Assembly: GCA_002238825.1 (NCBI GenBank)
Contig: MPNC01000008.1
Location: forward strand, 62,001-126,000
Length of the DNA: 64,000 bases
From: SAR202 cluster bacterium bin87
GTDB taxonomy: Bacteria > Chloroflexota > Dehalococcoidia > Lucifugimonadales > UBA3495
Reading direction: 5' to 3'
The notes under the pieces are model-generated. The model was given only the letters and a program-made list of their open reading frames with translations, was not told the DNA's origin and made no database searches. How positions within the stretch are numbered: the stretch's first letter is position 1; each line of letters starts with the position of its first letter. A program made the position numbers and the translations under genes. This document shows positions 1 through 64,000 of this stretch, one piece after another.

Positions 1-42
1 GGAGATCATCAGGTCGGTGCGGGGGAGTTGGCGGTATTTCAT
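1..42 (-). CDS. Aldo/keto reductase, N-terminal fragment
   Basis: The minus strand from 42 reads ATG then 13 codons to the window edge, giving MKYRQLPRTDLMIS. This closely resembles the first beta-strand of aldo/keto reductases, whose N-terminus commonly reads MKYR-LG-TDL-VS. A GAGGA ribosome site lies about 9 bases upstream of the ATG. Only 14 residues are visible, so the catalytic tetrad cannot be checked and the family call rests on this short match alone. Confidence 0.5.
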   Translation of the reverse strand, partial: MKYRQLPRTDLMIS

Positions 43-194
43 GGTGGTGTGTCCTCGTGTACCGGTGAGGTGGATATTCAATCTGCACTGGTGGTTTGCG
101 TGTCGGCTAGCCGAAGTTCCCGGCCCGTGGCCACGCGACTTCCGCGTTGGGTTCTACGATACGACATTTGATAGCCGACCGGAATACGCTTGGT

Positions 195-779
195 CTACTC
201 GGCGCCGTTCCTGGACCGGAAGGTCCTGACAACATCCATGACCTGAGCCGCTGTTTCGTCTCGATCCTGAAGATTGAACGCCCACGTTCGACCGGGGTGC
301 AAGGTGTCCCACTGTGAGCGCCGCTGATTCCACCGTCCTCGGCCAGGGTCGTTGTTACCAAAACCGTCGATGGCCACATTCCAAATCGGTTGATATTCAG
401 CGATCAACACTTGCTCGGTGAGACCGATCCATACCGGATCGAGCACCAGCCAGCGGCAGCGAAATTCGTCCAGATCCAAGTTGGATGCCGATTTGATCGA
501 CTCTGAGTGATGTGACAGCCGGCGGTCCAACGCAGTTGTGCCCGAAGTCGCCGAAGCGCGTCCTTGCCGCCTCCCAGGTGGGTCTGCCTTGCCAACGTAG
601 ATGGGCGCGTCCTCACCGAGGCCAATGTACGCGGGGAACGTCCCAACGTAGTGCAACGTATACACTCCCACACCAACAAAACTCGTTTTCGGTGGCAATG
701 CGTCAGCCGGATATTCCATGAGGGCGCGGACCGCGTTGCGACCCAACTCGTCCACGCTCAAAGGATCATAGGCTCGCAC
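195..779 (-). CDS. Type II restriction endonuclease, Eco29kI family (GIY-YIG)
   Basis: This 194-residue protein matches the Eco29kI family of GIY-YIG nucleases. The GIY part is GVY (38-40) and the YIG part is YVGK (61-64). Further conserved residues are R87 and H91 in DRRLSHH, E122 and N134 (PIWN), followed by the family tail GFGNNDPGRG and WDTLHPGR. The R-x3-H and E-to-N spacing agree with the catalytic residues I remember for Eco29kI (R104/H108, E142/N154). Family members cut CCGCGG, so that is the likely but unproven target. It starts with GTG only 3 bases after the methyltransferase stop, so the pair is probably translationally coupled, with the protective enzyme made first. Confidence 0.88.
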   Translation of the reverse strand: MRAYDPLSVDELGRNAVRALMEYPADALPPKTSFVGVGVYTLHYVGTFPAYIGLGEDAPIYVGKADPPGRRQGRASATSGTTALDRRLSHHSESIKSASNLDLDEFRCRWLVLDPVWIGLTEQVLIAEYQPIWNVAIDGFGNNDPGRGRWNQRRSQWDTLHPGRTWAFNLQDRDETAAQVMDVVRTFRSRNGAE

Positions 780-782
780 GGA

Positions 783-1478
783 TCACCGCTCACATTTGGA
801 GCTATTTCGACATACGATCCAGAAGCAATGCCTTTTGCGAGCATGGTGAGCGGTGGACCACTTCGTCGACGTCATCGGCCCGGAGCGGATCTTGATGATC
901 AAATCGCAAACCGTAAAGCCGGCTTCGTCGGCCATTCGCATGAAGTCACAGTGGCTCCACTTCGAACGGTGACTATTGACCATGTCCGTGATTTTAGCCA
1001 ACAACAGGCCTTCGGGTTTCAAAACCCGTTTCGCCTGGGCCAAAAACGGCGGGTAGAGGTAACTCAGGCTCCAGTCGTGTTCCTTGCCACAGGCAACCGT
1101 GGCGCCGAAATCCTCATCGAACTTCTTGCTACTCTTGTCCCTGCCCTGTGGACCAACGTGCGGGGGATCATAGACGACGGCTCCAAAAGCGGCGTCCGGC
1201 ACCCCTTCCATGACCCGATTGTCGGCTACGATCATTGGCTCGAATTTCGGGTTGATATCCATCGATACAACGTGCCGTGACGAACCCTTCCAGAAGCGTC
1301 CCCGGTTGTATGTGGCGTCCAGTATCGGCTCGGGGGCGATTGATGCGTAGAACTGCAACATGTTCTCTATCAGGTCCCCATCATTGCCTTCCCACACACT
1401 GCTGATGGGTTGATAGCCTTCGGCCGCGAGCAGTTCTTTCTGTACCAAAGCGGTCAACTCCGTAGTGACGATGCCCAA
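783..1478 (-). CDS. DNA methyltransferase partner of the Eco29kI-type enzyme
   Basis: This 231-residue class I SAM-dependent methyltransferase has a motif I-like stretch ILDATYNRGRFW (52-63), an acidic residue closing strand 2 (D74 in SMDINP) and a motif IV of the amino-methyltransferase type, DPPH (104-107), where Y, F or W is usual at the last position. This points to N4-cytosine or N6-adenine methylation rather than the 5-methylcytosine enzyme paired with Eco29kI itself. An in-frame TAG just upstream leaves TTG at 1478 as the first start. Two CCGCGG sequences (1504 and 1569) lie immediately upstream. The immediately downstream nuclease makes a restriction-modification role likely. Confidence 0.75.
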   Translation of the reverse strand: MGIVTTELTALVQKELLAAEGYQPISSVWEGNDGDLIENMLQFYASIAPEPILDATYNRGRFWKGSSRHVVSMDINPKFEPMIVADNRVMEGVPDAAFGAVVYDPPHVGPQGRDKSSKKFDEDFGATVACGKEHDWSLSYLYPPFLAQAKRVLKPEGLLLAKITDMVNSHRSKWSHCDFMRMADEAGFTVCDLIIKIRSGPMTSTKWSTAHHARKRHCFWIVCRNSSKCER

Positions 1479-1597
1479 TCCCCATGGTTTCTGCTACGCG
1501 CCGCCGCGGGACAATAGTCAGGATTGGTGCAACTATGGTGTAGCGAACCGAGCTGTGGGGCGTCAACGCCGCGGTGTCATCAAATTCCCGCGCCGCC

Positions 1598-2188
1598 TTA
1601 CGCCGGCACCAGCCCCAGGCTCCCCCGCACCGCTTCGACCATCTCGTTGAAGCGGGCGTCGTCGAGGACGGGTGTGGCGTTGCCGAGGCGAACGGTGGGG
1701 ATGATGTCAACCCAGGACTTGCAGCCGCCGTACTCGGGAATGAACGGTGCAGTGGTCGCGTTTTCCATCTTGTAAACGCGCAGCAGCATGATGGTCAGCG
1801 GCACCATGGGTTTCCAGTGGAGGCGGGACTGGGCGTAGGTGTCCGTCCAGATGTGGTGCGGCGCCAGGTCTTCCACCTTGCCCTGCTGGTCGATCTCGAT
1901 GAGCTCGTGGACACGGGCCCAGTGGGTGAAGGTGACGGCGTCCTTGTCGTCCGGGTCGTCGGCCAGCAATTGCCGCAACGCGGATTGGTGGCTGTCTTTC
2001 AGCAGGTCTTCCTTCTGGTGCAGGTAGGTGGGATAGAGCAGGAACTCGGGGTGCACCACCCGGAAATCCTTGCTTTCCTCGTGGATGCCGCCCTTGCGCA
2101 GCATCATGATCTGGTCGCCGTCAGCCAGCGCCTTGACGGTTATCGCCCACTCTTTCAGGGCCAGTTGGCAGGTCGCAGGGGTGGTCAT
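1598..2188 (-). CDS. DUF1802 family protein
   Basis: This 196-residue protein has the DUF1802 signatures: LKEWAITVKALADGDQIM near the N-terminus, then RKGGI, a phenylalanine-rich segment ending in LYPTYLHQ, and later the WTDTYAQSRLHWKP region. The biochemical function of the family is unknown. A GGAGG site lies 9 bases upstream of the ATG. It sits third in a minus-strand run after tatD and a Tag-like glycosylase, and about 120 bases before the methyltransferase. That DNA-metabolism neighbourhood is suggestive only. Confidence 0.75.
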   Translation of the reverse strand: MTTPATCQLALKEWAITVKALADGDQIMMLRKGGIHEESKDFRVVHPEFLLYPTYLHQKEDLLKDSHQSALRQLLADDPDDKDAVTFTHWARVHELIEIDQQGKVEDLAPHHIWTDTYAQSRLHWKPMVPLTIMLLRVYKMENATTAPFIPEYGGCKSWVDIIPTVRLGNATPVLDDARFNEMVEAVRGSLGLVPA

Positions 2189-2210
2189 GGCCTCAACCTC
2201 CGAGGAATTT

Positions 2211-2237
2211 GCATGGATGGACAGGATGATCGGGATT
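2211..2237. repeat. Half-site of a dispersed GCATGGAT-ACAGGATGA repeat
   Basis: The stretch beginning GCATGGATGGACAGGATGAT resembles both arms of the inverted repeat at 50655-50721. Here only one arm is visible, between the Tag-like gene stop and the DUF1802 start. Confidence 0.45.
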
Positions 2238-2251
2238 GATTGGACTGTTTT

Positions 2252-2725
2252 CTAGTGACCGCGGCTGCAGAATTCGTCCCAACTGGGAACGTCTTCGCCG
2301 GTGACGTAGAGCCAGTAGTAGGTGCCGATGTCGCCCATGTACTTGAACTGTTTGCGCACATCCTTGATGGTGGCTTCGAGGTCGCCATGGGAGCGCAGGT
2401 AGTTGCGGATGTCTCCGCCGTGCTCCTCCTCTAGCTCGATGAGTTTCTGGGCGTTGTGCACGGTGGCGACGATCTTGCGACGGTTCCGAATGATGGCTGG
2501 GTCGGCGGCCAGCGTGTCGATGGCCGACTCGTCCATCGCGGCAACCGCAGCAACGTCGAACCCCTGGAAACAGGTCTGAAACCCGGGCCACTTGGTGTTA
2601 ACCACCTTCCACGACATCCCGCTCTGGAACACCGCCTTGGTCATGACCTCCAAGTAGTCGTTCAGGCTCCGGGGTTCGATCTGTTCCGGAGCTTCGGGAT
2701 GCTGCCGTTCCTCCTGGGTGGTCAT
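2252..2725 (-). CDS. Tag-like DNA-3-methyladenine glycosylase I family protein (divergent)
   Basis: This 157-residue protein has the Tag core: QSGMSWKVVNTKWPGF, then FDVAAVAAMDE and the helix-hairpin region IIRNRRKI with VHNAQ. The start at 2725 is chosen because AAGGAG lies just upstream, while the longer frame runs into tatD. Aligned by eye with E. coli Tag, the residue at the position of catalytic Glu38 is alanine, and the N- and C-terminal zinc ligands are absent. It is also shorter than the usual roughly 190 residues. It is in the glycosylase fold family, but 3-methyladenine excision is uncertain. It follows tatD by 50 bases, probably in one transcript. Confidence 0.7.
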   Translation of the reverse strand: MTTQEERQHPEAPEQIEPRSLNDYLEVMTKAVFQSGMSWKVVNTKWPGFQTCFQGFDVAAVAAMDESAIDTLAADPAIIRNRRKIVATVHNAQKLIELEEEHGGDIRNYLRSHGDLEATIKDVRKQFKYMGDIGTYYWLYVTGEDVPSWDEFCSRGH

Positions 2726-2775
2726 AACTTGCTCCTTGACAAAACAGCCTGGGCCGCGAATGCGGGCGGTCGCGC

Positions 2776-3591
2776 CTACGGCAACGCCGGGGCGGATCCG
2801 GGGGCCGACGGAACGTCGATGCGGAGCAGCCGGCTCAGGTTTGCCGTCGTCACTTCGGCCACTTCTTCCACCGAGATGCCCTTGACGGTGGCCAGGCACT
2901 GGGCCACGTCGGCCAGGTGGCGCGGCTCCGTCCAGTTGTGACGGTACTTCTTGAACGGCTGCGGGTACGCGTCGGTTTCCAGCACGATGTTTTCCAGAGG
3001 AATGTCACGCGCAACCTCGCGCAACTCCGGCAGGCGGGTCAGCGGGCGGGCCAGGGAGATGAAGAAGCCGCAATCGATGGCCTCCCGCGCCGTTTCGGCA
3101 TCCCCCTGGAAATAGTGCATCGCGCCGCCGACCAACCCCGCATTCTCCTCCCGCAAAACCTTGAAGACCGCCGGATGCGACTCCCGCGAGTGGAAGATGA
3201 TGGGGAGGCCCAGGCTCTTGGCCAGGTGGATGTGCGCCCGGAATACTTGATCCTGCACCTCGTGGTCGGGCGAGGAGGGCAGGTAATCCAATCCAACCTC
3301 GGAGATGCAGACGACGCGCGGGTTGTCGCGGGCCAGGGCCTCCAGCCGGGCGTAAGCCTCATCGTTCACCGGATCGTCGGCCTGCATTGGGTGGATGCCT
3401 ACGCCGGCGTAGAACATTGAATGTTCGTCAGCCAGCGCGATGCAGCGCTCGGTGGAGTCGATGGTGGTGCCGGCCAGGAGGATGTAGCCCACGCCGGCCT
3501 CGCTCGCCCGTTCCAGGATGCCGGGTATTTCCTCCGGCACGTACTGGTCCAGGTGAGTGTGGGCGTCGCAGTAAATCGGCGTCGTTGGCAT
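2776..3591 (-). CDS. TatD family metal-dependent hydrolase/DNase
   Basis: This 271-residue TIM-barrel amidohydrolase of the TatD family starts MPTTPIYCDAHTHLD, with metal ligands H11 and H13. It continues with SEVGLDY (metal-bridging Glu), FHSRES, a histidine in MHYFQGD and the C-terminal ETDAYPQ containing the conserved Asp. Family members are 3'-5' nucleases or related hydrolases. A GAGGAA site precedes the ATG by about 9 bases, and an extended -10 promoter lies at 3637-3645. It is the first gene of the minus-strand group leading to the restriction-modification pair. Confidence 0.88.
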   Translation of the reverse strand: MPTTPIYCDAHTHLDQYVPEEIPGILERASEAGVGYILLAGTTIDSTERCIALADEHSMFYAGVGIHPMQADDPVNDEAYARLEALARDNPRVVCISEVGLDYLPSSPDHEVQDQVFRAHIHLAKSLGLPIIFHSRESHPAVFKVLREENAGLVGGAMHYFQGDAETAREAIDCGFFISLARPLTRLPELREVARDIPLENIVLETDAYPQPFKKYRHNWTEPRHLADVAQCLATVKGISVEEVAEVTTANLSRLLRIDVPSAPGSAPALP

Positions 3592-3636
3592 AAGCGAAAT
3601 TCCTCAGCGTCGACATCACCGACCGGCGCTGCGCGA

Positions 3637-3645
3637 AGTATAGCA
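3637..3645 (-). promoter_or_regulatory. Extended -10 promoter upstream of tatD
   Basis: Reading the minus strand gives TGCTATACT, an extended -10 element about 46 bases before the tatD ATG. No convincing -35 is seen. The same nine-base element recurs before five other minus-strand genes in this window. Confidence 0.45.
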
Positions 3646-3832
3646 TTTGACGGCAATCCGGGGCGCCGGGGGGGTAGAATTTAACCGGTTATCGTCTTGC
3701 GCAATCGTCGGCACCCCAGCCGACATCCTGATCCGGGAGAATCCTAATATGGGCAGATTCAATTGAGGCCCAGACGGGCCACCGGACGAAGCGTACTCCC
3801 GGGTCACCGAGCCCGAGCGGTTCCTACCGCTG

Positions 3833-4324
3833 GTGGATTGGACGTTGGACCTGCTTTCGCGGCTGGAGGCGATGTACGACGTTAGCCGGGAGGAAAACTA
3901 CCGCTTGGATACCGAGCTGGAACGCATCCCTCCGACGCGTCCCACCATCAGGTTGAGGCCCAGGCGGGACGCGTCCGCGCCCATCACGGTGGCGTTCGAC
4001 GGTCAACCCGGCATATACGTACGTTTCGGGCGTTTCCGCATGGAACCGTTTCCCGATTGTGCCTGCGACGCGTGCGACGAATGCGCGGAGGGCGAGTTCC
4101 AAAGCTTCAAGGAAACGGTAGAAGCCGTCGTAGCCGGACAGTTCCGGGAATGGTTCCGATTGCGGCCGGACGGAAGCGGACAGGTGGGACGCGAATTCTG
4201 GTCTGATGATCTCCAACGGCGAGGTTCGTCACGGGTCGGGCCCGACCGCGTATCGCATTACTCAGACGGCGGTGACCGCCTTTGGGAGTGGGAGCCGTGG
4301 CCCCGAAAGCCAGCAACCCCGTGA
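3833..4324 (+). CDS. DUF6226 family protein, 5' end interrupted by TGA
   Basis: From a GTG at 3833 this reads 163 residues with DUF6226 features: WTLDLLSRLEAMYDV, AFDGQPGIYVRFG, PFPDCACDACDE and the tail REFWSDDL. The family's N-terminal signature is also encoded, but upstream of this GTG. In the same frame, 3767-3832 reads GPDGPPDEAYSRVTEPERF and continues straight into the gene. Further upstream in frame is an ATG at 3749 with a GGGAGA ribosome site, separated from the signature by a TGA at 3764-3766. The gene is therefore either newly inactivated, mis-sequenced at one base, or translated by an unusual route. The family's function is unknown. Confidence 0.65.
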   Translation: MDWTLDLLSRLEAMYDVSREENYRLDTELERIPPTRPTIRLRPRRDASAPITVAFDGQPGIYVRFGRFRMEPFPDCACDACDECAEGEFQSFKETVEAVVAGQFREWFRLRPDGSGQVGREFWSDDLQRRGSSRVGPDRVSHYSDGGDRLWEWEPWPRKPATP

Positions 4325-4375
4325 CGCGTGTTCGCGCCGTGACGCGGGCGCCACACCGTCAAACGTTGTCCAAGA

Positions 4376-4822
4376 TCAAGTGACGCTGAGCTCCGGCACC
4401 CGGCCCGAGACCTGCTCGTATCCGGCAGCTTCCATCATCACGCCGGAAAGCAGTCCGTAGGCGTTGGCCCAAGCTGATGCCACCTCGGGGGTGAAATGAT
4501 CTCCGAGGCCCTGTTCCAGGGTCCACAGCAACGCCTGCCCCACGGTGTCATAATGCGAGGGGGCGACGCCGTAGACTTTGTGCCGCGCGCCCAACCGCTG
4601 GACGATGGGCACCAGGGTGTCCAGGTCGGTGAGGTGATCGACGGCGGTGCCGACCATTTTCATCAGCAGCCGGCCCTGCTGCTGGAGATCCGAGTGGAAA
4701 AGTGGTTTCAGGTCGCCGTCCAGCTCGAATAACCGGTCGTAGAAGAGTTCGGCGGCGGTTTCGGCTATGGGTGCGACCTTGGTGAATGATTCCTGGACTA
4801 GGCGAATCTCCATGTCGTTCAT
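4376..4822 (-). CDS. Single-domain globin (flavohaemoglobin-like haem protein)
   Basis: This 148-residue protein has the single-domain bacterial globin pattern: an N-terminal helix VQESFTKVAPIAE, Y28 in ELFYDRLF (likely B10 distal tyrosine) and H81 in RLGARHKVYGV, the proximal haem ligand. The usual helix follows, with GLGDHFTPEVASAW. Such proteins bind oxygen or nitric oxide in the cytoplasm. No FAD/NAD reductase domain follows. Its leader TTGGAGGATAAC resembles that of the globin-like remnant just upstream on the same strand, suggesting a tandem duplication. Confidence 0.85.
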   Translation of the reverse strand: MNDMEIRLVQESFTKVAPIAETAAELFYDRLFELDGDLKPLFHSDLQQQGRLLMKMVGTAVDHLTDLDTLVPIVQRLGARHKVYGVAPSHYDTVGQALLWTLEQGLGDHFTPEVASAWANAYGLLSGVMMEAAGYEQVSGRVPELSVT

Positions 4823-4901
4823 CGTAGTTATCCTCCAATGTTTGTTTTATGAACGCTAATCAACAATATGTTTCGATGATACCGTCAGATGGCGCTACAG
4901 T

Positions 4902-5159
4902 TCAAGCGCCCGCCGGCGCCGAGTTCTTCGAACCGTCCCATTCAGACCGGTGAGCCACTGTCAACGCCTGCGCTACCTCCGCCGTGAAATCATCGCCAAG
5001 ACCCCTGACAAAAAATGGATCCGTCGTTTGCCCCGAAAGCCGGAGTGCGATCCATCCGGCCACGTTGCGGACCAGGGACGGCACCGTCGATGCAAGGAGG
5101 CTGCGCTTCGCCGCCAACGGGCGCATCGCTCGTTTGTGGACGGAAATGTTTGCGATCAT
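4902..5159 (-). pseudogene. Shrunken globin-like copy, possible remnant
   Basis: An 85-residue frame starts with a strong GGAGGAAG site. Its RGLGDDFTAEVAQAL matches GLGDHFTPEVASAW of the adjacent globin, and KRSLLASTVPSLV has the pattern of that globin's RLLMKMVGTAV helix. The segment that should carry the proximal histidine between these two regions is missing, so haem binding is unlikely. The upstream leaders of the two genes also resemble each other. I read it as a tandem globin duplicate that has lost its middle, although a short functional derivative cannot be excluded. Confidence 0.4.
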
Positions 5160-5270
5160 CGGACTTCCTCCAACATCGTTTTACCCCACGATTTGACCCC
5201 ATGATCGGGCTGTTGTGTTTCCCAGTGATTGCCTCACGGTTACTCCTGTGTTTCAACGGCGCCGCTGTCG

Positions 5271-5299
5271 TTGACAGAACCGGTAGGCTGGTCTACGAT
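5271..5299 (+). promoter_or_regulatory. Promoter of the suf operon
   Basis: TTGACA (5271-5276) is followed after 17 bases by TACGAT (5294-5299), a good sigma-70 type promoter about 85 bases before the sufB ATG. Just downstream, GACC-TTAAC-GGTC is a short inverted repeat that could be an operator, but no regulator can be named. Confidence 0.6.
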
Positions 5300-5384
5300 G
5301 ATTGTTGACCTTAACGGTCGGGAATTATTGAAACGTCCGCCGGCACGCCGCAAGCAATCGCCGGCCGGGGAGGAAGTGCGCCCA

Positions 5385-6857
<1,473 letters not shown>

Positions 6858-6916
6858 CGCCCCCGGCCCGCCAGGTCTCCCGTTTCCCTCCAAACATAAG
6901 GACTCTCAACACGAAG

Positions 6917-7708
6917 ATGACCACCGCCAACGAATCAGTTTCGCCTATCCTCGAGGTCAAGGACCTCCGGGTGTCCATCGACGATCAGGAAATACTTCGG
7001 GGAGTGAACCTGGCCGTAAATCCAGGCGAAATTCACGCGATCATGGGCCCCAACGGGTCCGGCAAGAGCACCCTGGCCAACACCCTGGCCGGCCGCCCGG
7101 AATACACCGTCACCGGTGGATCGGCCATGTACAAGGGTATGGATCTCCTGAACATGGAGCCGGAAGACCGGGCCCGCGAGGGAGTGTTCCTAGCCTTTCA
7201 GTATCCGGTAGAACTGCCCGGCGTGCGCGCGTGGCAATTCCTCAAAGCCGCGGTGGACGCCAAGCGTGTCCATTTGGGCGAGGAGGAGATGGGCGCCCGA
7301 GAATTCGACCGCCTGCTCCGCAGCAAGGTTGCCGAGGTGGAAATCGACCCGGAATTGGTGCGTCGGTCGGTCAACGAAGGCTTCTCCGGCGGCGAGAAAA
7401 AGCGCAACGAAGTGCTGCAGATGGCGCTGTTGGAACCCACCCTTTCGCTCCTGGATGAGACCGACTCCGGGCTGGACATTGACGCCCTGCGCATCGTGGC
7501 GGATGGTGTGAACCGCCTCCGCCGGCCGGACAACGCGGCGGTTGTGGTGACCCACTACCAGCGCATTCTGAGTTACATAACCCCGGATCAAGTGCACGTG
7601 CTGGTCGATGGCCGCATCGTCCGTAGCGGCGGCCCGGAACTGGCCGAAGAACTGGAGGCCCGGGGCTACGACTGGGTGCGCGAAGAAGTGGAAGCCGCCG
7701 CCAGTTAG
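6917..7708 (+). CDS. sufC: Fe-S assembly ATPase SufC
   Basis: This 263-residue ABC ATPase has Walker A GPNGSGKST (44-52), the SufC-type signature FSGGEKKR (156-163), Walker B LSLLDE (176-181) and the conserved TDSGLDIDALRIVADGVN. The GVFLAFQYPVELPGV segment is diagnostic of SufC. It supplies ATP hydrolysis to the SufBCD scaffold complex in the cytosol. The start at 6917 follows the sufB stop by 59 bases, and the N-terminus MTTANESV matches the typical beginning just before the first ABC strand. Confidence 0.96.
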   Translation: MTTANESVSPILEVKDLRVSIDDQEILRGVNLAVNPGEIHAIMGPNGSGKSTLANTLAGRPEYTVTGGSAMYKGMDLLNMEPEDRAREGVFLAFQYPVELPGVRAWQFLKAAVDAKRVHLGEEEMGAREFDRLLRSKVAEVEIDPELVRRSVNEGFSGGEKKRNEVLQMALLEPTLSLLDETDSGLDIDALRIVADGVNRLRRPDNAAVVVTHYQRILSYITPDQVHVLVDGRIVRSGGPELAEELEARGYDWVREEVEAAAS

Positions 7709-7841
7709 CGCCCTCGGGAGTTTGCACTTGCGTTCCCCAACCTAAGCGGCCGCTTCGCACCTGCAACCACCCGGTCGACACTCGCCAAGCGCTGCCGTGC
7801 CAGCGGCAGCCATCCTTACCACCCAGACCAGAGCGGGCTGA

Positions 7842-9203
7842 ATGACTACCATCGCACCCAGATCCGTCGCCGACGATTTCCCCAACTACGTGGAGGCATA
7901 TGCCGCCCAGGTTGGCAGCGCCGTTCCCGCGATCCAGCAATTGCGCGAGCGCGGCTGGGAAGCGTTCAATCGCCTCGGACTGCCCACCGCCAGACGCGGC
8001 AACGAACCGTGGAAGTACACCAACGCCGGCCCCATTGCTCGCGTGAGCTTCGCGCATGGCGACCACGCCTCCGGCGGGGAAGCGGAGCCAACCCAGGCGG
8101 ATGCGCGCGCCGCTGCGCCCTGGCAATCGGACTGGCGCAATTTGGTGATTGTGGACGGAGCCTTCGCACCGAGCCTGTCGACCGTAAACGGAGACAGTCC
8201 GGGGATCGCCGCCGGCCTGGCCGACGCGTTGCTCGCCAATCTCGAACTTGGCTCAACGGTGTTGGGCTCCCTGGCGCCCCCTGATGAAGACGGGTTCGCC
8301 GCGCTCAATACCGCCTTTGCGGGCGATGGCGTGGGCGTCTCGGTGCCGCCTGGGGCGGATGCCGGCGTCATCAACGTCGTCTACCTGACCACCGGTCGTG
8401 GACAACCGCGAGCCACGCACCCGCGCCTCGTGATCTCCGCGGCTCCTAATTCCCGAGTCACCGTCATCGAGACCTTCGTCGGTCCTGACGTGCGCTACCT
8501 GACCAACGCCGTGATGGAAACCTCGGTGGGAGAGGGAGCCAGGGTCGAACACTACCGTCTTCTGCTCGAGGGACAGGAAGCCTACCACGTCGGCGTGAGC
8601 CGGGTTCTGCAACAAAAGGACTCCGCCTTCTCCTCGGTGGCAATCGCCCACGGAGCGGAGCTGGGACGCAACGATTTCGGCGTCACTCTGGCCGGAACCG
8701 GAGCGGAGTGCACGCTCAACGGTTTGTACCTCACCAACGGCACTCAGCACATCGACAACTACATCAACATCGATCACGCGGAACCCTACGGCACCAGTCG
8801 GCTGTTCTACAAGGGGATCCTGGACGGTCATTCCCGGGCCGTGTTCGGGGGCAATGTCACCGTACGCAAGCACGCGCAAAAGACGGACGCCCAACAAACG
8901 GACAAGAACCTCCTCCTGTCTGAAGAAGCCGAGGTCGACAGCAAGCCCAGCCTCCTGATTTACGCCGATGACGTGAAATGCGGGCACGGCGCGACGGCCG
9001 GCCATATCGACGAGGACACAGTGTTCTACATGCGCAGTCGGGGACTGGATCTGGCGACAACCAGCCGGATCCTGATCCACGCCTTTGCCAGCGAAATCAT
9101 CGACACGGTGGCGCTGGAGCCGTTGCGGGAGTATCTCGACGAACGGTTCCGGAACGCCATCCCTTCCGCCAGCATCGCCCTGCCCATCGGAGGCCGCTCG
9201 TGA
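7842..9203 (+). CDS. sufD: Fe-S assembly protein SufD
   Basis: This 453-residue SufD has the N-terminal helical part with GLPTARRGNEPWKYTN, matching the family's G-P-x-x-R-x-E-xW-(R/K)YT pattern. The beta-helix C-terminal domain ends with KTDAQQTDKNLLLSEEAEVDSKP in outline and CGHGATAG, which includes the conserved cysteine and histidine. It is the SufB homologue completing the SufBC2D scaffold. A 133-base gap separates it from sufC with no clear promoter. Its TGA overlaps the sufS GTG, so these two are translationally linked. Confidence 0.95.
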   Translation: MTTIAPRSVADDFPNYVEAYAAQVGSAVPAIQQLRERGWEAFNRLGLPTARRGNEPWKYTNAGPIARVSFAHGDHASGGEAEPTQADARAAAPWQSDWRNLVIVDGAFAPSLSTVNGDSPGIAAGLADALLANLELGSTVLGSLAPPDEDGFAALNTAFAGDGVGVSVPPGADAGVINVVYLTTGRGQPRATHPRLVISAAPNSRVTVIETFVGPDVRYLTNAVMETSVGEGARVEHYRLLLEGQEAYHVGVSRVLQQKDSAFSSVAIAHGAELGRNDFGVTLAGTGAECTLNGLYLTNGTQHIDNYINIDHAEPYGTSRLFYKGILDGHSRAVFGGNVTVRKHAQKTDAQQTDKNLLLSEEAEVDSKPSLLIYADDVKCGHGATAGHIDEDTVFYMRSRGLDLATTSRILIHAFASEIIDTVALEPLREYLDERFRNAIPSASIALPIGGRS

Positions 9204-10468
9204 CCGCCGCTACTGTGAACGCCCCCGCTTCTTTCTCCGGCCCGCTGACCAACGACGACGTCGAACGCATCCGCCGGGACTTCCCTGTCCTGGATCAGCT
9301 CATCAACGGGAAACCCCTGGTCTATCTGGACAACGCGGCCACTACCCAAAAGCCGCGGCCGGTTATCGATGCCATCAGCAATTACTACCTGCACAACAAC
9401 TCCAACGTGCACCGAGGCGTGCACACCCTGAGCCAACGTGCCACAGACGATTACGAGGCCGGTCGTGAGGCGATTCGCCGGTTCATCAACGCCCCGGACT
9501 CCTCAGAGATAATCTACGTGCGGGGCACGACCGAGGGGTTGAACCTCGTCGCCAGCAGTTACGGGCGCAAATTTTTCCGGGCTGGGGATGAAGTCATCAT
9601 CACCGGCATGGAACACCACTCCAACATCGTGCCATGGCAGATTTTGGGCAAAGAAATCGGCATCCGCCTGCGGGTCATACCCTTCAACGATCAGGGCGAA
9701 CTGCTGATGGACGAGTACGAGAGCATGCTGAACGAGCGCACTCGGCTCGTATCCGTGGTGCACCAGTCCAACGCTCTGGGCACCATCAACCCGGTGTCGT
9801 CCATCGTCGAGTTGGCCCATGCCCGTGGTATTCCAGTAATGGTTGACGCCGCGCAATCGATACCGCACCTGCCCATCGACGTGCAGGCCATGGGCGCCGA
9901 TTTCCTGACTTTCTCCGGCCACAAGATGTACGGACCCACCGGTATCGGCGTGCTGTGGGGACGGGCGGATCTGTTGAACGACATGCCCCCGTACCAGTCG
10001 GGCGGCGAGATGATTCGCTCGGTCACCTACGAAGAAACGATTTACAGTGTCATCCCGCACAAGTTCGAGGCCGGTACTCCGGACATCGCCGGCGCCATCG
10101 GACTCGGGGCAGCCGTTGAGTACCTGGAAGCCATCGGCATGGACCGCATCGCCGCATACGAGCAGGCGTTGATGCGCTACGGCGCCGAGCGTCTCGCCGC
10201 GACCGAAGGGGTGAGGCTGATCGGAACGGCGGAAAATCGTGGCGGCATCCTGTCGTTCTACATGGAATCGGCCCACGCCCACGACATCGGTACGATCCTG
10301 GACGCCGAGGGCATCGCCGTGCGTACCGGACACCATTGCGCCCAGCCCGTGATGGCGCGCTATGAAATTCCGGCGACGGTGCGGGCATCCCTGTCGTTTT
10401 ACAATACCACCGAGGAAATTGACACCCTGATCAAAGGAATTGATCGGGTCATTGAGGTTTTCGGCTGA
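9200..10468 (+). CDS. sufS: Cysteine desulfurase SufS
   Basis: This 422-residue group II cysteine desulfurase is PLP-dependent. It has LDNAATTQKP (43-52), H139/H140 in the MEHHSN cofactor-stacking segment, the Schiff-base lysine K242 in SGHKMYGPTG and the catalytic cysteine C380 in RTGHHCAQP. It mobilises sulfur from cysteine for the SufBCD scaffold, with transfer through SufU. GTG at 9200 is the start: it overlaps the sufD TGA as GTGA and has GGAGG upstream. Its own TGA overlaps the sufU ATG. Confidence 0.96.
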   Translation: MTAATVNAPASFSGPLTNDDVERIRRDFPVLDQLINGKPLVYLDNAATTQKPRPVIDAISNYYLHNNSNVHRGVHTLSQRATDDYEAGREAIRRFINAPDSSEIIYVRGTTEGLNLVASSYGRKFFRAGDEVIITGMEHHSNIVPWQILGKEIGIRLRVIPFNDQGELLMDEYESMLNERTRLVSVVHQSNALGTINPVSSIVELAHARGIPVMVDAAQSIPHLPIDVQAMGADFLTFSGHKMYGPTGIGVLWGRADLLNDMPPYQSGGEMIRSVTYEETIYSVIPHKFEAGTPDIAGAIGLGAAVEYLEAIGMDRIAAYEQALMRYGAERLAATEGVRLIGTAENRGGILSFYMESAHAHDIGTILDAEGIAVRTGHHCAQPVMARYEIPATVRASLSFYNTTEEIDTLIKGIDRVIEVFG

Positions 10469-10917
10469 TGGCATCGGATCTGAGCGATCTCTACCAGGAA
10501 ATCCTGCTCGAACACAACCGGCGGCCCCGCAACTTTCGCACTCTGGAAGACGCCACTCACCATGCGGATGGGTTCAATCCGCTTTGCGGCGACGAAATAT
10601 CGTTGCAGTTGCGCCTGGACGAGGACACAGTCGGTGACGTGGGTTTCCAGGGACACGGCTGCGCCATCAGTCGCGCTTCCGCTTCCCTGCTGACGCAGGC
10701 GGTCAAGGGTGCATCGTCCGAGGATGCGATGGCGATGTTCAACGAATTTCACCGCATGCTGACGGAACCCGAGGCCGAGCTAAACTACGACCTGCTGGGC
10801 GACCTGGAAATGCTGGCCGGCGTGATCGCGTATCCCACCCGGATCAAGTGCGCCGTCCTGGCCTGGCACACGCTGAAAGCGGCCATGGACGGCGAGGGCA
10901 TCGCCACCACCGAATAG
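10468..10917 (+). CDS. sufU: Sulfur-relay protein SufU
   Basis: This 149-residue SufU/NifU-N family protein carries the three conserved cysteines and one aspartate that bind zinc: C40 and D42 in PLCGDE, C65 in GHGCAIS, and C128 in TRIKCAVL. In the SufS-SufU system SufU accepts persulfide sulfur from SufS. The ATG overlaps the sufS TGA by one base. A second, divergent copy follows after a 30-base gap. Confidence 0.93.
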   Translation: MASDLSDLYQEILLEHNRRPRNFRTLEDATHHADGFNPLCGDEISLQLRLDEDTVGDVGFQGHGCAISRASASLLTQAVKGASSEDAMAMFNEFHRMLTEPEAELNYDLLGDLEMLAGVIAYPTRIKCAVLAWHTLKAAMDGEGIATTE

Positions 10918-10947
10918 GCGTATAGACGCCTCCCTGGGCCCGCCCCG

Positions 10948-11430
10948 ATGGCTTCCCTGCCCGACAACCCCGACGCGCTGTATGGCGACGTCATCATGGA
11001 CCACTATCGCCGACCGCGCCATCGCGCGTCTCTGTCGTATGCTGACGTCGAAGCCGAGGAGTTCAATCCCTTCTGCGGAGACCGGGCTACGCTCCAATTG
11101 CGTCTCAGTCACGCGGCCGGGCACTCACCCTCCATCCAGGACGTGAGCGCTCACGCTGAGGGTTGCAGCATCATCCAGGCATCCGCCTCGCTGTTGGCCG
11201 ACAACCTGCGCGGCCGCACCGTGGAGCAGGCCGCCGACCTGTCCCAGCTGTTCCGAGACTTGATGCAGGGGAAGCCGCTGCCTCCGGTGGCTCTATCCGA
11301 GCTCGGCGACCTCGGGGCCCTGGAAGTGGTCCGCCAATACCCCGTACGCGTCAAGTGCGCCCTGCTTCCGTGGGTAGCGCTGGAAGAAGGCTTGCGGAAG
11401 CTGGGCCGGCGGGGCGCGGCGGGCGGTTAG
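10948..11430 (+). CDS. Second SufU-like protein
   Basis: A 160-residue paralogue of the preceding sufU with the same ligand pattern: C43 and D45 in PFCGDR, C73 in AEGCSII and C137 in VRVKCALL. It is intact and clearly diverged rather than a recent copy. Tandem SufU-like genes could divide sulfur relay and scaffold roles or serve different partners, but the sequence does not say which. Its stop overlaps the convergent lipoprotein stop by three bases. Confidence 0.88.
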   Translation: MASLPDNPDALYGDVIMDHYRRPRHRASLSYADVEAEEFNPFCGDRATLQLRLSHAAGHSPSIQDVSAHAEGCSIIQASASLLADNLRGRTVEQAADLSQLFRDLMQGKPLPPVALSELGDLGALEVVRQYPVRVKCALLPWVALEEGLRKLGRRGAAGG

Positions 11431-12311
11431 TTGCTCGAAGGCGGATTGGAGGCAGGCCTCTCGGACAGCGCCTCCAGCGATCGATAACCGTACCTGGGCA
11501 GTTCGGGTGGCGGCTCAGCGGCGCCGGGGAACAGGTCGTACCTCTCCACGCGCAGCCGGTATTCGAAGCCGTGCCTCCGTCCGAATTCCTCGATCACGCC
11601 GTAGTACGGTTCGTCGTTCACCACGATACACGCGGCCGTGATGGGGGCGTTCTCGTAGCAACCCACCCGCCATGGGCCAACGGTGATTTCCACCTCCGCG
11701 CTGGTCACCGGGGCTCGGTCGACAATCTCGATCAAACGACGGGTTCCACCTTCGAAACTCTCAGTTCGGATCTGATATTCGAAGCCGGGCACGTACTGAA
11801 AGCCATCGATGGAATTTCGCCGGGGCCGTCCATCGACCAACAGGCAACGTTCGTCGGACTTCGGACGTTGCACCCGGGTTGGCGCTACCGTTACGTCGCT
11901 GACTGTGCCCACCGCTCGCGTCTTTGAGAGCACCTCCACCAGGCGATAACCGTACCTCCCCGCGTCCTGGGGAGGCTCCTTTTGACCCGGAAATGCGTCG
12001 TATCGTTCGATGCGAAGGCGGTACTCGTAGCCGGGCTCGTGGGTGAACCCATCGATCTCATCGTAGAAGGAACTGCCGCCCACAATCAGGCACATCCGGC
12101 GAAACGGCCCGTAGCACTCCTGGCGGGCCGGGCCCACGGTAATCTCTCTAATCGAGGATGATTCGCCCTTGGTACCGTCGATAGCGCTTTCGTAGACGCC
12201 ATTTGCCGGCGGCTGCCCTGTGCAGCCGCTGGCAAGAGCCAACCCAAGCAACAGTAGAATCGAGATGGCGGCTGCGGCCACGATAGCGCGGCGACGGCCG
12301 GCCGGCGTCAC
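11427..12311 (-). CDS. Lipoprotein with three DUF4377 units
   Basis: This 294-residue protein has an N-terminal hydrophobic signal and a lipobox LASGC with C30 as the lipidation site. Three repeats of the DUF4377 type follow (about 54-130, 138-195 and 208-285). Each carries a V-P-R-x-C-like strand, a cysteine strand such as RRMCLIV, an IDGF or IEEF motif and a PGYEYRLRIERYD-like strand. The middle copy is shorter and lacks the proline-rich loop. Lipidation and the outward location are inferred from the lipobox. DUF4377 has no established biochemical role. The start is GTG at 12311, overlapping the DinB-like stop as GTGA. Confidence 0.8.
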   Translation of the reverse strand: MTPAGRRRAIVAAAAISILLLLGLALASGCTGQPPANGVYESAIDGTKGESSSIREITVGPARQECYGPFRRMCLIVGGSSFYDEIDGFTHEPGYEYRLRIERYDAFPGQKEPPQDAGRYGYRLVEVLSKTRAVGTVSDVTVAPTRVQRPKSDERCLLVDGRPRRNSIDGFQYVPGFEYQIRTESFEGGTRRLIEIVDRAPVTSAEVEITVGPWRVGCYENAPITAACIVVNDEPYYGVIEEFGRRHGFEYRLRVERYDLFPGAAEPPPELPRYGYRSLEALSERPASNPPSSN

Positions 12312-12808
12312 TTGCCCTGCAATCCTCGCAGGTAGGCGATTTGACCGACGTGCTGGTACATCTCGCCGATGATCTGGCGGAACATGGCGCCCAGCGACAT
12401 CTCGGGGCGTCGCTCCCGGGGGACGCGTTCCATGTCCTCCCGGGTCAGCGTGTCCAGATATGCCAGTGTGGACTGCCGCACGGAGGCGCGGTATCGGAGA
12501 AATTCGGGCAGGTCCACGCCGGGGAAGTTGTTCACCTGCTCCGCGGTGTGGCCGAAGCCGTTATCGCGAGTGGGCAGGCCGAACTTCTCGTGCCAGCCCT
12601 CGGTCTCCCACAGCTCCGTCTGGAACTGGGCGAAGAACTGGATCCACATGTCCTCGACGCGGACCATGTGCCAGAGAATCCAGCCGATGGAATTTGCATC
12701 AGCGGCCGGCTGCCAGGCGAGTTCGTCCGCCCCCAGGCCGTCGAGGGCATCTATCAGGAAGCCGTTTTCCTTGTCGAGCGCGTCAACGATGAATTCGTTG
12801 AGAGTCAT
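12308..12808 (-). CDS. DinB/DUF664-like four-helix protein
   Basis: A 166-residue DinB-superfamily protein: MTLNEFIVDALDKEN at the start, a central IGWILWHMVRVEDMW helix with the first metal-site histidine, and the C-terminal MYQHVGQIAYLRGL. Members are often metal-binding thiol transferases or uncharacterised stress proteins, and its substrate is unknown. The ATG at 12808 has GGAGGT just upstream. It is co-transcribed with ferritin (19-base gap) and overlaps the lipoprotein gene by four bases. Confidence 0.75.
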   Translation of the reverse strand: MTLNEFIVDALDKENGFLIDALDGLGADELAWQPAADANSIGWILWHMVRVEDMWIQFFAQFQTELWETEGWHEKFGLPTRDNGFGHTAEQVNNFPGVDLPEFLRYRASVRQSTLAYLDTLTREDMERVPRERRPEMSLGAMFRQIIGEMYQHVGQIAYLRGLQGK

Positions 12809-12827
12809 TCGGTGACCTCCCGGTCCA

Positions 12828-13337
12828 TCAGGCGGCAGCGGGCGCCAGGGTGCGGGCTCCCATCTCACGGTCCAGCAACAGCAGGGCGTCGCTGCGGCCG
12901 GCCACTTTGTCCAGGGAGGCAATCACGTCCCGGGCCGTTTTCTCTTCTTCAACCTGCTCGTTGACAAACCACTGCAGCATCACCTGGCTCGCGAAATCGG
13001 CACACTCGGCGGCAACGGCGTACAGTTGGTTGATCAAATGGGAAACGTGCTGCTCGTGTTCGAGGGTCTGACGCATCACGTCTTCCACGGCATCGAACTC
13101 TATGGGCGGCTGTTCAATGGGGAGCAGCGTAACTCGCCCGTCCCGGTCTTCCAGGTAGGTCAGGAGACGCATGGCGTGGTCGTATTCTTCCTGGCTCTGG
13201 ATGCGCATCCAGTGAGCGAAACCGGGCAGGTCGATGGAATCGCAGTAGGTGGACATCGACAGGTAGAGGTACGACGAGTAGAACTCGGCGTTGATGTGGC
13301 GATTGAACGCCTCCTGCAAGGCGGTGCTGACGGCCAT
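12828..13337 (-). CDS. ftn: Ferritin
   Basis: This 169-residue non-haem ferritin of prokaryotic type has the ferroxidase ligands visible as E18 in HINAEFYSSYLYL, the E-x-x-H pair E51/H54 in QEEYDHAMR, and glutamates around 93-95 in LEHEQHVS. The FVNEQVEEEKTA helix completes the site. It stores iron in the cytosol by oxidising Fe(II). Its position a few kilobases from the suf operon, on the opposite strand, fits iron handling but does not show shared control. Confidence 0.92.
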   Translation of the reverse strand: MAVSTALQEAFNRHINAEFYSSYLYLSMSTYCDSIDLPGFAHWMRIQSQEEYDHAMRLLTYLEDRDGRVTLLPIEQPPIEFDAVEDVMRQTLEHEQHVSHLINQLYAVAAECADFASQVMLQWFVNEQVEEEKTARDVIASLDKVAGRSDALLLLDREMGARTLAPAAA

Positions 13338-13395
13338 GTTGGTACTCCGCGTGAATATCTCTTGGGCGATGAAAGCCTGTTTGTTGCTCCGGCGC

Positions 13396-14190
13396 TCAGT
13401 CGTGGAGGAAACCCAGGACGGTGTCGAAGAACGCCTCGGGTCGTTCCACCTGTGGTATGTGACCGCATTGCGGGATGACCGTCAGCGTGGCGTTGGGCAG
13501 CAGGTCGCGGAAAGCCTCGCCGTACTCCGGGGGAATCACTTGGTCGGAATCTCCCCACACGATCAGGGTGGGCATCACGATGCGATGGGCCCTCTTTGTT
13601 AGGCCTCGCTCCGGAATCGGCCAGGTGAACTTGGCGACCGACTGCAGGGTCTGGATGCGGTCCAGGGTGTGTTCCAGCCGCGCCTCGGGTTCCGTGGGTT
13701 GCGCAACGGACGCGTGGGCCAGTTCCCCGTCGGAGTCGTGCCACAACATCTCACGGCGTTCGTCGGGCGTCAGGATGAAAAAGTCCGCCACCGGCGTGTC
13801 CTCCAGCCACAAGCCCAGCGAGTTCACCAGAACCAGCCGGGAGATGCGGTCCGGGCGGTGGGCCGCCAGTTCGGCGGCGCAGAACCCGCCATACGAATGC
13901 CCGATTAGATGGCATCGCTCGATCCCCAGGGAGTCAAGGAATTCTTCGAAGAACTGCACCAGGTCCCAGAGGTCGTCCAGATGACTGAGACCCGTGGATT
14001 GGGCGACACCGGGATGCGCCGGCGCATAAACGTGGTAGTCCTCCGCCAGCCGGTTCAGGTAATCCGGCCAACCGACGTAACCACCCGCGCCGTGCAGGTA
14101 GACCAGTGGGTCGCCGGAACCGCCTTCCGCGACCTGGACATTGAACATCCCGCCACGGACGGACACCATACGCTCAGTGTGCGCAACCAT
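13396..14190 (-). CDS. Alpha/beta hydrolase
   Basis: A 264-residue alpha/beta-hydrolase with a complete catalytic set: oxyanion HGAGGY near 33-38, nucleophile S99 in GHSYGG, acid in VWGDSDQVIP and histidine in QCGHIPQVE. The lid region is ordinary, and the substrate cannot be assigned. The ATG at 14190 is chosen because similarity begins there (MVAHTERMV). It is upstream of ferritin on the same strand with a 58-base gap and could be transcribed with it. Confidence 0.85.
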   Translation of the reverse strand: MVAHTERMVSVRGGMFNVQVAEGGSGDPLVYLHGAGGYVGWPDYLNRLAEDYHVYAPAHPGVAQSTGLSHLDDLWDLVQFFEEFLDSLGIERCHLIGHSYGGFCAAELAAHRPDRISRLVLVNSLGLWLEDTPVADFFILTPDERREMLWHDSDGELAHASVAQPTEPEARLEHTLDRIQTLQSVAKFTWPIPERGLTKRAHRIVMPTLIVWGDSDQVIPPEYGEAFRDLLPNATLTVIPQCGHIPQVERPEAFFDTVLGFLHD

Positions 14191-14412
14191 CGGTGAAGCA
14201 CCTCGAATCCCTGTGTAAACTCGTATAAGACCGGTGGTCTGAACCTGCTCCGTCCGCCTGCACTGACGCAATGTACCGTAGCCGATTCCGAATGCCGGTC
14301 CGTTAATACCATACCATAACCCTCCGGCTGGCCCGTTCGTCGGCGGAAAACTGGTCAACCTCTACCGGTTCCTCACCCGCCGCTTCTCGCGTACGCCGTT
14401 TCAATGAAACGG

Positions 14413-14502
14413 TCCTTGCGAGCGAAGCGCGGCAATCTGCCTGGGGCAAGGAACGCCACCGAGGGAACGAGATCGCCGGGTCGCTTTGCTCCTCGCGATG
14501 AC
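14413..14502. repeat. Dispersed imperfect inverted repeat, copy A
   Basis: The left arm TTGCGAGCGAAGCGCGGCAA is matched in reverse by the right arm ending TTTGCTCCTCGCGATGAC, giving a potential long stem-loop. The same arms occur in copy B at 27162-27306. Repeats of this sequence type are scattered between genes in many bacterial genomes. No coding potential is seen. Confidence 0.65.
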
Positions 14503-14533
14503 AAAATAGGTACGAGTGAGGACCCGTCGCTCG

Positions 14534-14562
14534 TTGACGCCCATCAATACTTGCGGCACAAT
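14534..14562 (+). promoter_or_regulatory. sucCD promoter, nearly leaderless
   Basis: TTGACG (14534-14539), a 17-base spacer, then CACAAT (14557-14562). Transcription would begin about 14568-14570, only 3-5 bases before the sucC ATG at 14573, and there is no ribosome binding site. Confidence 0.5.
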
Positions 14563-14572
14563 TATCCGCGCT

Positions 14573-15736
14573 ATGAAACTCCACGAGTATCAAGCCAAGG
14601 CAATATTCGCCCGCTACGGTATTTCAGTGCCCGATGGTAATTTGGCGCATACCGCCAGTGAAGCGGCTACGGCAACCGAGTCGTTCGGTGGTCGGGCCGC
14701 CGTCAAAGCCCAGGTGCACGCCGGCGGACGAGGCCTGGCCGGGGGCGTCAAGGTGGTGAGCAGCCCCGAAGAAGCCAGCAGCTTTGCTGCCGGTCTGTTG
14801 GGTTCCCGCCTCGTTACCAACCAGACCGACGCCGCCGGAGTGCCGATAGATTCGGTTCTGGTCGAATCGCTGGCCAACATCGGGAGCGAGATGTACGTGG
14901 CGGTGACCATGGACCGCGATCACCGGGGAGCGGTCATGATCGCCAGCGCCGGCGGCGGGACGTCCATTGAGCAGTTGGCATCCGAGGATCCCGACGCCAT
15001 CATCACCGAGCCGGTCGATCCCGTCATGGGACTGATGCCGTACCAGTGCCGCAGGGTGGCAACCCGCCTCGGCTTGAGTGGCGCGGCTTTGCGCGACGCC
15101 GCGGAGGTGCTCTCGGCTCTCTATCGCATCTTCGTAGAAAATGATTGCTCGCTGGTTGAAGTGAACCCATTGATCGTAACCGGGGACGGCGCAATCATGG
15201 CCCTCGACGCCAAAATGGACGTCGAGGACGACGCGCTGTTTCGTCATGCGGACCTGCAACAACTGCGGGACCGTAACCAGGAAGACCCCCTCGAAGCCGA
15301 AGCGGCGGACGACGATATCGCCTACGTGAGCCTGGACGGCTCCGTCGGATGCCTGGTGAACGGAGCGGGTCTGGCAATGGCGACGCTGGATGTCGCCAAC
15401 GCCGCCGGCGCGCCGCCGGCCAATTTCCTCGACGTCGGGGGCGGCGCTACCGACGAAAAGGTGGCCAAGGCGGTCAGCATCATCCTGTCCGACCCGAAAG
15501 TCGATCGGGTGCTGGTCAACGTGTTCGGCGGCATCCTGCGCTGCGACGTGGCAGCACGCGGCATCGTCCTGGCCTACGAGCAACTCCAGGCAGAACAACC
15601 GCTGGTGGTGCGAATGCTGGGCACCAACCTGGAAGAGGGAAAGTCAATTCTCGCCGCATCGGGCCTCAACGTTACTTTCGCCGACACGTTGACCGAAGTT
15701 ACGGCGGCGCTTTCCAACCCTCCGACAGGCGTGTAA
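14573..15736 (+). CDS. sucC: Succinyl-CoA synthetase beta subunit
   Basis: This 387-residue ADP/GDP-forming succinate-CoA ligase beta chain has an ATP-grasp N-terminus beginning [16 protein letters not shown]. It continues with [16 protein letters not shown] and VEVNPLIV, and the CoA-binding C-terminal part with FLDVGGGA and [10 protein letters not shown]. It joins with SucD to interconvert succinyl-CoA and succinate in the citric acid cycle. The ATG at 14573 begins exactly at the conserved N-terminus and lacks a Shine-Dalgarno sequence. sucD follows after 4 bases. Confidence 0.95.
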
Positions 15737-15740
15737 TTTC

Positions 15741-16637
15741 ATGGGGATCCTTCTCAACGAACAGTCTCGAGTTTTGGTGCAGGGCATCACGGGTCGCGAG
15801 GGCAGTTTCCACGCCCGAGCCTGCAAGGACTACGGCACGCAGCTCGTGGCCGGCGTGACGCCGGGCCGGGGCGGGCAGCTGTTTGACGACGCGGTTCCCG
15901 TGTTCAATTCCGTAGAGGAAGCGGTGGATGCCACACAGGCCAACGTGTCGCTGATCTTCGTGCCTCCCCCGTTCGCGCCGGACGCCATCGCCGAATCGGT
16001 AGACGCCGGGATTCCTCTGATCGCCTGCATCACCGAGGGAATTCCGGTGCACGACATGGTCGGCCTGTACCGGTATGTCAAGGCCAACCCGGCCCGGCTC
16101 ATCGGGCCCAACTGCCCCGGGATGATCAACCCGGGAGCCCGGTGCAAGGTTGGCATAATGCCCGGCAACATCCACATGCCGGGTAGGGTGGGAGTAGTGT
16201 CCCGCAGCGGCACTTTGACCTACGAGGCTGTCGGCCAGTTGACCGAGAAGGAAATTGGCCAGTCGTCGTGCGTGGGCATCGGCGGCGATCCCATAATCGG
16301 CAGCAGTTTCGTGGACATCCTGCGCCTCTACAACGACGATCCGGACACCGACCTGGTCGTGTTCATCGGCGAAATTGGCGGCAACATGGAGCAGCAAGCC
16401 GCAGAGTTCATCGGTTCGCCGGAGTTCACCAAACCGGTGTGTTCATTGATAGTGGGGGCCACTGCGCCGTCCGGGAAACGCATGGGCCACGCCGGAGCGA
16501 TTATCACCGGTGAGTCCGCCACCGCCGAGTCCAAAATCCGCGCGCTGGAACGGGCCGGAGCGCGCATCATCCCCACGCCTGCGGATATCGGCGATACCGT
16601 TGCCACGGCCCTTGTCGAGATCGGTCTCGGCGCGTAG
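15741..16637 (+). CDS. sucD: Succinyl-CoA synthetase alpha subunit
   Basis: This 298-residue alpha chain has the N-terminal CoA-binding Rossmann region [20 protein letters not shown], then [11 protein letters not shown] and [10 protein letters not shown]. The phosphohistidine is H250 in [10 protein letters not shown]. It is the catalytic partner of SucC and is co-transcribed with it. The gene is followed by a gap of 368 bases before pyrG. Length and motifs are normal. Confidence 0.96.
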
Positions 16638-17005
16638 GTTGGCCGCCTCACCGCACGTGGAGCGCGGTCGCTTTGCTCGGGCGACGCCATCCTGGCATCG
16701 GCGGATGTTCCAGGCGTTCAAACCGGACACCAATTCCGCAAACCGGAGATTTCGGGCTGTTCCACGCGCTTGACGCTCACCAACTCGGCGTGTACGATAC
16801 GGTTGCCCAAGGTATCATTTTCCATCCGTTACTGATGTCCCAATGCGGACGCACCTGGGCACGCCGGCAACCGAATTGAGATAACTGCCGGCATAGCTCC
16901 CGATCAGGCAAGACCGCTAGGTTCCAACGAAGGAACGCCGAGTGTTCCACAGGACCTCCAAAGTGATCCTGAGTAACCTGTGGCATTGGATTCGCCGCTA
17001 TCCGT
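16638..17005 (+). other. pyrG upstream region with a long structured leader
   Basis: This 368-base gap has no gene. A promoter lies at 16770-16798, so the pyrG message would carry a leader of about 200 bases. The leader contains two GCCGGC blocks (near 16863 and 16888), a GTTCC/GGAAC hairpin near 16921 and a CCACAGG/CCTGTGG pair (about 16946 and 16976) enclosing AGGA/TCCT. There is no evident ribosome site before the pyrG ATG. It could be a regulatory leader, but no known riboswitch was recognised. Confidence 0.45.
16770..16798 (+). promoter_or_regulatory. pyrG promoter
   Basis: TTGACG (16770-16775), 17 bases, then TACGAT (16793-16798) preceded by TG. The layout matches the suf promoter at 5271-5299. 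Confidence 0.55.
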
Positions 17006-18661
17006 ATGCCCACTAAGTACATTTTCGTGACCGGCGGAGTGGTCAGCTCCATCGGAAAAGGCATCTGCGTCGCGTCTATCGGACGCATCTTGAAGAGCCA
17101 GGGGCTCTCCGTCACCGTCATCAAGCTGGACCCTTACCTGAACGTTGACCCGGGCACCATGTCCCCGTACCAGCACGGCGAGGTATTCGTCACCAAAGAC
17201 GGGGGCGAAACGGATCTGGATCTCGGCCACTACGAAAGGTTTATCGACGTCGAACTGACCCGCGACAGTAACGTGACTGCGGGGCAAACCTACCTCGAAC
17301 TCATCACCCGAGAACGGCGCGGCGACTTCCTTGGCGGCACCATCCAGACCGTGCCCCACCTGACCAACGAAATCAAGGATCGGCTTATCGGACTCGCCGA
17401 AAAATCCAACGCCGACGTCGTCGTGGTCGAGGTCGGCGGCACCGTAGGAGACATCGAGGGACTTCCGTTCCTGGAAGCGATCCGGCAGATGCGCAACACC
17501 GTGGGCCGCAACAACGTCTTCTATATGCACCTGACCCTCCTCCCCTACATCACGGCCTCCGAAGAGTTGAAAACCAAACCGACACAGCACAGCGTAAAGG
17601 AATTACGGAGCATCGGAATTCAGCCGGACGCCCTGGTCTGCCGCTCCGATGCGGATGTCACACCCGGCATCCGGGAGAAGTTGTCCCTGTTTTGCGACGT
17701 GGCTTCCGAAGCCGTGTTCCCCATGCCTACGGTGGGCAACGTTTACGAAGTGCCGCTGGTGATGGACTACTTTGGCGTGGGACGATGCCTTTCGGAATCC
17801 CTCGGTTTGAATGGGCAGACTCAACTGGATGAGTGGACCACTCTGGTCGACCAGATGAACGGCGCGACCGGCGAGGTTCCCATCGCGGTGGTGGGTAAAT
17901 ACGTGGAATATCCCGACTCCTACATGTCGGTTCGCGAAGCATTGCGGCACGCCGCAGCATCCTGCGGTTTGCGGGCAGATGTGCGGTGGGTTCATTCGGA
18001 AGCCGTGGAGCGGGACGGCCCGGATGCCCACTTGAGCGACGTATCCGGAATCGTGGTTCCGGGCGGATTCGGCCCCCGGGGAGTCGAGGGGATGATCGAC
18101 ACCAGCCAATATGCCAGGAACAAGCACGTGCCCTATCTGGGTTTGTGTTTGGGCATGCAGGTCATGGTGATCGACTGGGCTCGCGACGTCACCGGCCTTC
18201 GGCACGCCAATTCTTCGGAACTCGACCCTGATTGCGAGCATCCGGTGATCGACATAATGCACGGGCAGCGCGGCATCACCGATCTCGGCGGAACCATGCG
18301 CCTGGGCCACTACCCCTGCCGTCCGCAAGGCAACACCAGGACCGCCGACGCCTACGCCCGCAGTGAAATCAAAGAACGTCATCGGCACCGTTACGAAGTG
18401 AACAACGCCTATCGGGAGTGTCTCGAAGCATCGGGCATGATCATGAGTGGGTTGTCTCCGGACGGTGAATTGGTTGAAGCCACCGAGGTGCCCGATCACC
18501 CGTTCATGGTCGGCGTGCAGTTCCATCCGGAATTTCAGTCGCGCCCCAACCGGCCTCATCCCCTTTTCAGCGCACTGATTGAGCAGGCTCAGCAAACGGT
18601 ACGCGAAGGCCGGCAATTGCCTTTCCGACGGGCCGGCGGATGGTCTTTTTCCGCGGACTGA
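17006..18661 (+). CDS. pyrG: CTP synthase
   Basis: This 551-residue CTP synthase converts UTP, ATP and glutamine to CTP. The N-terminal synthetase domain (about 1-265) starts TKYIFVTGGVVSSIGKG and contains KLDPYLNVDPGTMSPYQHGEV in outline. The class I glutamine amidotransferase domain has nucleophile C381 in GLCLGMQ and the His-Glu pair in QFHPEFQ near the end. The length is normal. It is transcribed from its own promoter with an unusually long leader. Confidence 0.97.
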   Translation: MPTKYIFVTGGVVSSIGKGICVASIGRILKSQGLSVTVIKLDPYLNVDPGTMSPYQHGEVFVTKDGGETDLDLGHYERFIDVELTRDSNVTAGQTYLELITRERRGDFLGGTIQTVPHLTNEIKDRLIGLAEKSNADVVVVEVGGTVGDIEGLPFLEAIRQMRNTVGRNNVFYMHLTLLPYITASEELKTKPTQHSVKELRSIGIQPDALVCRSDADVTPGIREKLSLFCDVASEAVFPMPTVGNVYEVPLVMDYFGVGRCLSESLGLNGQTQLDEWTTLVDQMNGATGEVPIAVVGKYVEYPDSYMSVREALRHAAASCGLRADVRWVHSEAVERDGPDAHLSDVSGIVVPGGFGPRGVEGMIDTSQYARNKHVPYLGLCLGMQVMVIDWARDVTGLRHANSSELDPDCEHPVIDIMHGQRGITDLGGTMRLGHYPCRPQGNTRTADAYARSEIKERHRHRYEVNNAYRECLEASGMIMSGLSPDGELVEATEVPDHPFMVGVQFHPEFQSRPNRPHPLFSALIEQAQQTVREGRQLPFRRAGGWSFSAD

Positions 18662-18854
18662 CAGTTTCCGCAGACCGGAAACTCCCCCATTTACAATTCA
18701 ATTCACGCCCCGGCGCCAGCCGGTTCTCCGAACCCTGGTCAGTGAATTCGGCGCGCCACCGTACGTTTGGGCGACTTTTGGTCGCCGGCCCTGGTCGCTC
18801 GTTGCCGCGACATCGGCAACAGGACCGTCTCCCCGGTTCGAGGAGGATGCAGCA

Positions 18855-19514
18855 ATGAGATTGTTTTTGGACACAGCCAACATCGACGAGATTCGCATGG
18901 GCGCCGAACTCGGCGTCATCTCCGGGGTCACTACCAACCCCTCCCTGGCCGCGAAGGAAGGCATCGGCGGCGCCGCCGGCTACCGGGCCGCGGTCCAGGA
19001 GATCGCCGACATTATCGACGGGCCGATCTCCGTAGAAGTGGTCAGCACCGACGCTCCGGGCATGATCGCCGAGGGTCGGGACATCGCAGAGTGGATACCC
19101 AATCCCTGGGTCAAAATCCCCAGCACCGAGGAAGGATTCAAAGCCATCAGTGTGCTGGCCCGGGATGGCATACAGATTAATCAGACGCTGGTTTTTACCG
19201 TCAACCAGGCGCTGCTCGGAGCCAATGCCGGGAGCACCGTGGTAAGTCCATTCGTAGGACGGCTCGACGATATCGGCCAGGATGGCATGGCGCTGGTCCA
19301 GGACATTGTGGCGGTTTACCGCCAGCAGTCCGTGGAAACCAAGGTGATGGCCGCCAGCATACGGGGAGCTCGACATTGCGTGACCGCTGCTGCGGCCGGC
19401 GCTGACATCTCCACGATACCCTACAACGTATTGACGCAAATGATAAAACACCCCCTCACCGACGCCGGCCTGTCGCGATTCCTGCAGGACTGGCAGCAAG
19501 CTTCCGGAGGCTGA
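18855..19514 (+). CDS. Small transaldolase / fructose-6-phosphate aldolase family
   Basis: This 219-residue TalC/FSA-type transaldolase opens MRLFLDTANIDEIR, has GVTTNPSL, the Schiff-base lysine K87 in WVKIPSTEEG, the NQTLVFTVNQALLG strand and the C-terminal TIPYNVLTQMIKHPLTD. It acts in the non-oxidative pentose phosphate pathway or as an aldolase; the short form cannot be separated by eye. The ATG at 18855 follows GAGGAGG. rho begins 4 bases after its stop, so the two are likely one transcript. Confidence 0.88.
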   Translation: MRLFLDTANIDEIRMGAELGVISGVTTNPSLAAKEGIGGAAGYRAAVQEIADIIDGPISVEVVSTDAPGMIAEGRDIAEWIPNPWVKIPSTEEGFKAISVLARDGIQINQTLVFTVNQALLGANAGSTVVSPFVGRLDDIGQDGMALVQDIVAVYRQQSVETKVMAASIRGARHCVTAAAAGADISTIPYNVLTQMIKHPLTDAGLSRFLQDWQQASGG

Positions 19515-19518
19515 CAAC

Positions 19519-20955
19519 ATGGTCCGCGCCCGCACTGGCTCCCCGACCGCACCCCGAAGACGAAGGCGTCCCCCGGCCACTGACGAGGCCGGCGTCGCGT
19601 TGGCCGACTCCGCCCCGGCAGATGATGCGCCGGATGGAGGACCGCCGTATCCCAATGGATCTCACCCCGGACGTTACGTCGACGTCACCGAATTCACGTC
19701 GATGTCTCGGGAAGAACTCCTCGATTTGGCTCCTGACGTTGGTCTCAAAGACGACGAAGCGCTGGCCGACCTCACCCGGGACGCCCTGCTGAACCGTGTC
19801 CGGCATTCGGCTGCCAATCGCAACCTGCTGACTGCCTCGGGCATCCTGGAAGTGATGGACGCCGGTCACGGGCTGCTGCGCTCGTTGCAATACCCGCCGG
19901 TTTCGGGCGACGTATTCGTCGGGCAGTCGCAGATCCGCAGATTCAACCTCAAGACCGGCGATACGGTCACCGGGTTGGTGCGGCCTCCGAAGGAGGGCGA
20001 ACGACGCTACGGTTTGACCCGAGCGACCAGCATCAACCTTCTAGACCCCGAGGAGCAGAAGCCGGCCTCGCGGCGCATCTACGAGTCCTTGACCCCCATT
20101 TTCCCGGACGACCACATCGTCCTGGAACACGCTCAGGGCGGGCTGTCATCGCGCATGATCGACCTGTTCGCCCCGATCGGGTTGGGCCAACGCGGCCTGG
20201 TTGTATCCGCGCCCAAGGCCGGCAAGACCACGGTCTTGCGCCAGATCGCCGCGGCGATCACCGAAAACCGCCCCGAGGTCCTGCTGATGGTCGTGCTCAT
20301 TGGAGAGCGGCCCGAAGAGGTCACGGAGATGCGCCGCGCGGTCAACGGCGACGTGTTCGCGTCGACCTTCGACGAGTCGGTTGAAGAGCAGTGCCGGGTC
20401 GCGGAGTTGGCCGTGGAACGCGCCAAGCGCATGACCGAATCCGGACGCGACGTGGTCATCCTGCTCGACAGCATCACCCGGCTGACCCGAGCCTACAACC
20501 TCGCCCTGCCCACCTCCGGGCGCACGCTGTCCGGCGGAATCGATCCCGCCGCTCTGTACCCGGCCAAGCGCTTCATCGGCGCCGCCCGCAACCTCGAAGA
20601 GGGCGGCTCGCTTACCATAATCGCCACCTGTCTTCTCGATACCGGCAGCCGCATGGACGAGGTCATCTACGAGGAGTTCAAGGGCACCGGCAACATGGAG
20701 CTGCACCTGGACCGCCGCCTCGCCGACCAGCGTTACTTCCCGGCCATTGATGTGGTGCGCAGCGGCACACGCCGCGAGGAGTTGCTTTACGACCAGGAGG
20801 TCATGCCCCAGATCTGGCTGCTGCGACGCATGGTAACCCTGGCCTCAGGCGGCGACCAGGCCAACATGGGCGACGCCACCAAGCGCGTCCTCGAGCGCTT
20901 GGCCCGCACCCGTACCAATTCGGAATTTCTCACCAACCTGACCAAAGACTCCTGA
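19519..20955 (+). CDS. rho: Transcription termination factor Rho
   Basis: A 478-residue Rho helicase. The N-terminal 50 residues are a basic then acidic low-complexity extension (RRRRRPPATDE). The Rho-N helical part follows (about 58-100), then the RNA-binding OSB fold with GILEVMDAGHGLLRS, Walker A SAPKAGKTT (230-238), VVLIGERPEEVTEM and the LDSITRLTRAYN Walker B region. ATP-driven termination in the cytosol is its known role. It is closed by a strong intrinsic terminator. Confidence 0.96.
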   Translation: MVRARTGSPTAPRRRRRPPATDEAGVALADSAPADDAPDGGPPYPNGSHPGRYVDVTEFTSMSREELLDLAPDVGLKDDEALADLTRDALLNRVRHSAANRNLLTASGILEVMDAGHGLLRSLQYPPVSGDVFVGQSQIRRFNLKTGDTVTGLVRPPKEGERRYGLTRATSINLLDPEEQKPASRRIYESLTPIFPDDHIVLEHAQGGLSSRMIDLFAPIGLGQRGLVVSAPKAGKTTVLRQIAAAITENRPEVLLMVVLIGERPEEVTEMRRAVNGDVFASTFDESVEEQCRVAELAVERAKRMTESGRDVVILLDSITRLTRAYNLALPTSGRTLSGGIDPAALYPAKRFIGAARNLEEGGSLTIIATCLLDTGSRMDEVIYEEFKGTGNMELHLDRRLADQRYFPAIDVVRSGTRREELLYDQEVMPQIWLLRRMVTLASGGDQANMGDATKRVLERLARTRTNSEFLTNLTKDS

Positions 20956-20983
20956 CGCCAATCGGGAGCGCTATCAAAAACTG

Positions 20984-21013
20984 GGAGGCGGGTTAGAAAC
21001 CCGCCTCCTTTTT
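20984..21013. terminator. Bidirectional intrinsic terminator between rho and the surface protein
   Basis: An 11-base-pair perfect stem GGAGGCGGGTT / AACCCGCCTCC with an AGA loop is followed by TTTTT on the plus strand. On the minus strand the stem is followed by CAGTTTTT. It can therefore end both convergent genes. Confidence 0.9.
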
Positions 21014-21017
21014 GTTG

Positions 21018-24000
21018 CTACGTCCCGGGATCAGGGTCGCCGCCCCCGCCGTTGCCGCCGCCTCCGGGGCCGCCTCCTCCTCCACGACGCCGCAGCACCA
21101 GCGCAACCACCGCCCCGATAACGGCCAACACCACAACCACCGCCAACACGATCAGCCCGATGGCCAACCCGCTGAGGCCGCCGCCTTGCGACGGATCCTC
21201 TGCCACCGGCCGGTCCCGCGTCTCGGTCTCGCCGGTAGCCACCGCCGCCACGATGGTGGAGGTCAGCGCCTCCTGATCAACGGTCGGCGGAGGCGGCACC
21301 GGAGTAGCCGTGGGTTCCGGCGTGGCCGTTGGCTCCGGTGTCGGTGTGGGTACCGGCGTCGGTGTGGGCGCCGGGTTCTGTATGTCGACCCGTGCGGATG
21401 ACGTTGCGACGGTGTACTCCGACGTGGGGGAGATGTTCACAGTCAGCGAACCGGAATTGCTATCCTGGCTCTCCGATGTCGCCACGGAGTATTCGCACGT
21501 TGTGCCGGAGGTTATCACGCACTCGCCGCCGCCGTCGGTTACGAAGCCTCCGGAAGTCTCGTGGGTCAGTCCGACGGTGACGGTTGCGGTATGGGAGAGG
21601 GTGATGCGGAACCCGGCCGGCTCGCCGGCCACGATGGACTCGACGCCCGGCGCTGTTTCAATGCTGGCGACCAGCGGCTCGGTGGCCCCGGTTGCCGGGC
21701 TTGACCATTCGCCCGTCCCCTTGGCATTGTTGGCGCGCACCCGCACCTGGTACTCGGTGCTTTGGGACAAGCCGGTCAGGGTATGGCTTGTGCCGGCGCC
21801 ATCATAGCCGGCGTCGATGAAACCGCCGCTATTGCCGACGCGGTAGTGCACATCATAGTCGGTGATGGTACTTCCGCCGTCGTCTGTCGGGTACGCCCAC
21901 CTCACGATGAGGCTGAATGGCCCGTCAGCGCCAACCGCGGGGGCGGCCGGAGCATCGGGGGCGAACGTGGGCGGCACGTACGGTAGAGGGAGGAGGGTCA
22001 CAGTGGCGACTACACCGGGCAGCCGGCTGCTGCCCTTGTACACGTGCAGAATCGCCGGGTGTGTTCGCTCCTCCGCGTAATCGCGGTGGTAGTCCTGGGG
22101 TATTACGGTGGTTCCAACGAATTCACCGGAACCGTCTGATGCGAACCTGGTCTCACCGTCGAACCGCAAGGCCGGGCCGTCGCTGGTCCGCACTGAGTAA
22201 CCCTGCACGAACCGGTCCACCCCGCTCACCGTTACCCGGACGGGTTGCCCGATCCTCACTTCCTCGGGATTGACCTCCAGCCGGCCCGGGGTCACCACGA
22301 GGTCGAGATCCAGCGTCAGGTCGTGCAGCGGATAGCCGTCAATTTTGACAATCGGGCGAATCCGCTCGCCGCCCTCGGCGCGGGACGGCACACGGTATTC
22401 GAACTCCCAAGTCCCGCTGGAGGTGTATACATTGTGCTCTACCCGCCCGTTGATTTCGACGATGATGTTTGGCGGGTTGTAGAATCCGCGCTCCACGGGG
22501 AAGTTTGCGCCCCGGAACACCACGTAATCGCCGGGAGATACTTCACCCTCGTCAGGGAAAACGGTGAGGGTGGGTTTGGCGACCTTGACCGTGGCAGAAG
22601 CTTTGACCCCGACGTCGCTGGTGATCTGCAATTCTTCCTCGCCGTCCGATTCCACCAGCTTGGTGATGAGGTCGCTGTTGATGCTGCCGTTGGAGTTCAG
22701 CATCGCCACCGGAGCGACGAAACGCCCTCCGCTGTTGATTTCACGGCACCTGCTGACACTGTCCTGGCCCTGATCCAGAAACGCCAGCGGAACCCCGTCC
22801 AGGCTCACCTGACAAACTTCGTTGCCGGCGAGGTTGTTGGAACTGACGAGGAACTGCACTCCCAAACCGAGTCCACTGTCGGGCCGAACCGACAGGTCTG
22901 CGTCCTTGATGGTGATGTTGACGGACACAAAATTGTTTCCGAGCGTCATTCCGATGGTTACGGTGCCGCTTGCGCTTGGCGGGAGCGTCACGCGGACGGT
23001 GTCTCCGGAATGGCTCCACTGTCCGGATTGCAATTGCCGGCCGGCAACCCTGACGTTGCTCACATGCACGCCGGAGGTCCCGCCGACAATCTTGAGCGTC
23101 ACCGTGTCGCCGGGGGACACCTCCTTGATGCCTATCACTTCCAGTCCAGCGGTGACGGTGATGATGAGGTTGTCTACGCTGACGACCCCGGCGCCATCAA
23201 TCGCGCAAATCTGATACCGGCCGGCAGAACGAAACTGATTCGAACTGATTTCAACCTGCGAAGCGAAACGGTAATTCGAGCCTACGACGTTTACGTCGCC
23301 GATCTCGGTCCAACCGCTGCCGGTTGCGCTTGTACAAGCATCCGTTCCAGTCCCGGAAATTAGTCTGGCGTACAGGTCAACGCTGACGCCATCGGTGAAG
23401 CCGAAGCCCCTGACCTCAACGGTTTCGCCGTAACCGACTTCGCTGTCTCCAACAACCTCCAGCGCGGCGTCAACGGCAACGTTGCCCGTCAGCCTGGTAC
23501 CGTTCCATTCGATACTCACTTCATAAGGATCATCATTGGTAGCCCGCTGATCCGGGAGCTGGAAGTTTTCCAGCTCGATCACGACCGGGAAGTTTGCGTC
23601 GCCACAAACACCGGGATCGCCGCTTCCCCGGCGCCACGATTGGCAACCAGGCAATGTGATCTCATGAGGCTCGCCTGATCCCACGGAATCATCCACCCAG
23701 TCAGGAACGAACCGTCCGCCGGCGATGATTCGCACGTCATCTTCATCAAACCCGGATGGGAAACCAATGTCTTCATGAAGAAATATGGTGAATTCCTGGT
23801 CCAACGGTCCCGGGCTACAATCGTCGGGTTTGAACCTCAGGGCAAGATCAAAGGTCGCACCCGGGGTAGTATTGTCGTCCTGGTCAATTTTCAGTTCGCT
23901 ACAACTCTGCTGCGCCGACGCCGTCTCCGGGTTCGTGGCCCACAGCGCGACGGTCAACGCCGCAACGGCCAGCGCCAGCACCCCCACCGCCGGCCAGACA

Positions 24001-24050
24001 AAGGCACGACGGGATCCGCCTAACATAAAAAATCTTTCATATACGCGCAC
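21018..24050 (-). CDS. Large anchored surface protein with Ig/TIG-like and fibronectin III domains
   Basis: This 1010-residue envelope protein has an N-terminal hydrophobic segment (about 17-37) ending ETASAQQ, which can serve as a signal sequence. Several beta-sandwich stretches with TIG/Ig-like patterns follow (for example VEVRGFGFTDGVSVDLY and VVFRGANFPVERG). A fibronectin type III domain (about 735-830, with WAYPTDDGGSTITDYDVHYR) comes next, then a Thr/Pro-rich linker, a single membrane helix GLAIGLIVLAVVVVLAVIG, RRR, and a glycine-rich tail. The topology implies display outside the membrane. It starts with GTG behind GGGAGGA, and a two-component system lies directly upstream on the other strand. 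The ligand is unknown. Confidence 0.8.
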   Translation of the reverse strand: MRVYERFFMLGGSRRAFVWPAVGVLALAVAALTVALWATNPETASAQQSCSELKIDQDDNTTPGATFDLALRFKPDDCSPGPLDQEFTIFLHEDIGFPSGFDEDDVRIIAGGRFVPDWVDDSVGSGEPHEITLPGCQSWRRGSGDPGVCGDANFPVVIELENFQLPDQRATNDDPYEVSIEWNGTRLTGNVAVDAALEVVGDSEVGYGETVEVRGFGFTDGVSVDLYARLISGTGTDACTSATGSGWTEIGDVNVVGSNYRFASQVEISSNQFRSAGRYQICAIDGAGVVSVDNLIITVTAGLEVIGIKEVSPGDTVTLKIVGGTSGVHVSNVRVAGRQLQSGQWSHSGDTVRVTLPPSASGTVTIGMTLGNNFVSVNITIKDADLSVRPDSGLGLGVQFLVSSNNLAGNEVCQVSLDGVPLAFLDQGQDSVSRCREINSGGRFVAPVAMLNSNGSINSDLITKLVESDGEEELQITSDVGVKASATVKVAKPTLTVFPDEGEVSPGDYVVFRGANFPVERGFYNPPNIIVEINGRVEHNVYTSSGTWEFEYRVPSRAEGGERIRPIVKIDGYPLHDLTLDLDLVVTPGRLEVNPEEVRIGQPVRVTVSGVDRFVQGYSVRTSDGPALRFDGETRFASDGSGEFVGTTVIPQDYHRDYAEERTHPAILHVYKGSSRLPGVVATVTLLPLPYVPPTFAPDAPAAPAVGADGPFSLIVRWAYPTDDGGSTITDYDVHYRVGNSGGFIDAGYDGAGTSHTLTGLSQSTEYQVRVRANNAKGTGEWSSPATGATEPLVASIETAPGVESIVAGEPAGFRITLSHTATVTVGLTHETSGGFVTDGGGECVITSGTTCEYSVATSESQDSNSGSLTVNISPTSEYTVATSSARVDIQNPAPTPTPVPTPTPEPTATPEPTATPVPPPPTVDQEALTSTIVAAVATGETETRDRPVAEDPSQGGGLSGLAIGLIVLAVVVVLAVIGAVVALVLRRRGGGGGPGGGGNGGGGDPDPGT

Positions 24051-24388
24051 GGGTATCCTCCCTGGGTCTCCAACCTTTCATTCACGCCGCCCTACCAGTC
24101 CCGTAGCGGCCGACCTTTTCAGTATATGACACGCGGTGCGGTGACCGGCCGACCCTGGCCGGCCGGTTCAAGCCAATTTCGGCCCCACCAGCCAGTAAAC
24201 CACGGGTTGGGCTACCCACCGCATACGTCGCGAATGTCCGAACGGCTTTATAATTCTTTCCAATAGCGTAGCGAAAGCCTCGAACCGCCTACGGCAAATC
24301 GTGCACACTGTCCGGGACGTATAATGTTCGTCTACAGCCTGTCCCCTCGCCGGCGGGCAGATCCAATATCATCCATGGGAGAACGCGC
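24051..24388. other. Divergent region between the surface protein and the response regulator
   Basis: This 338-base gap has no gene. TATAAT occurs at 24320-24325 on the plus strand, about 64 bases before the regulator GTG, and TTATAAT occurs near 24248. Neither has a convincing -35. GGCCGACCCTGGCCGGCCGG near 24145 is a GC-rich palindromic patch. No RNA gene is seen. Confidence 0.45.
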
Positions 24389-25171
24389 GTGGCTCCGCGC
24401 TCAGGCAACATACTGATAGTCGACGACGAAGCTGCGTCCGCGATCGTGCGCGCGGTGTGCCGCCGCCTCGAAGACGAAGGCTGGGGCACCACCGTGGTCG
24501 GCAAGGACGAGCACGGCTCCGCCGACGAGATGATGTGGGCCGCCCTGGACGCCATTGACCAGCAGTTGCCGGACGGCGTGATCCTGGACGTGCGCCTCGG
24601 TGAATACCGCGACGACCAGTTCAAGGGTCTGGACATCCTGAAACGCATCGTTGGGCAGCACCCTCGCCTCCCCGTCCTGATGTTCACCCAGTACAGCCAG
24701 GGCGTCGAGCGCGATACGGTGGCCCGCAGCGCCCTGCAGGTGGAGGCTCCCGTTGAGTTTATCGACAAGCTGGCCTCGCCCGAAGAGGTCGCCTTGCGCA
24801 TCCGCCGCCTGGTGGGAGCAGAGCCGCGATCCATCGCGGTCGGTGACCGCATAACCGTGGACACCGACGCGAGGACCGTGCTGGTTCGAGACGTAAATGG
24901 CCAAACTTCGGCGGTCGCCGATGTGTCCGGACGCCGGTTTGACATCCTGCGAGAACTGGCCGAGGCCTGGTACCGCAGCCCCGGGAACATGGTGCCCTTC
25001 GACCGCTTGGAGCGTTACCTGGAGGGCGACGACACGCGCGCTTCGCTGCGGGTCCGGGTTCGCGAGATCAAGGTCTCCCTGGGTCGGGCCTTGGGCATCT
25101 CGTTGGGCGCCAACGATTTCATTGTGAGCGTGCGGGACCGCGGCTACCGATTGCTGCCCCCGCGCGAGTAG
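24389..25171 (+). CDS. Response regulator with winged-helix output
   Basis: This 260-residue regulator has a complete receiver domain (1-138): acidic pair D12/D13, phospho-acceptor D67 in GVILDVRL, T100 in MFTQYS and K127 in FIDKLAS. A C-terminal winged-helix DNA-binding domain (about 160-258) ends VSVRDRGYRLLPP, the OmpR pattern. The start is GTG with GGGAGA upstream. The histidine kinase follows after 9 bases, so these are cognate partners. Targets are unknown, but the flanking genes on both sides encode surface or secreted proteins. Confidence 0.85.
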   Translation: MAPRSGNILIVDDEAASAIVRAVCRRLEDEGWGTTVVGKDEHGSADEMMWAALDAIDQQLPDGVILDVRLGEYRDDQFKGLDILKRIVGQHPRLPVLMFTQYSQGVERDTVARSALQVEAPVEFIDKLASPEEVALRIRRLVGAEPRSIAVGDRITVDTDARTVLVRDVNGQTSAVADVSGRRFDILRELAEAWYRSPGNMVPFDRLERYLEGDDTRASLRVRVREIKVSLGRALGISLGANDFIVSVRDRGYRLLPPRE

Positions 25172-25180
25172 AGTGATCCC

Positions 25181-26164
25181 ATGGCGGTTTTGACCCGGCG
25201 CCGACTTTCCTTCCACCCGTGGCCCGCCTTGGTTGGCATCGCTTTGGCCATTCTCGGCCTGGCGCTGATGGTCTCGTCGCTGTTCCTGTCGCCGGATCGG
25301 ATGTTCCCGCAACCCTGGGCCATCGAGCCGTTGTCGTACATCGGCATCGCCGGCGTGGTTTTCGGCTTGGCGGTCGCCGTCAGCGTTTACGTAGTTTCCA
25401 GCATCCGTCACCGCCACGCTGACGGCCTCAACGGCGCGGACGACTGGAGCAAGCTGACCGAGCAGCATTTCGAGACGTTCCAGCACGACCTCGGTCGCCC
25501 CATGCGTCGCATCCTCGGCAAGTGCCGCGAGGCGCGTGGCGTGCTGGCCGCCACCGGAGAGGACGTGTCGGCCGTTATCCACGAACTGCTGGACGAGATC
25601 GAGGAGCAGGCGCCGTCGTTCCGGCTCATGATGGGTAACATCCAGGTGATGATCAACCTGGAAACCCCCGACGCGCCGATAGAACGGTATCCCGTAGAGC
25701 CCTCCGCCGTCGTCAGCCGCATCGTCGAACGCTACACCGGCCAGGCCGCCGAACAGGGAAAGGACATCGCGTGGTGGTCGGAGCCGGAGGATTTCGGCCT
25801 GGTGTATTCGGACGCCACCGCCCTGGAGCACATCATCGCCAACCTCGTGGACAACGCGCTCCGCTACGGCGGGGACTACATTGAAATCACCGTCACTCGT
25901 GATTCGTACAACTTCCAGGTGCGGGTGGCCGATGACGGTCCCGGCATTCCGGTTCATTATCGGGCGCACCTGTTCGACCGCGGTTGGACGCCACAACTGG
26001 GCCGCAGCGAAGAGAAAACCTCCTCCGGCCTCGGGCTGTACATCAGCCGCACCCTGGCCCTTCGGTACGGCGGCGACCTCACGGTGGAGTCGACCCTTGC
26101 GGCGGCGGAGGGCGCCCACACGGTGTTCACGCTGACGCTTCCCGTCGGGACCCCCGGCTCCTAG
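25181..26164 (+). CDS. Membrane sensor histidine kinase
   Basis: A 327-residue kinase with two membrane helices (about 15-36 and 51-74) and only a short segment between them. The H-box has H102 in ETFQHDLGRPMRR, followed by a dimerisation helix. The ATPase domain has N-box NLVDNALRYGG, G1 DDGPGIP and G2 SSGLGLYI. The small external loop suggests sensing within the membrane or through a partner protein. It phosphorylates the upstream response regulator by inference from adjacency. Confidence 0.85.
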   Translation: MAVLTRRRLSFHPWPALVGIALAILGLALMVSSLFLSPDRMFPQPWAIEPLSYIGIAGVVFGLAVAVSVYVVSSIRHRHADGLNGADDWSKLTEQHFETFQHDLGRPMRRILGKCREARGVLAATGEDVSAVIHELLDEIEEQAPSFRLMMGNIQVMINLETPDAPIERYPVEPSAVVSRIVERYTGQAAEQGKDIAWWSEPEDFGLVYSDATALEHIIANLVDNALRYGGDYIEITVTRDSYNFQVRVADDGPGIPVHYRAHLFDRGWTPQLGRSEEKTSSGLGLYISRTLALRYGGDLTVESTLAAAEGAHTVFTLTLPVGTPGS

Positions 26165-26195
26165 TTCCCGCGTTTCTGCTTCGGACCGTCGAACT

Positions 26196-27035
26196 TTGCG
26201 GCAACAGATCGTAGCCGTCACCGCCGCTATCGTGCTGGTGGCTTTGTTCCTGGCCCTCTGGCTGTCGAATCTGCCGGGTCTGCCCGCGGTCCCGTACCAG
26301 GCGACACGAGCCAATCCGACACCTACGACTACTCCGCTTGCGCCGACTCCCATCGTGGTGACGGCGACGCCAACTGCGGCGCCCACCCTCATTCCTACCG
26401 CTCTGCCCACGCCGACGGTGCCGCCCACACCCGTTCCCACGCCCACCCGGCGGCCCACTCCGACGCCGGTGCAGCCAACACCCACGCCGCGGCCTCATTT
26501 CCTGGAGGTGCATGATCCTCCCGACATGGCGACCATCTACGGTCCGCCCCTGATTATCGTTTCGGGCTCCACACTGCCCTGGTCCATCGTTGAGCTCATT
26601 TATTCCAGCAGCGCATTGCCGGAGCGAGACGTGAGGGTGCAGGCGGATGCCCAGGGCAACTATGCCAGCGCCGTACCGCTGTCTACAGGAATAAACGTAA
26701 TCGAGGTCATCGGATACCACGGCTCATCTTCACGGCAGGAACGACAATTCCTTCAGGTCCATTACGCCGGCTCGCAGGAAGAGTTGACCCTGACGATCAC
26801 CGACCCCGCGGGTGCATCCACGGTGAGCAATCGCATCCTCACGGTCACCGGGTTCACGGCGCCCGACGCTGAGGTAATCGTAAGCGACCTGATACCCGCA
26901 TTGCCCGATCCCACCGGCCTTTGGGTTGCTGATCTGCTGCTTCAGCCCGGCGCCAACACGATCCGGGTGGTGGCATCCAGAGGCGACGAGGTAACCGAGG
27001 CCGTCATCACGGTCACCTACCAGCCCGGATCCTGA
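26196..27035 (+). CDS. Secreted Thr/Pro-rich protein with two Ig-like domains
   Basis: A 279-residue protein with an N-terminal membrane or signal helix (AVTAAIVLVALFLALWLSNL). A Thr/Pro-rich spacer (about 40-100, repeats such as PTPTPRP) comes next, then two beta-sandwich domains. These resemble glucodextranase-B or bacterial Ig-like folds: VHDPPDMATIYGPPLIIVSG with GINVIEVIGYHG, and TITDPAGASTVSNRILTVTG with PGANTIRVVASRG. The start is TTG at 26196 with no strong ribosome site, so it is uncertain. It lies 31 bases after the kinase and may be regulated by it or act as its sensory partner. Confidence 0.7.
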   Translation: MRQQIVAVTAAIVLVALFLALWLSNLPGLPAVPYQATRANPTPTTTPLAPTPIVVTATPTAAPTLIPTALPTPTVPPTPVPTPTRRPTPTPVQPTPTPRPHFLEVHDPPDMATIYGPPLIIVSGSTLPWSIVELIYSSSALPERDVRVQADAQGNYASAVPLSTGINVIEVIGYHGSSSRQERQFLQVHYAGSQEELTLTITDPAGASTVSNRILTVTGFTAPDAEVIVSDLIPALPDPTGLWVADLLLQPGANTIRVVASRGDEVTEAVITVTYQPGS

Positions 27036-27161
27036 CCGGCGCCTGCACCTACCCGCTGTCTGACCTCGAGTTTTCAAACGCCGCGCCGGTTCCGGCCGGG
27101 CGCTGTGGGATACCTGCCGTGACCTCCGCGTGAACCCTCACCCGCATCACTCGGGCCGGAC

Positions 27162-27306
27162 AAGGCTTTTCCAAAGTAGCTTTTGTCATTGCGAGCGCAG
27201 CGCGGCAATCTGGCTCCGGGGACATGACACATACGGGAAAGCCCTGTCGCATCGACGGGATTGCCACGTCCTTTCGCTCCTCGCGATGACTTTGGAAAGG
27301 CTTTGC
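27162..27306. repeat. Dispersed inverted repeat, copy B, with longer terminal arms
   Basis: Outer arms AAGGCTTTTCCAAAG (from 27163) and CTTTGGAAAGGCTTT (to about 27304) flank inner arms GTCATTGCGAGCGCAGCGCG and TTTCGCTCCTCGCGATGAC, which match copy A at 14413-14502. The whole could be a small non-coding mobile element. It occupies most of the 355-base gap between the secreted protein and dnaG, which otherwise holds only the dnaG promoter. Confidence 0.6.
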
Positions 27307-27343
27307 TGGCCGGGACCCGGGGCTACACCGGTGGATGTTTGTG

Positions 27344-27352
27344 TGGTAAAAT
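27344..27352 (+). promoter_or_regulatory. Extended -10 promoter of dnaG-rpoD
   Basis: TGGTAAAAT ends 38 bases before the dnaG ATG. No clear -35 is visible. The same nine bases precede the LLM gene at 55736. Confidence 0.4.
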
Positions 27353-27390
27353 AGGTTTGGCGAATTGTCTTCTTGGTAATTTGCTCTCTC

Positions 27391-29232
27391 ATGACACAAC
27401 TTGATGACGTAAAAAGCCGGCTGGACATCGTCGAATTGGTCGGCGGTTACGTTCAGTTGCAACGGTCAGGTAGTTCCTTCAAGGCGAATTGCCCTTTCCA
27501 CCAGGAAAGGACTCCGTCCTTCTTCGTATTTCCCGATCGCCAGTCCTGGCGCTGTTTCGGCGCTTGCGCCGACGGTGGAGATGCTTTTTCCTTCGTGATG
27601 AAGAAGGAGCGGGTGGACTTCCGCGAGGCATTGGCCCGCCTGGGCGCCCGCGTCGGCATCACCATCACCGACCAGTCCGAGACCGCCGGTCGTTCGCAAT
27701 TACTGTTCGGGATCAACGACGCTGCACGCCAATTTTTCCAGCGTTCCCTGGCGGAGCCCGAAGCGGCCTTCGTGCGCGAATACCTTCTTGGACGGGGTGT
27801 CAGCGAACGGTCGTTGCAGACCTTCGAGTTCGGCTACAGCCCGGCTCGGGACAATCGCCTGCTCAAGCACCTGACCGATGCCGGTTACTCCGCAGAAGAC
27901 CTGGTCGAAGCCGGTCTGGCCCGCACAACGGACGACGGACGCTACTACGACCTGTTCCGCGGGCGGTTGATGATCCCCATCCGGGACTGGTCGGCACGCG
28001 TTGCCGGATTCGGCAGCCGGGCCCTGGACGACAACGCCACCCCCAAATATCTCAATACCCCTCGCACACCGGTGTTCGACAAGTCCCGGATCCTGTACGC
28101 CATGAACCTGGCCAAAGAGCCGGTACGCCAGCACGGCGCGGTCATCGTCGAAGGCTACATGGACGCCGTGATGGCCCACCAGCACGGGTTTGACAATGTC
28201 GTCGCGTCCATGGGAACCGCTCTCACGGAACACCAGGTGGCCCTGGTGCGGAGATTGACCCATCGCGTTACCATGGCCCTAGACGGCGACCCGGCCGGCC
28301 GCAACGCCACGCTGCGCAGCCTGGAATCTTCCTGGGGCGTTTTCCAACAACGCGACCAGAGGTCCGCGGGTCAGGCGGGCGCGTCGGTGCTGCAACAGCC
28401 GGAGGCGCTGGACCTCAGGGTTGCGGAGTTGCCACCCGGCAAAGACCCGGACGACTACATCCGGCAGTCCCCCAACGATTGGACCGAATTTATTGATGGC
28501 GCTTCCCCGCTGTTCGACTACCTCCTCGCCGCGTTGACCGACCGCGTCGACACGTCAACTGCGGACGGGCGATCCTGGGCCGCGCAGACCATGTTGCGGT
28601 TCGTGGCGCACGTTCCGGACCCGATCAAACGGGATTTCTACCTGGACGCCCTTTCGGCTCATTTTGGCGTGGACGTGGCAACCCTGCGCGCGGCAATGCC
28701 CATGGCGGCCCGCCCGGAAGGCCAGAGCCGGCGCACCAACCGCGCGCCGGTCACCGCCGACGACGCAACTCCGCTGCCGGGCAGCGACAAGAACGCAACC
28801 GAAGAGTTGGTGTTGAAAATTTTGCTTCAGCACGCAGAGCAGGTCGGAGAAGAAGCAGTGAAGTCGGTGCGTTCGGAGTGGTTTAGCCGAACCGAGAACC
28901 GGGAAATTTTACGGTACGTATTTTCTCGTATGGAACCCATCTCAAACGATGAGGTTTCCGTCACACCGGAATTGGAGCAACATTTCAATCAACTGCTCAA
29001 CAGCGACCCAGTGCTGTCTACGCCGGCGAAGATCGAAAGCGCTTTGAAACAAGCATGTCTTCGTCTCCAGCGAGAGCACTCGATCGATCAGAACTCCCAA
29101 TTGACTAGCGCAATGGACGAAGAGGCTTTAATGGATCCCAATTCTCCAGCGGCAAGCCTTTTGCGAGACAACAAGAACAGCCTGCGCGAGATCGACCAGC
29201 TACGGCAGCCGGCCTCGCCACACCACAGATAA
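27391..29232 (+). CDS. dnaG: DNA primase
   Basis: This 613-residue DnaG has an N-terminal zinc finger with ligands C34, H37, C55 and C59. The second pair is C-x3-C (CFGAC) instead of the usual C-x2-C. The catalytic core includes [10 protein letters not shown], the Toprim motifs [14 protein letters not shown] and [10 protein letters not shown], and a C-terminal helicase-interaction region. It synthesises RNA primers for replication. The ATG at 27391 begins [15 protein letters not shown], the normal N-terminus. rpoD follows 11 bases later, the primase-sigma pairing of the macromolecular synthesis operon. Confidence 0.95.
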
Positions 29233-29243
29233 GGGAGAGGTTT

Positions 29244-31103
<1,860 letters not shown>

Positions 31104-31130
31104 AGTCGTCGGACCGAAACGTTTCTGGTC

Positions 31131-31157
31131 GCGGGGCAGCGTTGAACGCTGCCCCGC
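31131..31157 (+). terminator. Intrinsic terminator after rpoD
   Basis: An 11-base-pair GC stem GCGGGGCAGCG / CGCTGCCCCGC with loop TTGAA is followed by ACATTTTCT, about 30 bases after the rpoD stop. Confidence 0.75.
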
Positions 31158-31299
31158 ACATTTTCTCCCGGATGTGTGTTCAACGCTCGTAGATTTTTTG
31201 TAAAACCGCCAAAGAACGCCGCTGGATATGCGGACAAGTCGCGGGCGAAAAGCCTATACTCCGGGCTGCATACCCAGTCTGGAACGGGTAAGGGAGGTA

Positions 31300-31500
31300 A
31301 TGTCGGTGGAAGCGATGGAGTTGCCGATTTGTCAGCAGTGCAACATCGGGGCGTTGGTGCCACTCTCGGACTACGGTGCGCAGGGTGCCCCGGTCCACTA
31401 TAAAGCTTGGACCTGCATCAACCCCAGCTGCGGATACAACATCAAAATCCGCAACGGAGATATCTTCGTCAACGAGCCAATCCGGGCTGGAAGGCACTGA
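31300..31500 (+). CDS. Small zinc-ribbon protein
   Basis: A 66-residue protein with two cysteine pairs, C-x2-C in PICQQCN and C-x4-C in WTCINPSCGY, spaced like a zinc ribbon. The ATG at 31300 has AGGGAGGT directly upstream. A frame extending further upstream has no support. TATACT at 31254 may be its -10 box. The function is unknown; small zinc ribbons often contact nucleic acid or RNA polymerase. It sits between rpoD and the sortase-fold gene. Confidence 0.7.
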   Translation: MSVEAMELPICQQCNIGALVPLSDYGAQGAPVHYKAWTCINPSCGYNIKIRNGDIFVNEPIRAGRH

Positions 31501-31610
31501 TCCTGGCGTCCCGCCGGAGTGGCACATTTGGGGCAGGCCGTCAGCATCTCGACGGCGTGGGACCGCGCGCATGAACCGAATATGGCGTGAGGAATAATCA
31601 GGGAACAGAT

Positions 31611-32375
31611 ATGCAGATTGGACTTGATTACATGCAGATGCGCACCCGAGCGCAATATTACGGGTTGCGCTGGGCAGGCATCTCTCTTCTGGCCGTCGGT
31701 GGGATATTGGCGGCTTCCGGCATCGCATACTACGGGTACCTCTACTTCTTGAGGGCGAGCCTCGACGATTACGAAGCGCTCCGCCAGGACGCAACATTGA
31801 TCGAAGCTGCAGCGCCTGCCGGCACAGCCGGCGGGACTGGTGTGTCCATCGTCTCACTCCCCGCCGGCGCGTACGCCCAGCGGGTGCAAGAACTGGGTTA
31901 CTCCGAGATGCCCAGCGCCGCCGCCTGGCCCGTGGGAACTCAGCCCCCGGCATCCCGCGTCATCGTTCCGTCACTGGGAATCGACGCCAGGCTTGACCAG
32001 GTCAGCATCTCGGGCAGTTCCATCGCCAATTACGCCGCAGCAGACAACCCCGCCGCCGGTTACGCCTCGGTTACCGCCAATCCTGGCGAACGTGGGGCAA
32101 TATGGCTCTTTGGCCCGGCCGGCTCGGGCGTGCGCAGCTTCGGCAGCCTGACCCGCGCGCCCCATCTGCTCACTGAGGGCGATGAGCTGTTGATGTTTGT
32201 AAACTCCTCGGACCGGGACTACCTGTACGCGGCTACCCACAGCGAAGTGGTCAAGGCGGGAGACCTGCGCCTCAACAGCAGCGATCGGGCGACCATCCAC
32301 CTCGTCGTCCCCGTCCCCAAGGGCTGGTACGACCATTTCCTGATCCTGAGCGGTGAACTGGTGGGCGTTCGCTAA
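31611..32375 (+). CDS. Sortase-fold membrane protein lacking the catalytic residues
   Basis: This 254-residue protein has one N-terminal membrane helix (about 24-46), a low-complexity linker and a sortase-like beta-barrel beginning SRVIVPSLGIDARLDQVSI. Typical sortase spacing follows: a SFGSLTRAPHLLTEGDEL segment and a YLYAATHSEVVKAGD strand. The catalytic motifs are absent. Where G-H is expected it reads LFGP (166-169). Where TLxTC is expected it reads TIHLVVPVP (228-236). The C-terminal arginine position falls in YDHFLILSGEL. There is no cysteine in the whole protein, so transpeptidation is impossible. The ATG at 31611 is preferred for its AGGGAA site. Assignment to the sortase fold is from pattern only. 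Confidence 0.65.
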   Translation: MQIGLDYMQMRTRAQYYGLRWAGISLLAVGGILAASGIAYYGYLYFLRASLDDYEALRQDATLIEAAAPAGTAGGTGVSIVSLPAGAYAQRVQELGYSEMPSAAAWPVGTQPPASRVIVPSLGIDARLDQVSISGSSIANYAAADNPAAGYASVTANPGERGAIWLFGPAGSGVRSFGSLTRAPHLLTEGDELLMFVNSSDRDYLYAATHSEVVKAGDLRLNSSDRATIHLVVPVPKGWYDHFLILSGELVGVR

Positions 32376-32399
32376 AGGCGCCCCGCACCGGCCGGGAGG

Positions 32400-33659
32400 T
32401 TATCCGGTCTTGCTTCGTTTCTCTGCGGCTGGGAGCACCAGCCGCAGTTCGTATATGCGTCGCCCCCGCACCTGCGTGACCTCGATCGACGTCTGATCTG
32501 AAGCTACCACGTCTCCCACGGAGGGCATCCGCCCCAGCAGCGTGTAAACGTACCCGCCGATGGTATTGACGTCACCGGAATCGAGCTCCAGGCCCAGCAC
32601 GCGCGACACGTCCTCCACGGGAGCCGTCGCTTTGACCAGCCAGGACCCGTCGGCTACGGGTTCCAGTTCTTCAGCTGCGGCATCGTCGAACTCGTCGTCA
32701 ATCTCGCCAACGATCTCTTCGAGCACATCTTCCAGTGTGACCAGACCTTCCACACCGCCGTACTCGTCCACGACGATGGCCATCTGCAAAGACTTCGACC
32801 GCATCAGGTGCAGCAGATCGTCGACCGCCATATTCTCGGCGACAAATTCTGGTTCGCGCATGATGGAGTTGACGTCGGATTGCCATGCGCCCTCCGCCAC
32901 CGTCTGCAATACGTCACTGATGTGAATGATCCCCACCACATTGTCCATGGTGTCCTGGTAAACCGGCACTCGAGTGTGCCTGGTGTTGACCAGCATCCGC
33001 ACCAGTTCGTCCATTGCGGTGGTCACCTCTACGGCCTGCACGTCCAGCCGCGGCACCATGATGTCCTTGACGTCATGATCATCCATGTGACTGATGGACC
33101 GCACCATGTCGATGTCGTTGCGGTCCAGGTTCATCAGCTCCGCCGGGGTCAGTGTCGGACCGTCCGCATGGCCGTTCTCCTGGTCCCCATCGGGACCACC
33201 ATCCATCGCGATCGGAAGGCTGGGTTCGATTGCGGAACCGGGCCAGTTGGCATAGCCGATCCAACGCCTCGGGTCCGCCAGCCGGCGAACAACCCGGGGC
33301 GACTGACGGGCCCACAGACGCGCGCCGAGGTAAACGCACGCCAGACCCGTGGAGGTTGCCATCACCGCCACTGCCAGTGCGATGAAGGCCGGGGATCCGT
33401 TGGCCAGCTGGTACGCAATCGCCAGGGCGGAGCCGCCGGCTGTTGCAGCGGCGGCGGCTAACAGGATCCCTATCGCCGGGGATGACGGCCGCGCCAGAAA
33501 GACCGCATTCGCCTGGCTTTGTCGTCTGGACGCTGCCGCGACGCTGGCCCAAGCAAACAGCAGCAGCGAGGCTGCCAGGAACAATAACGGAGGTAAGCTA
33601 CTATCAGTTTCCAAGCCAGTGGCCCTCAACCGGCGCTCGCGGCGCCGAGAGCGGGTCAT
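32400..33659 (-). CDS. CorC/HlyC-like CBS-domain membrane protein
   Basis: This 419-residue protein of the hemolysin/CorC family has three hydrophobic segments in the first 120 residues, forming a reduced membrane domain. A CBS pair follows (HDVKDIMVPRLDVQAVEV and MREPEFVAENMAVDDLLHLM, with VVDEYGGVEGLVTLEDVLEEIVGEI). A C-terminal CorC_HlyC domain (WLVKATAPVEDVSRVLGLEL) ends it. Relatives are linked to magnesium and cobalt efflux or envelope maintenance. It lies 14 bases after glmU and is probably co-transcribed. Confidence 0.85.
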   Translation of the reverse strand: MTRSRRRERRLRATGLETDSSLPPLLFLAASLLLFAWASVAAASRRQSQANAVFLARPSSPAIGILLAAAAATAGGSALAIAYQLANGSPAFIALAVAVMATSTGLACVYLGARLWARQSPRVVRRLADPRRWIGYANWPGSAIEPSLPIAMDGGPDGDQENGHADGPTLTPAELMNLDRNDIDMVRSISHMDDHDVKDIMVPRLDVQAVEVTTAMDELVRMLVNTRHTRVPVYQDTMDNVVGIIHISDVLQTVAEGAWQSDVNSIMREPEFVAENMAVDDLLHLMRSKSLQMAIVVDEYGGVEGLVTLEDVLEEIVGEIDDEFDDAAAEELEPVADGSWLVKATAPVEDVSRVLGLELDSGDVNTIGGYVYTLLGRMPSVGDVVASDQTSIEVTQVRGRRIYELRLVLPAAEKRSKTG

Positions 33660-33673
33660 TCGCTCCCGCTTTG

Positions 33674-35056
33674 TTATTTCGGGAGGAGTCTAGCAGGAAC
33701 GCCGACGGCCCGTCTACCCTCCGGGACATCGCGGGTAACCACTGCTCCCGCGCCGGTGGCCGCGCCCTCTCCGACAGTCACCGGCGCGATCAGCATCGTG
33801 TCGCTTCCGATGAACGCGCTTGATCCAATGACGGTCTGGTGCTTGTCGACTCCGTCGTAGTTGCAGGTGATGGTACCCGCCCCGATATTCACGCCGGCGC
33901 CGATATCGGCATCCCCCAAGTAGCAGAAGTGTCCCGCCGCCGTGCCCGAGCCCACGCGGCTGTTTTTGACCTCGACGTAATTCCCGAGATGCACGCCGGC
34001 CTCGATCCACGCCGCCGGACGCAGGTGGCTATATGGCCCGATTTCCACGTCGTCCTCGACCCGGGCCTCTTCGATCGTGGATGCCACAATGCGGCAACGA
34101 TCCCCAATCGCAGAATCCCGGATACCGGTGTTGGGGCCGATCTCGCACTCCTCGCCGATCTTCGTGCCGCCGGTGAGCATCGTGTTGGGTTGCAGCACGG
34201 TATCCTGTCCTATCGCGACATCAACGTCGATGTACGTTGTGGCCGGATCCACCAGCGTGACGCCGGCTGACATCCAGGAGCGGTTGATACGATCCCTGAT
34301 CACCGCCCCGGCCGCGGCCAGTTGCTCGCGGTCGTTCACTCCCATCGCCTCGTCCGCCAGGGCGATTGGCGCGGCCTCAACAGCGTCACCGGCGTCGACC
34401 GCCATGCTCGCCAACGCAGTCAGGTAGCGCTCTCCGGACGCAGATGCCGGCGCCATCTTCACCGACTTCTCCAACCACGAACCGTCAAAGCAGTAGACGC
34501 CGGTGTTGACCTCGGCCAAGCCGTTATCGGGTTCATCCCGGTCCGCCGCCTCCTGGATGGCCACAAGGTCGCCCAGTCCGCCCGGGTAATGACGGTCCGT
34601 CCGCTTGATGTGCCCCAGGTCCGGTCCGAAAGCGCCGGGCGCCGACAGGATGGTCATCCTGCGCTTCGAGCCGGCTCGATGGCTTTCCATCAATCCGAGG
34701 ATCGATTCGGGTCTTACCAGGGGGGTGTCCGCGGCCAGCACCACCACCAGCGACGACACGCCCGGCAGAGCGCGGATACCGCACTCAACCGCATCCGCCG
34801 TCCCTTCCGGCTCAGTCTGAATGGCATACGTGACCTGGTCGCCCAGGATACCGGCAATCGCATCCCGGTTGTCCGGGGATGAAACCACCACCACTCGTCG
34901 GATGCCGCACTCATGCAGTGTGGCAATCGGGTAACGAATGAGTTCGCGACCCGCCAAGGTGTGCAGCGGTTTCGGAACGCGCGAACGCATCCTGGATCCG
35001 CGACCCGCTGCGAGCACTATCCCTACGGCGTCTATTTCGGAGTTGATCGCGTTCAT
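33674..35056 (-). CDS. glmU: Bifunctional GlmU (UDP-GlcNAc synthesis)
   Basis: This 460-residue enzyme has an N-terminal uridylyltransferase (GIVLAAGRGSRMRSRVPKPLH, then QTEPEGTADAV) and a C-terminal left-handed beta-helix acetyltransferase. The latter has hexapeptide repeats, the catalytic-type histidine in AGHFCYLGDADIG and GAGTITCNYDG. It makes UDP-N-acetylglucosamine for cell-wall or glycan synthesis. The ATG at 35056 is chosen with GAGG about 7 bases upstream. An extended -10 element lies at 35101-35109. Confidence 0.93.
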   Translation of the reverse strand: MNAINSEIDAVGIVLAAGRGSRMRSRVPKPLHTLAGRELIRYPIATLHECGIRRVVVVSSPDNRDAIAGILGDQVTYAIQTEPEGTADAVECGIRALPGVSSLVVVLAADTPLVRPESILGLMESHRAGSKRRMTILSAPGAFGPDLGHIKRTDRHYPGGLGDLVAIQEAADRDEPDNGLAEVNTGVYCFDGSWLEKSVKMAPASASGERYLTALASMAVDAGDAVEAAPIALADEAMGVNDREQLAAAGAVIRDRINRSWMSAGVTLVDPATTYIDVDVAIGQDTVLQPNTMLTGGTKIGEECEIGPNTGIRDSAIGDRCRIVASTIEEARVEDDVEIGPYSHLRPAAWIEAGVHLGNYVEVKNSRVGSGTAAGHFCYLGDADIGAGVNIGAGTITCNYDGVDKHQTVIGSSAFIGSDTMLIAPVTVGEGAATGAGAVVTRDVPEGRRAVGVPARLLPK

Positions 35057-35100
35057 GCGGCAGCCTCGCGTCATTCCTGTCTGCACTGACGGTGTGCCAA

Positions 35101-35109
35101 ATTATAGCA
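35101..35109 (-). promoter_or_regulatory. Extended -10 promoter of glmU
   Basis: The minus strand reads TGCTATAAT, a perfect extended -10, about 45 bases before the glmU ATG. Confidence 0.55.
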
Positions 35110-35183
35110 GCGCGCCACCAATGCCCTGGACGCGGCTTCCCCGCCAGCGACGGTACGCCCCTGCCTCCAATAAGCTCCGGGCC

Positions 35184-35531
35184 TCATAGCGCAAAGAGCC
35201 AAACCGCCGCCCCGATGATCAGCCCCAGCAACAATCCCCCAGCATGATTTACCCGCACCGCCGTGGACCCGTATCCCAGTCGCTGTTCCAACCCTCGCCC
35301 GAAGATGCCAACGCTGATGACGCAGATGACGCCTGCGAACGCTAACGGCGCGTACACCAACGCCGGGCTTTGGGCGTCTTTGAACAGCCATGCCAGGACA
35401 ATCAACACCCCTATCGCTCCCAGGGACAGCACCATGCGCAGCAGGCCGATTCGAAACCCCCAGCCCATCAGGAAACACCAACCGGCGAGGCCCAGCAAAT
35501 GCCACGGGGAGTCAAACAATCCGAAAATCAC
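35184..35531 (-). CDS. Small CvpA-like membrane protein
   Basis: A 115-residue hydrophobic protein with about four membrane helices. GFRIGLLRMVLSLGAIGVLIVLAWLF resembles the first half of CvpA in pattern, and it ends GLLLGLIIGAAVWLFAL. The GTG at 35531 is taken as the start because the longer frame would run through rph on the opposite strand and carries no similarity. The role is unknown; CvpA itself has been linked to colicin V export and envelope functions. The family call is tentative. Confidence 0.5.
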   Translation of the reverse strand: MIFGLFDSPWHLLGLAGWCFLMGWGFRIGLLRMVLSLGAIGVLIVLAWLFKDAQSPALVYAPLAFAGVICVISVGIFGRGLEQRLGYGSTAVRVNHAGGLLLGLIIGAAVWLFAL

Positions 35532-35646
35532 GCGCCGATTGTGCCTTTCCGGTGCCTGGGATGCAACTCGCCCCTCGTTCACTCCATCAACGCCGCCGGG
35601 GTTGATGTGGCACAATGAGGCGCAGCCAAAGCAGGACATCGAGGCA

Positions 35647-36375
35647 ATGAACAGCAAACTCATACGGGCCGACGGCCGACGACCGGACCAGGCGCGCAAC
35701 GTCAGCATCACTTCGGGATGCCAACCCTTTGCCGAAGGATCCGCCATGATCGAAATGGGCAACACCGCAGTGCTGTGCGCTGCCTCCGTCGAGGAGCAGG
35801 TGCCCCGCTGGATGCAGGGGCGCGGCACCGGGTGGGTGACGGCGGAATACGACATGCTCCCCCGCGCCACGTCTTCCCGGCGGTCCCGCGACCGTGATTC
35901 CGGCAGAACCGCCAGCCGATCCCAGGAGATCCAACGCCTGATCGGCCGTTCGCTCCGGGCCGCCACCGATTTGGAAGCCCTCGGCGAGCGGGCAATCTAC
36001 CTGGATTGCGACGTGCTCCAGGCTGACGGCGGGACGCGCACGGCCGCCATCACCGGCGCATTTGTGGCGCTCAGCCTGGCCCTGAACGGTTTGGTATCCG
36101 ACCAGAAGCTGGAACGGGTCCCTTTGATTTCCTCCGTAGCCGCCATCAGCGTTGGGCTATCCGGCGACAGCTTGCTTCTCGACCTGGATTACTCGGAAGA
36201 CTCCACCGCCGACGCCGACTTCAACATCGTGATGACAGATGCCGGTTCGGTGGTTGAAATCCAGGGCACCGCGGAGGGCAACCCGTTCCCCCGTCAGCGG
36301 GTCGGAGAAGCCCTGGCCCTGGCCGCGCGTGGCATGGAGCCGCTGTTTGCCGCGCAGCGTGCGGCGCTGCGGTGA
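35647..36375 (+). CDS. rph: Ribonuclease PH
   Basis: A 242-residue phosphorolytic 3'-5' exoribonuclease that trims tRNA 3' ends. Conserved blocks are RADGRRPDQARNVSIT, GNTAVLCAASVEE, VTAEYDMLPRAT, RRSRDRD and the core LDCDVLQADGGTRTAAITGA, followed by LDYSEDSTADADFNIVMT. The length and motifs are normal. The ATG at 35647 has GAGG close upstream. It is divergent from the CvpA-like gene. Confidence 0.95.
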   Translation: MNSKLIRADGRRPDQARNVSITSGCQPFAEGSAMIEMGNTAVLCAASVEEQVPRWMQGRGTGWVTAEYDMLPRATSSRRSRDRDSGRTASRSQEIQRLIGRSLRAATDLEALGERAIYLDCDVLQADGGTRTAAITGAFVALSLALNGLVSDQKLERVPLISSVAAISVGLSGDSLLLDLDYSEDSTADADFNIVMTDAGSVVEIQGTAEGNPFPRQRVGEALALAARGMEPLFAAQRAALR

Positions 36376-36410
36376 AACGGTCGGGTCGCGGTTTTACACC
36401 AGACCGTTTC
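36374..36410. terminator. Hairpin between convergent rph and M16 peptidase genes
   Basis: Perfect nine-base arms GAAACGGTC and GACCGTTTC are separated by 19 bases and lie right at the rph stop. There is no U-tract, so termination is only possible. Confidence 0.3.
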
Positions 36411-36450
36411 GACGAATGCGATCTCGTGGACAATCGACCACGGTCGGGTA

Positions 36451-39108
36451 TCAGCCCACCACCGCCCCTTCCGCATCCAGCACCGTCAGCTCGTAACCCA
36501 GTTCCCGCAGCGGCTCTTCGACACGCTCCCGGTCGCCCACAACCAGGACTCGAAGTCGGTCCGTTGACAGGTATTTGGCCCCCACCCGGTGAGTGTCCGC
36601 CAGGCTGACGCCGTCCAGTCTTTGCTCGAAAGTGCGGAAGTAGTCCATCGGGAGGTCAAACTGGACCAGCGGGATCAGTTGGCCCAGCAACTGGGCGGGT
36701 CGTTCGAACCCCGACGGGTAACCGAGACGCAACCCATTCCGCGCGTTTTCCAATTCTTCGGCAGTGAGCGGCCTTCCGCCGCTGATGTCCTCAAATTCCC
36801 GCAGCGTCTCCACCACCGCCTCCCGCGTCACCTCCGTCTGGACGCTCCCGCCGGCGGACAGCAGCGATGGGGCGTTGTACCACGAGATCCCCGAATTGTA
36901 GCCGTAGGAGTAGCCTTTATCCTGCCGCAGGTTCTGGTTGAGGCGAGCGGAAAACTGCCCGCCGAAGGCGTAGTTCAATACGGACAGCGGCATGTGATCC
37001 GCGTCCCGGCGTTCCACCAGCGGCATGCCCGCCCGAATCACGGACTGGGCGGCGCCAGCTTTGTCGATGAGAAATAGGCGCGGACCCTCGTTCGCCATTC
37101 CAGCCGCGACGTCCACACTTGCGACGCCGTCGGTTTCGGGCGACCAATCGCCGAAACACGCTTCGGCGACAGCAACCGCTTCGTCCAGCCCGACGTCTCC
37201 GGCCACCAGCAGGCACAGGCGATCCGGTCGCAGCGCCTGGCGATATCGAGCGACCAGATCATCCCGGCTCGCGGTCGACACGGTGGCCTCGTTGCCCAGG
37301 TTGGAATGCGCGTACGGAGACTGCGACCCGAAAATCAGGGCCCCATAGTTGGTGTCCGCGACGAACCCGGCATCGTCCCGGGCCCGTCGCAAGTCGGTCA
37401 AACGCTCGCGCCGCACCCGCTCCAGCTCGTGGTCCGGGAAGCTGGCGTTGCGCGCCACATCGGCCGCCAATCCCAGGGCGTGCTCCCAGTGCCGGTTCAG
37501 GGTCTCTGCGGTCAGGAGCGTCACTTCCTTGCGCGCCTCCACCGAGAGCCTCGATCCGATATGCTCGAAAGCCGCCGCGATCTCCTGGCTGCTCCGGTTG
37601 GCGGTGCCTTCGTCCATCAACGCAGCCATGAAGGAGGTCAGGCCCGGCAGGCTCGTGGGATCTCCGATGGCGCCGGCCTTCGCCAGCAGCGCAAAGGTCA
37701 CCAACGGCGTTCCCGGCCTGTTGACGACGGTCACTTCCATCCCGTTGGATAGTCGAGCCTGTTCCGGTGTAGGAGGGACGAACGATGGCGTCGGGCCACC
37801 GGTGGGCTGCTGGGTCCGGTCGAGCGCTACGGTGGCGGTGCTCAGGGAGCGCTCCGGGTAAACGCGCATTCGAACCTGTCCGGCTTCCATGAGCCGGTGG
37901 TGCGCCTTCATCACGTCGTCCAGGGTCACGCTGCGGTACTGCTCCATCACCCGGTTCAAACCGTCCGGGTCGCCGGTGAACACGTTGAAGTAGTTGAGGG
38001 CGTCAGCGCGGCCGCCGAAACCTCCCACTCGGGAGAGCGTCCGGTGATGCTGCATCTCGATGCGGTTAACGGCCCGCTCGAATTCCTCTTCCGTCGGCGG
38101 GTTGTCGGCGATGCCTGCCAGCACGGCCTCCGCCGCGTCCTCGACTTCGTCCAGCGTGTGCCCGTCGGCCGGCGTCAGTTCCATTCGAAACTGACCGGCG
38201 ATTTCCGCAGCGTGGTAACCCAATGAGGCGGATTGCGCGACCTGCTTTTCATAAACCAGCGTGCGGTACATCCGGCTGCTTTGCCCGTCGGACAGGATGG
38301 CGCGCAGGATGTCGCCCGCGTCGTCGTCGCCCGAGAAATTCGCGGGAGCCAACCAAGCCGCGTAAATGCGGGGCAGCGTGACCCGATCGGTCATTTCCAG
38401 GTCCACGCGGCCTGATAGCAGCGAGTCGGCCCTTTCGATGCGGCGCACGCTCGGCGCCGGGTCCAGGTCCGCGAAGTAGCGATGCGCCAGGTCCAGCGCC
38501 TCGGTCATGTCGATGTCCCCGGCGATGGCCAGGCTGGCGTTGGACGGCGAATAATACTGGCGGAAGAATTCCTTCACGTCTTCCAGGCTGGCGGCGTCAA
38601 GGTCCTCCTGCGAACCGATGGTCATCCAGTGGTACGGATGTGGCAGCGGAAACAGCGACTGCTGGATGTGCCACTGGGCCATGCCATAGGGGCGGTTTTC
38701 ATAGCTCTGCCGCCGCTCGTTCTTCACCACGTCGCGTTCGGTATCGAACCCTTCCTGGTCCAGCGCGTCCAGCAGGAACCCCATCCGGTCCGCTTCGAGC
38801 CACAGCGCCAGTTCGAGGTAATTGGAGGGAACGTCCTCCCAGTAGTTGGTCCGGTCGCCGGTGGTCGAACCGTTCAGACTGGCCCCGATCTTTTGCAGCG
38901 GCTCGAAATGGCTGGCATTGTGGTGCCGCGTCCCACGGAACATGATATGCTCGAAGAGATGAGCGAATCCGGTGCGGCCGATCTCCTCGTCCTTGGAACC
39001 TACGTGGTACCAAACGTTGACCGCCGCCACTGGTATGGAACGGTCTTGATGGAGTATCACGTCCAGACCATTGGGCAATGTGTGTTTCTCAAAAGCGATG
39101 CCAGCCAT
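36451..39108 (-). CDS. M16 family zinc peptidase, fused two-unit form
   Basis: An 885-residue pitrilysin-family protease made of two M16 units. The first has the inverted zinc motif H50-L-F-E53-H54 and the downstream glutamate region ERDVVKNERRQSYENRPYG. The second unit (from about 440) has the fold but reads PGLTSFMAALMDEGTANRS without the HxxEH motif, as is usual for the structural half. The ATG at 39108 is preferred to an upstream GTG because AAGGAAG lies 7 bases before it. No clear signal peptide is seen, so the location is uncertain. Such proteins degrade peptides. Confidence 0.92.
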   Translation of the reverse strand: MAGIAFEKHTLPNGLDVILHQDRSIPVAAVNVWYHVGSKDEEIGRTGFAHLFEHIMFRGTRHHNASHFEPLQKIGASLNGSTTGDRTNYWEDVPSNYLELALWLEADRMGFLLDALDQEGFDTERDVVKNERRQSYENRPYGMAQWHIQQSLFPLPHPYHWMTIGSQEDLDAASLEDVKEFFRQYYSPSNASLAIAGDIDMTEALDLAHRYFADLDPAPSVRRIERADSLLSGRVDLEMTDRVTLPRIYAAWLAPANFSGDDDAGDILRAILSDGQSSRMYRTLVYEKQVAQSASLGYHAAEIAGQFRMELTPADGHTLDEVEDAAEAVLAGIADNPPTEEEFERAVNRIEMQHHRTLSRVGGFGGRADALNYFNVFTGDPDGLNRVMEQYRSVTLDDVMKAHHRLMEAGQVRMRVYPERSLSTATVALDRTQQPTGGPTPSFVPPTPEQARLSNGMEVTVVNRPGTPLVTFALLAKAGAIGDPTSLPGLTSFMAALMDEGTANRSSQEIAAAFEHIGSRLSVEARKEVTLLTAETLNRHWEHALGLAADVARNASFPDHELERVRRERLTDLRRARDDAGFVADTNYGALIFGSQSPYAHSNLGNEATVSTASRDDLVARYRQALRPDRLCLLVAGDVGLDEAVAVAEACFGDWSPETDGVASVDVAAGMANEGPRLFLIDKAGAAQSVIRAGMPLVERRDADHMPLSVLNYAFGGQFSARLNQNLRQDKGYSYGYNSGISWYNAPSLLSAGGSVQTEVTREAVVETLREFEDISGGRPLTAEELENARNGLRLGYPSGFERPAQLLGQLIPLVQFDLPMDYFRTFEQRLDGVSLADTHRVGAKYLSTDRLRVLVVGDRERVEEPLRELGYELTVLDAEGAVVG

Positions 39109-39155
39109 AACCACTTCCTTTCCCTACGTATATTCTGGACGCAACGGGCGCGCAC

Positions 39156-39164
39156 ATTGTAGCA
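39156..39164 (-). promoter_or_regulatory. Extended -10 promoter of the M16 peptidase
   Basis: The minus strand reads TGCTACAAT about 48 bases before the ATG, preceded by CCGG as in several other copies of this element. Confidence 0.45.
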
Positions 39165-39232
39165 CCGGGCCGGACGCCGCACGTTGGGATGCAGCCTGCT
39201 GCGCATAACCGCTCCTCATCCCTCTCACCGAC

Positions 39233-39616
39233 ATGTTGTACGAAGTAGAAGTAGTCGCCGACGGCAACAGCCCCATGGACCTCAATCGCGTCTTCGATCT
39301 GCTGACGGACCCGCAGCCGATCGTGCGCCTTCTGGCTCCCGATCCTATGGGCGAGGACGTCTGGTGCGACGTTGTCGGATGGGAGAACGGGGAACCCTGC
39401 CCCGCCATGGCCGCGCAGTCCGAGGACTCCGGCGAAGGCGTGATCATGCTGATCTACGGCGGCGAGGACGGCATCCGCCTCCGGCCCGCCGACAGCGCTG
39501 ATGCCTGGGGTATCGGTGCAACTGGCCAGTGGGGAGAAGCCTGCCTGATGCTGGGCAGCGATGTCCGCATCGAGTACGCGCCGGCCGATTGGGACTATTC
39601 CCAACACCCCCACTGA
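39233..39616 (+). CDS. Unknown acidic protein
   Basis: This 127-residue protein is not recognised. It is acidic, has two cysteines (WCDVV and EPCPAM) and shows alternating strand patterns (YEVEVVADG, VIMLIYGGEDGIRLRP). There is no membrane segment or signal. It starts at an ATG without a ribosome binding site, between the divergent M16 gene and the convergent pentapeptide-repeat gene. Coding is supported by length and GC-rich third positions only. Confidence 0.55.
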   Translation: MLYEVEVVADGNSPMDLNRVFDLLTDPQPIVRLLAPDPMGEDVWCDVVGWENGEPCPAMAAQSEDSGEGVIMLIYGGEDGIRLRPADSADAWGIGATGQWGEACLMLGSDVRIEYAPADWDYSQHPH

Positions 39617-39628
39617 ACCCGCAGGGAC

Positions 39629-40912
39629 CTACCCGGTCGCGGCCTCAGTGTCGCCCGGCTCCGGTTCGTCGTCCCATTGATCCGGCTGGGCTTTGATTTC
39701 CGCCGTCAGCGTTCCCATCACGCCCGGCAGGTCGCGCCGGTATCCGCCTACACGGTCCTTTCGCGGCCGCAGACGCGCGGTCGGGCCACCGCTCAACTGC
39801 CGGTACAGTTCGTCGCCGTCGTTGTTCAGGCAGTCGTCCATGCACAACGCCGCCACGTAGGAGCGGCGCGCCGCAGAATTCGCCTGGCGTTGCATGATCT
39901 CCTGGTACAGCCGCCAGCACGCCGGGCTCTCCAGCGCGTCCCGGGAACACAGCAACGCCACCCGGTCAAAGTCCCGGAAACGGCTCATCGGCGGGATCAC
40001 CGAAGCGTTGTACGCCGTTTCCTCGTCGTCCGCCAGCAGGCTCCAGCACTGCAAACCCATCGACCTCAGCTCGGTCTCCAGCCATCTGACGATGGAGTCA
40101 TCCACCACTGAGCCGATCAGCAAAACCCGCCGGTGTGGCGTCGCCTGGTTGTTCCGCCGGGAGTGGCCTTCGATGAACTCGGGTGGTACTCCGGCCGGCC
40201 GCAGGAACGACTCGGGGATGCCTCCGTTGGAACGCGCCAACGTGTCGGCTCCGACGATGCTGGGGCCCTCGTGGCGCAGCGTTTCCAGTCCCAGCGCGCC
40301 GCTCAGGTCGCAGTCGGCGAACAGCGTCATATCGAGGACCACGTCCTCCAGCAACGTCCGGTCCAGACGGGTGCGCACCAGGACGGCCCGGCGCAGGTCG
40401 CAGCGGGTAAGATTCGCGACGTCCAGGCACGCCGCGCTGAGCTTGGCTCCGCTGAGGTTGGCGTCGGTCAGGTCCGCCATGGTCAGATCGGCCTCGGTCA
40501 GGTCCGCGCCGGCCAGGTTCGCGCCCACCAGCGTCGCAAACGCGATGTCGCAGTTGGAAAGGTCGGCTCCCCTCAGGTCGGCATTCTCCAGGTTGCTGCC
40601 CCGGAGGTCCGAGCGCAAAAACGAGGCCTCGGCCGCCTGGCAGTCGGCAAAGTTCGCCCGATTGAGGTTGCAGCGAGTGAGAAAAGCCCCGCGCAACCGG
40701 GCTCCGCCGAAGTTCGCGTGCCGCAGGTCCGCCGAGGTCAGGTCGATCTGGGTCAGATCGTCGAACCCCAAGTCCACGCCGGGCATCTTGATCCCGCTGA
40801 GATATGCGCCCGACAGATCGAGACGCGGGCGGCTTTGAAACTCACGCGCCCGCCAGCGCGCTATGGCAAACGTTCGCCTTTTGGCGACAGCAACATGCTC
40901 AGGGTTCGCCAA
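39629..40912 (-). CDS. Pentapeptide-repeat protein with degenerate TIR-like C-terminus
   Basis: This 427-residue protein has about 35 pentapeptide repeats (about 28-205, A[DN]Lxx pattern such as ADLRGADLSNCD), predicted to form a right-handed quadrilateral beta-helix. A roughly 85-residue domain (about 263-350) follows: RRVLLIGSVVDDSIVRWLETELRS-like strand and helix, a GLQCW strand end, FDRVALLCSRDALESPACW and a glutamate helix YQEIMQRQ. This order matches TIR domains of pentapeptide-TIR proteins, although the usual FISYS strand is altered. The likely NADase glutamate is kept. It starts with TTG. A signalling or defence role is possible but unproven. Confidence 0.7.
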   Translation of the reverse strand: MANPEHVAVAKRRTFAIARWRAREFQSRPRLDLSGAYLSGIKMPGVDLGFDDLTQIDLTSADLRHANFGGARLRGAFLTRCNLNRANFADCQAAEASFLRSDLRGSNLENADLRGADLSNCDIAFATLVGANLAGADLTEADLTMADLTDANLSGAKLSAACLDVANLTRCDLRRAVLVRTRLDRTLLEDVVLDMTLFADCDLSGALGLETLRHEGPSIVGADTLARSNGGIPESFLRPAGVPPEFIEGHSRRNNQATPHRRVLLIGSVVDDSIVRWLETELRSMGLQCWSLLADDEETAYNASVIPPMSRFRDFDRVALLCSRDALESPACWRLYQEIMQRQANSAARRSYVAALCMDDCLNNDGDELYRQLSGGPTARLRPRKDRVGGYRRDLPGVMGTLTAEIKAQPDQWDDEPEPGDTEAATG

Positions 40913-40940
40913 GCAATCGCTCCAGCGTTGTGCCTCGACC

Positions 40941-42110
40941 CTAGTCGTCGCCCACCGGAAGTGCCGCCTCGCGCCCAGCGAATGCCGGCATCACTTCGTC
41001 GGCGAAAATGGACAACTGGTTTTTGAACTCGCTCCACGGCATGCCCTCCGGCCACTGGAGCACAATGTCCTCCAGACCGGGGTACTTGTCCTCGATTTCC
41101 CGCAGGAACCCGATGAAATCGTCGGGGTTCCCGCAGAACCAAGCCTTCTGATCCACGCCGTCCTCGATGCGCGGCGTCCGCGCCGGCGCGCCCGGCGTGC
41201 CCCAAGGCCGGCCCTGCTCGTCGGTGTATCGGACGAACCCGAAGGGCGCGAACCACTTGTACCGCTCATCGTGGAACGGCCTCACCTTTTCCATGGCTTC
41301 TTCCCGGCTGCCGGCTATGTAAAAGCCGAAGCCCAGCGCCATGTCGCCGCCCAGCGGAATGTCTCGACCGGCTTCCGTGGCGGCGTCGTGATACTGGCTA
41401 ATCATCTGCTCAGCGTACCGCTCGCCGGTCAGCGCCACCATGGCCTTGACTCCGCGCTCGGCGATGTAGTTCAGCGTCCGCCCACTGGCGATGGGCTGCC
41501 AGATCTCCACGGGCCGGCTCACGGGCCGGGGCACCATGGTGATTTCCTTCAGGTCGTAGCCGCGATAGGGGACTTCCGGCGGGATGGTGTAGTACTTGCC
41601 GGAGTGGCTCCAGGACTCTTCGTTGAACGCCTTGAGGATGACTTCCATCTGTTCGAGGAAGAGCTCGCGGTTGGCGTCGTTGTCGATCACCGGCGCGCCG
41701 AAAGTCTCCACCTCCCGCGCGTGGTAGCCACGACCAACGCCGAAGATCATGCGCCCGCCCGTAAGGATATCGGCCATGGCGAAGTCTTCGGCCACCCGCA
41801 GCGGATGCCACATGGGGATGATATTGAACGCCTGCCCGAACTTGAGGTTCTTGGTCTGTCCCGCCAGGTGTACACCCATGAGGATCAGGTTGGGGATGCA
41901 CTCGTAACCCTCGTGCTGGAAGTGGTGCTCGGCCATCCACATGCAGTAGAACCCGCGCTCGTCCATGTGCTTGGCCAGCTCTTCTGCATGATCGTAAGCC
42001 TGGATCAGCTGTTCGTTGCTGTAACGGCGCTGGTCGGCCGGCGTGCCGTCCGCGCCCACGTTGTCCAGGTCGATCTGCCCCACGTACAGAACCGAAAACC
42101 GCTTAATCAT
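40941..42110 (-). CDS. LLM class flavin/F420-dependent oxidoreductase
   Basis: A 389-residue luciferase-like TIM barrel: WMAEHHFQHEGYECIPNLIL, KFGQAFNIIPMWHPLRVAEDFAM in outline, GRMIFGVGRGYHAREVETFG and the C-terminal GNPDDFIGFLREI. Relatives use FMN or F420 for monooxygenation or hydride transfer on diverse substrates. It belongs to a different subgroup from the three LLM genes further right. An extended -10 promoter lies at 42147-42155. The pentapeptide-repeat gene follows after 28 bases. Confidence 0.88.
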   Translation of the reverse strand: MIKRFSVLYVGQIDLDNVGADGTPADQRRYSNEQLIQAYDHAEELAKHMDERGFYCMWMAEHHFQHEGYECIPNLILMGVHLAGQTKNLKFGQAFNIIPMWHPLRVAEDFAMADILTGGRMIFGVGRGYHAREVETFGAPVIDNDANRELFLEQMEVILKAFNEESWSHSGKYYTIPPEVPYRGYDLKEITMVPRPVSRPVEIWQPIASGRTLNYIAERGVKAMVALTGERYAEQMISQYHDAATEAGRDIPLGGDMALGFGFYIAGSREEAMEKVRPFHDERYKWFAPFGFVRYTDEQGRPWGTPGAPARTPRIEDGVDQKAWFCGNPDDFIGFLREIEDKYPGLEDIVLQWPEGMPWSEFKNQLSIFADEVMPAFAGREAALPVGDD

Positions 42111-42146
42111 CCGTTCAATACCCCGTTGGAATAGTAACCGGAGCGC

Positions 42147-42155
42147 ATTATAGCA
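42147..42155 (-). promoter_or_regulatory. Extended -10 promoter of the LLM gene
   Basis: The minus strand reads TGCTATAAT about 37 bases before the ATG at 42110. Confidence 0.5.
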
Positions 42156-42329
42156 CGAGGCCCGTAACAGGCACCGAAGTTAGGGTATGCGCGTCGGTAG
42201 GAGGCTGGGGTTCAGGGTCCACGGATATTGAAGGTTTGTCTCTCTCCGATTGCTCTGGGAGCGAACGCCGCCAACGCGTCGTTTGTTCGGGATAACCTGC
42301 CGGAATATAATGATCCTAGAAGTTGTTGG

Positions 42330-42566
42330 ATGAAATTCACCGAGTATTTTGTAACCATGCGTCAGCGGCCTGATCGCGCATTTATCCAGTTGGATTGGAT
42401 ACAACGAGTGATCGACCACCCGGTCAGAGAAATCGTGCAAAGCGACGGGCGCATCCGGCGCTGGGCTCCGATCCAGGAGATGGAAGGGCGGCATCTGCGT
42501 GTTATTCTGCTACCCGACGCTACTACGGTGCACAATGCCTTCTTCGATAGGACTTTCCGGCCATGA
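42330..42566 (+). CDS. DUF4258-like small protein, first of a pair
   Basis: A 78-residue protein with the pattern of small DUF4258/RelE-like proteins that pair with DUF2283: an N-terminal helix MKFTEYF, IDHPVREIVQSDGRIRRW, then RHLRVILLPDATTVHNAFFD. The ATG at 42330 is chosen because similarity begins there. Its TGA overlaps the next ATG (ATGA). This is the usual layout of a toxin-antitoxin-like module, but activity is not established for such pairs. Confidence 0.6.
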   Translation: MKFTEYFVTMRQRPDRAFIQLDWIQRVIDHPVREIVQSDGRIRRWAPIQEMEGRHLRVILLPDATTVHNAFFDRTFRP

Positions 42567-42778
42567 GAATCCAGTATTTCCCTGATACCGATACTCTCTA
42601 TATAGAGCTTTCGCCGTCGGAAGTCCGCGAGACGCGGGATTTGGATGAGGATACCATTGTGGATCTGGACGCTTCTGGCCGGCTCTGTGCCATTACCATC
42701 GAGCACGCCAGTGACCGAACCGCCATTCCCGCTTTTTCCTATGAGGAGATTACCGTCGCGACTACCGAGTCGCTATAA
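42563..42778 (+). CDS. DUF2283 protein, second of the pair
   Basis: A 71-residue DUF2283 protein: MRIQYFPDTDTLYIELS, then RDLDEDTIVDLDASGRLCAITIEHAS. The pattern YF/Y-D-T-L-YI-L and D-D-G-L-IE is diagnostic of the family. It overlaps the preceding gene by four bases. The C-terminus contains a TATAAT sequence (42774-42779) that could serve the following dehydrogenase gene. Confidence 0.75.
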   Translation: MRIQYFPDTDTLYIELSPSEVRETRDLDEDTIVDLDASGRLCAITIEHASDRTAIPAFSYEEITVATTESL

Positions 42779-42828
42779 TCCTCCGGTTCTATTCCTAAAT
42801 CCCAATTGTGAAACAGGGAGGCAATCCC

Positions 42829-43605
42829 ATGGATTTGACCCTCAACGGTAAGGTAGCAATGATCACCGGCGGCAGTCGCGGTCTGGGTCGGCAATGTGCT
42901 CTGTCGCTGGGCCGCGAAGGCTGCGCCGTGGCCATCTGCGGACGCGACGGCGATCAGGTTGAACAGACGGTATCCGAACTGAAGGGGCTGGGAATCAAGG
43001 CCAGCGGGAGCCAGGCCGACGTCACCAGCCCGGGAGACGCCGAGAAGTTCCTCCAGGAGACCACCGACACCCTGGGCGCTCCCGACATCCTGGTGAACAA
43101 CGTGGGCGGCCGCCGCGGCTCCGTCCTCTTCGACGAAACCTCCATGGAGCAGTTCCTGGAGGGCCTGGAAGTCAACCTGATCTCGGCGGTGCGGATGACC
43201 AAACTGGCTCTTCCCCACATGCAGGCGCAGGGCTGGGGCCGTGTGATCAACATCTCCTCAATCTACGGGCGCGAGCATGGCGGCTCGGTTGACTACATGA
43301 CGGGGAAGGCGGGAATGATCGCCTTTTCCAAGCACCTGGCCCTGCAACTGGCACAAACCGGCGTGCTCGTGAATTGCGTCGCGCCGGGCAGCATCGACTT
43401 CCCCGGCAGCACCTGGGACCGTTTCCAGCAGAACAACACCCCAGAGGTCGTGGCCGAGTTCATCGACCGCAACCTGCCCATGGGCAAGTTCGGCTGGCCC
43501 GAGCCGATCGGCGAGACCGTGGCGTTCCTGGCCTCCGACCGCGCCGGCCTGATCACCGGCGCCTGCCTCAACGTGGACGGCGGCCAGTCCAAATCCCTGT
43601 TCTAG
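42829..43605 (+). CDS. Short-chain dehydrogenase/reductase
   Basis: A 258-residue classical SDR: nucleotide motif TGGSRGLG (13-20), NNVGG (90-94), serine in ISSIYG (about 143), and the catalytic Y156/K160 in DYMTGKAG. The C-terminal GACLNVDGGQSKS is typical. It oxidises or reduces an unknown alcohol or ketone with NAD(P). The ATG at 42829 has CAGGGAGG upstream. The plus-strand gene faces a hydrolase gene across an inverted repeat. Confidence 0.9.
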   Translation: MDLTLNGKVAMITGGSRGLGRQCALSLGREGCAVAICGRDGDQVEQTVSELKGLGIKASGSQADVTSPGDAEKFLQETTDTLGAPDILVNNVGGRRGSVLFDETSMEQFLEGLEVNLISAVRMTKLALPHMQAQGWGRVINISSIYGREHGGSVDYMTGKAGMIAFSKHLALQLAQTGVLVNCVAPGSIDFPGSTWDRFQQNNTPEVVAEFIDRNLPMGKFGWPEPIGETVAFLASDRAGLITGACLNVDGGQSKSLF

Positions 43606-43610
43606 GATCA

Positions 43611-43714
43611 TCGTCAGAATCAGGATTTCAGGATTTGCCGGATTTGGTTAATGCCACCGGTCGGCATTTCCCAATCCTGTCGAGCCCAAAATCTGAAAAT
43701 CCTGATTCAGACGA
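43611..43714. repeat. Inverted repeat between convergent genes
   Basis: The left arm TCGTCAGAATCAGGATTTCA is matched in reverse by the right arm ending AATCCTGATTCAGACGA. Inside, AATGCC/GGCATT can form a second stem. The element spans the gap between the SDR and hydrolase stops and could stop transcription both ways. Elements of this sequence type occur between genes in other genomes. Confidence 0.65.
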
Positions 43715-44533
43715 CTACACCGGTTGGTGCGCCGCTCCTACAAATTCGAGCCACGCCTGCACGCACTTTTCGGGAGCCGAGTGCTGGACATAACCGCTGG
43801 CGCCCGGCACCCTGGCCAAGCGGCAGTTGGGCATCATTTCGGCCTGCCCCTGCGCCCGGTCCGGAATGTCTCCCTCGCTCAGTTCGCCGACCATCGCCAG
43901 CGCGGGAGTCTGGATCGCCGGCAGCTTTTCCGAAAGGTTCTGCGTTCCCAGGTAGGCCAGCGTCTCCAGCACCACGTGCCGTGAGGTCTGGGCCATCTGC
44001 TGGATGTACCATTCGTGGTGCTCAGGCGCCGCGCCGGCGCTCACGCGGCGGCCGCCGGTGGCGCGCGCCCAGCCTGCCACGCCCTCTTCCGCCACCAAGC
44101 GGTAGTAGTTCTGGTAGGTATCGACGCCGGTGAAGTTGTACGGCGACGTGCATGTGGTGACAGTGTGGAGGCGCTCCGGATACTGGTACGCGAACTGCAG
44201 CGCGATGGTGCCGCCGATGGTCTCGCCGATCAAATGCACCTTGTCCAGTTCCAGGTAGTCCAGCAGGTTCCGCAGGTCTCCCGCGAAACCCTCCAGGGAC
44301 CAATCATAGCCGGGCTCGGGCACCGTTGAACGCCCGAAACCCCGCATGTCCACTCTGATCACCCGGTACTGTCGGGCCAGCAGCGGGGGCCATGCGTACC
44401 ACAACCGCGCGTTCTTCGCGTTGCCGTGGTGCAGCACGATGGTCTCGATGCCGTCCGGGTCGCGCCACGGATCGGTGAAGTTATCGTCGTCGTAGTACAT
44501 CTCCAGGTCGCCGGCCAGCGGGGCAATGGGCAT
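43715..44533 (-). CDS. Alpha/beta-hydrolase-fold protein with altered nucleophile site
   Basis: A 272-residue alpha/beta-hydrolase. The fold is clear from LHHGNAKNARLW, VDMRGFGRST and the cap. The nucleophile elbow reads GETIGG (103-108), placing threonine where serine is expected, and the C-terminal histidine motif reads GASGYVQHSAPE instead of G-H-x(5)-P-like spacing. Either catalysis uses threonine with a shifted histidine or the protein is not a hydrolase. An AGGAG site precedes the ATG. It lies in the catabolic-looking region next to a cupin gene. Confidence 0.75.
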   Translation of the reverse strand: MPIAPLAGDLEMYYDDDNFTDPWRDPDGIETIVLHHGNAKNARLWYAWPPLLARQYRVIRVDMRGFGRSTVPEPGYDWSLEGFAGDLRNLLDYLELDKVHLIGETIGGTIALQFAYQYPERLHTVTTCTSPYNFTGVDTYQNYYRLVAEEGVAGWARATGGRRVSAGAAPEHHEWYIQQMAQTSRHVVLETLAYLGTQNLSEKLPAIQTPALAMVGELSEGDIPDRAQGQAEMMPNCRLARVPGASGYVQHSAPEKCVQAWLEFVGAAHQPV

Positions 44534-44606
44534 GATGATCTCCTGCGTTGGTTCGCCTGAGCGCGTGAGGTCTGTTTAACTGAGAGCGGATGCGCGGTGA
44601 TCCGGT

Positions 44607-44984
44607 CTACACGCCGAGTCCGCCGCCGGGTGTCTGGTCAGCCAGCGGGATCTGCACGCTGATTCGGTCCACGTCGCCCACGCTGCGGGTGGTGTGTCCG
44701 CGGCCGCTCAGGTCTTCGCACAGCTCAATGTCGCCCACGTTGAAGATGCGCTTGGTCCCGTCGCCAATCCCGATCTCCACCTGGCCCTGCAACGTGATGA
44801 CGTACTGGCGGCGCGGGGCGGTGTGAAAGTCCACCAGTTGTGTGGGCTTCAAACTGCTGAACTGCACGCCAGTCGCTGCTTCCGTGGCGGTCCTCAGAGC
44901 GTGGCCCACCTGCTCGAAGGGCAATTGCATTTCTTCAATGTGCGACTCGCCGTCGTCACCCGTATAAATCCTGACTACCTGCAT
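44607..44984 (-). CDS. Cupin-domain protein
   Basis: A 125-residue small cupin with VDFHTAPRRQYVITLQGQVEI and GDIELCEDLSGRGHTTR, matching the two cupin motifs with histidines that could bind a metal. The function is unknown. The ATG at 44984 has GGAGGAC upstream; the longer frame is unsupported. A promoter-like element lies at 45018-45026. Confidence 0.7.
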   Translation of the reverse strand: MQVVRIYTGDDGESHIEEMQLPFEQVGHALRTATEAATGVQFSSLKPTQLVDFHTAPRRQYVITLQGQVEIGIGDGTKRIFNVGDIELCEDLSGRGHTTRSVGDVDRISVQIPLADQTPGGGLGV

Positions 44985-45017
44985 TTTCTGTCCTCCGGTT
45001 CCGGTTCGGATGGCGTC

Positions 45018-45026
45018 ATCATAGCA
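45018..45026 (-). promoter_or_regulatory. Extended -10 promoter of the cupin gene
   Basis: The minus strand reads TGCTATGAT, preceded by CCGG, about 34 bases before the ATG. Confidence 0.4.
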
Positions 45027-45030
45027 CCGG

Positions 45031-45711
45031 TCACGCCTCGACGGCCGCCCTGCCGGTGGCGCAGATGTCCTGCAGGCAACAGCCGTCGCAACGCGGCGCA
45101 TTCTTGGTGCATGACGCCTTGTGGTGGTGATCCAGCAGCGCGTGATACTCGTTGAATACAGTGACGTCCGGCTCCAGGTTTTCGTGAAACAGCCGCTGCC
45201 AGCCGTTGTAGTTGTCCCGTTCGATGGGCGCCAATCCCACCCGCTTCAGGATGCGGATGGTGTAGGCATCGATCACGAACGATGGCTTGCCGGCGGCGTA
45301 CACCAGGATGTCGTCGGCGGTTTCCGGCCCGATCCCGTGGATGCCCAACAACTCCTCTCGCACCATCTTCGTGTCCGCCGCGAACATTGCGTCCAGGTCG
45401 CCGTCATAATCCACGCAGACGTGAGCGGCAAAGGCCTTCAGCTTGCGCGACTTGGCGTTGTAATACCCCGACGGGCGCACCAACCCGGCCAACTCTTCCA
45501 ACGGCAAGTCATGCACCGCCCGCCAACTCTCGACGCCTGCGGACCGCAGGTTGTCCAGCGCCCGTTCCACGTTGCGCCAGGCGGCTGACTGCGTGAGGAT
45601 CGCCCCGGCGATCATCTCGAACCGGCTCTCCGCCGGCCACCATCCCTGTGGCCCATAGGCTTCCAGCAACCGACGGTAAATCTCGATCAACAACGGTTTT
45701 GAACTGCTCAC
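45031..45711 (-). CDS. Endonuclease III-like DNA glycosylase (MagIII-type)
   Basis: A 226-residue HhH-GPD glycosylase: FEMIAGAILTQSAAWRNVERAL, the hairpin LLGIHGIGPETADDIL, catalytic D148 in VIDAYT, and a 4Fe-4S loop with C201-x6-C208-x2-C211-x5-C217. The lysine used by endonuclease III for beta-lyase chemistry is replaced by E130. It therefore resembles monofunctional relatives such as MagIII more than Nth. It removes damaged bases by inference. The GTG at 45711 starts just before the conserved N-terminal helix. Confidence 0.82.
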   Translation of the reverse strand: MSSSKPLLIEIYRRLLEAYGPQGWWPAESRFEMIAGAILTQSAAWRNVERALDNLRSAGVESWRAVHDLPLEELAGLVRPSGYYNAKSRKLKAFAAHVCVDYDGDLDAMFAADTKMVREELLGIHGIGPETADDILVYAAGKPSFVIDAYTIRILKRVGLAPIERDNYNGWQRLFHENLEPDVTVFNEYHALLDHHHKASCTKNAPRCDGCCLQDICATGRAAVEA

Positions 45712-45757
45712 TCGCGTTTCTCGACGCCGGCGATCCTTTGTGGTCAATCCCGGGCGA

Positions 45758-46513
45758 TTACAACCGGGCCGCGACCGTATCCGCGAGCACGATGCTCCGC
45801 TCCGTGACGTCGCAACGGTATGCCCACACCGCGACGCCGGCGTCACGGGCTTCTCGCAACGTAACGCCCAGCAGCGGATCCGCCACGTCGTGAGGCGCAA
45901 ACGCCTCGGCATCGGCCCGCTGGATCACGAACACGACCGCCGCCTGATGACCCGCCTCCCGCGCCGCCATCAGGCTCCGCAGATGTTTCACGCCCCGAAC
46001 GGTCGGTGCATCAGGGAACAGGGCGACCCCTTCCTCGACCAACGTGACCGATTTGGTTTCCACGTAGCATTTGCCCTCAGGACCTTCCAGCAGGAAATCC
46101 AGCCGGCTCTCCCCGTACACCTGCTCCCCGCGCGCGACCGGGTAGTTGCCGAATTGCGGCATCCGCTTTTGCGCCAAAGCCTCTGCGACCAGCTTGTTCG
46201 GCAAGCGGGCATCGGCCGACGATAACGCGGTGCCCGTGTCCACCAAGGCCAGGTCGAAGCTCGTCTTTCTGCTCGTCCCCGCCGGAGCCGGCGCCAGCAA
46301 TACCCGAAAACCGGGCACCAGCAGTTCGCCCATTCGGCCAGAATTGGGCACGTGTGCCAGGTACTCGCGCCGCTCCACGTCCACCAGGGCCGCAAACCGG
46401 TTCAGGCGCTTGATGAATCGTCCTTCAACCAGGGGAGGAAATCGCACCGGTGATCTCCAGACTCGGCCGCCGACATCGAATTTGCGATCTGCATCCCGAC
46501 GGCGAACCGTCAT
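45758..46513 (-). CDS. sfsA: SfsA family protein
   Basis: A 251-residue SfsA: PPLVEGRFIKRLNRFAALVD, HVPNSGRMGELL, the nuclease-like core YGESRLDFLLEG and VETKSVTLVEEGVALFPDAPT, then GVKHLRSL. E. coli SfsA was described as a sugar fermentation stimulator and has a nuclease fold. The ATG at 46513 gives the normal family length, while the upstream extension of this frame has no similarity. It lies 46 bases before the glycosylase gene and is divergent from the winged-helix regulator. Confidence 0.88.
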   Translation of the reverse strand: MTVRRRDADRKFDVGGRVWRSPVRFPPLVEGRFIKRLNRFAALVDVERREYLAHVPNSGRMGELLVPGFRVLLAPAPAGTSRKTSFDLALVDTGTALSSADARLPNKLVAEALAQKRMPQFGNYPVARGEQVYGESRLDFLLEGPEGKCYVETKSVTLVEEGVALFPDAPTVRGVKHLRSLMAAREAGHQAAVVFVIQRADAEAFAPHDVADPLLGVTLREARDAGVAVWAYRCDVTERSIVLADTVAARL

Positions 46514-46645
46514 CCAATTCGATCCTGCTTGCCATGTAACAAAAGCGTAATCAGTTCGTAATTGCCCGTTAATCCGCAGTGCGCAATATAAAGCCATCGG
46601 CAGCGACCTGCCAAACAATCCCTGCGCTGCGGATGAGGTTCGGCG

Positions 46646-47338
46646 ATGATAACGTATGCAGGTTCCCAACCCACCGGCGACTTCGCCCCCCGGGTTCTCC
46701 TGCTGGGAGATGGTTGGGAAATGCTTACCGGCGCCCTGGCCGCCGCATCGGACACCGGAGCCATAGAGGTCATCGGCCCCGAGCCCGCCTACGACTTGGA
46801 TATCGACTACGGCGCTCAATCCCCGGCAGTGTTGCTGCTGGCTCCCCACGCGGATCTGCCCGCCCATCCGGATGAGGACACCGGGCCCCTAGTGCTCCGT
46901 TGTGTTCCCGACTACGAGCTGGATGATCCCGAACTATATGATGATTCTGACGATTTCGTCACCGTTCCCTGTTCCCCTGCCGAATTGATCAAGCGGATCC
47001 TGCGTCTCGCTCACCGCCGCGCCAGCGCGTCGGTCTCGTCGGAATCGATCAGGGTAGGCGGCATTTCGCTGAACCCGGCCACATACCAGGTTACCGTCAA
47101 TGGAAGGCCGGTGGACCTGGCCTGGCTGGAGTTCCAGTTGCTCAAGTTCCTGATGGACAACGTGGGCAAGGTGTTCACCCGCGACCAACTGCTGGCCAGC
47201 GTCTGGGGCGTGGAAAACATCGGAGGCACGCGCACCGTCGACGTCCACATTCGCCGGCTGCGTTACAAGCTGGAGAACGGGCCGGAAACCTACTTCCGCA
47301 CCGTCAAGAACGTCGGCTACGGAATGATCGAACCCTAA
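46646..47338 (+). CDS. Winged-helix regulator with degenerate receiver domain
   Basis: A 230-residue OmpR-like protein. The C-terminal winged helix (about 130-228) is complete: LAWLEFQLLKFLMDN, FTRDQLLASVWG, RTVDVHIRRLRYKLE and RTVKNVGYGM. The N-terminal 125 residues follow the receiver fold but lack its chemistry. The acidic pair is replaced by G-D in LLLGDGWEML, and the phospho-Asp strand reads AVLLLAPH. There is no adjacent kinase. It is likely controlled by something other than phosphorylation. The target is unknown. Confidence 0.8.
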   Translation: MITYAGSQPTGDFAPRVLLLGDGWEMLTGALAAASDTGAIEVIGPEPAYDLDIDYGAQSPAVLLLAPHADLPAHPDEDTGPLVLRCVPDYELDDPELYDDSDDFVTVPCSPAELIKRILRLAHRRASASVSSESIRVGGISLNPATYQVTVNGRPVDLAWLEFQLLKFLMDNVGKVFTRDQLLASVWGVENIGGTRTVDVHIRRLRYKLENGPETYFRTVKNVGYGMIEP

Positions 47339-47364
47339 CCCTGGTTTCACGACGGGCCAAGAGA

Positions 47365-47390
47365 TAGGGGCGAATGATTATTCGCCCCTA
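47365..47390. terminator. Perfect hairpin TAGGGGCGAAT between convergent genes
   Basis: Arms TAGGGGCGAAT and ATTCGCCCCTA with loop GATT form an 11-base-pair stem between the regulator and P450 stops. There is no U-tract. The sequence also resembles a palindromic repeat type dispersed in other bacterial genomes. Confidence 0.55.
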
Positions 47391-47416
47391 CGCATCACCG
47401 CCGGAGTGCAGGTCCG

Positions 47417-48646
47417 CTACCACTCAGTCGGCAGGCTCACGACGCCGCGTATGTTCAGCAGGTTGTGGTACTCCAGATCGTCAGGGTTGCTGGCGAACTT
47501 GAAGGGCGGGAATTTGCGCGTCAGCGCGCGGAACGCCTCCTGGCCTTCCAGCCTGGCAAGGTTCGCGCCCAGGCAGTGGTGGATGCCGCCGCCGAAAGCC
47601 ACGTGCGGGTTCGGGTAGCGCGTGATGTCCAGGTCCTCGGGATTCTCGAACGCCATCGGGTCGCGGTTGGCGGAGTTGATGATGGTCATCACCTTCTCGC
47701 CCTCCCTAATTTTCTGGCCCGCCAACTCGATGTCCTCCAGCGCAATGCGCGGCGCACGCTTCACCGGAGAATCATAGCGCAACAGCTCTTCCGTCGCGCG
47801 CACCAGGAGACTGTCGTCCTCCTTGAGCATGTTCCATTGCTCGGGGTTCTTCATCAGCGCCATGGTGCCGTTGCCCACCAGGTTGATCGTAGTCTGGTGA
47901 CCGGCGATGAGCAGCAGCAGGGTGTTCCCCAGCACCTCTTCGCGGCTTAATTCGCCCTCGCGTTCCCCGATTGCCAGCACTGAGAGCAGGTCGTCGGACG
48001 GTTCGCTGACGCGATCCTCCACCAGCGGGTTGACGTAATCATTCAGCGTGGTGATGGCTTCGTGCACCCGGGTGTGCCGGTCGGGCGATTCCTGGTCCAG
48101 GGACAGCAACTGCCGGGACAGGGTGCGAATGAACTCCCGGTCCTCACCGGGCATCCCCAGCCAGTTGGCGATCACCAGCACCGGCATGGCGTTGGCAAAG
48201 TCCCGGAGCACGTCCATCTCCCCATTTTCGGGGTCGAAGTCTTTGAGCAGGTCCTGGATGATGCCCTGCACCATTGCGCGGAACCGGTTGTCGATGTACT
48301 TCGGGTTGAACACCGGATGCACGGCACGCCGCATGCGCAGGTGATCAGGCCGGTCTCGACGGATGAACCAGTTGTTCATGTAGTCGAGGTTGTACTGGTA
48401 CTTCGGAAAATCCTCCTCCGAAATCGGAGGGCTGGGCGGCTTATCGTCGCGCAGGAACACCTCGGACGAGAAGTACTCCGGATGTCGCAGCGCCCACACC
48501 ACCGCCTGATAGGAGGTCACTACCCAGGTGTCGAACTTGGCATTCCAGTAAACCGGCGCCTCTTCTCGCAGCATCGCATAGTACGGATACGGATTCCGCA
48601 GGTTTTCCGGCGAAAGCAATTCGTCGTGGATTCGGTCTTTCAGCAT
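47417..48646 (-). CDS. Cytochrome P450
   Basis: A 409-residue bacterial P450: I-helix AGHQTT, K-helix E-x-x-R in TEELLRYDSP, haem loop FGGGIHHCLG with ligand C358, and RRDRPDHLRMRR in the C-helix region. It is soluble, with no membrane anchor, and needs external ferredoxin or another electron donor, which is not encoded nearby. It hydroxylates an unknown substrate. It is the last gene of a minus-strand cluster with two CoA-transferases and a cyclase-family hydrolase. Confidence 0.93.
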   Translation of the reverse strand: MLKDRIHDELLSPENLRNPYPYYAMLREEAPVYWNAKFDTWVVTSYQAVVWALRHPEYFSSEVFLRDDKPPSPPISEEDFPKYQYNLDYMNNWFIRRDRPDHLRMRRAVHPVFNPKYIDNRFRAMVQGIIQDLLKDFDPENGEMDVLRDFANAMPVLVIANWLGMPGEDREFIRTLSRQLLSLDQESPDRHTRVHEAITTLNDYVNPLVEDRVSEPSDDLLSVLAIGEREGELSREEVLGNTLLLLIAGHQTTINLVGNGTMALMKNPEQWNMLKEDDSLLVRATEELLRYDSPVKRAPRIALEDIELAGQKIREGEKVMTIINSANRDPMAFENPEDLDITRYPNPHVAFGGGIHHCLGANLARLEGQEAFRALTRKFPPFKFASNPDDLEYHNLLNIRGVVSLPTEW

Positions 48647-48716
48647 GTGTCCTGCCTCTCCGATGGATGTGGTTGGCGTTGATAAGCGCCAATTTAGCCA
48701 TTGCGCCTCTGGGATG

Positions 48717-49388
48717 TCAACTTGAACGCGCCCGCCGCAGAATCCGTATGTTCCACCAAACGATCAACGGCGTGATCACGACGGTAGGCAATATCCAGGG
48801 AACCCAAACCGGGTCCATGTCGACGTTGACCACGGTCACCGCCGTGATGGTCGCTATAGTGCCGGCCATCATGTTGGTGAGGTGTCGCGACACCCGCCGC
48901 GCGCCGCCCGGCTGGGTCCGGTGAAACCAGGCGTCGGCCAGTCCCAATGCAATGGCGATGCCGCCGAACACCAGCATGGTTACCCACTGGGAGCTGCCAT
49001 CCAACGCTAAAACTACTGCGTAGCCCCACATCGCCAGACCGGTGATCCCGATTGCAGTGACGGCGACCCAATCCACGGGATGGGCGTGCCGTTGCCGGTT
49101 GCACGCGAACCGCCAACCGGCAAAAACCAGGTAGAAGCTGAACAACGCGATCAGAAAGAGGAACGTGCTCCCGCCCAGGAAGGCCAGAGGCACTGCCGTC
49201 AGGAACACCACGGTCATCCCGACCGCGTAGACCCGGCCCGCCAGCACGTGCCAACGTCCGCCCTTCGCCGTGACCAATGCAACCCCGGCGGTTGCTAACG
49301 ATATGGAGCCGGCGGCGATGTGCACCGCCAGCAGTATCAGCGGGATCAAATTATTACCGGCCGCGGTAGAGTCGACCAGGGGCAACAC
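48717..49388 (-). CDS. DUF2306-like membrane protein
   Basis: A 223-residue protein with about six membrane helices. Histidines sit in the pattern LLAVHIAAGSISLATAGVAL, GGRWHVLAGRVYAVGM and DAWFHRTQPGG, as in DUF2306 proteins. The spacing suggests a haem- or metal-binding membrane protein but this is not established. GTG start. It begins 5 bases after the CoA-transferase stop, so it is likely part of that operon. Confidence 0.65.
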   Translation of the reverse strand: MLPLVDSTAAGNNLIPLILLAVHIAAGSISLATAGVALVTAKGGRWHVLAGRVYAVGMTVVFLTAVPLAFLGGSTFLFLIALFSFYLVFAGWRFACNRQRHAHPVDWVAVTAIGITGLAMWGYAVVLALDGSSQWVTMLVFGGIAIALGLADAWFHRTQPGGARRVSRHLTNMMAGTIATITAVTVVNVDMDPVWVPWILPTVVITPLIVWWNIRILRRARSS

Positions 49389-49393
49389 GGGCC

Positions 49394-50629
49394 TTACTCC
49401 AACGCTCCCGCCTCCGCCAGTTCGCGGTACTCCGCCTCGCTCAACCCCACAATCTCGCGCAGCGCGTACTCCGTGTCCTGCCCCAGCAGCGGCGCCGGAC
49501 GGTCCAACCTACCAGGAGTCAGCGAAAGCTGCGTCTCCGTGTAGTCTGTCGCATATGGCCCCATCTCCGGATGATCCAACCAGGTGAAGTGCTCCCGGTG
49601 ACGGAGTTGGGGATCCTCGAACAGGTCTCGGGTGTCGTTGACCACTCCGGCGGGAACTCCCACCGCCTGCAGGCGACGCATCAGCTCGTGACGGTCGTGT
49701 TTCACGGTCCAATCCGCGATGATGCCATCCAGTTTGTCCTCATGGGCCTTGCGGACGCGGAATGTCCGGAACTCGCCCGATGCGATGTCCGTGAACCCGT
49801 CGGCGGAGACCTCGTCGCGCAGGGCAGCCCACTGTTCGTCATTGAAAGCCGCGATGGCAATCCAGCGGTCGGCCTCGCCGTTGGCGTCGGGGGCGCAGGG
49901 GTAGGCTCCGTGAGGAGATGCAGAAGGGTGACGGTTGCCGACAAGCTCCGGCTCCCGGCCGTTGACGCCGGCGTCCAGCAGCATCGGCCCGCCGAAGTGC
50001 AGGCTCGTCTCCAGCTGGGACATGTCGAGGTGCGTACCTCGGCCGGTGGCCCGCTGCCGGTCCACCGCCGCCAGGATGGCGGACACGGCAAACTTGGGGC
50101 ACACGAAATCGGTGTATGCGCCGTAGGGGTTCACCGGCCCACGGTCCGGCCAGCCGATGATGTTGGTGTAACCGGCCAGCGACGACAGCACCGCGCCGAA
50201 CCCCGGCTGTGTTTGCATCGGGCCGCCGCGCCCCAGCATCGACGCGCTGAACAACACGACGCGGGGGTTGACCCGGCTCAGCTCATCGTAACCCAGGCCC
50301 CATCGTTCCAGAGTCCCCGGCGTGAAGTTCTCGGTGACCACGTCGGCCCATTCGGCGATGCGCAGGATGAGGCCCGGCGCGTCGGGATGGCTCATGTCGA
50401 TGGACAGGCCGTATTTGTTGGCGTTGTAGTTCGCGAAATATCCCGACCGATTGACGCCAGATTCGCCGCCGGCGAAGGGCCCGGCGCGCCGCAACGTCTC
50501 CGGACGCTTGCCCGACTCCACCCGCAACACGGTCGCGCCGTACTCGGACAGGTACTTGGTGGTCATCGGCCCCACTGGCACCCAGCAGAAATCCAGGACC
50601 TTCAAGCCCTCCAACGGCAGATGAGCCAT
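49394..50629 (-). CDS. Family III CoA-transferase, subunit A
   Basis: A 411-residue CaiB/BaiF-family CoA-transferase: LEGLKVLDFCWVPVGPM, YGATVLRVES, the NANKYGLSIDMSHPDA segment, and D174 in PYGAYTDFVCP at the position of the catalytic aspartate. ATGRGTHLDMSQLE follows. It transfers CoA between carboxylic acids. A second, differently sequenced member lies just upstream and lacks the aspartate. The ATG has GGAG at 9 bases. Substrates cannot be assigned. Confidence 0.9.
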   Translation of the reverse strand: MAHLPLEGLKVLDFCWVPVGPMTTKYLSEYGATVLRVESGKRPETLRRAGPFAGGESGVNRSGYFANYNANKYGLSIDMSHPDAPGLILRIAEWADVVTENFTPGTLERWGLGYDELSRVNPRVVLFSASMLGRGGPMQTQPGFGAVLSSLAGYTNIIGWPDRGPVNPYGAYTDFVCPKFAVSAILAAVDRQRATGRGTHLDMSQLETSLHFGGPMLLDAGVNGREPELVGNRHPSASPHGAYPCAPDANGEADRWIAIAAFNDEQWAALRDEVSADGFTDIASGEFRTFRVRKAHEDKLDGIIADWTVKHDRHELMRRLQAVGVPAGVVNDTRDLFEDPQLRHREHFTWLDHPEMGPYATDYTETQLSLTPGRLDRPAPLLGQDTEYALREIVGLSEAEYRELAEAGALE

Positions 50630-50654
50630 ATCGAATACTCCAAAACCATTAGCT

Positions 50655-50721
50655 TGCGTGGATGCACAGGATAGACATGATAGAGATAACGATATCCCTT
50701 TCATCCTGTATATCCATGCGA
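50655..50721. repeat. Inverted repeat between the two CoA-transferase genes
   Basis: The left arm TGCGTGGATGCACAGGAT is matched in reverse by the right arm ATCCTGTATATCCATGCGA. The half-site at 2211-2237 belongs to the same family. It lies in the 96-base gap between two co-oriented genes and could form a stem in the transcript. Confidence 0.6.
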
Positions 50722-50725
50722 ATAC

Positions 50726-51997
50726 CTAAACCACACCCAGCTCGGTGAGCCGCGCCAGATCCCGTTCGTTGAGTCCCAGTTCTCCGCCGAGAATCTCCCG
50801 GTTGTGCTCCCCGATGCGCGGGGCGCGACGCCGTATTCCGACTCGAGACGGATCGTTCAGGTCCTTGACGAAGTGGCCCGGATACGTGACCGTTTCCCCG
50901 ATGTCCTCGTGCTCGATCCGGTCGTAATAGTCCCGCGCCGCGAGTTGTCGGTGCGCCAGGATGTCGCTGGGGGTAGCCACCGGAAAGAGCAGGATGCGCC
51001 GTTCCAGGGCGCCGTCGGCCAGTTCGTTTCTGGTGTGTGTCATGAAGAAGGGCGCCACAGCCGCCACCGTCTGCTCCATGATGTCGGCCCGTGCCGTACC
51101 GTAGCCCAGCTCTTCCCAGTTGACTGCGTCCAGCTCCGGGCTTCCCATACCTTCCTCGGTCATCCACGCCAGCATGGAGCGGACACTGCGCGCCGCGCCG
51201 GCAGTCCCGCCGCCCGGTTGAAAGTTCACGTATCCATCCTTGCACGGCCAGTTGATCCGGGTGAACGTGCCGCCCGCCGACTCCCGGTACGCTCCCATCC
51301 GGCGCAGGATGGTCTGCTCCAGGTCCCAGTACTGGGGCGCGTGGGCCAGTGTCCGCGCCACCGCCTGCTGGCACGACACGTCAACGTGCTGGCCCTCGCC
51401 GGTCAGTTGCCGGTGGGTGTGGGCGATCATGGCGCCGGCCGCGCCGGCCGCGCTGCCGTGCTGGTAAAACTGGGGCATGCTGACCCGCAGCGGAGGACGG
51501 TCGCCGTCCCCGGTCAGGTGCATGAACCCGCCCAGGGCCATCCCCACGATGTCCGATGCCGTGTAGTCCGCGTATGGCCCATCCTGGCCGAACGCCGTGA
51601 TCGACACCATGACCAGTCGAGGGTTCAATTCCTGCAATGCCGCGTAGCTCAACCCGATTGAGGCCATAAATCCCGGGTCCGCCGACTCGATGACAAAGTC
51701 GGCCTGGCCCACCAGCCGCCGGAAGAGCGCCGCGCCGTCAGCCGTGTCGATGTCCAGCGTGATACCTCGCTTGTTGGCGCAGTAGGCCCACCAGAACAGG
51801 CTGCGTTCGGCTCCCGGTTCATCCTTGTAGAACGGCCCGATCTTCCGGGCAGGGCTTCCTCCGGGCGGCTCCACCTGGACCAAGTCCGCGCCCAGGTCGG
51901 CCAGCATCTTGCCGCAGAGCAGGCCCCGCGCGTCCGTCAGGTCGAGCACCCGGTAGGGAGCCAGCAGACCCGGCCCATAGTCAGTTTCATCAGTCAT
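50726..51997 (-). CDS. Family III CoA-transferase homologue lacking the catalytic Asp
   Basis: A 423-residue CaiB/BaiF-family protein with PYRVLDLTDARGLLCGKMLADLGAD, VQVEPPGGSPAR, WWAYCANKRGITLDID and GEGQHVDVSCQQAV. The segment that should hold the catalytic aspartate (about 171-190, RVSMPQFYQHGSAAG) contains none. Together with the downstream active-looking member this suggests a heteromeric enzyme of the benzylsuccinate CoA-transferase type, with one catalytic and one structural subunit. The unknown protein starting at 52631 precedes it by 13 bases. Confidence 0.85.
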   Translation of the reverse strand: MTDETDYGPGLLAPYRVLDLTDARGLLCGKMLADLGADLVQVEPPGGSPARKIGPFYKDEPGAERSLFWWAYCANKRGITLDIDTADGAALFRRLVGQADFVIESADPGFMASIGLSYAALQELNPRLVMVSITAFGQDGPYADYTASDIVGMALGGFMHLTGDGDRPPLRVSMPQFYQHGSAAGAAGAMIAHTHRQLTGEGQHVDVSCQQAVARTLAHAPQYWDLEQTILRRMGAYRESAGGTFTRINWPCKDGYVNFQPGGGTAGAARSVRSMLAWMTEEGMGSPELDAVNWEELGYGTARADIMEQTVAAVAPFFMTHTRNELADGALERRILLFPVATPSDILAHRQLAARDYYDRIEHEDIGETVTYPGHFVKDLNDPSRVGIRRRAPRIGEHNREILGGELGLNERDLARLTELGVV

Positions 51998-52010
51998 TGA
52001 TATCTCGATT

Positions 52011-52631
52011 TCACCGTTGGGATTCGATCGACGTGGCCCCAGTTCTTGGCGAAGTCCGTCGGCATCTACTGTCGGGCGATGCCAGCAGCGATGCCGGGGC
52101 TGCGTCGAGAATGTCGGCTATCAGCCGAGCGATGTCGGGCGGGCTAAAAACGGTCCCCGCCATCGGCGAGGGATCGTTTCTCCACATGTCGTCCAGGCAA
52201 TTCGCCAGCACATACAGGTGCCATTCGGACTCTTCGGGCAGGCCGGCTATGGTGTTGTGGCCGAGGAACGCGGCCATGCTGTCCTGACCACGCGACGTAC
52301 TCTTGGCCGCTTGCGCGGCGAAGAGGATACGGCCGCGGATCCGTTCGGGGAGATCCTTGCGATCAAAGGCGCCGGCGCCATCCGTCAACCCGTAGCAGGC
52401 CATCATCACGGCCGGTTCGGCGTCGTCTGCATACTCGGCGGCTTCGACGACCTGGTTACTTAGCGGCCAATGTTCCACCGCCCAACTGTGTCCCACCTCC
52501 CAGGCGTCCTGGCATTCGTGGACGCTGCCCTGCCCGTTGGGCACGCTATAGCAATCGGGACGACGCAGCCATTCCGACCAGACCCGGCGGTTGTGCGCCT
52601 GGTCGGTTTCGCTGAGCACCGGAGGCGGCAT
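52011..52631 (-). CDS. Unknown tryptophan-rich protein
   Basis: This 206-residue protein is not recognised. It is rich in tryptophan and acidic residues (WEVGHSWAVEHWPLSN), has a histidine-asparagine stretch AAFLGHNTIAG and no signal or membrane helix. It starts 3 bases after the cyclase-family stop and ends 13 bases before a CoA-transferase, so it is embedded in their operon. It may be an accessory or regulatory protein of that pathway. Confidence 0.6.
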   Translation of the reverse strand: MPPPVLSETDQAHNRRVWSEWLRRPDCYSVPNGQGSVHECQDAWEVGHSWAVEHWPLSNQVVEAAEYADDAEPAVMMACYGLTDGAGAFDRKDLPERIRGRILFAAQAAKSTSRGQDSMAAFLGHNTIAGLPEESEWHLYVLANCLDDMWRNDPSPMAGTVFSPPDIARLIADILDAAPASLLASPDSRCRRTSPRTGATSIESQR

Positions 52632-52634
52632 TGG

Positions 52635-53570
52635 CTAGAACGTCGCCAGCGGGTTGACCGGCGAGCCGGTGGCGTTGTGCCAGCGCAGCGGCGCGACGGT
52701 GAACATAAAGTCCCAACGATTCAGCCGGCGACACACCGGAGCCACCTCGTCGAAGTTGGCCGCATCGATCAGCCACAACCCCATGCCAACGATCCCTACC
52801 TTGTGGATGGGCAGGCCAACGTACGGGTAGTCACTGGGAGCAACATCCCAGGAGGCGTCGCAGGCCGCTATGGACACGCCGCGCTCCCGCAGCCACGGCA
52901 GCGTTTCCGCGTGCAGGCCCGGCCGTCCTTCGGCTGCCGTGGGAGGACCGACCTCCTGCCGGCGCTTGTACCAACCCAGGCGAATGCAGAGCGCGTCTCC
53001 CTCGGTCACCCGAACGCCCTGGGCCTCTTCGGCAGCTTCCAGGTCAGCGGTGAACACCGGCTCGGCAGCTTCCAGCCAGTCCCTGCCCTTGACAGCAGCG
53101 ATATCCAGCAACACCCCGCGCGTGACGACACCGTTGCGCACGTTGTCGATTGCCCCGGCGCCGGCTTTGTTCGCGTTGTTGATCAGGCCGGCGTCCTGCC
53201 CGTTGTACATCTTGCCGTTCCAGAACTGGTGGCACAGGCTGTCCAGATGGGTGACTGTCAGCCCGTGGAAGGACACGCCGATGAAATCACTGGCTCCTCC
53301 GCTGCCTTCCGACGGCGCGGACTCGCCGGTGGACACCATGTAATGCAGAGGCGGGATGCTGGTGACATCCGGCGCCATCTCCGGGACCAGCAGGCGCGAG
53401 CAGGTGACGCTGATGCCCTCGCGCACCAGGCTCGCCGCCTCCTTCCGCTTGTCATCGTTGATCAGATTGAGCGTACCCAGTTCGTCGTCATCGCCCCAGC
53501 GACCCCAGTTGCTCAGCGTGTCGAACCAGCCCAGTACTTGTTCCTCGGTAGGAATGGTCGGTGTGGTCAT
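52635..53570 (-). CDS. Cyclase-family metal-dependent hydrolase (kynurenine formamidase-like)
   Basis: A 311-residue protein of the cyclase/formamidase family with WGRWGDDDELGTLNLI at the start and the metal motif H108-x-D110-x3-H114 in VTHLDSLCHQFW, with later VVTRGVLLDIA and CIRLGWY strands. Members hydrolyse amides or cyclic esters with a divalent metal. It is the first gene of the minus-strand group cyclase, unknown, CoA-transferase pair, membrane protein and P450, consistent with a ring or amide opening step before CoA activation. The substrate is unknown. Confidence 0.85.
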   Translation of the reverse strand: MTTPTIPTEEQVLGWFDTLSNWGRWGDDDELGTLNLINDDKRKEAASLVREGISVTCSRLLVPEMAPDVTSIPPLHYMVSTGESAPSEGSGGASDFIGVSFHGLTVTHLDSLCHQFWNGKMYNGQDAGLINNANKAGAGAIDNVRNGVVTRGVLLDIAAVKGRDWLEAAEPVFTADLEAAEEAQGVRVTEGDALCIRLGWYKRRQEVGPPTAAEGRPGLHAETLPWLRERGVSIAACDASWDVAPSDYPYVGLPIHKVGIVGMGLWLIDAANFDEVAPVCRRLNRWDFMFTVAPLRWHNATGSPVNPLATF

Positions 53571-53669
53571 GATGGTCCCTCCGTCAGCTTAGCCGACTAT
53601 CGTCGTGACCTTACGTTCAGGCGATTGTAGGGTTGCGCACCGCCCCGGTCAATCGCTCCCGCCGCCCGC

Positions 53670-54932
53670 CTACGCCTCGCGCAATCGACGGGAGAACAGG
53701 CACAGGAACACCGCGACGGAGCCGGCGATGCCCAGGTACAAGGCAGTCAGGGGCGCCCCGATCTGCGTCACCATCCATCCGTTCAACGCGCTGGCCGGGA
53801 AGTGCGCCTGAATCGCCAGGACGCGCATGCCACCCATGCGACCCCGAAACTCGGGGTCGGAGTTTCCCATCAACAGCGTCATCACCAGCACCAGCGAAAC
53901 CGAACGCCCGATGCCGGTGAGTACCTTGATCGCCAGGGCCACCGCCAGTACGGCCCCAACTGGCAACAGCCCCGGCAGCGTCATAACGGCAGCGGCGAAC
54001 AGGATCATCGACCCGTGCCAACCGCCGTTCACGCCCCACACCAGCCACCACCCCTGCCTCCGCAGGTTGCCGATGCCGGCCACCACCAGCGCGCCGATCA
54101 CCGCGCCCGCCCCCATGGCCCCGTTGAGCAGACCCAGTACCTCCGGCCCGCCCTGCAGCGTGTCCTTGGCGAAGATGGGCATCAACGCTGTGGTGAAAGG
54201 GAAGCCGGTCACGTTGTACATCGCGGCGATCAGCAGAGCCATGAACAGCTCCTTGCGCTGCCAGACATGGCGCAAACCCTCCGCAACTCCGATGATGATC
54301 TGGCGAGGCGTGGTATGGCCCTGAGTGGCGTTGCGGGTCCGCACCATCAGGGCCATGAATGCGCCGATGATGTACATTGCACCGATCAGGCCGAACAATC
54401 CCGCCGGGGTGAGTGGTGTGTAGAGGAAGCCCGCCACGATGGGCCCTATGAACTGCGTCAGGTTCTGTCCGAACCCCAGCATGGCCACCGCGTTGGTAAG
54501 CCGCTCACGAGGCACCGTGTCAATCAGCAGGGCGTTGGTGACCGGGAGCTCGACGGTCCGAAACGCCCCGCCTCCCAGGATGATCACGAAGATCATCCAG
54601 ACCTTGAGCGCGTCGACCAGCAGCAACGTCATCAGCAGGAACGCCAACGCCGCCGCGATGAGGTGGCCTCCTGCCATCAGCAGCCGGCGCGGCATCCGGT
54701 CCACCACCGCGCCGGCGAAGACCGACAGGAATGCCAGGCCGAGCGCCGATCCGCCGGCCAGCCCGACGAGCAGGGCATCGCCAGTCAGCTCCAGCACCAG
54801 CCAGAGCACCGCGATGATCTCCATCTGCCGGCCGGCCATCGCTATGTTGGCAGACACCCACACCAAGGAGAAATCGCGCCGCCGGAACGAGCCGAAGGTC
54901 TCGTTTGCACGGGCGCCCAGGAATGTGGACAA
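53670..54932 (-). CDS. MFS transporter
   Basis: A 420-residue permease with about 12 membrane helices, of the MFS class resembling EntS-like exporters: RDFSLVWVSANIAMAGRQMEIIAVLWL, DRMPRRLLMAGG in the loop after helix 3, and a central RTRNATQGH loop. Drug or metabolite efflux is likely by family. It carries its own extended -10 promoter (54965-54973) and is separate from the operon downstream by about 100 bases. Confidence 0.85.
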   Translation of the reverse strand: MSTFLGARANETFGSFRRRDFSLVWVSANIAMAGRQMEIIAVLWLVLELTGDALLVGLAGGSALGLAFLSVFAGAVVDRMPRRLLMAGGHLIAAALAFLLMTLLLVDALKVWMIFVIILGGGAFRTVELPVTNALLIDTVPRERLTNAVAMLGFGQNLTQFIGPIVAGFLYTPLTPAGLFGLIGAMYIIGAFMALMVRTRNATQGHTTPRQIIIGVAEGLRHVWQRKELFMALLIAAMYNVTGFPFTTALMPIFAKDTLQGGPEVLGLLNGAMGAGAVIGALVVAGIGNLRRQGWWLVWGVNGGWHGSMILFAAAVMTLPGLLPVGAVLAVALAIKVLTGIGRSVSLVLVMTLLMGNSDPEFRGRMGGMRVLAIQAHFPASALNGWMVTQIGAPLTALYLGIAGSVAVFLCLFSRRLREA

Positions 54933-54964
54933 GTTGCTAGACCCTCCCTCGCCAACCGGCGCCG

Positions 54965-54973
54965 ATTATAGCA
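54965..54973 (-). promoter_or_regulatory. Extended -10 promoter of the MFS gene
   Basis: The minus strand reads TGCTATAAT preceded by CCGG, about 33 bases before the ATG. Confidence 0.5.
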
Positions 54974-55036
54974 CCGGGGCTTGCGGTTCCACCCAATCCC
55001 TGGTGCGACCGCCGACATCTCGAGGTGGTATTAACA

Positions 55037-55066
55037 TTGCGCGTTATTAGCGCAGTGCGTTAGTAT
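55037..55066 (+). promoter_or_regulatory. Leaderless higBA promoter with operator-like palindrome
   Basis: TTGCGC (55037-55042), an 18-base spacer, then TAGTAT (55061-55066) would start transcription near 55073, which is the higB ATG. The palindrome TGCGC-GTTATTA-GCGCA (55038-55054) overlaps the -35 and the spacer, a common place for an antitoxin operator. Confidence 0.45.
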
Positions 55067-55072
55067 TGGTCC

Positions 55073-55351
55073 ATGCGGCGGTTTGCTGATGAAGCCACCG
55101 AGAACGTGTTCAGAGGATCCCCGGCGCGTCGCTTGCCCCCGGACATCCAGCGACGGGCGCGAATGAGGCTTCAAAGGGTCGTCGCAGCGACGAGATTGGG
55201 CGACTTGGTAGTGCCGCCCTCGCATCATCTGGAACGTCTCCGAGGCGACCGATCGGGTCAGCACAGCATTCGTATCAACGATCAGTGGCGTATCTGCTTC
55301 CGGTGGACCGAACACGGGGCACGAGACATCGAGATAATCGACTATCACTGA
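55073..55351 (+). CDS. higB: HigB-type toxin (RelE/ParE fold)
   Basis: A 92-residue plasmid-killer protein: FADEATENVFRG, PPDIQRRARMRL, LEDLRG-like LERLRGDRSGQHSIRINDQWRICF and the end IEIIDYH. These are the HigB hallmarks of a ribosome-dependent mRNA endonuclease. It precedes its antitoxin, the usual HigBA order. The ATG coincides with the predicted transcription start and has no ribosome site. Confidence 0.88.
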   Translation: MRRFADEATENVFRGSPARRLPPDIQRRARMRLQRVVAATRLGDLVVPPSHHLERLRGDRSGQHSIRINDQWRICFRWTEHGARDIEIIDYH

Positions 55352-55362
55352 AGGAGGGAGTC

Positions 55363-55659
55363 TTGACTGTTACCGCACCATTGACCGACACGCCAATTCA
55401 TCCTGGCGAGCACTTGGTCGAAATGCTGGAAGAACTTGGCATCAGTCAATATCGATTGGCCAAAGCCATTCACGTGTCCCCCCGCAGAGTTAACGAAATC
55501 GTTCACGGGAAGCGATCCGTGACCGCCGATTCTGCGCTGCGCATCGGCAAGGCTTTGCGGATGTCCCCTGAATTCTGGCTAAACCTCCAGAGCATGTATG
55601 ACCTCGAGGCGGCACGGGCGGTCGTCGACACTGGCAACGTGCAAACCTTAGTGAGCTAG
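55363..55659 (+). CDS. higA: HigA-type antitoxin
   Basis: A 98-residue XRE-family antitoxin: PIHPGEHLVEMLEELGISQYRLAKAI, then HVSPRRVNEIVHGKRSVTADSALRI and SPEFWLNLQSMYDLE. The TTG at 55363 is the start, with AAGGAGG upstream, 11 bases after the higB stop. It binds HigB and represses the operon by family analogy. The palindrome at 55038-55054 is its likely operator. Confidence 0.88.
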   Translation: MTVTAPLTDTPIHPGEHLVEMLEELGISQYRLAKAIHVSPRRVNEIVHGKRSVTADSALRIGKALRMSPEFWLNLQSMYDLEAARAVVDTGNVQTLVS

Positions 55660-55689
55660 CGCGTTTCACGCAGGCGCACGGCGCGCTCA

Positions 55690-55698
55690 TGGTAAAAT
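55690..55698 (+). promoter_or_regulatory. Extended -10 promoter of an LLM gene
   Basis: TGGTAAAAT ends 37 bases before the ATG at 55736, the same nine bases as before dnaG. Confidence 0.4.
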
Positions 55699-55735
55699 TT
55701 CGCAACTGACACGCAGCATCGCTGGAGGCAACGGA

Positions 55736-56794
55736 ATGGAAATCGGCGTCGGACTGGACCACACCCTTGGAATGAACTGGGACGACCAGGCCAACCTGGC
55801 CCGCGAGTCCGCTGAGTTGGGTTACGAAAGCATCTGGACGCCCGAAAACATCGGCACCGATTCCTTCCAGGTGTGCGCCCGCCGCTGGCAGGCTAGTTGC
55901 GACGTTATCGAGGGCGGCCTCGCCACCGGCATTGGCGTCTCGCCGGTGATGTACCGCACTCCGAGCGGTTTCGCCATGTCCGGCGGCACCATGAGCCAGC
56001 AGACCGGCGGCAAGTTCATCATGGGCGTGGGCGCCGGCAGCGCATACCGCCCAGCCAACCGCCGCGATCTTGGGTTCCCCCGCGTTTCCGCCCTGAACCT
56101 CATGCGCGACTACCTGACCACGATCCGCGGCCTGGTTCGCGGGGAACGTGTGTCCTACCAGGGCGAGCACATCAATTACAACAACATCCGTCTTGCCATC
56201 AGACCTGCTCCCAACACACCCATTTACCTGGGCACATTGGGTCCTGAAATGTTGCGTCTGGCCGGCGAAGTCGCCGACGGCGTGTGCCTGAACTGGTGCA
56301 CTCCCGCGCAGATCGCCTGGAGCCGCGAGCGTATCGCCGAAGGCGCGGAGCGCGTCGGCCGCGACCCGTCTGAGTGCAAGGTCGTCGAGTACATTCGCAT
56401 CTGTGTCGACGAGGACGAAGACGTGGCCCGCCGCGCCTTCGCCAAGAACTGCCTCGGCTACCCGCTGGGCGCCGCCGTACCCACGACGCGGGAGCGCCAG
56501 TTCGGTTACCGCGCCCACTTCGAGCGCATGGGCTACACCGAGGAACTGGCCGGCGCGGATGCGATCCGATCGCGGGGCGGCGACATGGACGAGGTCGCGG
56601 ATGCCTATCCGTCGGACGCCCTCCTGGCCGTCGGCTATTACGGCAAGCCCGACGGCGCCGCGGCGGCCTTCGCCAAGCTGGCCGAAGGCCTGGACGTCGC
56701 CCTGGTTCGCGTCATCTCCGCCCGTCCTGAAATCGCCTCCACCCAGGCGGTCATGCACGCCTGCGCTCCCGACAAAGTGCGGCCGCTGCTGTAG
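55736..56794 (+). CDS. LLM class oxidoreductase (F420-dependent type)
   Basis: A 352-residue luciferase-like protein resembling F420-dependent methylene-tetrahydromethanopterin reductase relatives: MEIGVGLDHTLGMNWDDQ, SIWTPENIGTD, FIMGVGAGSAYRPANRR, NTPIYLGTLGPEMLRLAGEVADGV. GLD repeated strand features support the TIM barrel. The ATG has GGAGG upstream. A second LLM gene follows after 47 bases. The substrate is unknown. Confidence 0.88.
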   Translation: MEIGVGLDHTLGMNWDDQANLARESAELGYESIWTPENIGTDSFQVCARRWQASCDVIEGGLATGIGVSPVMYRTPSGFAMSGGTMSQQTGGKFIMGVGAGSAYRPANRRDLGFPRVSALNLMRDYLTTIRGLVRGERVSYQGEHINYNNIRLAIRPAPNTPIYLGTLGPEMLRLAGEVADGVCLNWCTPAQIAWSRERIAEGAERVGRDPSECKVVEYIRICVDEDEDVARRAFAKNCLGYPLGAAVPTTRERQFGYRAHFERMGYTEELAGADAIRSRGGDMDEVADAYPSDALLAVGYYGKPDGAAAAFAKLAEGLDVALVRVISARPEIASTQAVMHACAPDKVRPLL

Positions 56795-56841
56795 GCGGAC
56801 GTTGGCGGATTTCAATCCCCAGGCACCACAAAGAGGGAACC

Positions 56842-57924
56842 ATGCACGTAGGCGCCGCCACCATCTTCCAGAACCCGGCCAAGTTCACTTCCGACTACGA
56901 GGTGTACCGGCAGGAACTCCGGCTGGCCGACCTGGCCGAGCCGCTGGGCTTCCAGTCGATTTGGGGCGTGGAGCACCACTTCACCGACTACACCATGTGC
57001 CCCGACGTGCTGCAATTCCTGACATATATGGCCGGTCGCACCACCGACATGCAGCTGGGCAGCATGGTCTGCGTCCTGCCCTGGCACGACCCCATGCGCG
57101 TCGCCGAACAGGTCTCCATGCTGGACAACCTCAGCGACGGGCGGTTCATCCTGGGCGTGGGGCGCGGCCTGGCCAAGGTCGAATACGACGGCTTCCGCGT
57201 CGACATGAACGAGTCCCGCACCCGATTCGTCGAATCGGCCGAGTGCCTGCTGGCCGGCCTGGAGTGCGGGTTCTGCGAGTTCGACGGCGAGTACATCAAG
57301 CAGCCGCGTCGCGAGATCCGACCTAACCCCTTCCGCAGCTTCAAGGATCGAACCTACGCCGCCGCCATTTCACCGGAGAGCAGTCGCATCATGGCCCAAC
57401 TCGGCGTCGGCATGCTGGTCATCCCCCAGAAACCCTGGGATGAGGTGCAAAGCGACCTGACCAACTACCGCAACGCCTGGAGCGAAAGTCACGGAACCGG
57501 GTCCGCCGGCCCTCCCTCGCCGGTGGTCGCCTGCTGGACCTTCTGCCACGAAGATGCAGACTACGCCCGCGACATGGCTCGCCGTTACATCGGCGGCTAC
57601 TGGCACACGGTGATGGACCACTACCAGTTCAAAGCCGACCATCACAAGGACATCAAGGGCTACGAGTACTACGGCAAGGTGGCCGAGAAGATGTTCGATT
57701 ACGGCGACGATGAGGTCGTGGACTTCTTCGTCAACCTGCAGGTCTGGGGCACACCAGAGCAGTGCTACGAAAAAATCCTGCAGATCCGCGACCGCACCGG
57801 CCATGACACCTACGTGGGCGCGTTCAGCTACGCGGCCATGCCCTACGACGACGCCGAAGCCAGCATGCGCCTCTTCGCTGCCGATGTCATGCCCGAGTTG
57901 AAAGCTCTGCACGGCAATGCATAA
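56842..57924 (+). CDS. LLM class oxidoreductase
   Basis: A 360-residue luciferase-like protein: LADLAEPLGFQSIWGVEHHFTDYTMCP, MVCVLPWHDPMRVAEQVSML, GRFILGVGRGLAKVEYDGFR, then a C-terminal GTPEQCYEKILQIRDRTGHD. The EHHF motif and the GRGLA loop are as in alkanal monooxygenase-like enzymes. It lies in tandem with the preceding LLM gene of a different subgroup, so they are diverged paralogues rather than a fresh duplication. Confidence 0.88.
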   Translation: MHVGAATIFQNPAKFTSDYEVYRQELRLADLAEPLGFQSIWGVEHHFTDYTMCPDVLQFLTYMAGRTTDMQLGSMVCVLPWHDPMRVAEQVSMLDNLSDGRFILGVGRGLAKVEYDGFRVDMNESRTRFVESAECLLAGLECGFCEFDGEYIKQPRREIRPNPFRSFKDRTYAAAISPESSRIMAQLGVGMLVIPQKPWDEVQSDLTNYRNAWSESHGTGSAGPPSPVVACWTFCHEDADYARDMARRYIGGYWHTVMDHYQFKADHHKDIKGYEYYGKVAEKMFDYGDDEVVDFFVNLQVWGTPEQCYEKILQIRDRTGHDTYVGAFSYAAMPYDDAEASMRLFAADVMPELKALHGNA

Positions 57925-57963
57925 CTGACCTACTGGGATGTCACCTAACGGCAAGGGATTCGG

Positions 57964-58518
57964 ATGATGGTTACGCGAACACACAGGGGTCCATTCACCT
58001 ATGCGGACTACCTGCTGACGCCCGATGACGTCCGCTATGAGTTAATTGAGGGAGAACTGATAAGGGCCCCCTCACCCATTCCCCTGCATCAAAGAGTTTC
58101 TTCCGGTTTTGTAGGCCTAATGGCGCCATTCGCCAAGAACAATAGGTTGGGCGACGTATTCGCCGCTCCTCTCGACGTTCACCTCTCCGATACCAACGTG
58201 CTACAGCCGGATATACTCTTCATATCCAATGAACGCTCTCACATCATCGGGGAAACCAACATCCAGGGCGCCCCGGACTTGATCATCGAAATTGCCTCTC
58301 CGTCTACCGAGGACCTCGACCGCGGCGTCAAGCAGAATCTTTATGCCATTTTCGGAGTCCTGGAGTATTGGCGGGCTTATCCGCTTGCTCAGATCGTTGA
58401 AGTTCTCAGGCTGGACAACGGACAGTTCGTGTCAATAGGCGTTTATGGGCTCGGTGACGCTCTGACCACGCCGCTGCTGCCGGGCCTGAACATTGACCTG
58501 GACGAAATCTTCACTTAG
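57964..58518 (+). CDS. Uma2 family nuclease
   Basis: A 184-residue PD-(D/E)xK protein: FTYADYLLTPDDVRYELIEGELI, LQPDILFIS and DLIIEIASPSTEDLDRGVKQNLYAIFGV. The aspartate after QP, the glutamate in IIEIAS and the lysine of VKQNLY give the nuclease core. Uma2 proteins are usually abundant in multicellular-like or Chloroflexota genomes and their targets are unknown. AAGGGA lies before the ATG. Confidence 0.85.
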   Translation: MMVTRTHRGPFTYADYLLTPDDVRYELIEGELIRAPSPIPLHQRVSSGFVGLMAPFAKNNRLGDVFAAPLDVHLSDTNVLQPDILFISNERSHIIGETNIQGAPDLIIEIASPSTEDLDRGVKQNLYAIFGVLEYWRAYPLAQIVEVLRLDNGQFVSIGVYGLGDALTTPLLPGLNIDLDEIFT

Positions 58519-58603
58519 TGCTGCTCAGTCTCTTTCATTTCGGTGACGGTCCTGTTCCCACGACTCCGCCCGCCCGGCTAATTCATTGGAGGGTCGCATC
58601 CTC

Positions 58604-60238
58604 ATGTCCGACTGGTTTCCCAAGCAGACCATTGGAGACCTGCTCAACCAGGCCACTGAACGGTTCGGCCCCCGCGAAGCCCTGATGTACGAGGGGCGTC
58701 GGTGGTCCTTCGACGAATTCCGCGCCGAGGTGGACCGGGTGGCCCGGGCGTTGATCAACCTGGGCGTCCAGCCCGGCGACAAGGTGTCCCTGTGGATGCC
58801 CAACCGCGCGGAATGGCTCTTCCTGTTTGGAGCGGTGGCCAAGATCGGGGCCGTCCTGGTGCCCATCAACACCCGTTTCCGCACCTCCGACATGGAGTAT
58901 CTGGTCAACCATTCCGACTCAACCACCCTCATCCTCATGGACCGCTCCGGGCCCGTCAACTTCTTGGACATGCTCCGCGAAGTTGCTCCGGAGATCGACA
59001 CCGGCGATGCGAGCGACATTCGCCCGGCCGCGTTCCCAGCTCTACGCAACGTCATCGTACTTGGCGAAAACCACCCTTCCGGCGCAATCGACTGGGACGC
59101 CATGCTGGCCGGCGCCGATGAGGTGGCCGCCTCTGAACTGCCTCACCGCGAGGCTGGCGTGAGCCCTGACGACACCTTCCTGCTGATGTACACGTCCGGC
59201 ACCACCGGGTTCCCCAAGGGCGTGATGCACTGCCACAATCCCATCCGTACCATTACCGACGCCGCCAACCGCATGGCGATGTCGTCCCGAGACGTCATCC
59301 TCATGTACCTTCCGCTGTTCCATTGCTTTGGCCTGTACGAGGGGCCACTGATGTCGTGGGTCACCGGCGCTCGCATTGTACTGACGACTATGTTCGACGC
59401 TGGCGAGGTGCTGGGCCTTCTCGAATCCGAACGGGCCACCGTGATGAACGGGTTCGACACCCACTTCTTTGACCTGACCCACCACCCTGGCATCGACCGC
59501 ATCGACCGGAGCAGCCTGCGCACCATCTTGCTCGCTGTCGGCATGGCCTCCAGCGAGCCGACCGCCCGGTTGACCCAGGAGAAGCTCTGCCCGTCGCTGT
59601 CGGCCTGGGGCATGACCGAGGTGGGTGTTGGCGCCACCCGAACCTTCCTCGACGCCCCCGAGGACGACCGCTGTGTTGAAAGCGGCCACGCGCTGCCCGG
59701 CTACGAGTTTAGGGTCATCGACCCCGAAACGGGCGAAACCCTGCCCCCGTCGACCGTCGGCGAGTTGCTGGTGCGCGGCTACGCCGTCATGCAGGGTTAC
59801 TACAAGCGTCCCGACGCCACTGCCGAGGCCATCGACGACGACGGCTGGTTCCACACCGGCGACGTGGCCACCATGCGCGACGACGGCAGCATCCGGTTCA
59901 TGGGACGCTACAAGGACATGCTCAAGGTCGGCGGGGAGAACGTGGACCCGACGGAGGTCGAGGCCTTACTGCTGGAACATCCTGCGGTCAACAAGGTGCA
60001 GGTGATCGGCGTGCCGGACGCCCGCCTGACCGAGGTCGGCTGCGCCTGCGTGGTGGTCGAGCCGGGCCAGGCCATCACCGACGCGGACCTGGAAGGTTTC
60101 TGTCGCGGAAAAATGGCCAGCTTCAAGATACCGCGCCACCTGGTCGTCGTGGACGGCTATCCGATGACCTCCAGCGGCAAGGTGCAAAAATACCTGCTGC
60201 GCCAGATGGCTGCGGAACAACTGGGCCTGGGCGTCTAA
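58604..60238 (+). CDS. AMP-dependent acyl-CoA synthetase/ligase
   Basis: A 544-residue member of the ANL superfamily. The phosphate loop YTSGTTGFPKG lies near 195. SAWGMTE follows, then FHTGDVATM, the hinge GRYKDMLKVGGENVDP and the C-terminal lysine in SSGKVQKY. It activates a carboxylic acid to the acyl-adenylate and then to the CoA thioester. The ATG at 58604 is preferred, with GGAGGG 10 bases upstream. Its presence with the nearby CoA-transferases fits CoA-linked catabolism of an unknown acid. Confidence 0.92.
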   Translation: MSDWFPKQTIGDLLNQATERFGPREALMYEGRRWSFDEFRAEVDRVARALINLGVQPGDKVSLWMPNRAEWLFLFGAVAKIGAVLVPINTRFRTSDMEYLVNHSDSTTLILMDRSGPVNFLDMLREVAPEIDTGDASDIRPAAFPALRNVIVLGENHPSGAIDWDAMLAGADEVAASELPHREAGVSPDDTFLLMYTSGTTGFPKGVMHCHNPIRTITDAANRMAMSSRDVILMYLPLFHCFGLYEGPLMSWVTGARIVLTTMFDAGEVLGLLESERATVMNGFDTHFFDLTHHPGIDRIDRSSLRTILLAVGMASSEPTARLTQEKLCPSLSAWGMTEVGVGATRTFLDAPEDDRCVESGHALPGYEFRVIDPETGETLPPSTVGELLVRGYAVMQGYYKRPDATAEAIDDDGWFHTGDVATMRDDGSIRFMGRYKDMLKVGGENVDPTEVEALLLEHPAVNKVQVIGVPDARLTEVGCACVVVEPGQAITDADLEGFCRGKMASFKIPRHLVVVDGYPMTSSGKVQKYLLRQMAAEQLGLGV

Positions 60239-60298
60239 CTATCACATGAAACAGCCCGTCGTTTCCGCTTACCGGCGCGTCATCCCTGCTTGCCGGCC

Positions 60299-60326
60299 CG
60301 TCATTCCGGCGAAAGCAGGAATCCAG
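60299..60326. repeat. Dispersed short palindromic repeat
   Basis: CGTCATTCCGGCGAAAGCAG and onward resembles the widely dispersed CGTCATTCCGGCGAAAG-type repeat. TTCCGGC-GAAA-GCAGGAA forms a hairpin. It lies just before the TrpF-like start, and a related TCATCCCTGCTTGCCGG patch sits immediately upstream. Confidence 0.55.
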
Positions 60327-60334
60327 GCGTCCTC

Positions 60335-61135
60335 ATGGCACAGCACGGCGCGCCGCCGATGACGCCGTACATCGGCATCACCGGCTTCTGTTCGCGCAGC
60401 GAGGCCGACGCCGTCCTGGAATCAGTGCCGGCGGAGCCCAACCGACTGCTGATGTGCGGCGTGCTCCTGAGCAACGCGCTGTTGTCTGGGGACGCAAGTG
60501 ACGCGCCCAACCGCTGCCCCGCGCCGGATGCCATCGCCAGCATCTTCTCCGACGACCACCGTTGCCTCAACCTCGTCCACTACCGGCCGCCCCCGGGCGT
60601 GAACCTGGCGGATGCCCTGGGCCGCGCCACCGAGATCGGCGGCCCCAATTGCCACGGGGTCCAGATCAACGCCACCCGCGGCGCCCCCTGGCCCGACCCC
60701 GACGCATTGGCGCAGTACCGTGAGCGTTTCCATCCGTCGCGAATCGTGTTTCAGGCAGGTCGAGAAGCCATGGAATCCACCAATCACGACCCGAGTGCGC
60801 TGGCCCGCCGTTGCGCCGAATACTCCGGGCTGGTGACCGACGTGCTGGTTGACGCCTCCGAGGGCCTGGGCCTCCCGCTGGACGCCGCACGCTCCGCCGA
60901 CTACCTCGAAGCTATCCACGCCGCCGCTCCCGAGTTGGGCCTGGTGGTTGCCGGGGGCCTCCACGCCAGCAACATCGAACAACTATTGTCGCCCCTGCTG
61001 CCCGAATGGTCCGCCGTGAGCATCGACGCCGAGGGGCGCCTCCGCGACACCGATGACCACCTCAACACCGACGCTGCCATCGCCTACCTGCGGTCGGCGT
61101 GGCAAATGTTGGAACTGGACAATCAACAGAATTAA
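60335..61135 (+). CDS. TrpF-like TIM-barrel protein
   Basis: A 266-residue protein with a phosphoribosylanthranilate-isomerase-like pattern: PYIGITGFCSRSEADAVLE, the strand HGVQINATRG, and the phosphate-binding end VVAGGLHASNIEQLL. No other trp genes are near, so tryptophan synthesis is not implied. The ATG at 60335 is chosen over one at 60359, although the latter begins closer to the barrel; a frame extending upstream runs into the dispersed repeat. The toxin gene follows after 16 bases. Confidence 0.55.
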   Translation: MAQHGAPPMTPYIGITGFCSRSEADAVLESVPAEPNRLLMCGVLLSNALLSGDASDAPNRCPAPDAIASIFSDDHRCLNLVHYRPPPGVNLADALGRATEIGGPNCHGVQINATRGAPWPDPDALAQYRERFHPSRIVFQAGREAMESTNHDPSALARRCAEYSGLVTDVLVDASEGLGLPLDAARSADYLEAIHAAAPELGLVVAGGLHASNIEQLLSPLLPEWSAVSIDAEGRLRDTDDHLNTDAAIAYLRSAWQMLELDNQQN

Positions 61136-61151
61136 GATACCGCTGGCGGCA

Positions 61152-61487
61152 ATGGAAGTAAGCTTTAGAACTAGCCGGCTGCATCGGCTGTTCCATAGCG
61201 AATCGGACCTTATACGGACTTTCGGCAGTCGTCGGGCACAGTCAATATTGGCCCGGTTGGTAGTGTTGCGCCGACAGGCCACGCTGTCACAAGTTCCAAC
61301 CACACCTCCGGAACGCCGACATCAGCTGGCAGGTAATCGCGGTGAACAGTATGCGGTTGACATTGACCGCCAATATCGGTTGTTGTTCGTGCCGGACCAT
61401 GACCCGGTCCCTCGCCGATCCGATGGCGGTATTGAAACCGACCTGGTAACGGCCATCGTCATCATCGAAGTGCTAGACTACCACTAG
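61152..61487 (+). CDS. RelE/HigB-like toxin, second module
   Basis: A 111-residue killer-protein-like toxin: RTFGSRRAQSILARLVVLR, PPERRHQLAGNRGEQYAVDI, RQYRLLFVP and the end IIEVLDYH. It is longer than HigB at 55073 and carries an extra DHDPVPRRSDGG insert. The antitoxin gene follows 14 bases later. The ATG lies 16 bases after the TrpF-like stop with only a weak ribosome site. Confidence 0.75.
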   Translation: MEVSFRTSRLHRLFHSESDLIRTFGSRRAQSILARLVVLRRQATLSQVPTTPPERRHQLAGNRGEQYAVDIDRQYRLLFVPDHDPVPRRSDGGIETDLVTAIVIIEVLDYH

Positions 61488-61501
61488 CGGGAGGCACGGA
61501 A

Positions 61502-61807
61502 ATGGCGGATCGAAAGAATAAAAGAAAGTACCCATATTGTCCTGACTACGCGACCCCTCCGGGTTACGTCCTGCTAGACCACATTGAAGCGCAAGGCTTG
61601 ACCCCCGCTGAATTCGCCCGCCGCCATTCCCTGGCTACCGATCTTATCGAAAGTATCATCGCCGGCAACGCCCCTATCGACTCTACGCTGGCTGCCATCT
61701 TTGGGAGCGAGTTCCGCTTGGACGCTAATTTCTGGCTCGACATCGAGGCAGACTACCGCCGCCGGGTGGAACGCAAAGCCGTGGCGGATGCCGCATCCTC
61801 CGATTGA
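61502..61807 (+). CDS. HigA-like XRE antitoxin, second module
   Basis: A 101-residue HigA-type protein: PPGYVLLDHIEAQGLTPAEFARRHSLATDLIESIIAGNAPI and LDANFWLDIEADYRRR, where the F-W-L-(N/D) helix after the HTH is typical. GGGAGG lies upstream of the ATG. It partners the preceding toxin. The two HigBA-type modules in this window are clearly diverged from each other. Confidence 0.8.
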   Translation: MADRKNKRKYPYCPDYATPPGYVLLDHIEAQGLTPAEFARRHSLATDLIESIIAGNAPIDSTLAAIFGSEFRLDANFWLDIEADYRRRVERKAVADAASSD

Positions 61808-61853
61808 CACGCACGCGGCCATTTGAATTCGACGGACTCCGGGAGAGGTAGTC

Positions 61854-61910
61854 ATGACATTCGAGGAGGCGTACGCCGTATTGGAGCAAGAGTTCAAACT
61901 GGATGGCTGA
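61854..61910 (+). CDS. Very short ORF MTFEEAYAVLEQEFKLDG
   Basis: An 18-residue frame with a strong GGAGAGG site a few bases upstream of the ATG. It forms one amphipathic helix. Its TGA overlaps the start of the next small frame (ATGGCTGA). Function unknown. It may be a leader peptide, or the first part of a small gene broken by a frameshift. Confidence 0.35.
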   Translation: MTFEEAYAVLEQEFKLDG

Positions 61911-61998
61911 GTTGGCAGCGCCACTATCAAATCTGCTTGACATGAGCGTAACGAGTGTGGAGGTCGCAACAATGAGCGATCAGCGGCTCAAATCGTGA
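61903..61998 (+). CDS. Short ORF joining to the DUF488 gene
   Basis: A 31-residue frame (MAELAAPLSNLLDMSVTSVE then VATMSDQRLKS). Its TGA overlaps the DUF488 GTG (GTGA), and its start overlaps the previous short frame. A one-base shift would fuse the two into about 48 residues. Translational coupling into DUF488 is plausible. No family recognised. Confidence 0.35.
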   Translation: MAELAAPLSNLLDMSVTSVEVATMSDQRLKS

Positions 61999-62432
61999 AA
62001 CTCTACACCATCGGATTCACCCGCAAGTCCGCAGCCCATTTCTTCGGGCTGCTGCGCGAGTCCGGCGCCACGCGTGTGGTCGATATTCGCCTGCGCAACA
62101 CTTCCGGCCTGGCCGGCTGGTCCAAGAAGAGCGACCTGCCGTGGTTCCTCCAGGAACTCTGCGGCATGGACTACGTCCATCTCCCCCGCCTGTCGCCTAC
62201 GGATGCCTTGCTGGACGGCTACCGGAAACGCGACATAACGTGGGATGAATACGAACCGATATACCACTCAATCATCGAACGCCGGCTCGTCCGGGCCGCC
62301 ATTCCGCAGGATATAATCGCCGACAGTTGCCTGTTGTGCAGCGAGGACCAGCCCGAACGGTGCCACCGTCGGCTCCTTGCCGAGCATTTTCAACAGCACT
62401 GGGGCGACGTCGAGATCATTCATTTGACATAA
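61995..62432 (+). CDS. DUF488 family protein
   Basis: A 145-residue DUF488 protein: KLYTIGFTRKSAAHFFGLLRESG, VVDIRLRNTSGLAGW, and the C-terminal CLLCSEDQPERCHRRLLAEHF cysteine motif. The function of the family is unknown. The start is GTG at 61995, overlapping the stop of a 31-residue frame. The next gene follows 12 bases after its stop. Confidence 0.82.
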   Translation: MKLYTIGFTRKSAAHFFGLLRESGATRVVDIRLRNTSGLAGWSKKSDLPWFLQELCGMDYVHLPRLSPTDALLDGYRKRDITWDEYEPIYHSIIERRLVRAAIPQDIIADSCLLCSEDQPERCHRRLLAEHFQQHWGDVEIIHLT

Positions 62433-62444
62433 GGGAGGCGCAAG

Positions 62445-63395
62445 ATGTCGCAGGTCAATACCGTCCTCGGTCCCATCGACTCCGCCGATATGGGCTTCAC
62501 CCTGAGTCACGAGCACATCACCCTGGGAGCCGCCGGCGCGGCCGCAACCTACCCCGGCTTTCAGGACCGCCAAGCCATCGCCGACGCAGCCACGGCGGCG
62601 CTTACCGAGGCCTATGACGGCGGCGTCCGCAGCATCATCGACGTCACCACCTTCGACCTTGGCCGCGACGTCGACATGATGCAGGAAGTCAGCCGCCGCT
62701 CCGGTGTGCACGCCATCCCGTGCACGGGCAATCACCTGGCCGTCCCGCGAATCTTCTGGGGCGCTCCCGTGGACCGCGTCGCCGCCCTGTTCATCAAGGA
62801 GATCGAGGAGGGTATCGAGGACAGCGGCGTGAAGGCCGGCATCATCAAGGTCGCCAGCGACCGCGGCGGCATCACCGACAACGAGGAGATCATCCTGCGC
62901 GCCGCCGCCCGCGCCTGCAACGCCACCGGCACCCGCATCAGCACCCACACCTGGTCCCCAGATCGCGTCGGCGAAGAGCAGGTGCGTATCCTGAAGGAAG
63001 AGGGCGTTGACCTCAACCGCGTCTACATCGGCCACAGCAATGACGATACCGACGTTGGCTACCTGATCGGCCTCCTCGAGGAGGGCGTCTGGCTGGGCCT
63101 CGACCGCTATCCCGGCGGCCGTACCCCCGAAACTCCCAGGTGGGAGACGCGGACCGAAGTGGTCAAGCAACTCGTCGACGCCGGGTGGGCCCATCGCCTG
63201 ATGCTGTCCCATGACCACTCCACGCCGGTGGTCCAGCCATCCGAGGAACTGCGCCGCGAACGCGAGGAATTCAACCCGGACGGCTACCTGTTCATCACCC
63301 GCAACGTCCTGCCGCGCCTGATCGAGTTGGGCGCCACGGACGCCGACGTGCAGGCCATGATGGTCGACAATCCCCGCCGTTTCTTCGAAGACTGA
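62445..63395 (+). CDS. Phosphotriesterase-family metal hydrolase
   Basis: A 316-residue amidohydrolase of the PTE/PHP family with metal ligands H22 and H24 in LSHEHITLG, a lysine in AGIIKVASD that can be carbamylated, histidines in RISTHTW and VYIGHSNDD, and the final aspartate in MLSHDHS. Family members hydrolyse phosphotriesters or lactones, and the natural substrate is unknown. It lies directly before an LLM oxidoreductase, with which it is likely co-transcribed. Confidence 0.9.
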   Translation: MSQVNTVLGPIDSADMGFTLSHEHITLGAAGAAATYPGFQDRQAIADAATAALTEAYDGGVRSIIDVTTFDLGRDVDMMQEVSRRSGVHAIPCTGNHLAVPRIFWGAPVDRVAALFIKEIEEGIEDSGVKAGIIKVASDRGGITDNEEIILRAAARACNATGTRISTHTWSPDRVGEEQVRILKEEGVDLNRVYIGHSNDDTDVGYLIGLLEEGVWLGLDRYPGGRTPETPRWETRTEVVKQLVDAGWAHRLMLSHDHSTPVVQPSEELRREREEFNPDGYLFITRNVLPRLIELGATDADVQAMMVDNPRRFFED

Positions 63396-63421
63396 ACGCG
63401 ACGCCCCCCACGAGGTTCGCC

Positions 63422-64000
63422 ATGAACATCGGCTTTTCCCTTTCCAACAACCAGGGTCTCACCAACGTCCAGGACGTGGTGAGTGTCGCGGCGCGCGCGG
63501 AGGAACTCGGCTTCGACTCCGTGTGGGCCAGTGACCACGTTTTCAACGTGAGCTACGTGTACGAACGCCTGGGGAACCGGCCCTACTACGACCCGCTGAC
63601 CATCCTCACCTTCGCCGCCGCGCAGACCCAGCGGGTCATCCTGGGCACCAGCGTCCTGGTGCTGCCCTACCACAACCCCATGCGTCTGGCGAAACAGGCG
63701 GCCACGCTGGATCAGTTGTCCGGCGGACGCGTCGCGCTGGGCGTCGGCGTTGGCGTAATCGATACCGAGATCGAGGCAATGGGCGTGCCCTTTGGCGAGC
63801 GCGGTCCCTACACCGACGAATCGATTGCGATAATGAAGACCCTGTGGTGCGAGGACGATCCGCGTCACGATGGCCGCTTCTTCCAGTTCGCTGACATGGC
63901 TTTCTCACCGCGCCCGGTGCGCCCGGAAGGTATACCGCTGATCATCGGCGGGACCAGCCGCGCCGCCATCCGCCGCGCCGCCCGCCACGGCGACGGTTGG
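63422..64000 (+). CDS. LLM class F420-dependent oxidoreductase, N-terminal part
   Basis: The first 193 residues of a luciferase-like protein, cut by the window edge: MNIGFSLSNNQGLTNVQD, SVWASDHVFNVSY, VILGTSVLVLPYHNPMRLAKQ, GRVALGVGVGVIDTEIEAMG. The SDHV motif and LGTSVLVLPYR-like strand are as in F420-dependent members. GAGG precedes the ATG by about 9 bases. It begins 26 bases after the phosphotriesterase-family stop. Confidence 0.88.
   Translation, partial: MNIGFSLSNNQGLTNVQDVVSVAARAEELGFDSVWASDHVFNVSYVYERLGNRPYYDPLTILTFAAAQTQRVILGTSVLVLPYHNPMRLAKQAATLDQLSGGRVALGVGVGVIDTEIEAMGVPFGERGPYTDESIAIMKTLWCEDDPRHDGRFFQFADMAFSPRPVRPEGIPLIIGGTSRAAIRRAARHGDGW

Follow-up and report, generated by a model that had tools for sequence, protein, structure and literature searches.

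What is a sortase fold used for once its enzymatic activity is gone, and to what does a sortase attach its substrates in bacteria without peptidoglycan? Both questions are raised by a gene in a 64,000-nucleotide stretch of DNA from SAR202 cluster bacterium bin87, the whole of which is called the window here. Class E sortases carry a Cys/His/Arg triad, use lipid II as the acceptor and act on substrates that bear sorting signals. The gene at 31611..32375 (+) is an open reading frame of 254 codons with an ATG start, and its translation contains no cysteine at all, as the original prediction had stated. The same prediction called the product a pseudo-sortase, a designation that is justified by its fold, its orthology and its conservation throughout the genus. 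In a literature search of limited range, neither a natural pseudo-sortase nor any discussion of sortases in SAR202 or Dehalococcoidia was found.

The gene does lie, as predicted, between a zinc-ribbon gene next to rpoD and a CorC-like gene. The small zinc-ribbon ORF (znr; 31228..31500, +), which has no Pfam match, stands 3' of rpoD (29244..31103, +), and on the other side a CorC_HlyC/CBS gene (32400..33659, -) is convergent to the pseudo-sortase gene. The order dnaG-rpoD-zinc ribbon-sortase-corC-glmU is constant in the window's family, and the zinc ribbon is the 5' neighbour of the sortase across most of the order. The same synteny is seen in genomes whose sortase gene is intact, dead, truncated or missing. 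Because this neighbourhood is conserved, the window gene is the in-place orthologue of the sortase. Outside the window's family, the conserved neighbours beyond the zinc ribbon gave no clue to function. Homologues were found in 78 of the 99 genomes of the order that were searched; the genomes compared are mostly MAGs, and the close relatives of the window protein come from Dehalococcoidia MAGs. The gene would have come by vertical descent from the Dehalococcoidia order's own sortase. That sortase is nearly always present in one copy: of 98 genomes, 59 have a PF04203 match over the cut-off, a single one each except in G052. This genome, which lies outside the window's family, is the only one here carrying two sortases, a tandem pair on the minus strand (L040, 4735-5637 and 5927-6895) in which one is intact and the extra copy has His-to-Asn and Cys-to-Ala changes. 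The intact sortases of the order (e.g., L034 and L027), which are PF04203 members, are direct orthologues of the window protein and share its locus and its layout of tail, helix and barrel. They differ from it in that they keep the His/Cys/Arg triad and the segment ETPxxVVGHIP, and LPxxGD proteins are encoded in the same genomes. From this co-occurrence, it is predicted that the enzyme of the intact relatives cleaves C-terminal signals of the LPxxGD type, and does so in cells that lack peptidoglycan.

Of 79 aligned homologues, 53 have HCR in the triad columns, 11 have HSR, 14 have PPF, EPF or APF and one has NAR. In the window protein, the His, Cys and Arg columns of this order-wide alignment are occupied by Pro169 (codon CCG, 32115..32117, +), Pro234 (CCC, 32310..32312, +) and Phe243 (TTC, 32337..32339, +), so that the predicted replacement of all three catalytic positions holds. 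The question of phylogenetic conservation was addressed in the 14 genomes of the genus, and the dead form was found in every one: the Cys site is always Pro, the Arg site is always Phe and the His site is Pro, Glu or Ala. Since the lost triad recurs in 14 of 14 genomes, it is due neither to chance nor to sequencing error. The genus has also lost the ETPxxVVGHIP segment, near-invariant among the intact relatives, and the S-E-G loop following His. The position of the former (residues 132-153; 32004..32069, +) is degenerate and corresponds to a stretch of low pLDDT in the model of the window protein. The core residues W165, F167, G168, F177, L180, Y206, L231, P236 and L250 are kept, and the first 54 residues (31611..31772, +), which comprise the N-terminal tail (MxIGLDYMQMR...) and the membrane helix, include positions invariant in all 14 genomes. 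No known sortase mechanism can operate in the window protein. Could its active site have moved, making it an enzyme of a new kind? Several residues have become fixed in the genus, among them H210 and R226, which do not vary among the 14 genomes and seldom occupy the same positions in intact relatives, and which might form such a site with the conserved T228 and H230. However, the protein has no Cys and no evident conserved nucleophile, and this possibility is regarded as unlikely.

A search for intact paralogues found none in the genus besides a likely contaminant in G013. PF04203 gave no sortase over the cut-off in any of the 14 genomes, and a profile of the intact relatives recovered only the pseudo-sortase, plus one contig-end fragment in G013 (C43, L088). 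In this fragment, Cys and Arg are retained, and its sequence is similar to that of genus g13. The corC and glmU genes of C43 are 43% and 54% identical to those of the window, compared with about 85% and 79% for G013's own locus. The fragment was rejected as evidence of a second sortase in the genus, as likely MAG contamination.

The constraint on the pseudo-sortase is comparable to that on its neighbours glmU and corC. Its median dN/dS in the genus is 0.21 over 49 usable pairs, and dS approaches saturation in many pairs; the values for corC, glmU, dnaG, rpoD and znr are 0.26, 0.20, 0.16, 0.14 and 0.11, respectively. In the nearest pairs, dN/dS is about 0.06-0.12 overall, and the linker is least constrained. 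Across the genus, Pro234 is encoded by four synonymous codons and Phe243 by two, so the residues themselves are maintained. The genus branch is long in the barrel tree (1.4) and likewise in core genes (1.2); thus, fast change is not particular to the pseudo-sortase. It might be argued that the gene is a vestige, which lost its function together with its substrates and is drifting to deletion like the stubs or missing genes of its relatives. Loss of the barrel or of the entire gene in related clades would agree with this, as would the degenerate ETPxxVVGHIP segment. However, the ORF is intact in 14 of 14 genomes, dN/dS is low and near that of housekeeping neighbours, and Pro234 and Phe243 stay invariant despite the synonymous changes. 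A vestige is therefore disfavoured by purifying selection, and we hold it to be quite improbable. Since the triad loss is common to 14 genomes, dN/dS is low and the genus has no second sortase except for the likely contaminant in G013, the window gene is a maintained pseudoenzyme derived from the order's sortase and not a case of decay. Purifying selection also means that the protein does something.

What are the substrates of the intact enzymes, and does the genus still have them? Scanning the sampled loci for LPXTG tails with a regular expression returned only chance matches. With PF00746, three weak matches exceeded the cut-off, and one below it pointed to a real signal. Through a weak LPXTG match in G072, a secreted protein was identified that has LPGTGD-helix-RTRR at its end and whose homologues occur in 30 genomes and mostly end [LPA]Px[TVA]GDxxVP-helix-Arg. 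A profile of this tail ([LPA]Px[TVA]GD, membrane helix and Arg; 27 rows, none from the window's family) was run against 98 genomes, and predicted sorting-signal tails were found in 46. In the window's family, the matches are mostly unrelated proteins of about 200-270 aa with a Pro/Thr stalk and LPxxGDP tails. Sorted by the state of the sortase, predicted signals are present in 36 of 52 HCR and 8 of 11 HSR genomes, and the profile found them in 0 of 14 dead-triad genomes, 0 of 6 stub genomes and 0 of 7 genomes whose visible locus has no sortase gene. Taken together, 44 of 63 genomes with His, Arg and Cys or Ser kept have signals, against 0 of 27 with a dead, truncated or missing sortase (Fisher p = 7e-11), and within the window's family the counts are 13 of 20 against 0 of 23 (p = 2e-6), both p-values being uncorrected for shared ancestry. 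Within the window's family, a sign test restricted to pairs of independent descent had 2-4 pairs, too few for significance; none of the pairs ran in the opposite direction. G018 and G026 have tails and no sortase was found in them, and the zinc-ribbon marker of the locus is also missing from these incomplete assemblies.

These counts bear on the role first suggested for the window protein, the binding of sorting signals or the regulation of true sortases. Pseudoenzymes are frequent regulators of their active relatives, and the sortase fold is retained, both of which would suit such a role. However, none of the 14 genus genomes has another sortase of its own to be regulated, the tail profile detected sorting-signal proteins in 0 of 14, and the ETPxxVVGHIP segment is lost. 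Neither part of the suggestion is supported in the genus, and the role is considered very unlikely. Of the secreted Thr/Pro-rich proteins said to be encoded nearby, one was found at window positions 26196-27035 (+); it has a Glucodextran_B domain and an N-terminal anchor, and it carries no sorting signal.

The acceptor of class E sortases would also be missing. Neither mraY nor murG had a match over the cut-off in the 98 genomes, in which controls were positive and one partial sub-cut-off mraY was seen (G045). Since both are missing in the order, there is no lipid II synthesis. SAR202 and related Dehalococcoidia have been reported to be without peptidoglycan (PMC10444878, PMC10284905, PMC11994032), and the mraY and murG negatives are consistent with this published absence (PMC10444878, PMC10284905).

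The fold of the window protein was modelled by AlphaFold2 with an alignment of 61 sequences, namely the window protein and its relatives (pLDDT 81, pTM 0.76). The model has a long N-terminal membrane helix (residues 3-54), followed by a barrel (residues 112-254; 31944..32372, +). All of its best Foldseek matches are sortases. In VIA-align, sortase E (SrtE) of T. fusca heads the ranking with a Z of 12.0 over 123 aligned residues at 2.9 A, and SrtA structures follow at most 1 Z behind. The retention of a membrane anchor and a sortase barrel, as first proposed, is thus upheld by comparison with known sortases. The intact relative L034 reaches a Z of about 15 against the same chains. With T. fusca SrtE and S. 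coelicolor SrtE1 (PDB 9m6n, 9iok, 5cuw), the window protein has in common the barrel and the N-terminal anchor (Z about 11-12, 123-124 residues). It differs from class E in having no triad, and its genus has no detected sorting signals and no lipid II genes over the cut-off. Even an intact relative matches classes F, C and E only weakly, far under the NCBIfam class E/F cut-offs, so that the intact sortases are given no class, and a PDB sequence search with the window protein gave only a weak SrtA match. A chance barrel with no sortase kinship might be read from the Pfam Sortase alignment (PF04203, residues 119-232), whose 14.7 bits are below the curated cut-off of 26.6, and from the lack of any NCBIfam match, but it has next to no probability given the structural match and the position-conserved orthologues that shade gradually into clear PF04203 sortases, and is ruled out by synteny and alignment.

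The best explanation, and in our judgement a fairly probable one, is that a vertically inherited sortase has turned into a non-catalytic, membrane-tethered scaffold or binding protein of the envelope. As the alignment and the profile search show, in the genus ancestor His changed to Pro, Glu or Ala, Cys to Pro and Arg to Phe, the ETPxxVVGHIP segment degenerated and the sorting signals vanished. Purifying selection has kept the non-catalytic, membrane-tethered extracytoplasmic barrel. Since selection maintains the gene in each of the 14 species sampled, with neither a working sortase nor detectable signals in their genomes, its present job is probably structural or binding. Most likely it would serve the envelope as a scaffold or a binding protein, and partners would be bound by the conserved N-terminal tail and by the barrel. 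Pseudoenzymes in general, dead paralogues or orthologues that act as scaffolds, likewise keep the fold, lose the catalytic residues and have a maintained gene. Unlike them, the window protein has replaced the cell's only sortase, and there is no active partner to regulate.

Remodelling of this sortase is not confined to the window's genus. On a tree built from dnaG, rpoD, znr and glmU, dead forms are nested among intact sortases and amount to at least four losses of catalysis in the window's family: the triad loss in the window's genus, deletion of the barrel in genera g3 and g7, a Cys-to-Ser change in g4, where the gene is missing in G037 and G042, and loss of the sortase gene in G022. In g3 and g7, the remaining frame of 117-162 codons ends WVNPLGYEQ or similar. 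These stubs (L138, L139, L140, L168, L169, L170) lie between the zinc ribbon and corC, and the MEAGYDY tail, the membrane helix, the linker and the LYPAG..W.NPL end persist in them, with the barrel absent. Because both ends are conserved, the stub may have a function of its own. Since it keeps the tail, the helix and LYPAG..W.NP, the N-terminal part can be retained without catalysis, and its retention in the stub clade suggests that the tail and helix have their own role.

The Cys-to-Ser change arose independently in g4 (L015-L022, L024) and, outside the window's family, in family f7 (L069, L071). In g4, the Ser is fixed and is encoded by several TCN codons. Like the window protein, these orthologues have lost the catalytic Cys; unlike it, they have His and Arg in place, in g4 together with ETPxxVVGHIP, and signals occur in most of their genomes. 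As two lineages made this change independently with signals kept, serine sortases are possible, and these forms are the best candidates for them.

A single locus thus presents a graded series of intact, Cys-to-Ser, dead-triad, barrel-deleted and lost genes, and the predicted substrates follow the enzyme. More tentatively, wall-less Dehalococcoidia might possess a near-single-copy sortase with LPxxGD signals and a non-peptidoglycan acceptor, a system that would have been remodelled repeatedly, with two serine-nucleophile lineages and with a structural-only form in the window's genus after signal loss.

Some of the predicted substrates deserve mention in their own right. An order-wide family of secreted proteins of about 360-450 aa (L179:381-1502 and its homologues L187-L214) has an LPxTGD-type signal and no Pfam match over the cut-off, and it is the probable main substrate of the sortase. 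A second predicted substrate family (L247-L254, L257-L260, L262, L263, L266) consists of proteins of about 200-270 aa without a Pfam match, with a Pro/Thr stalk and an LPxxGDP-helix-ARRR tail. In G089, a region of about 31 kb (C1:1820555-1851082) contains five big ORFs of 1123-2133 codons with weak sorting-signal tail matches, which possibly encode giant surface proteins.
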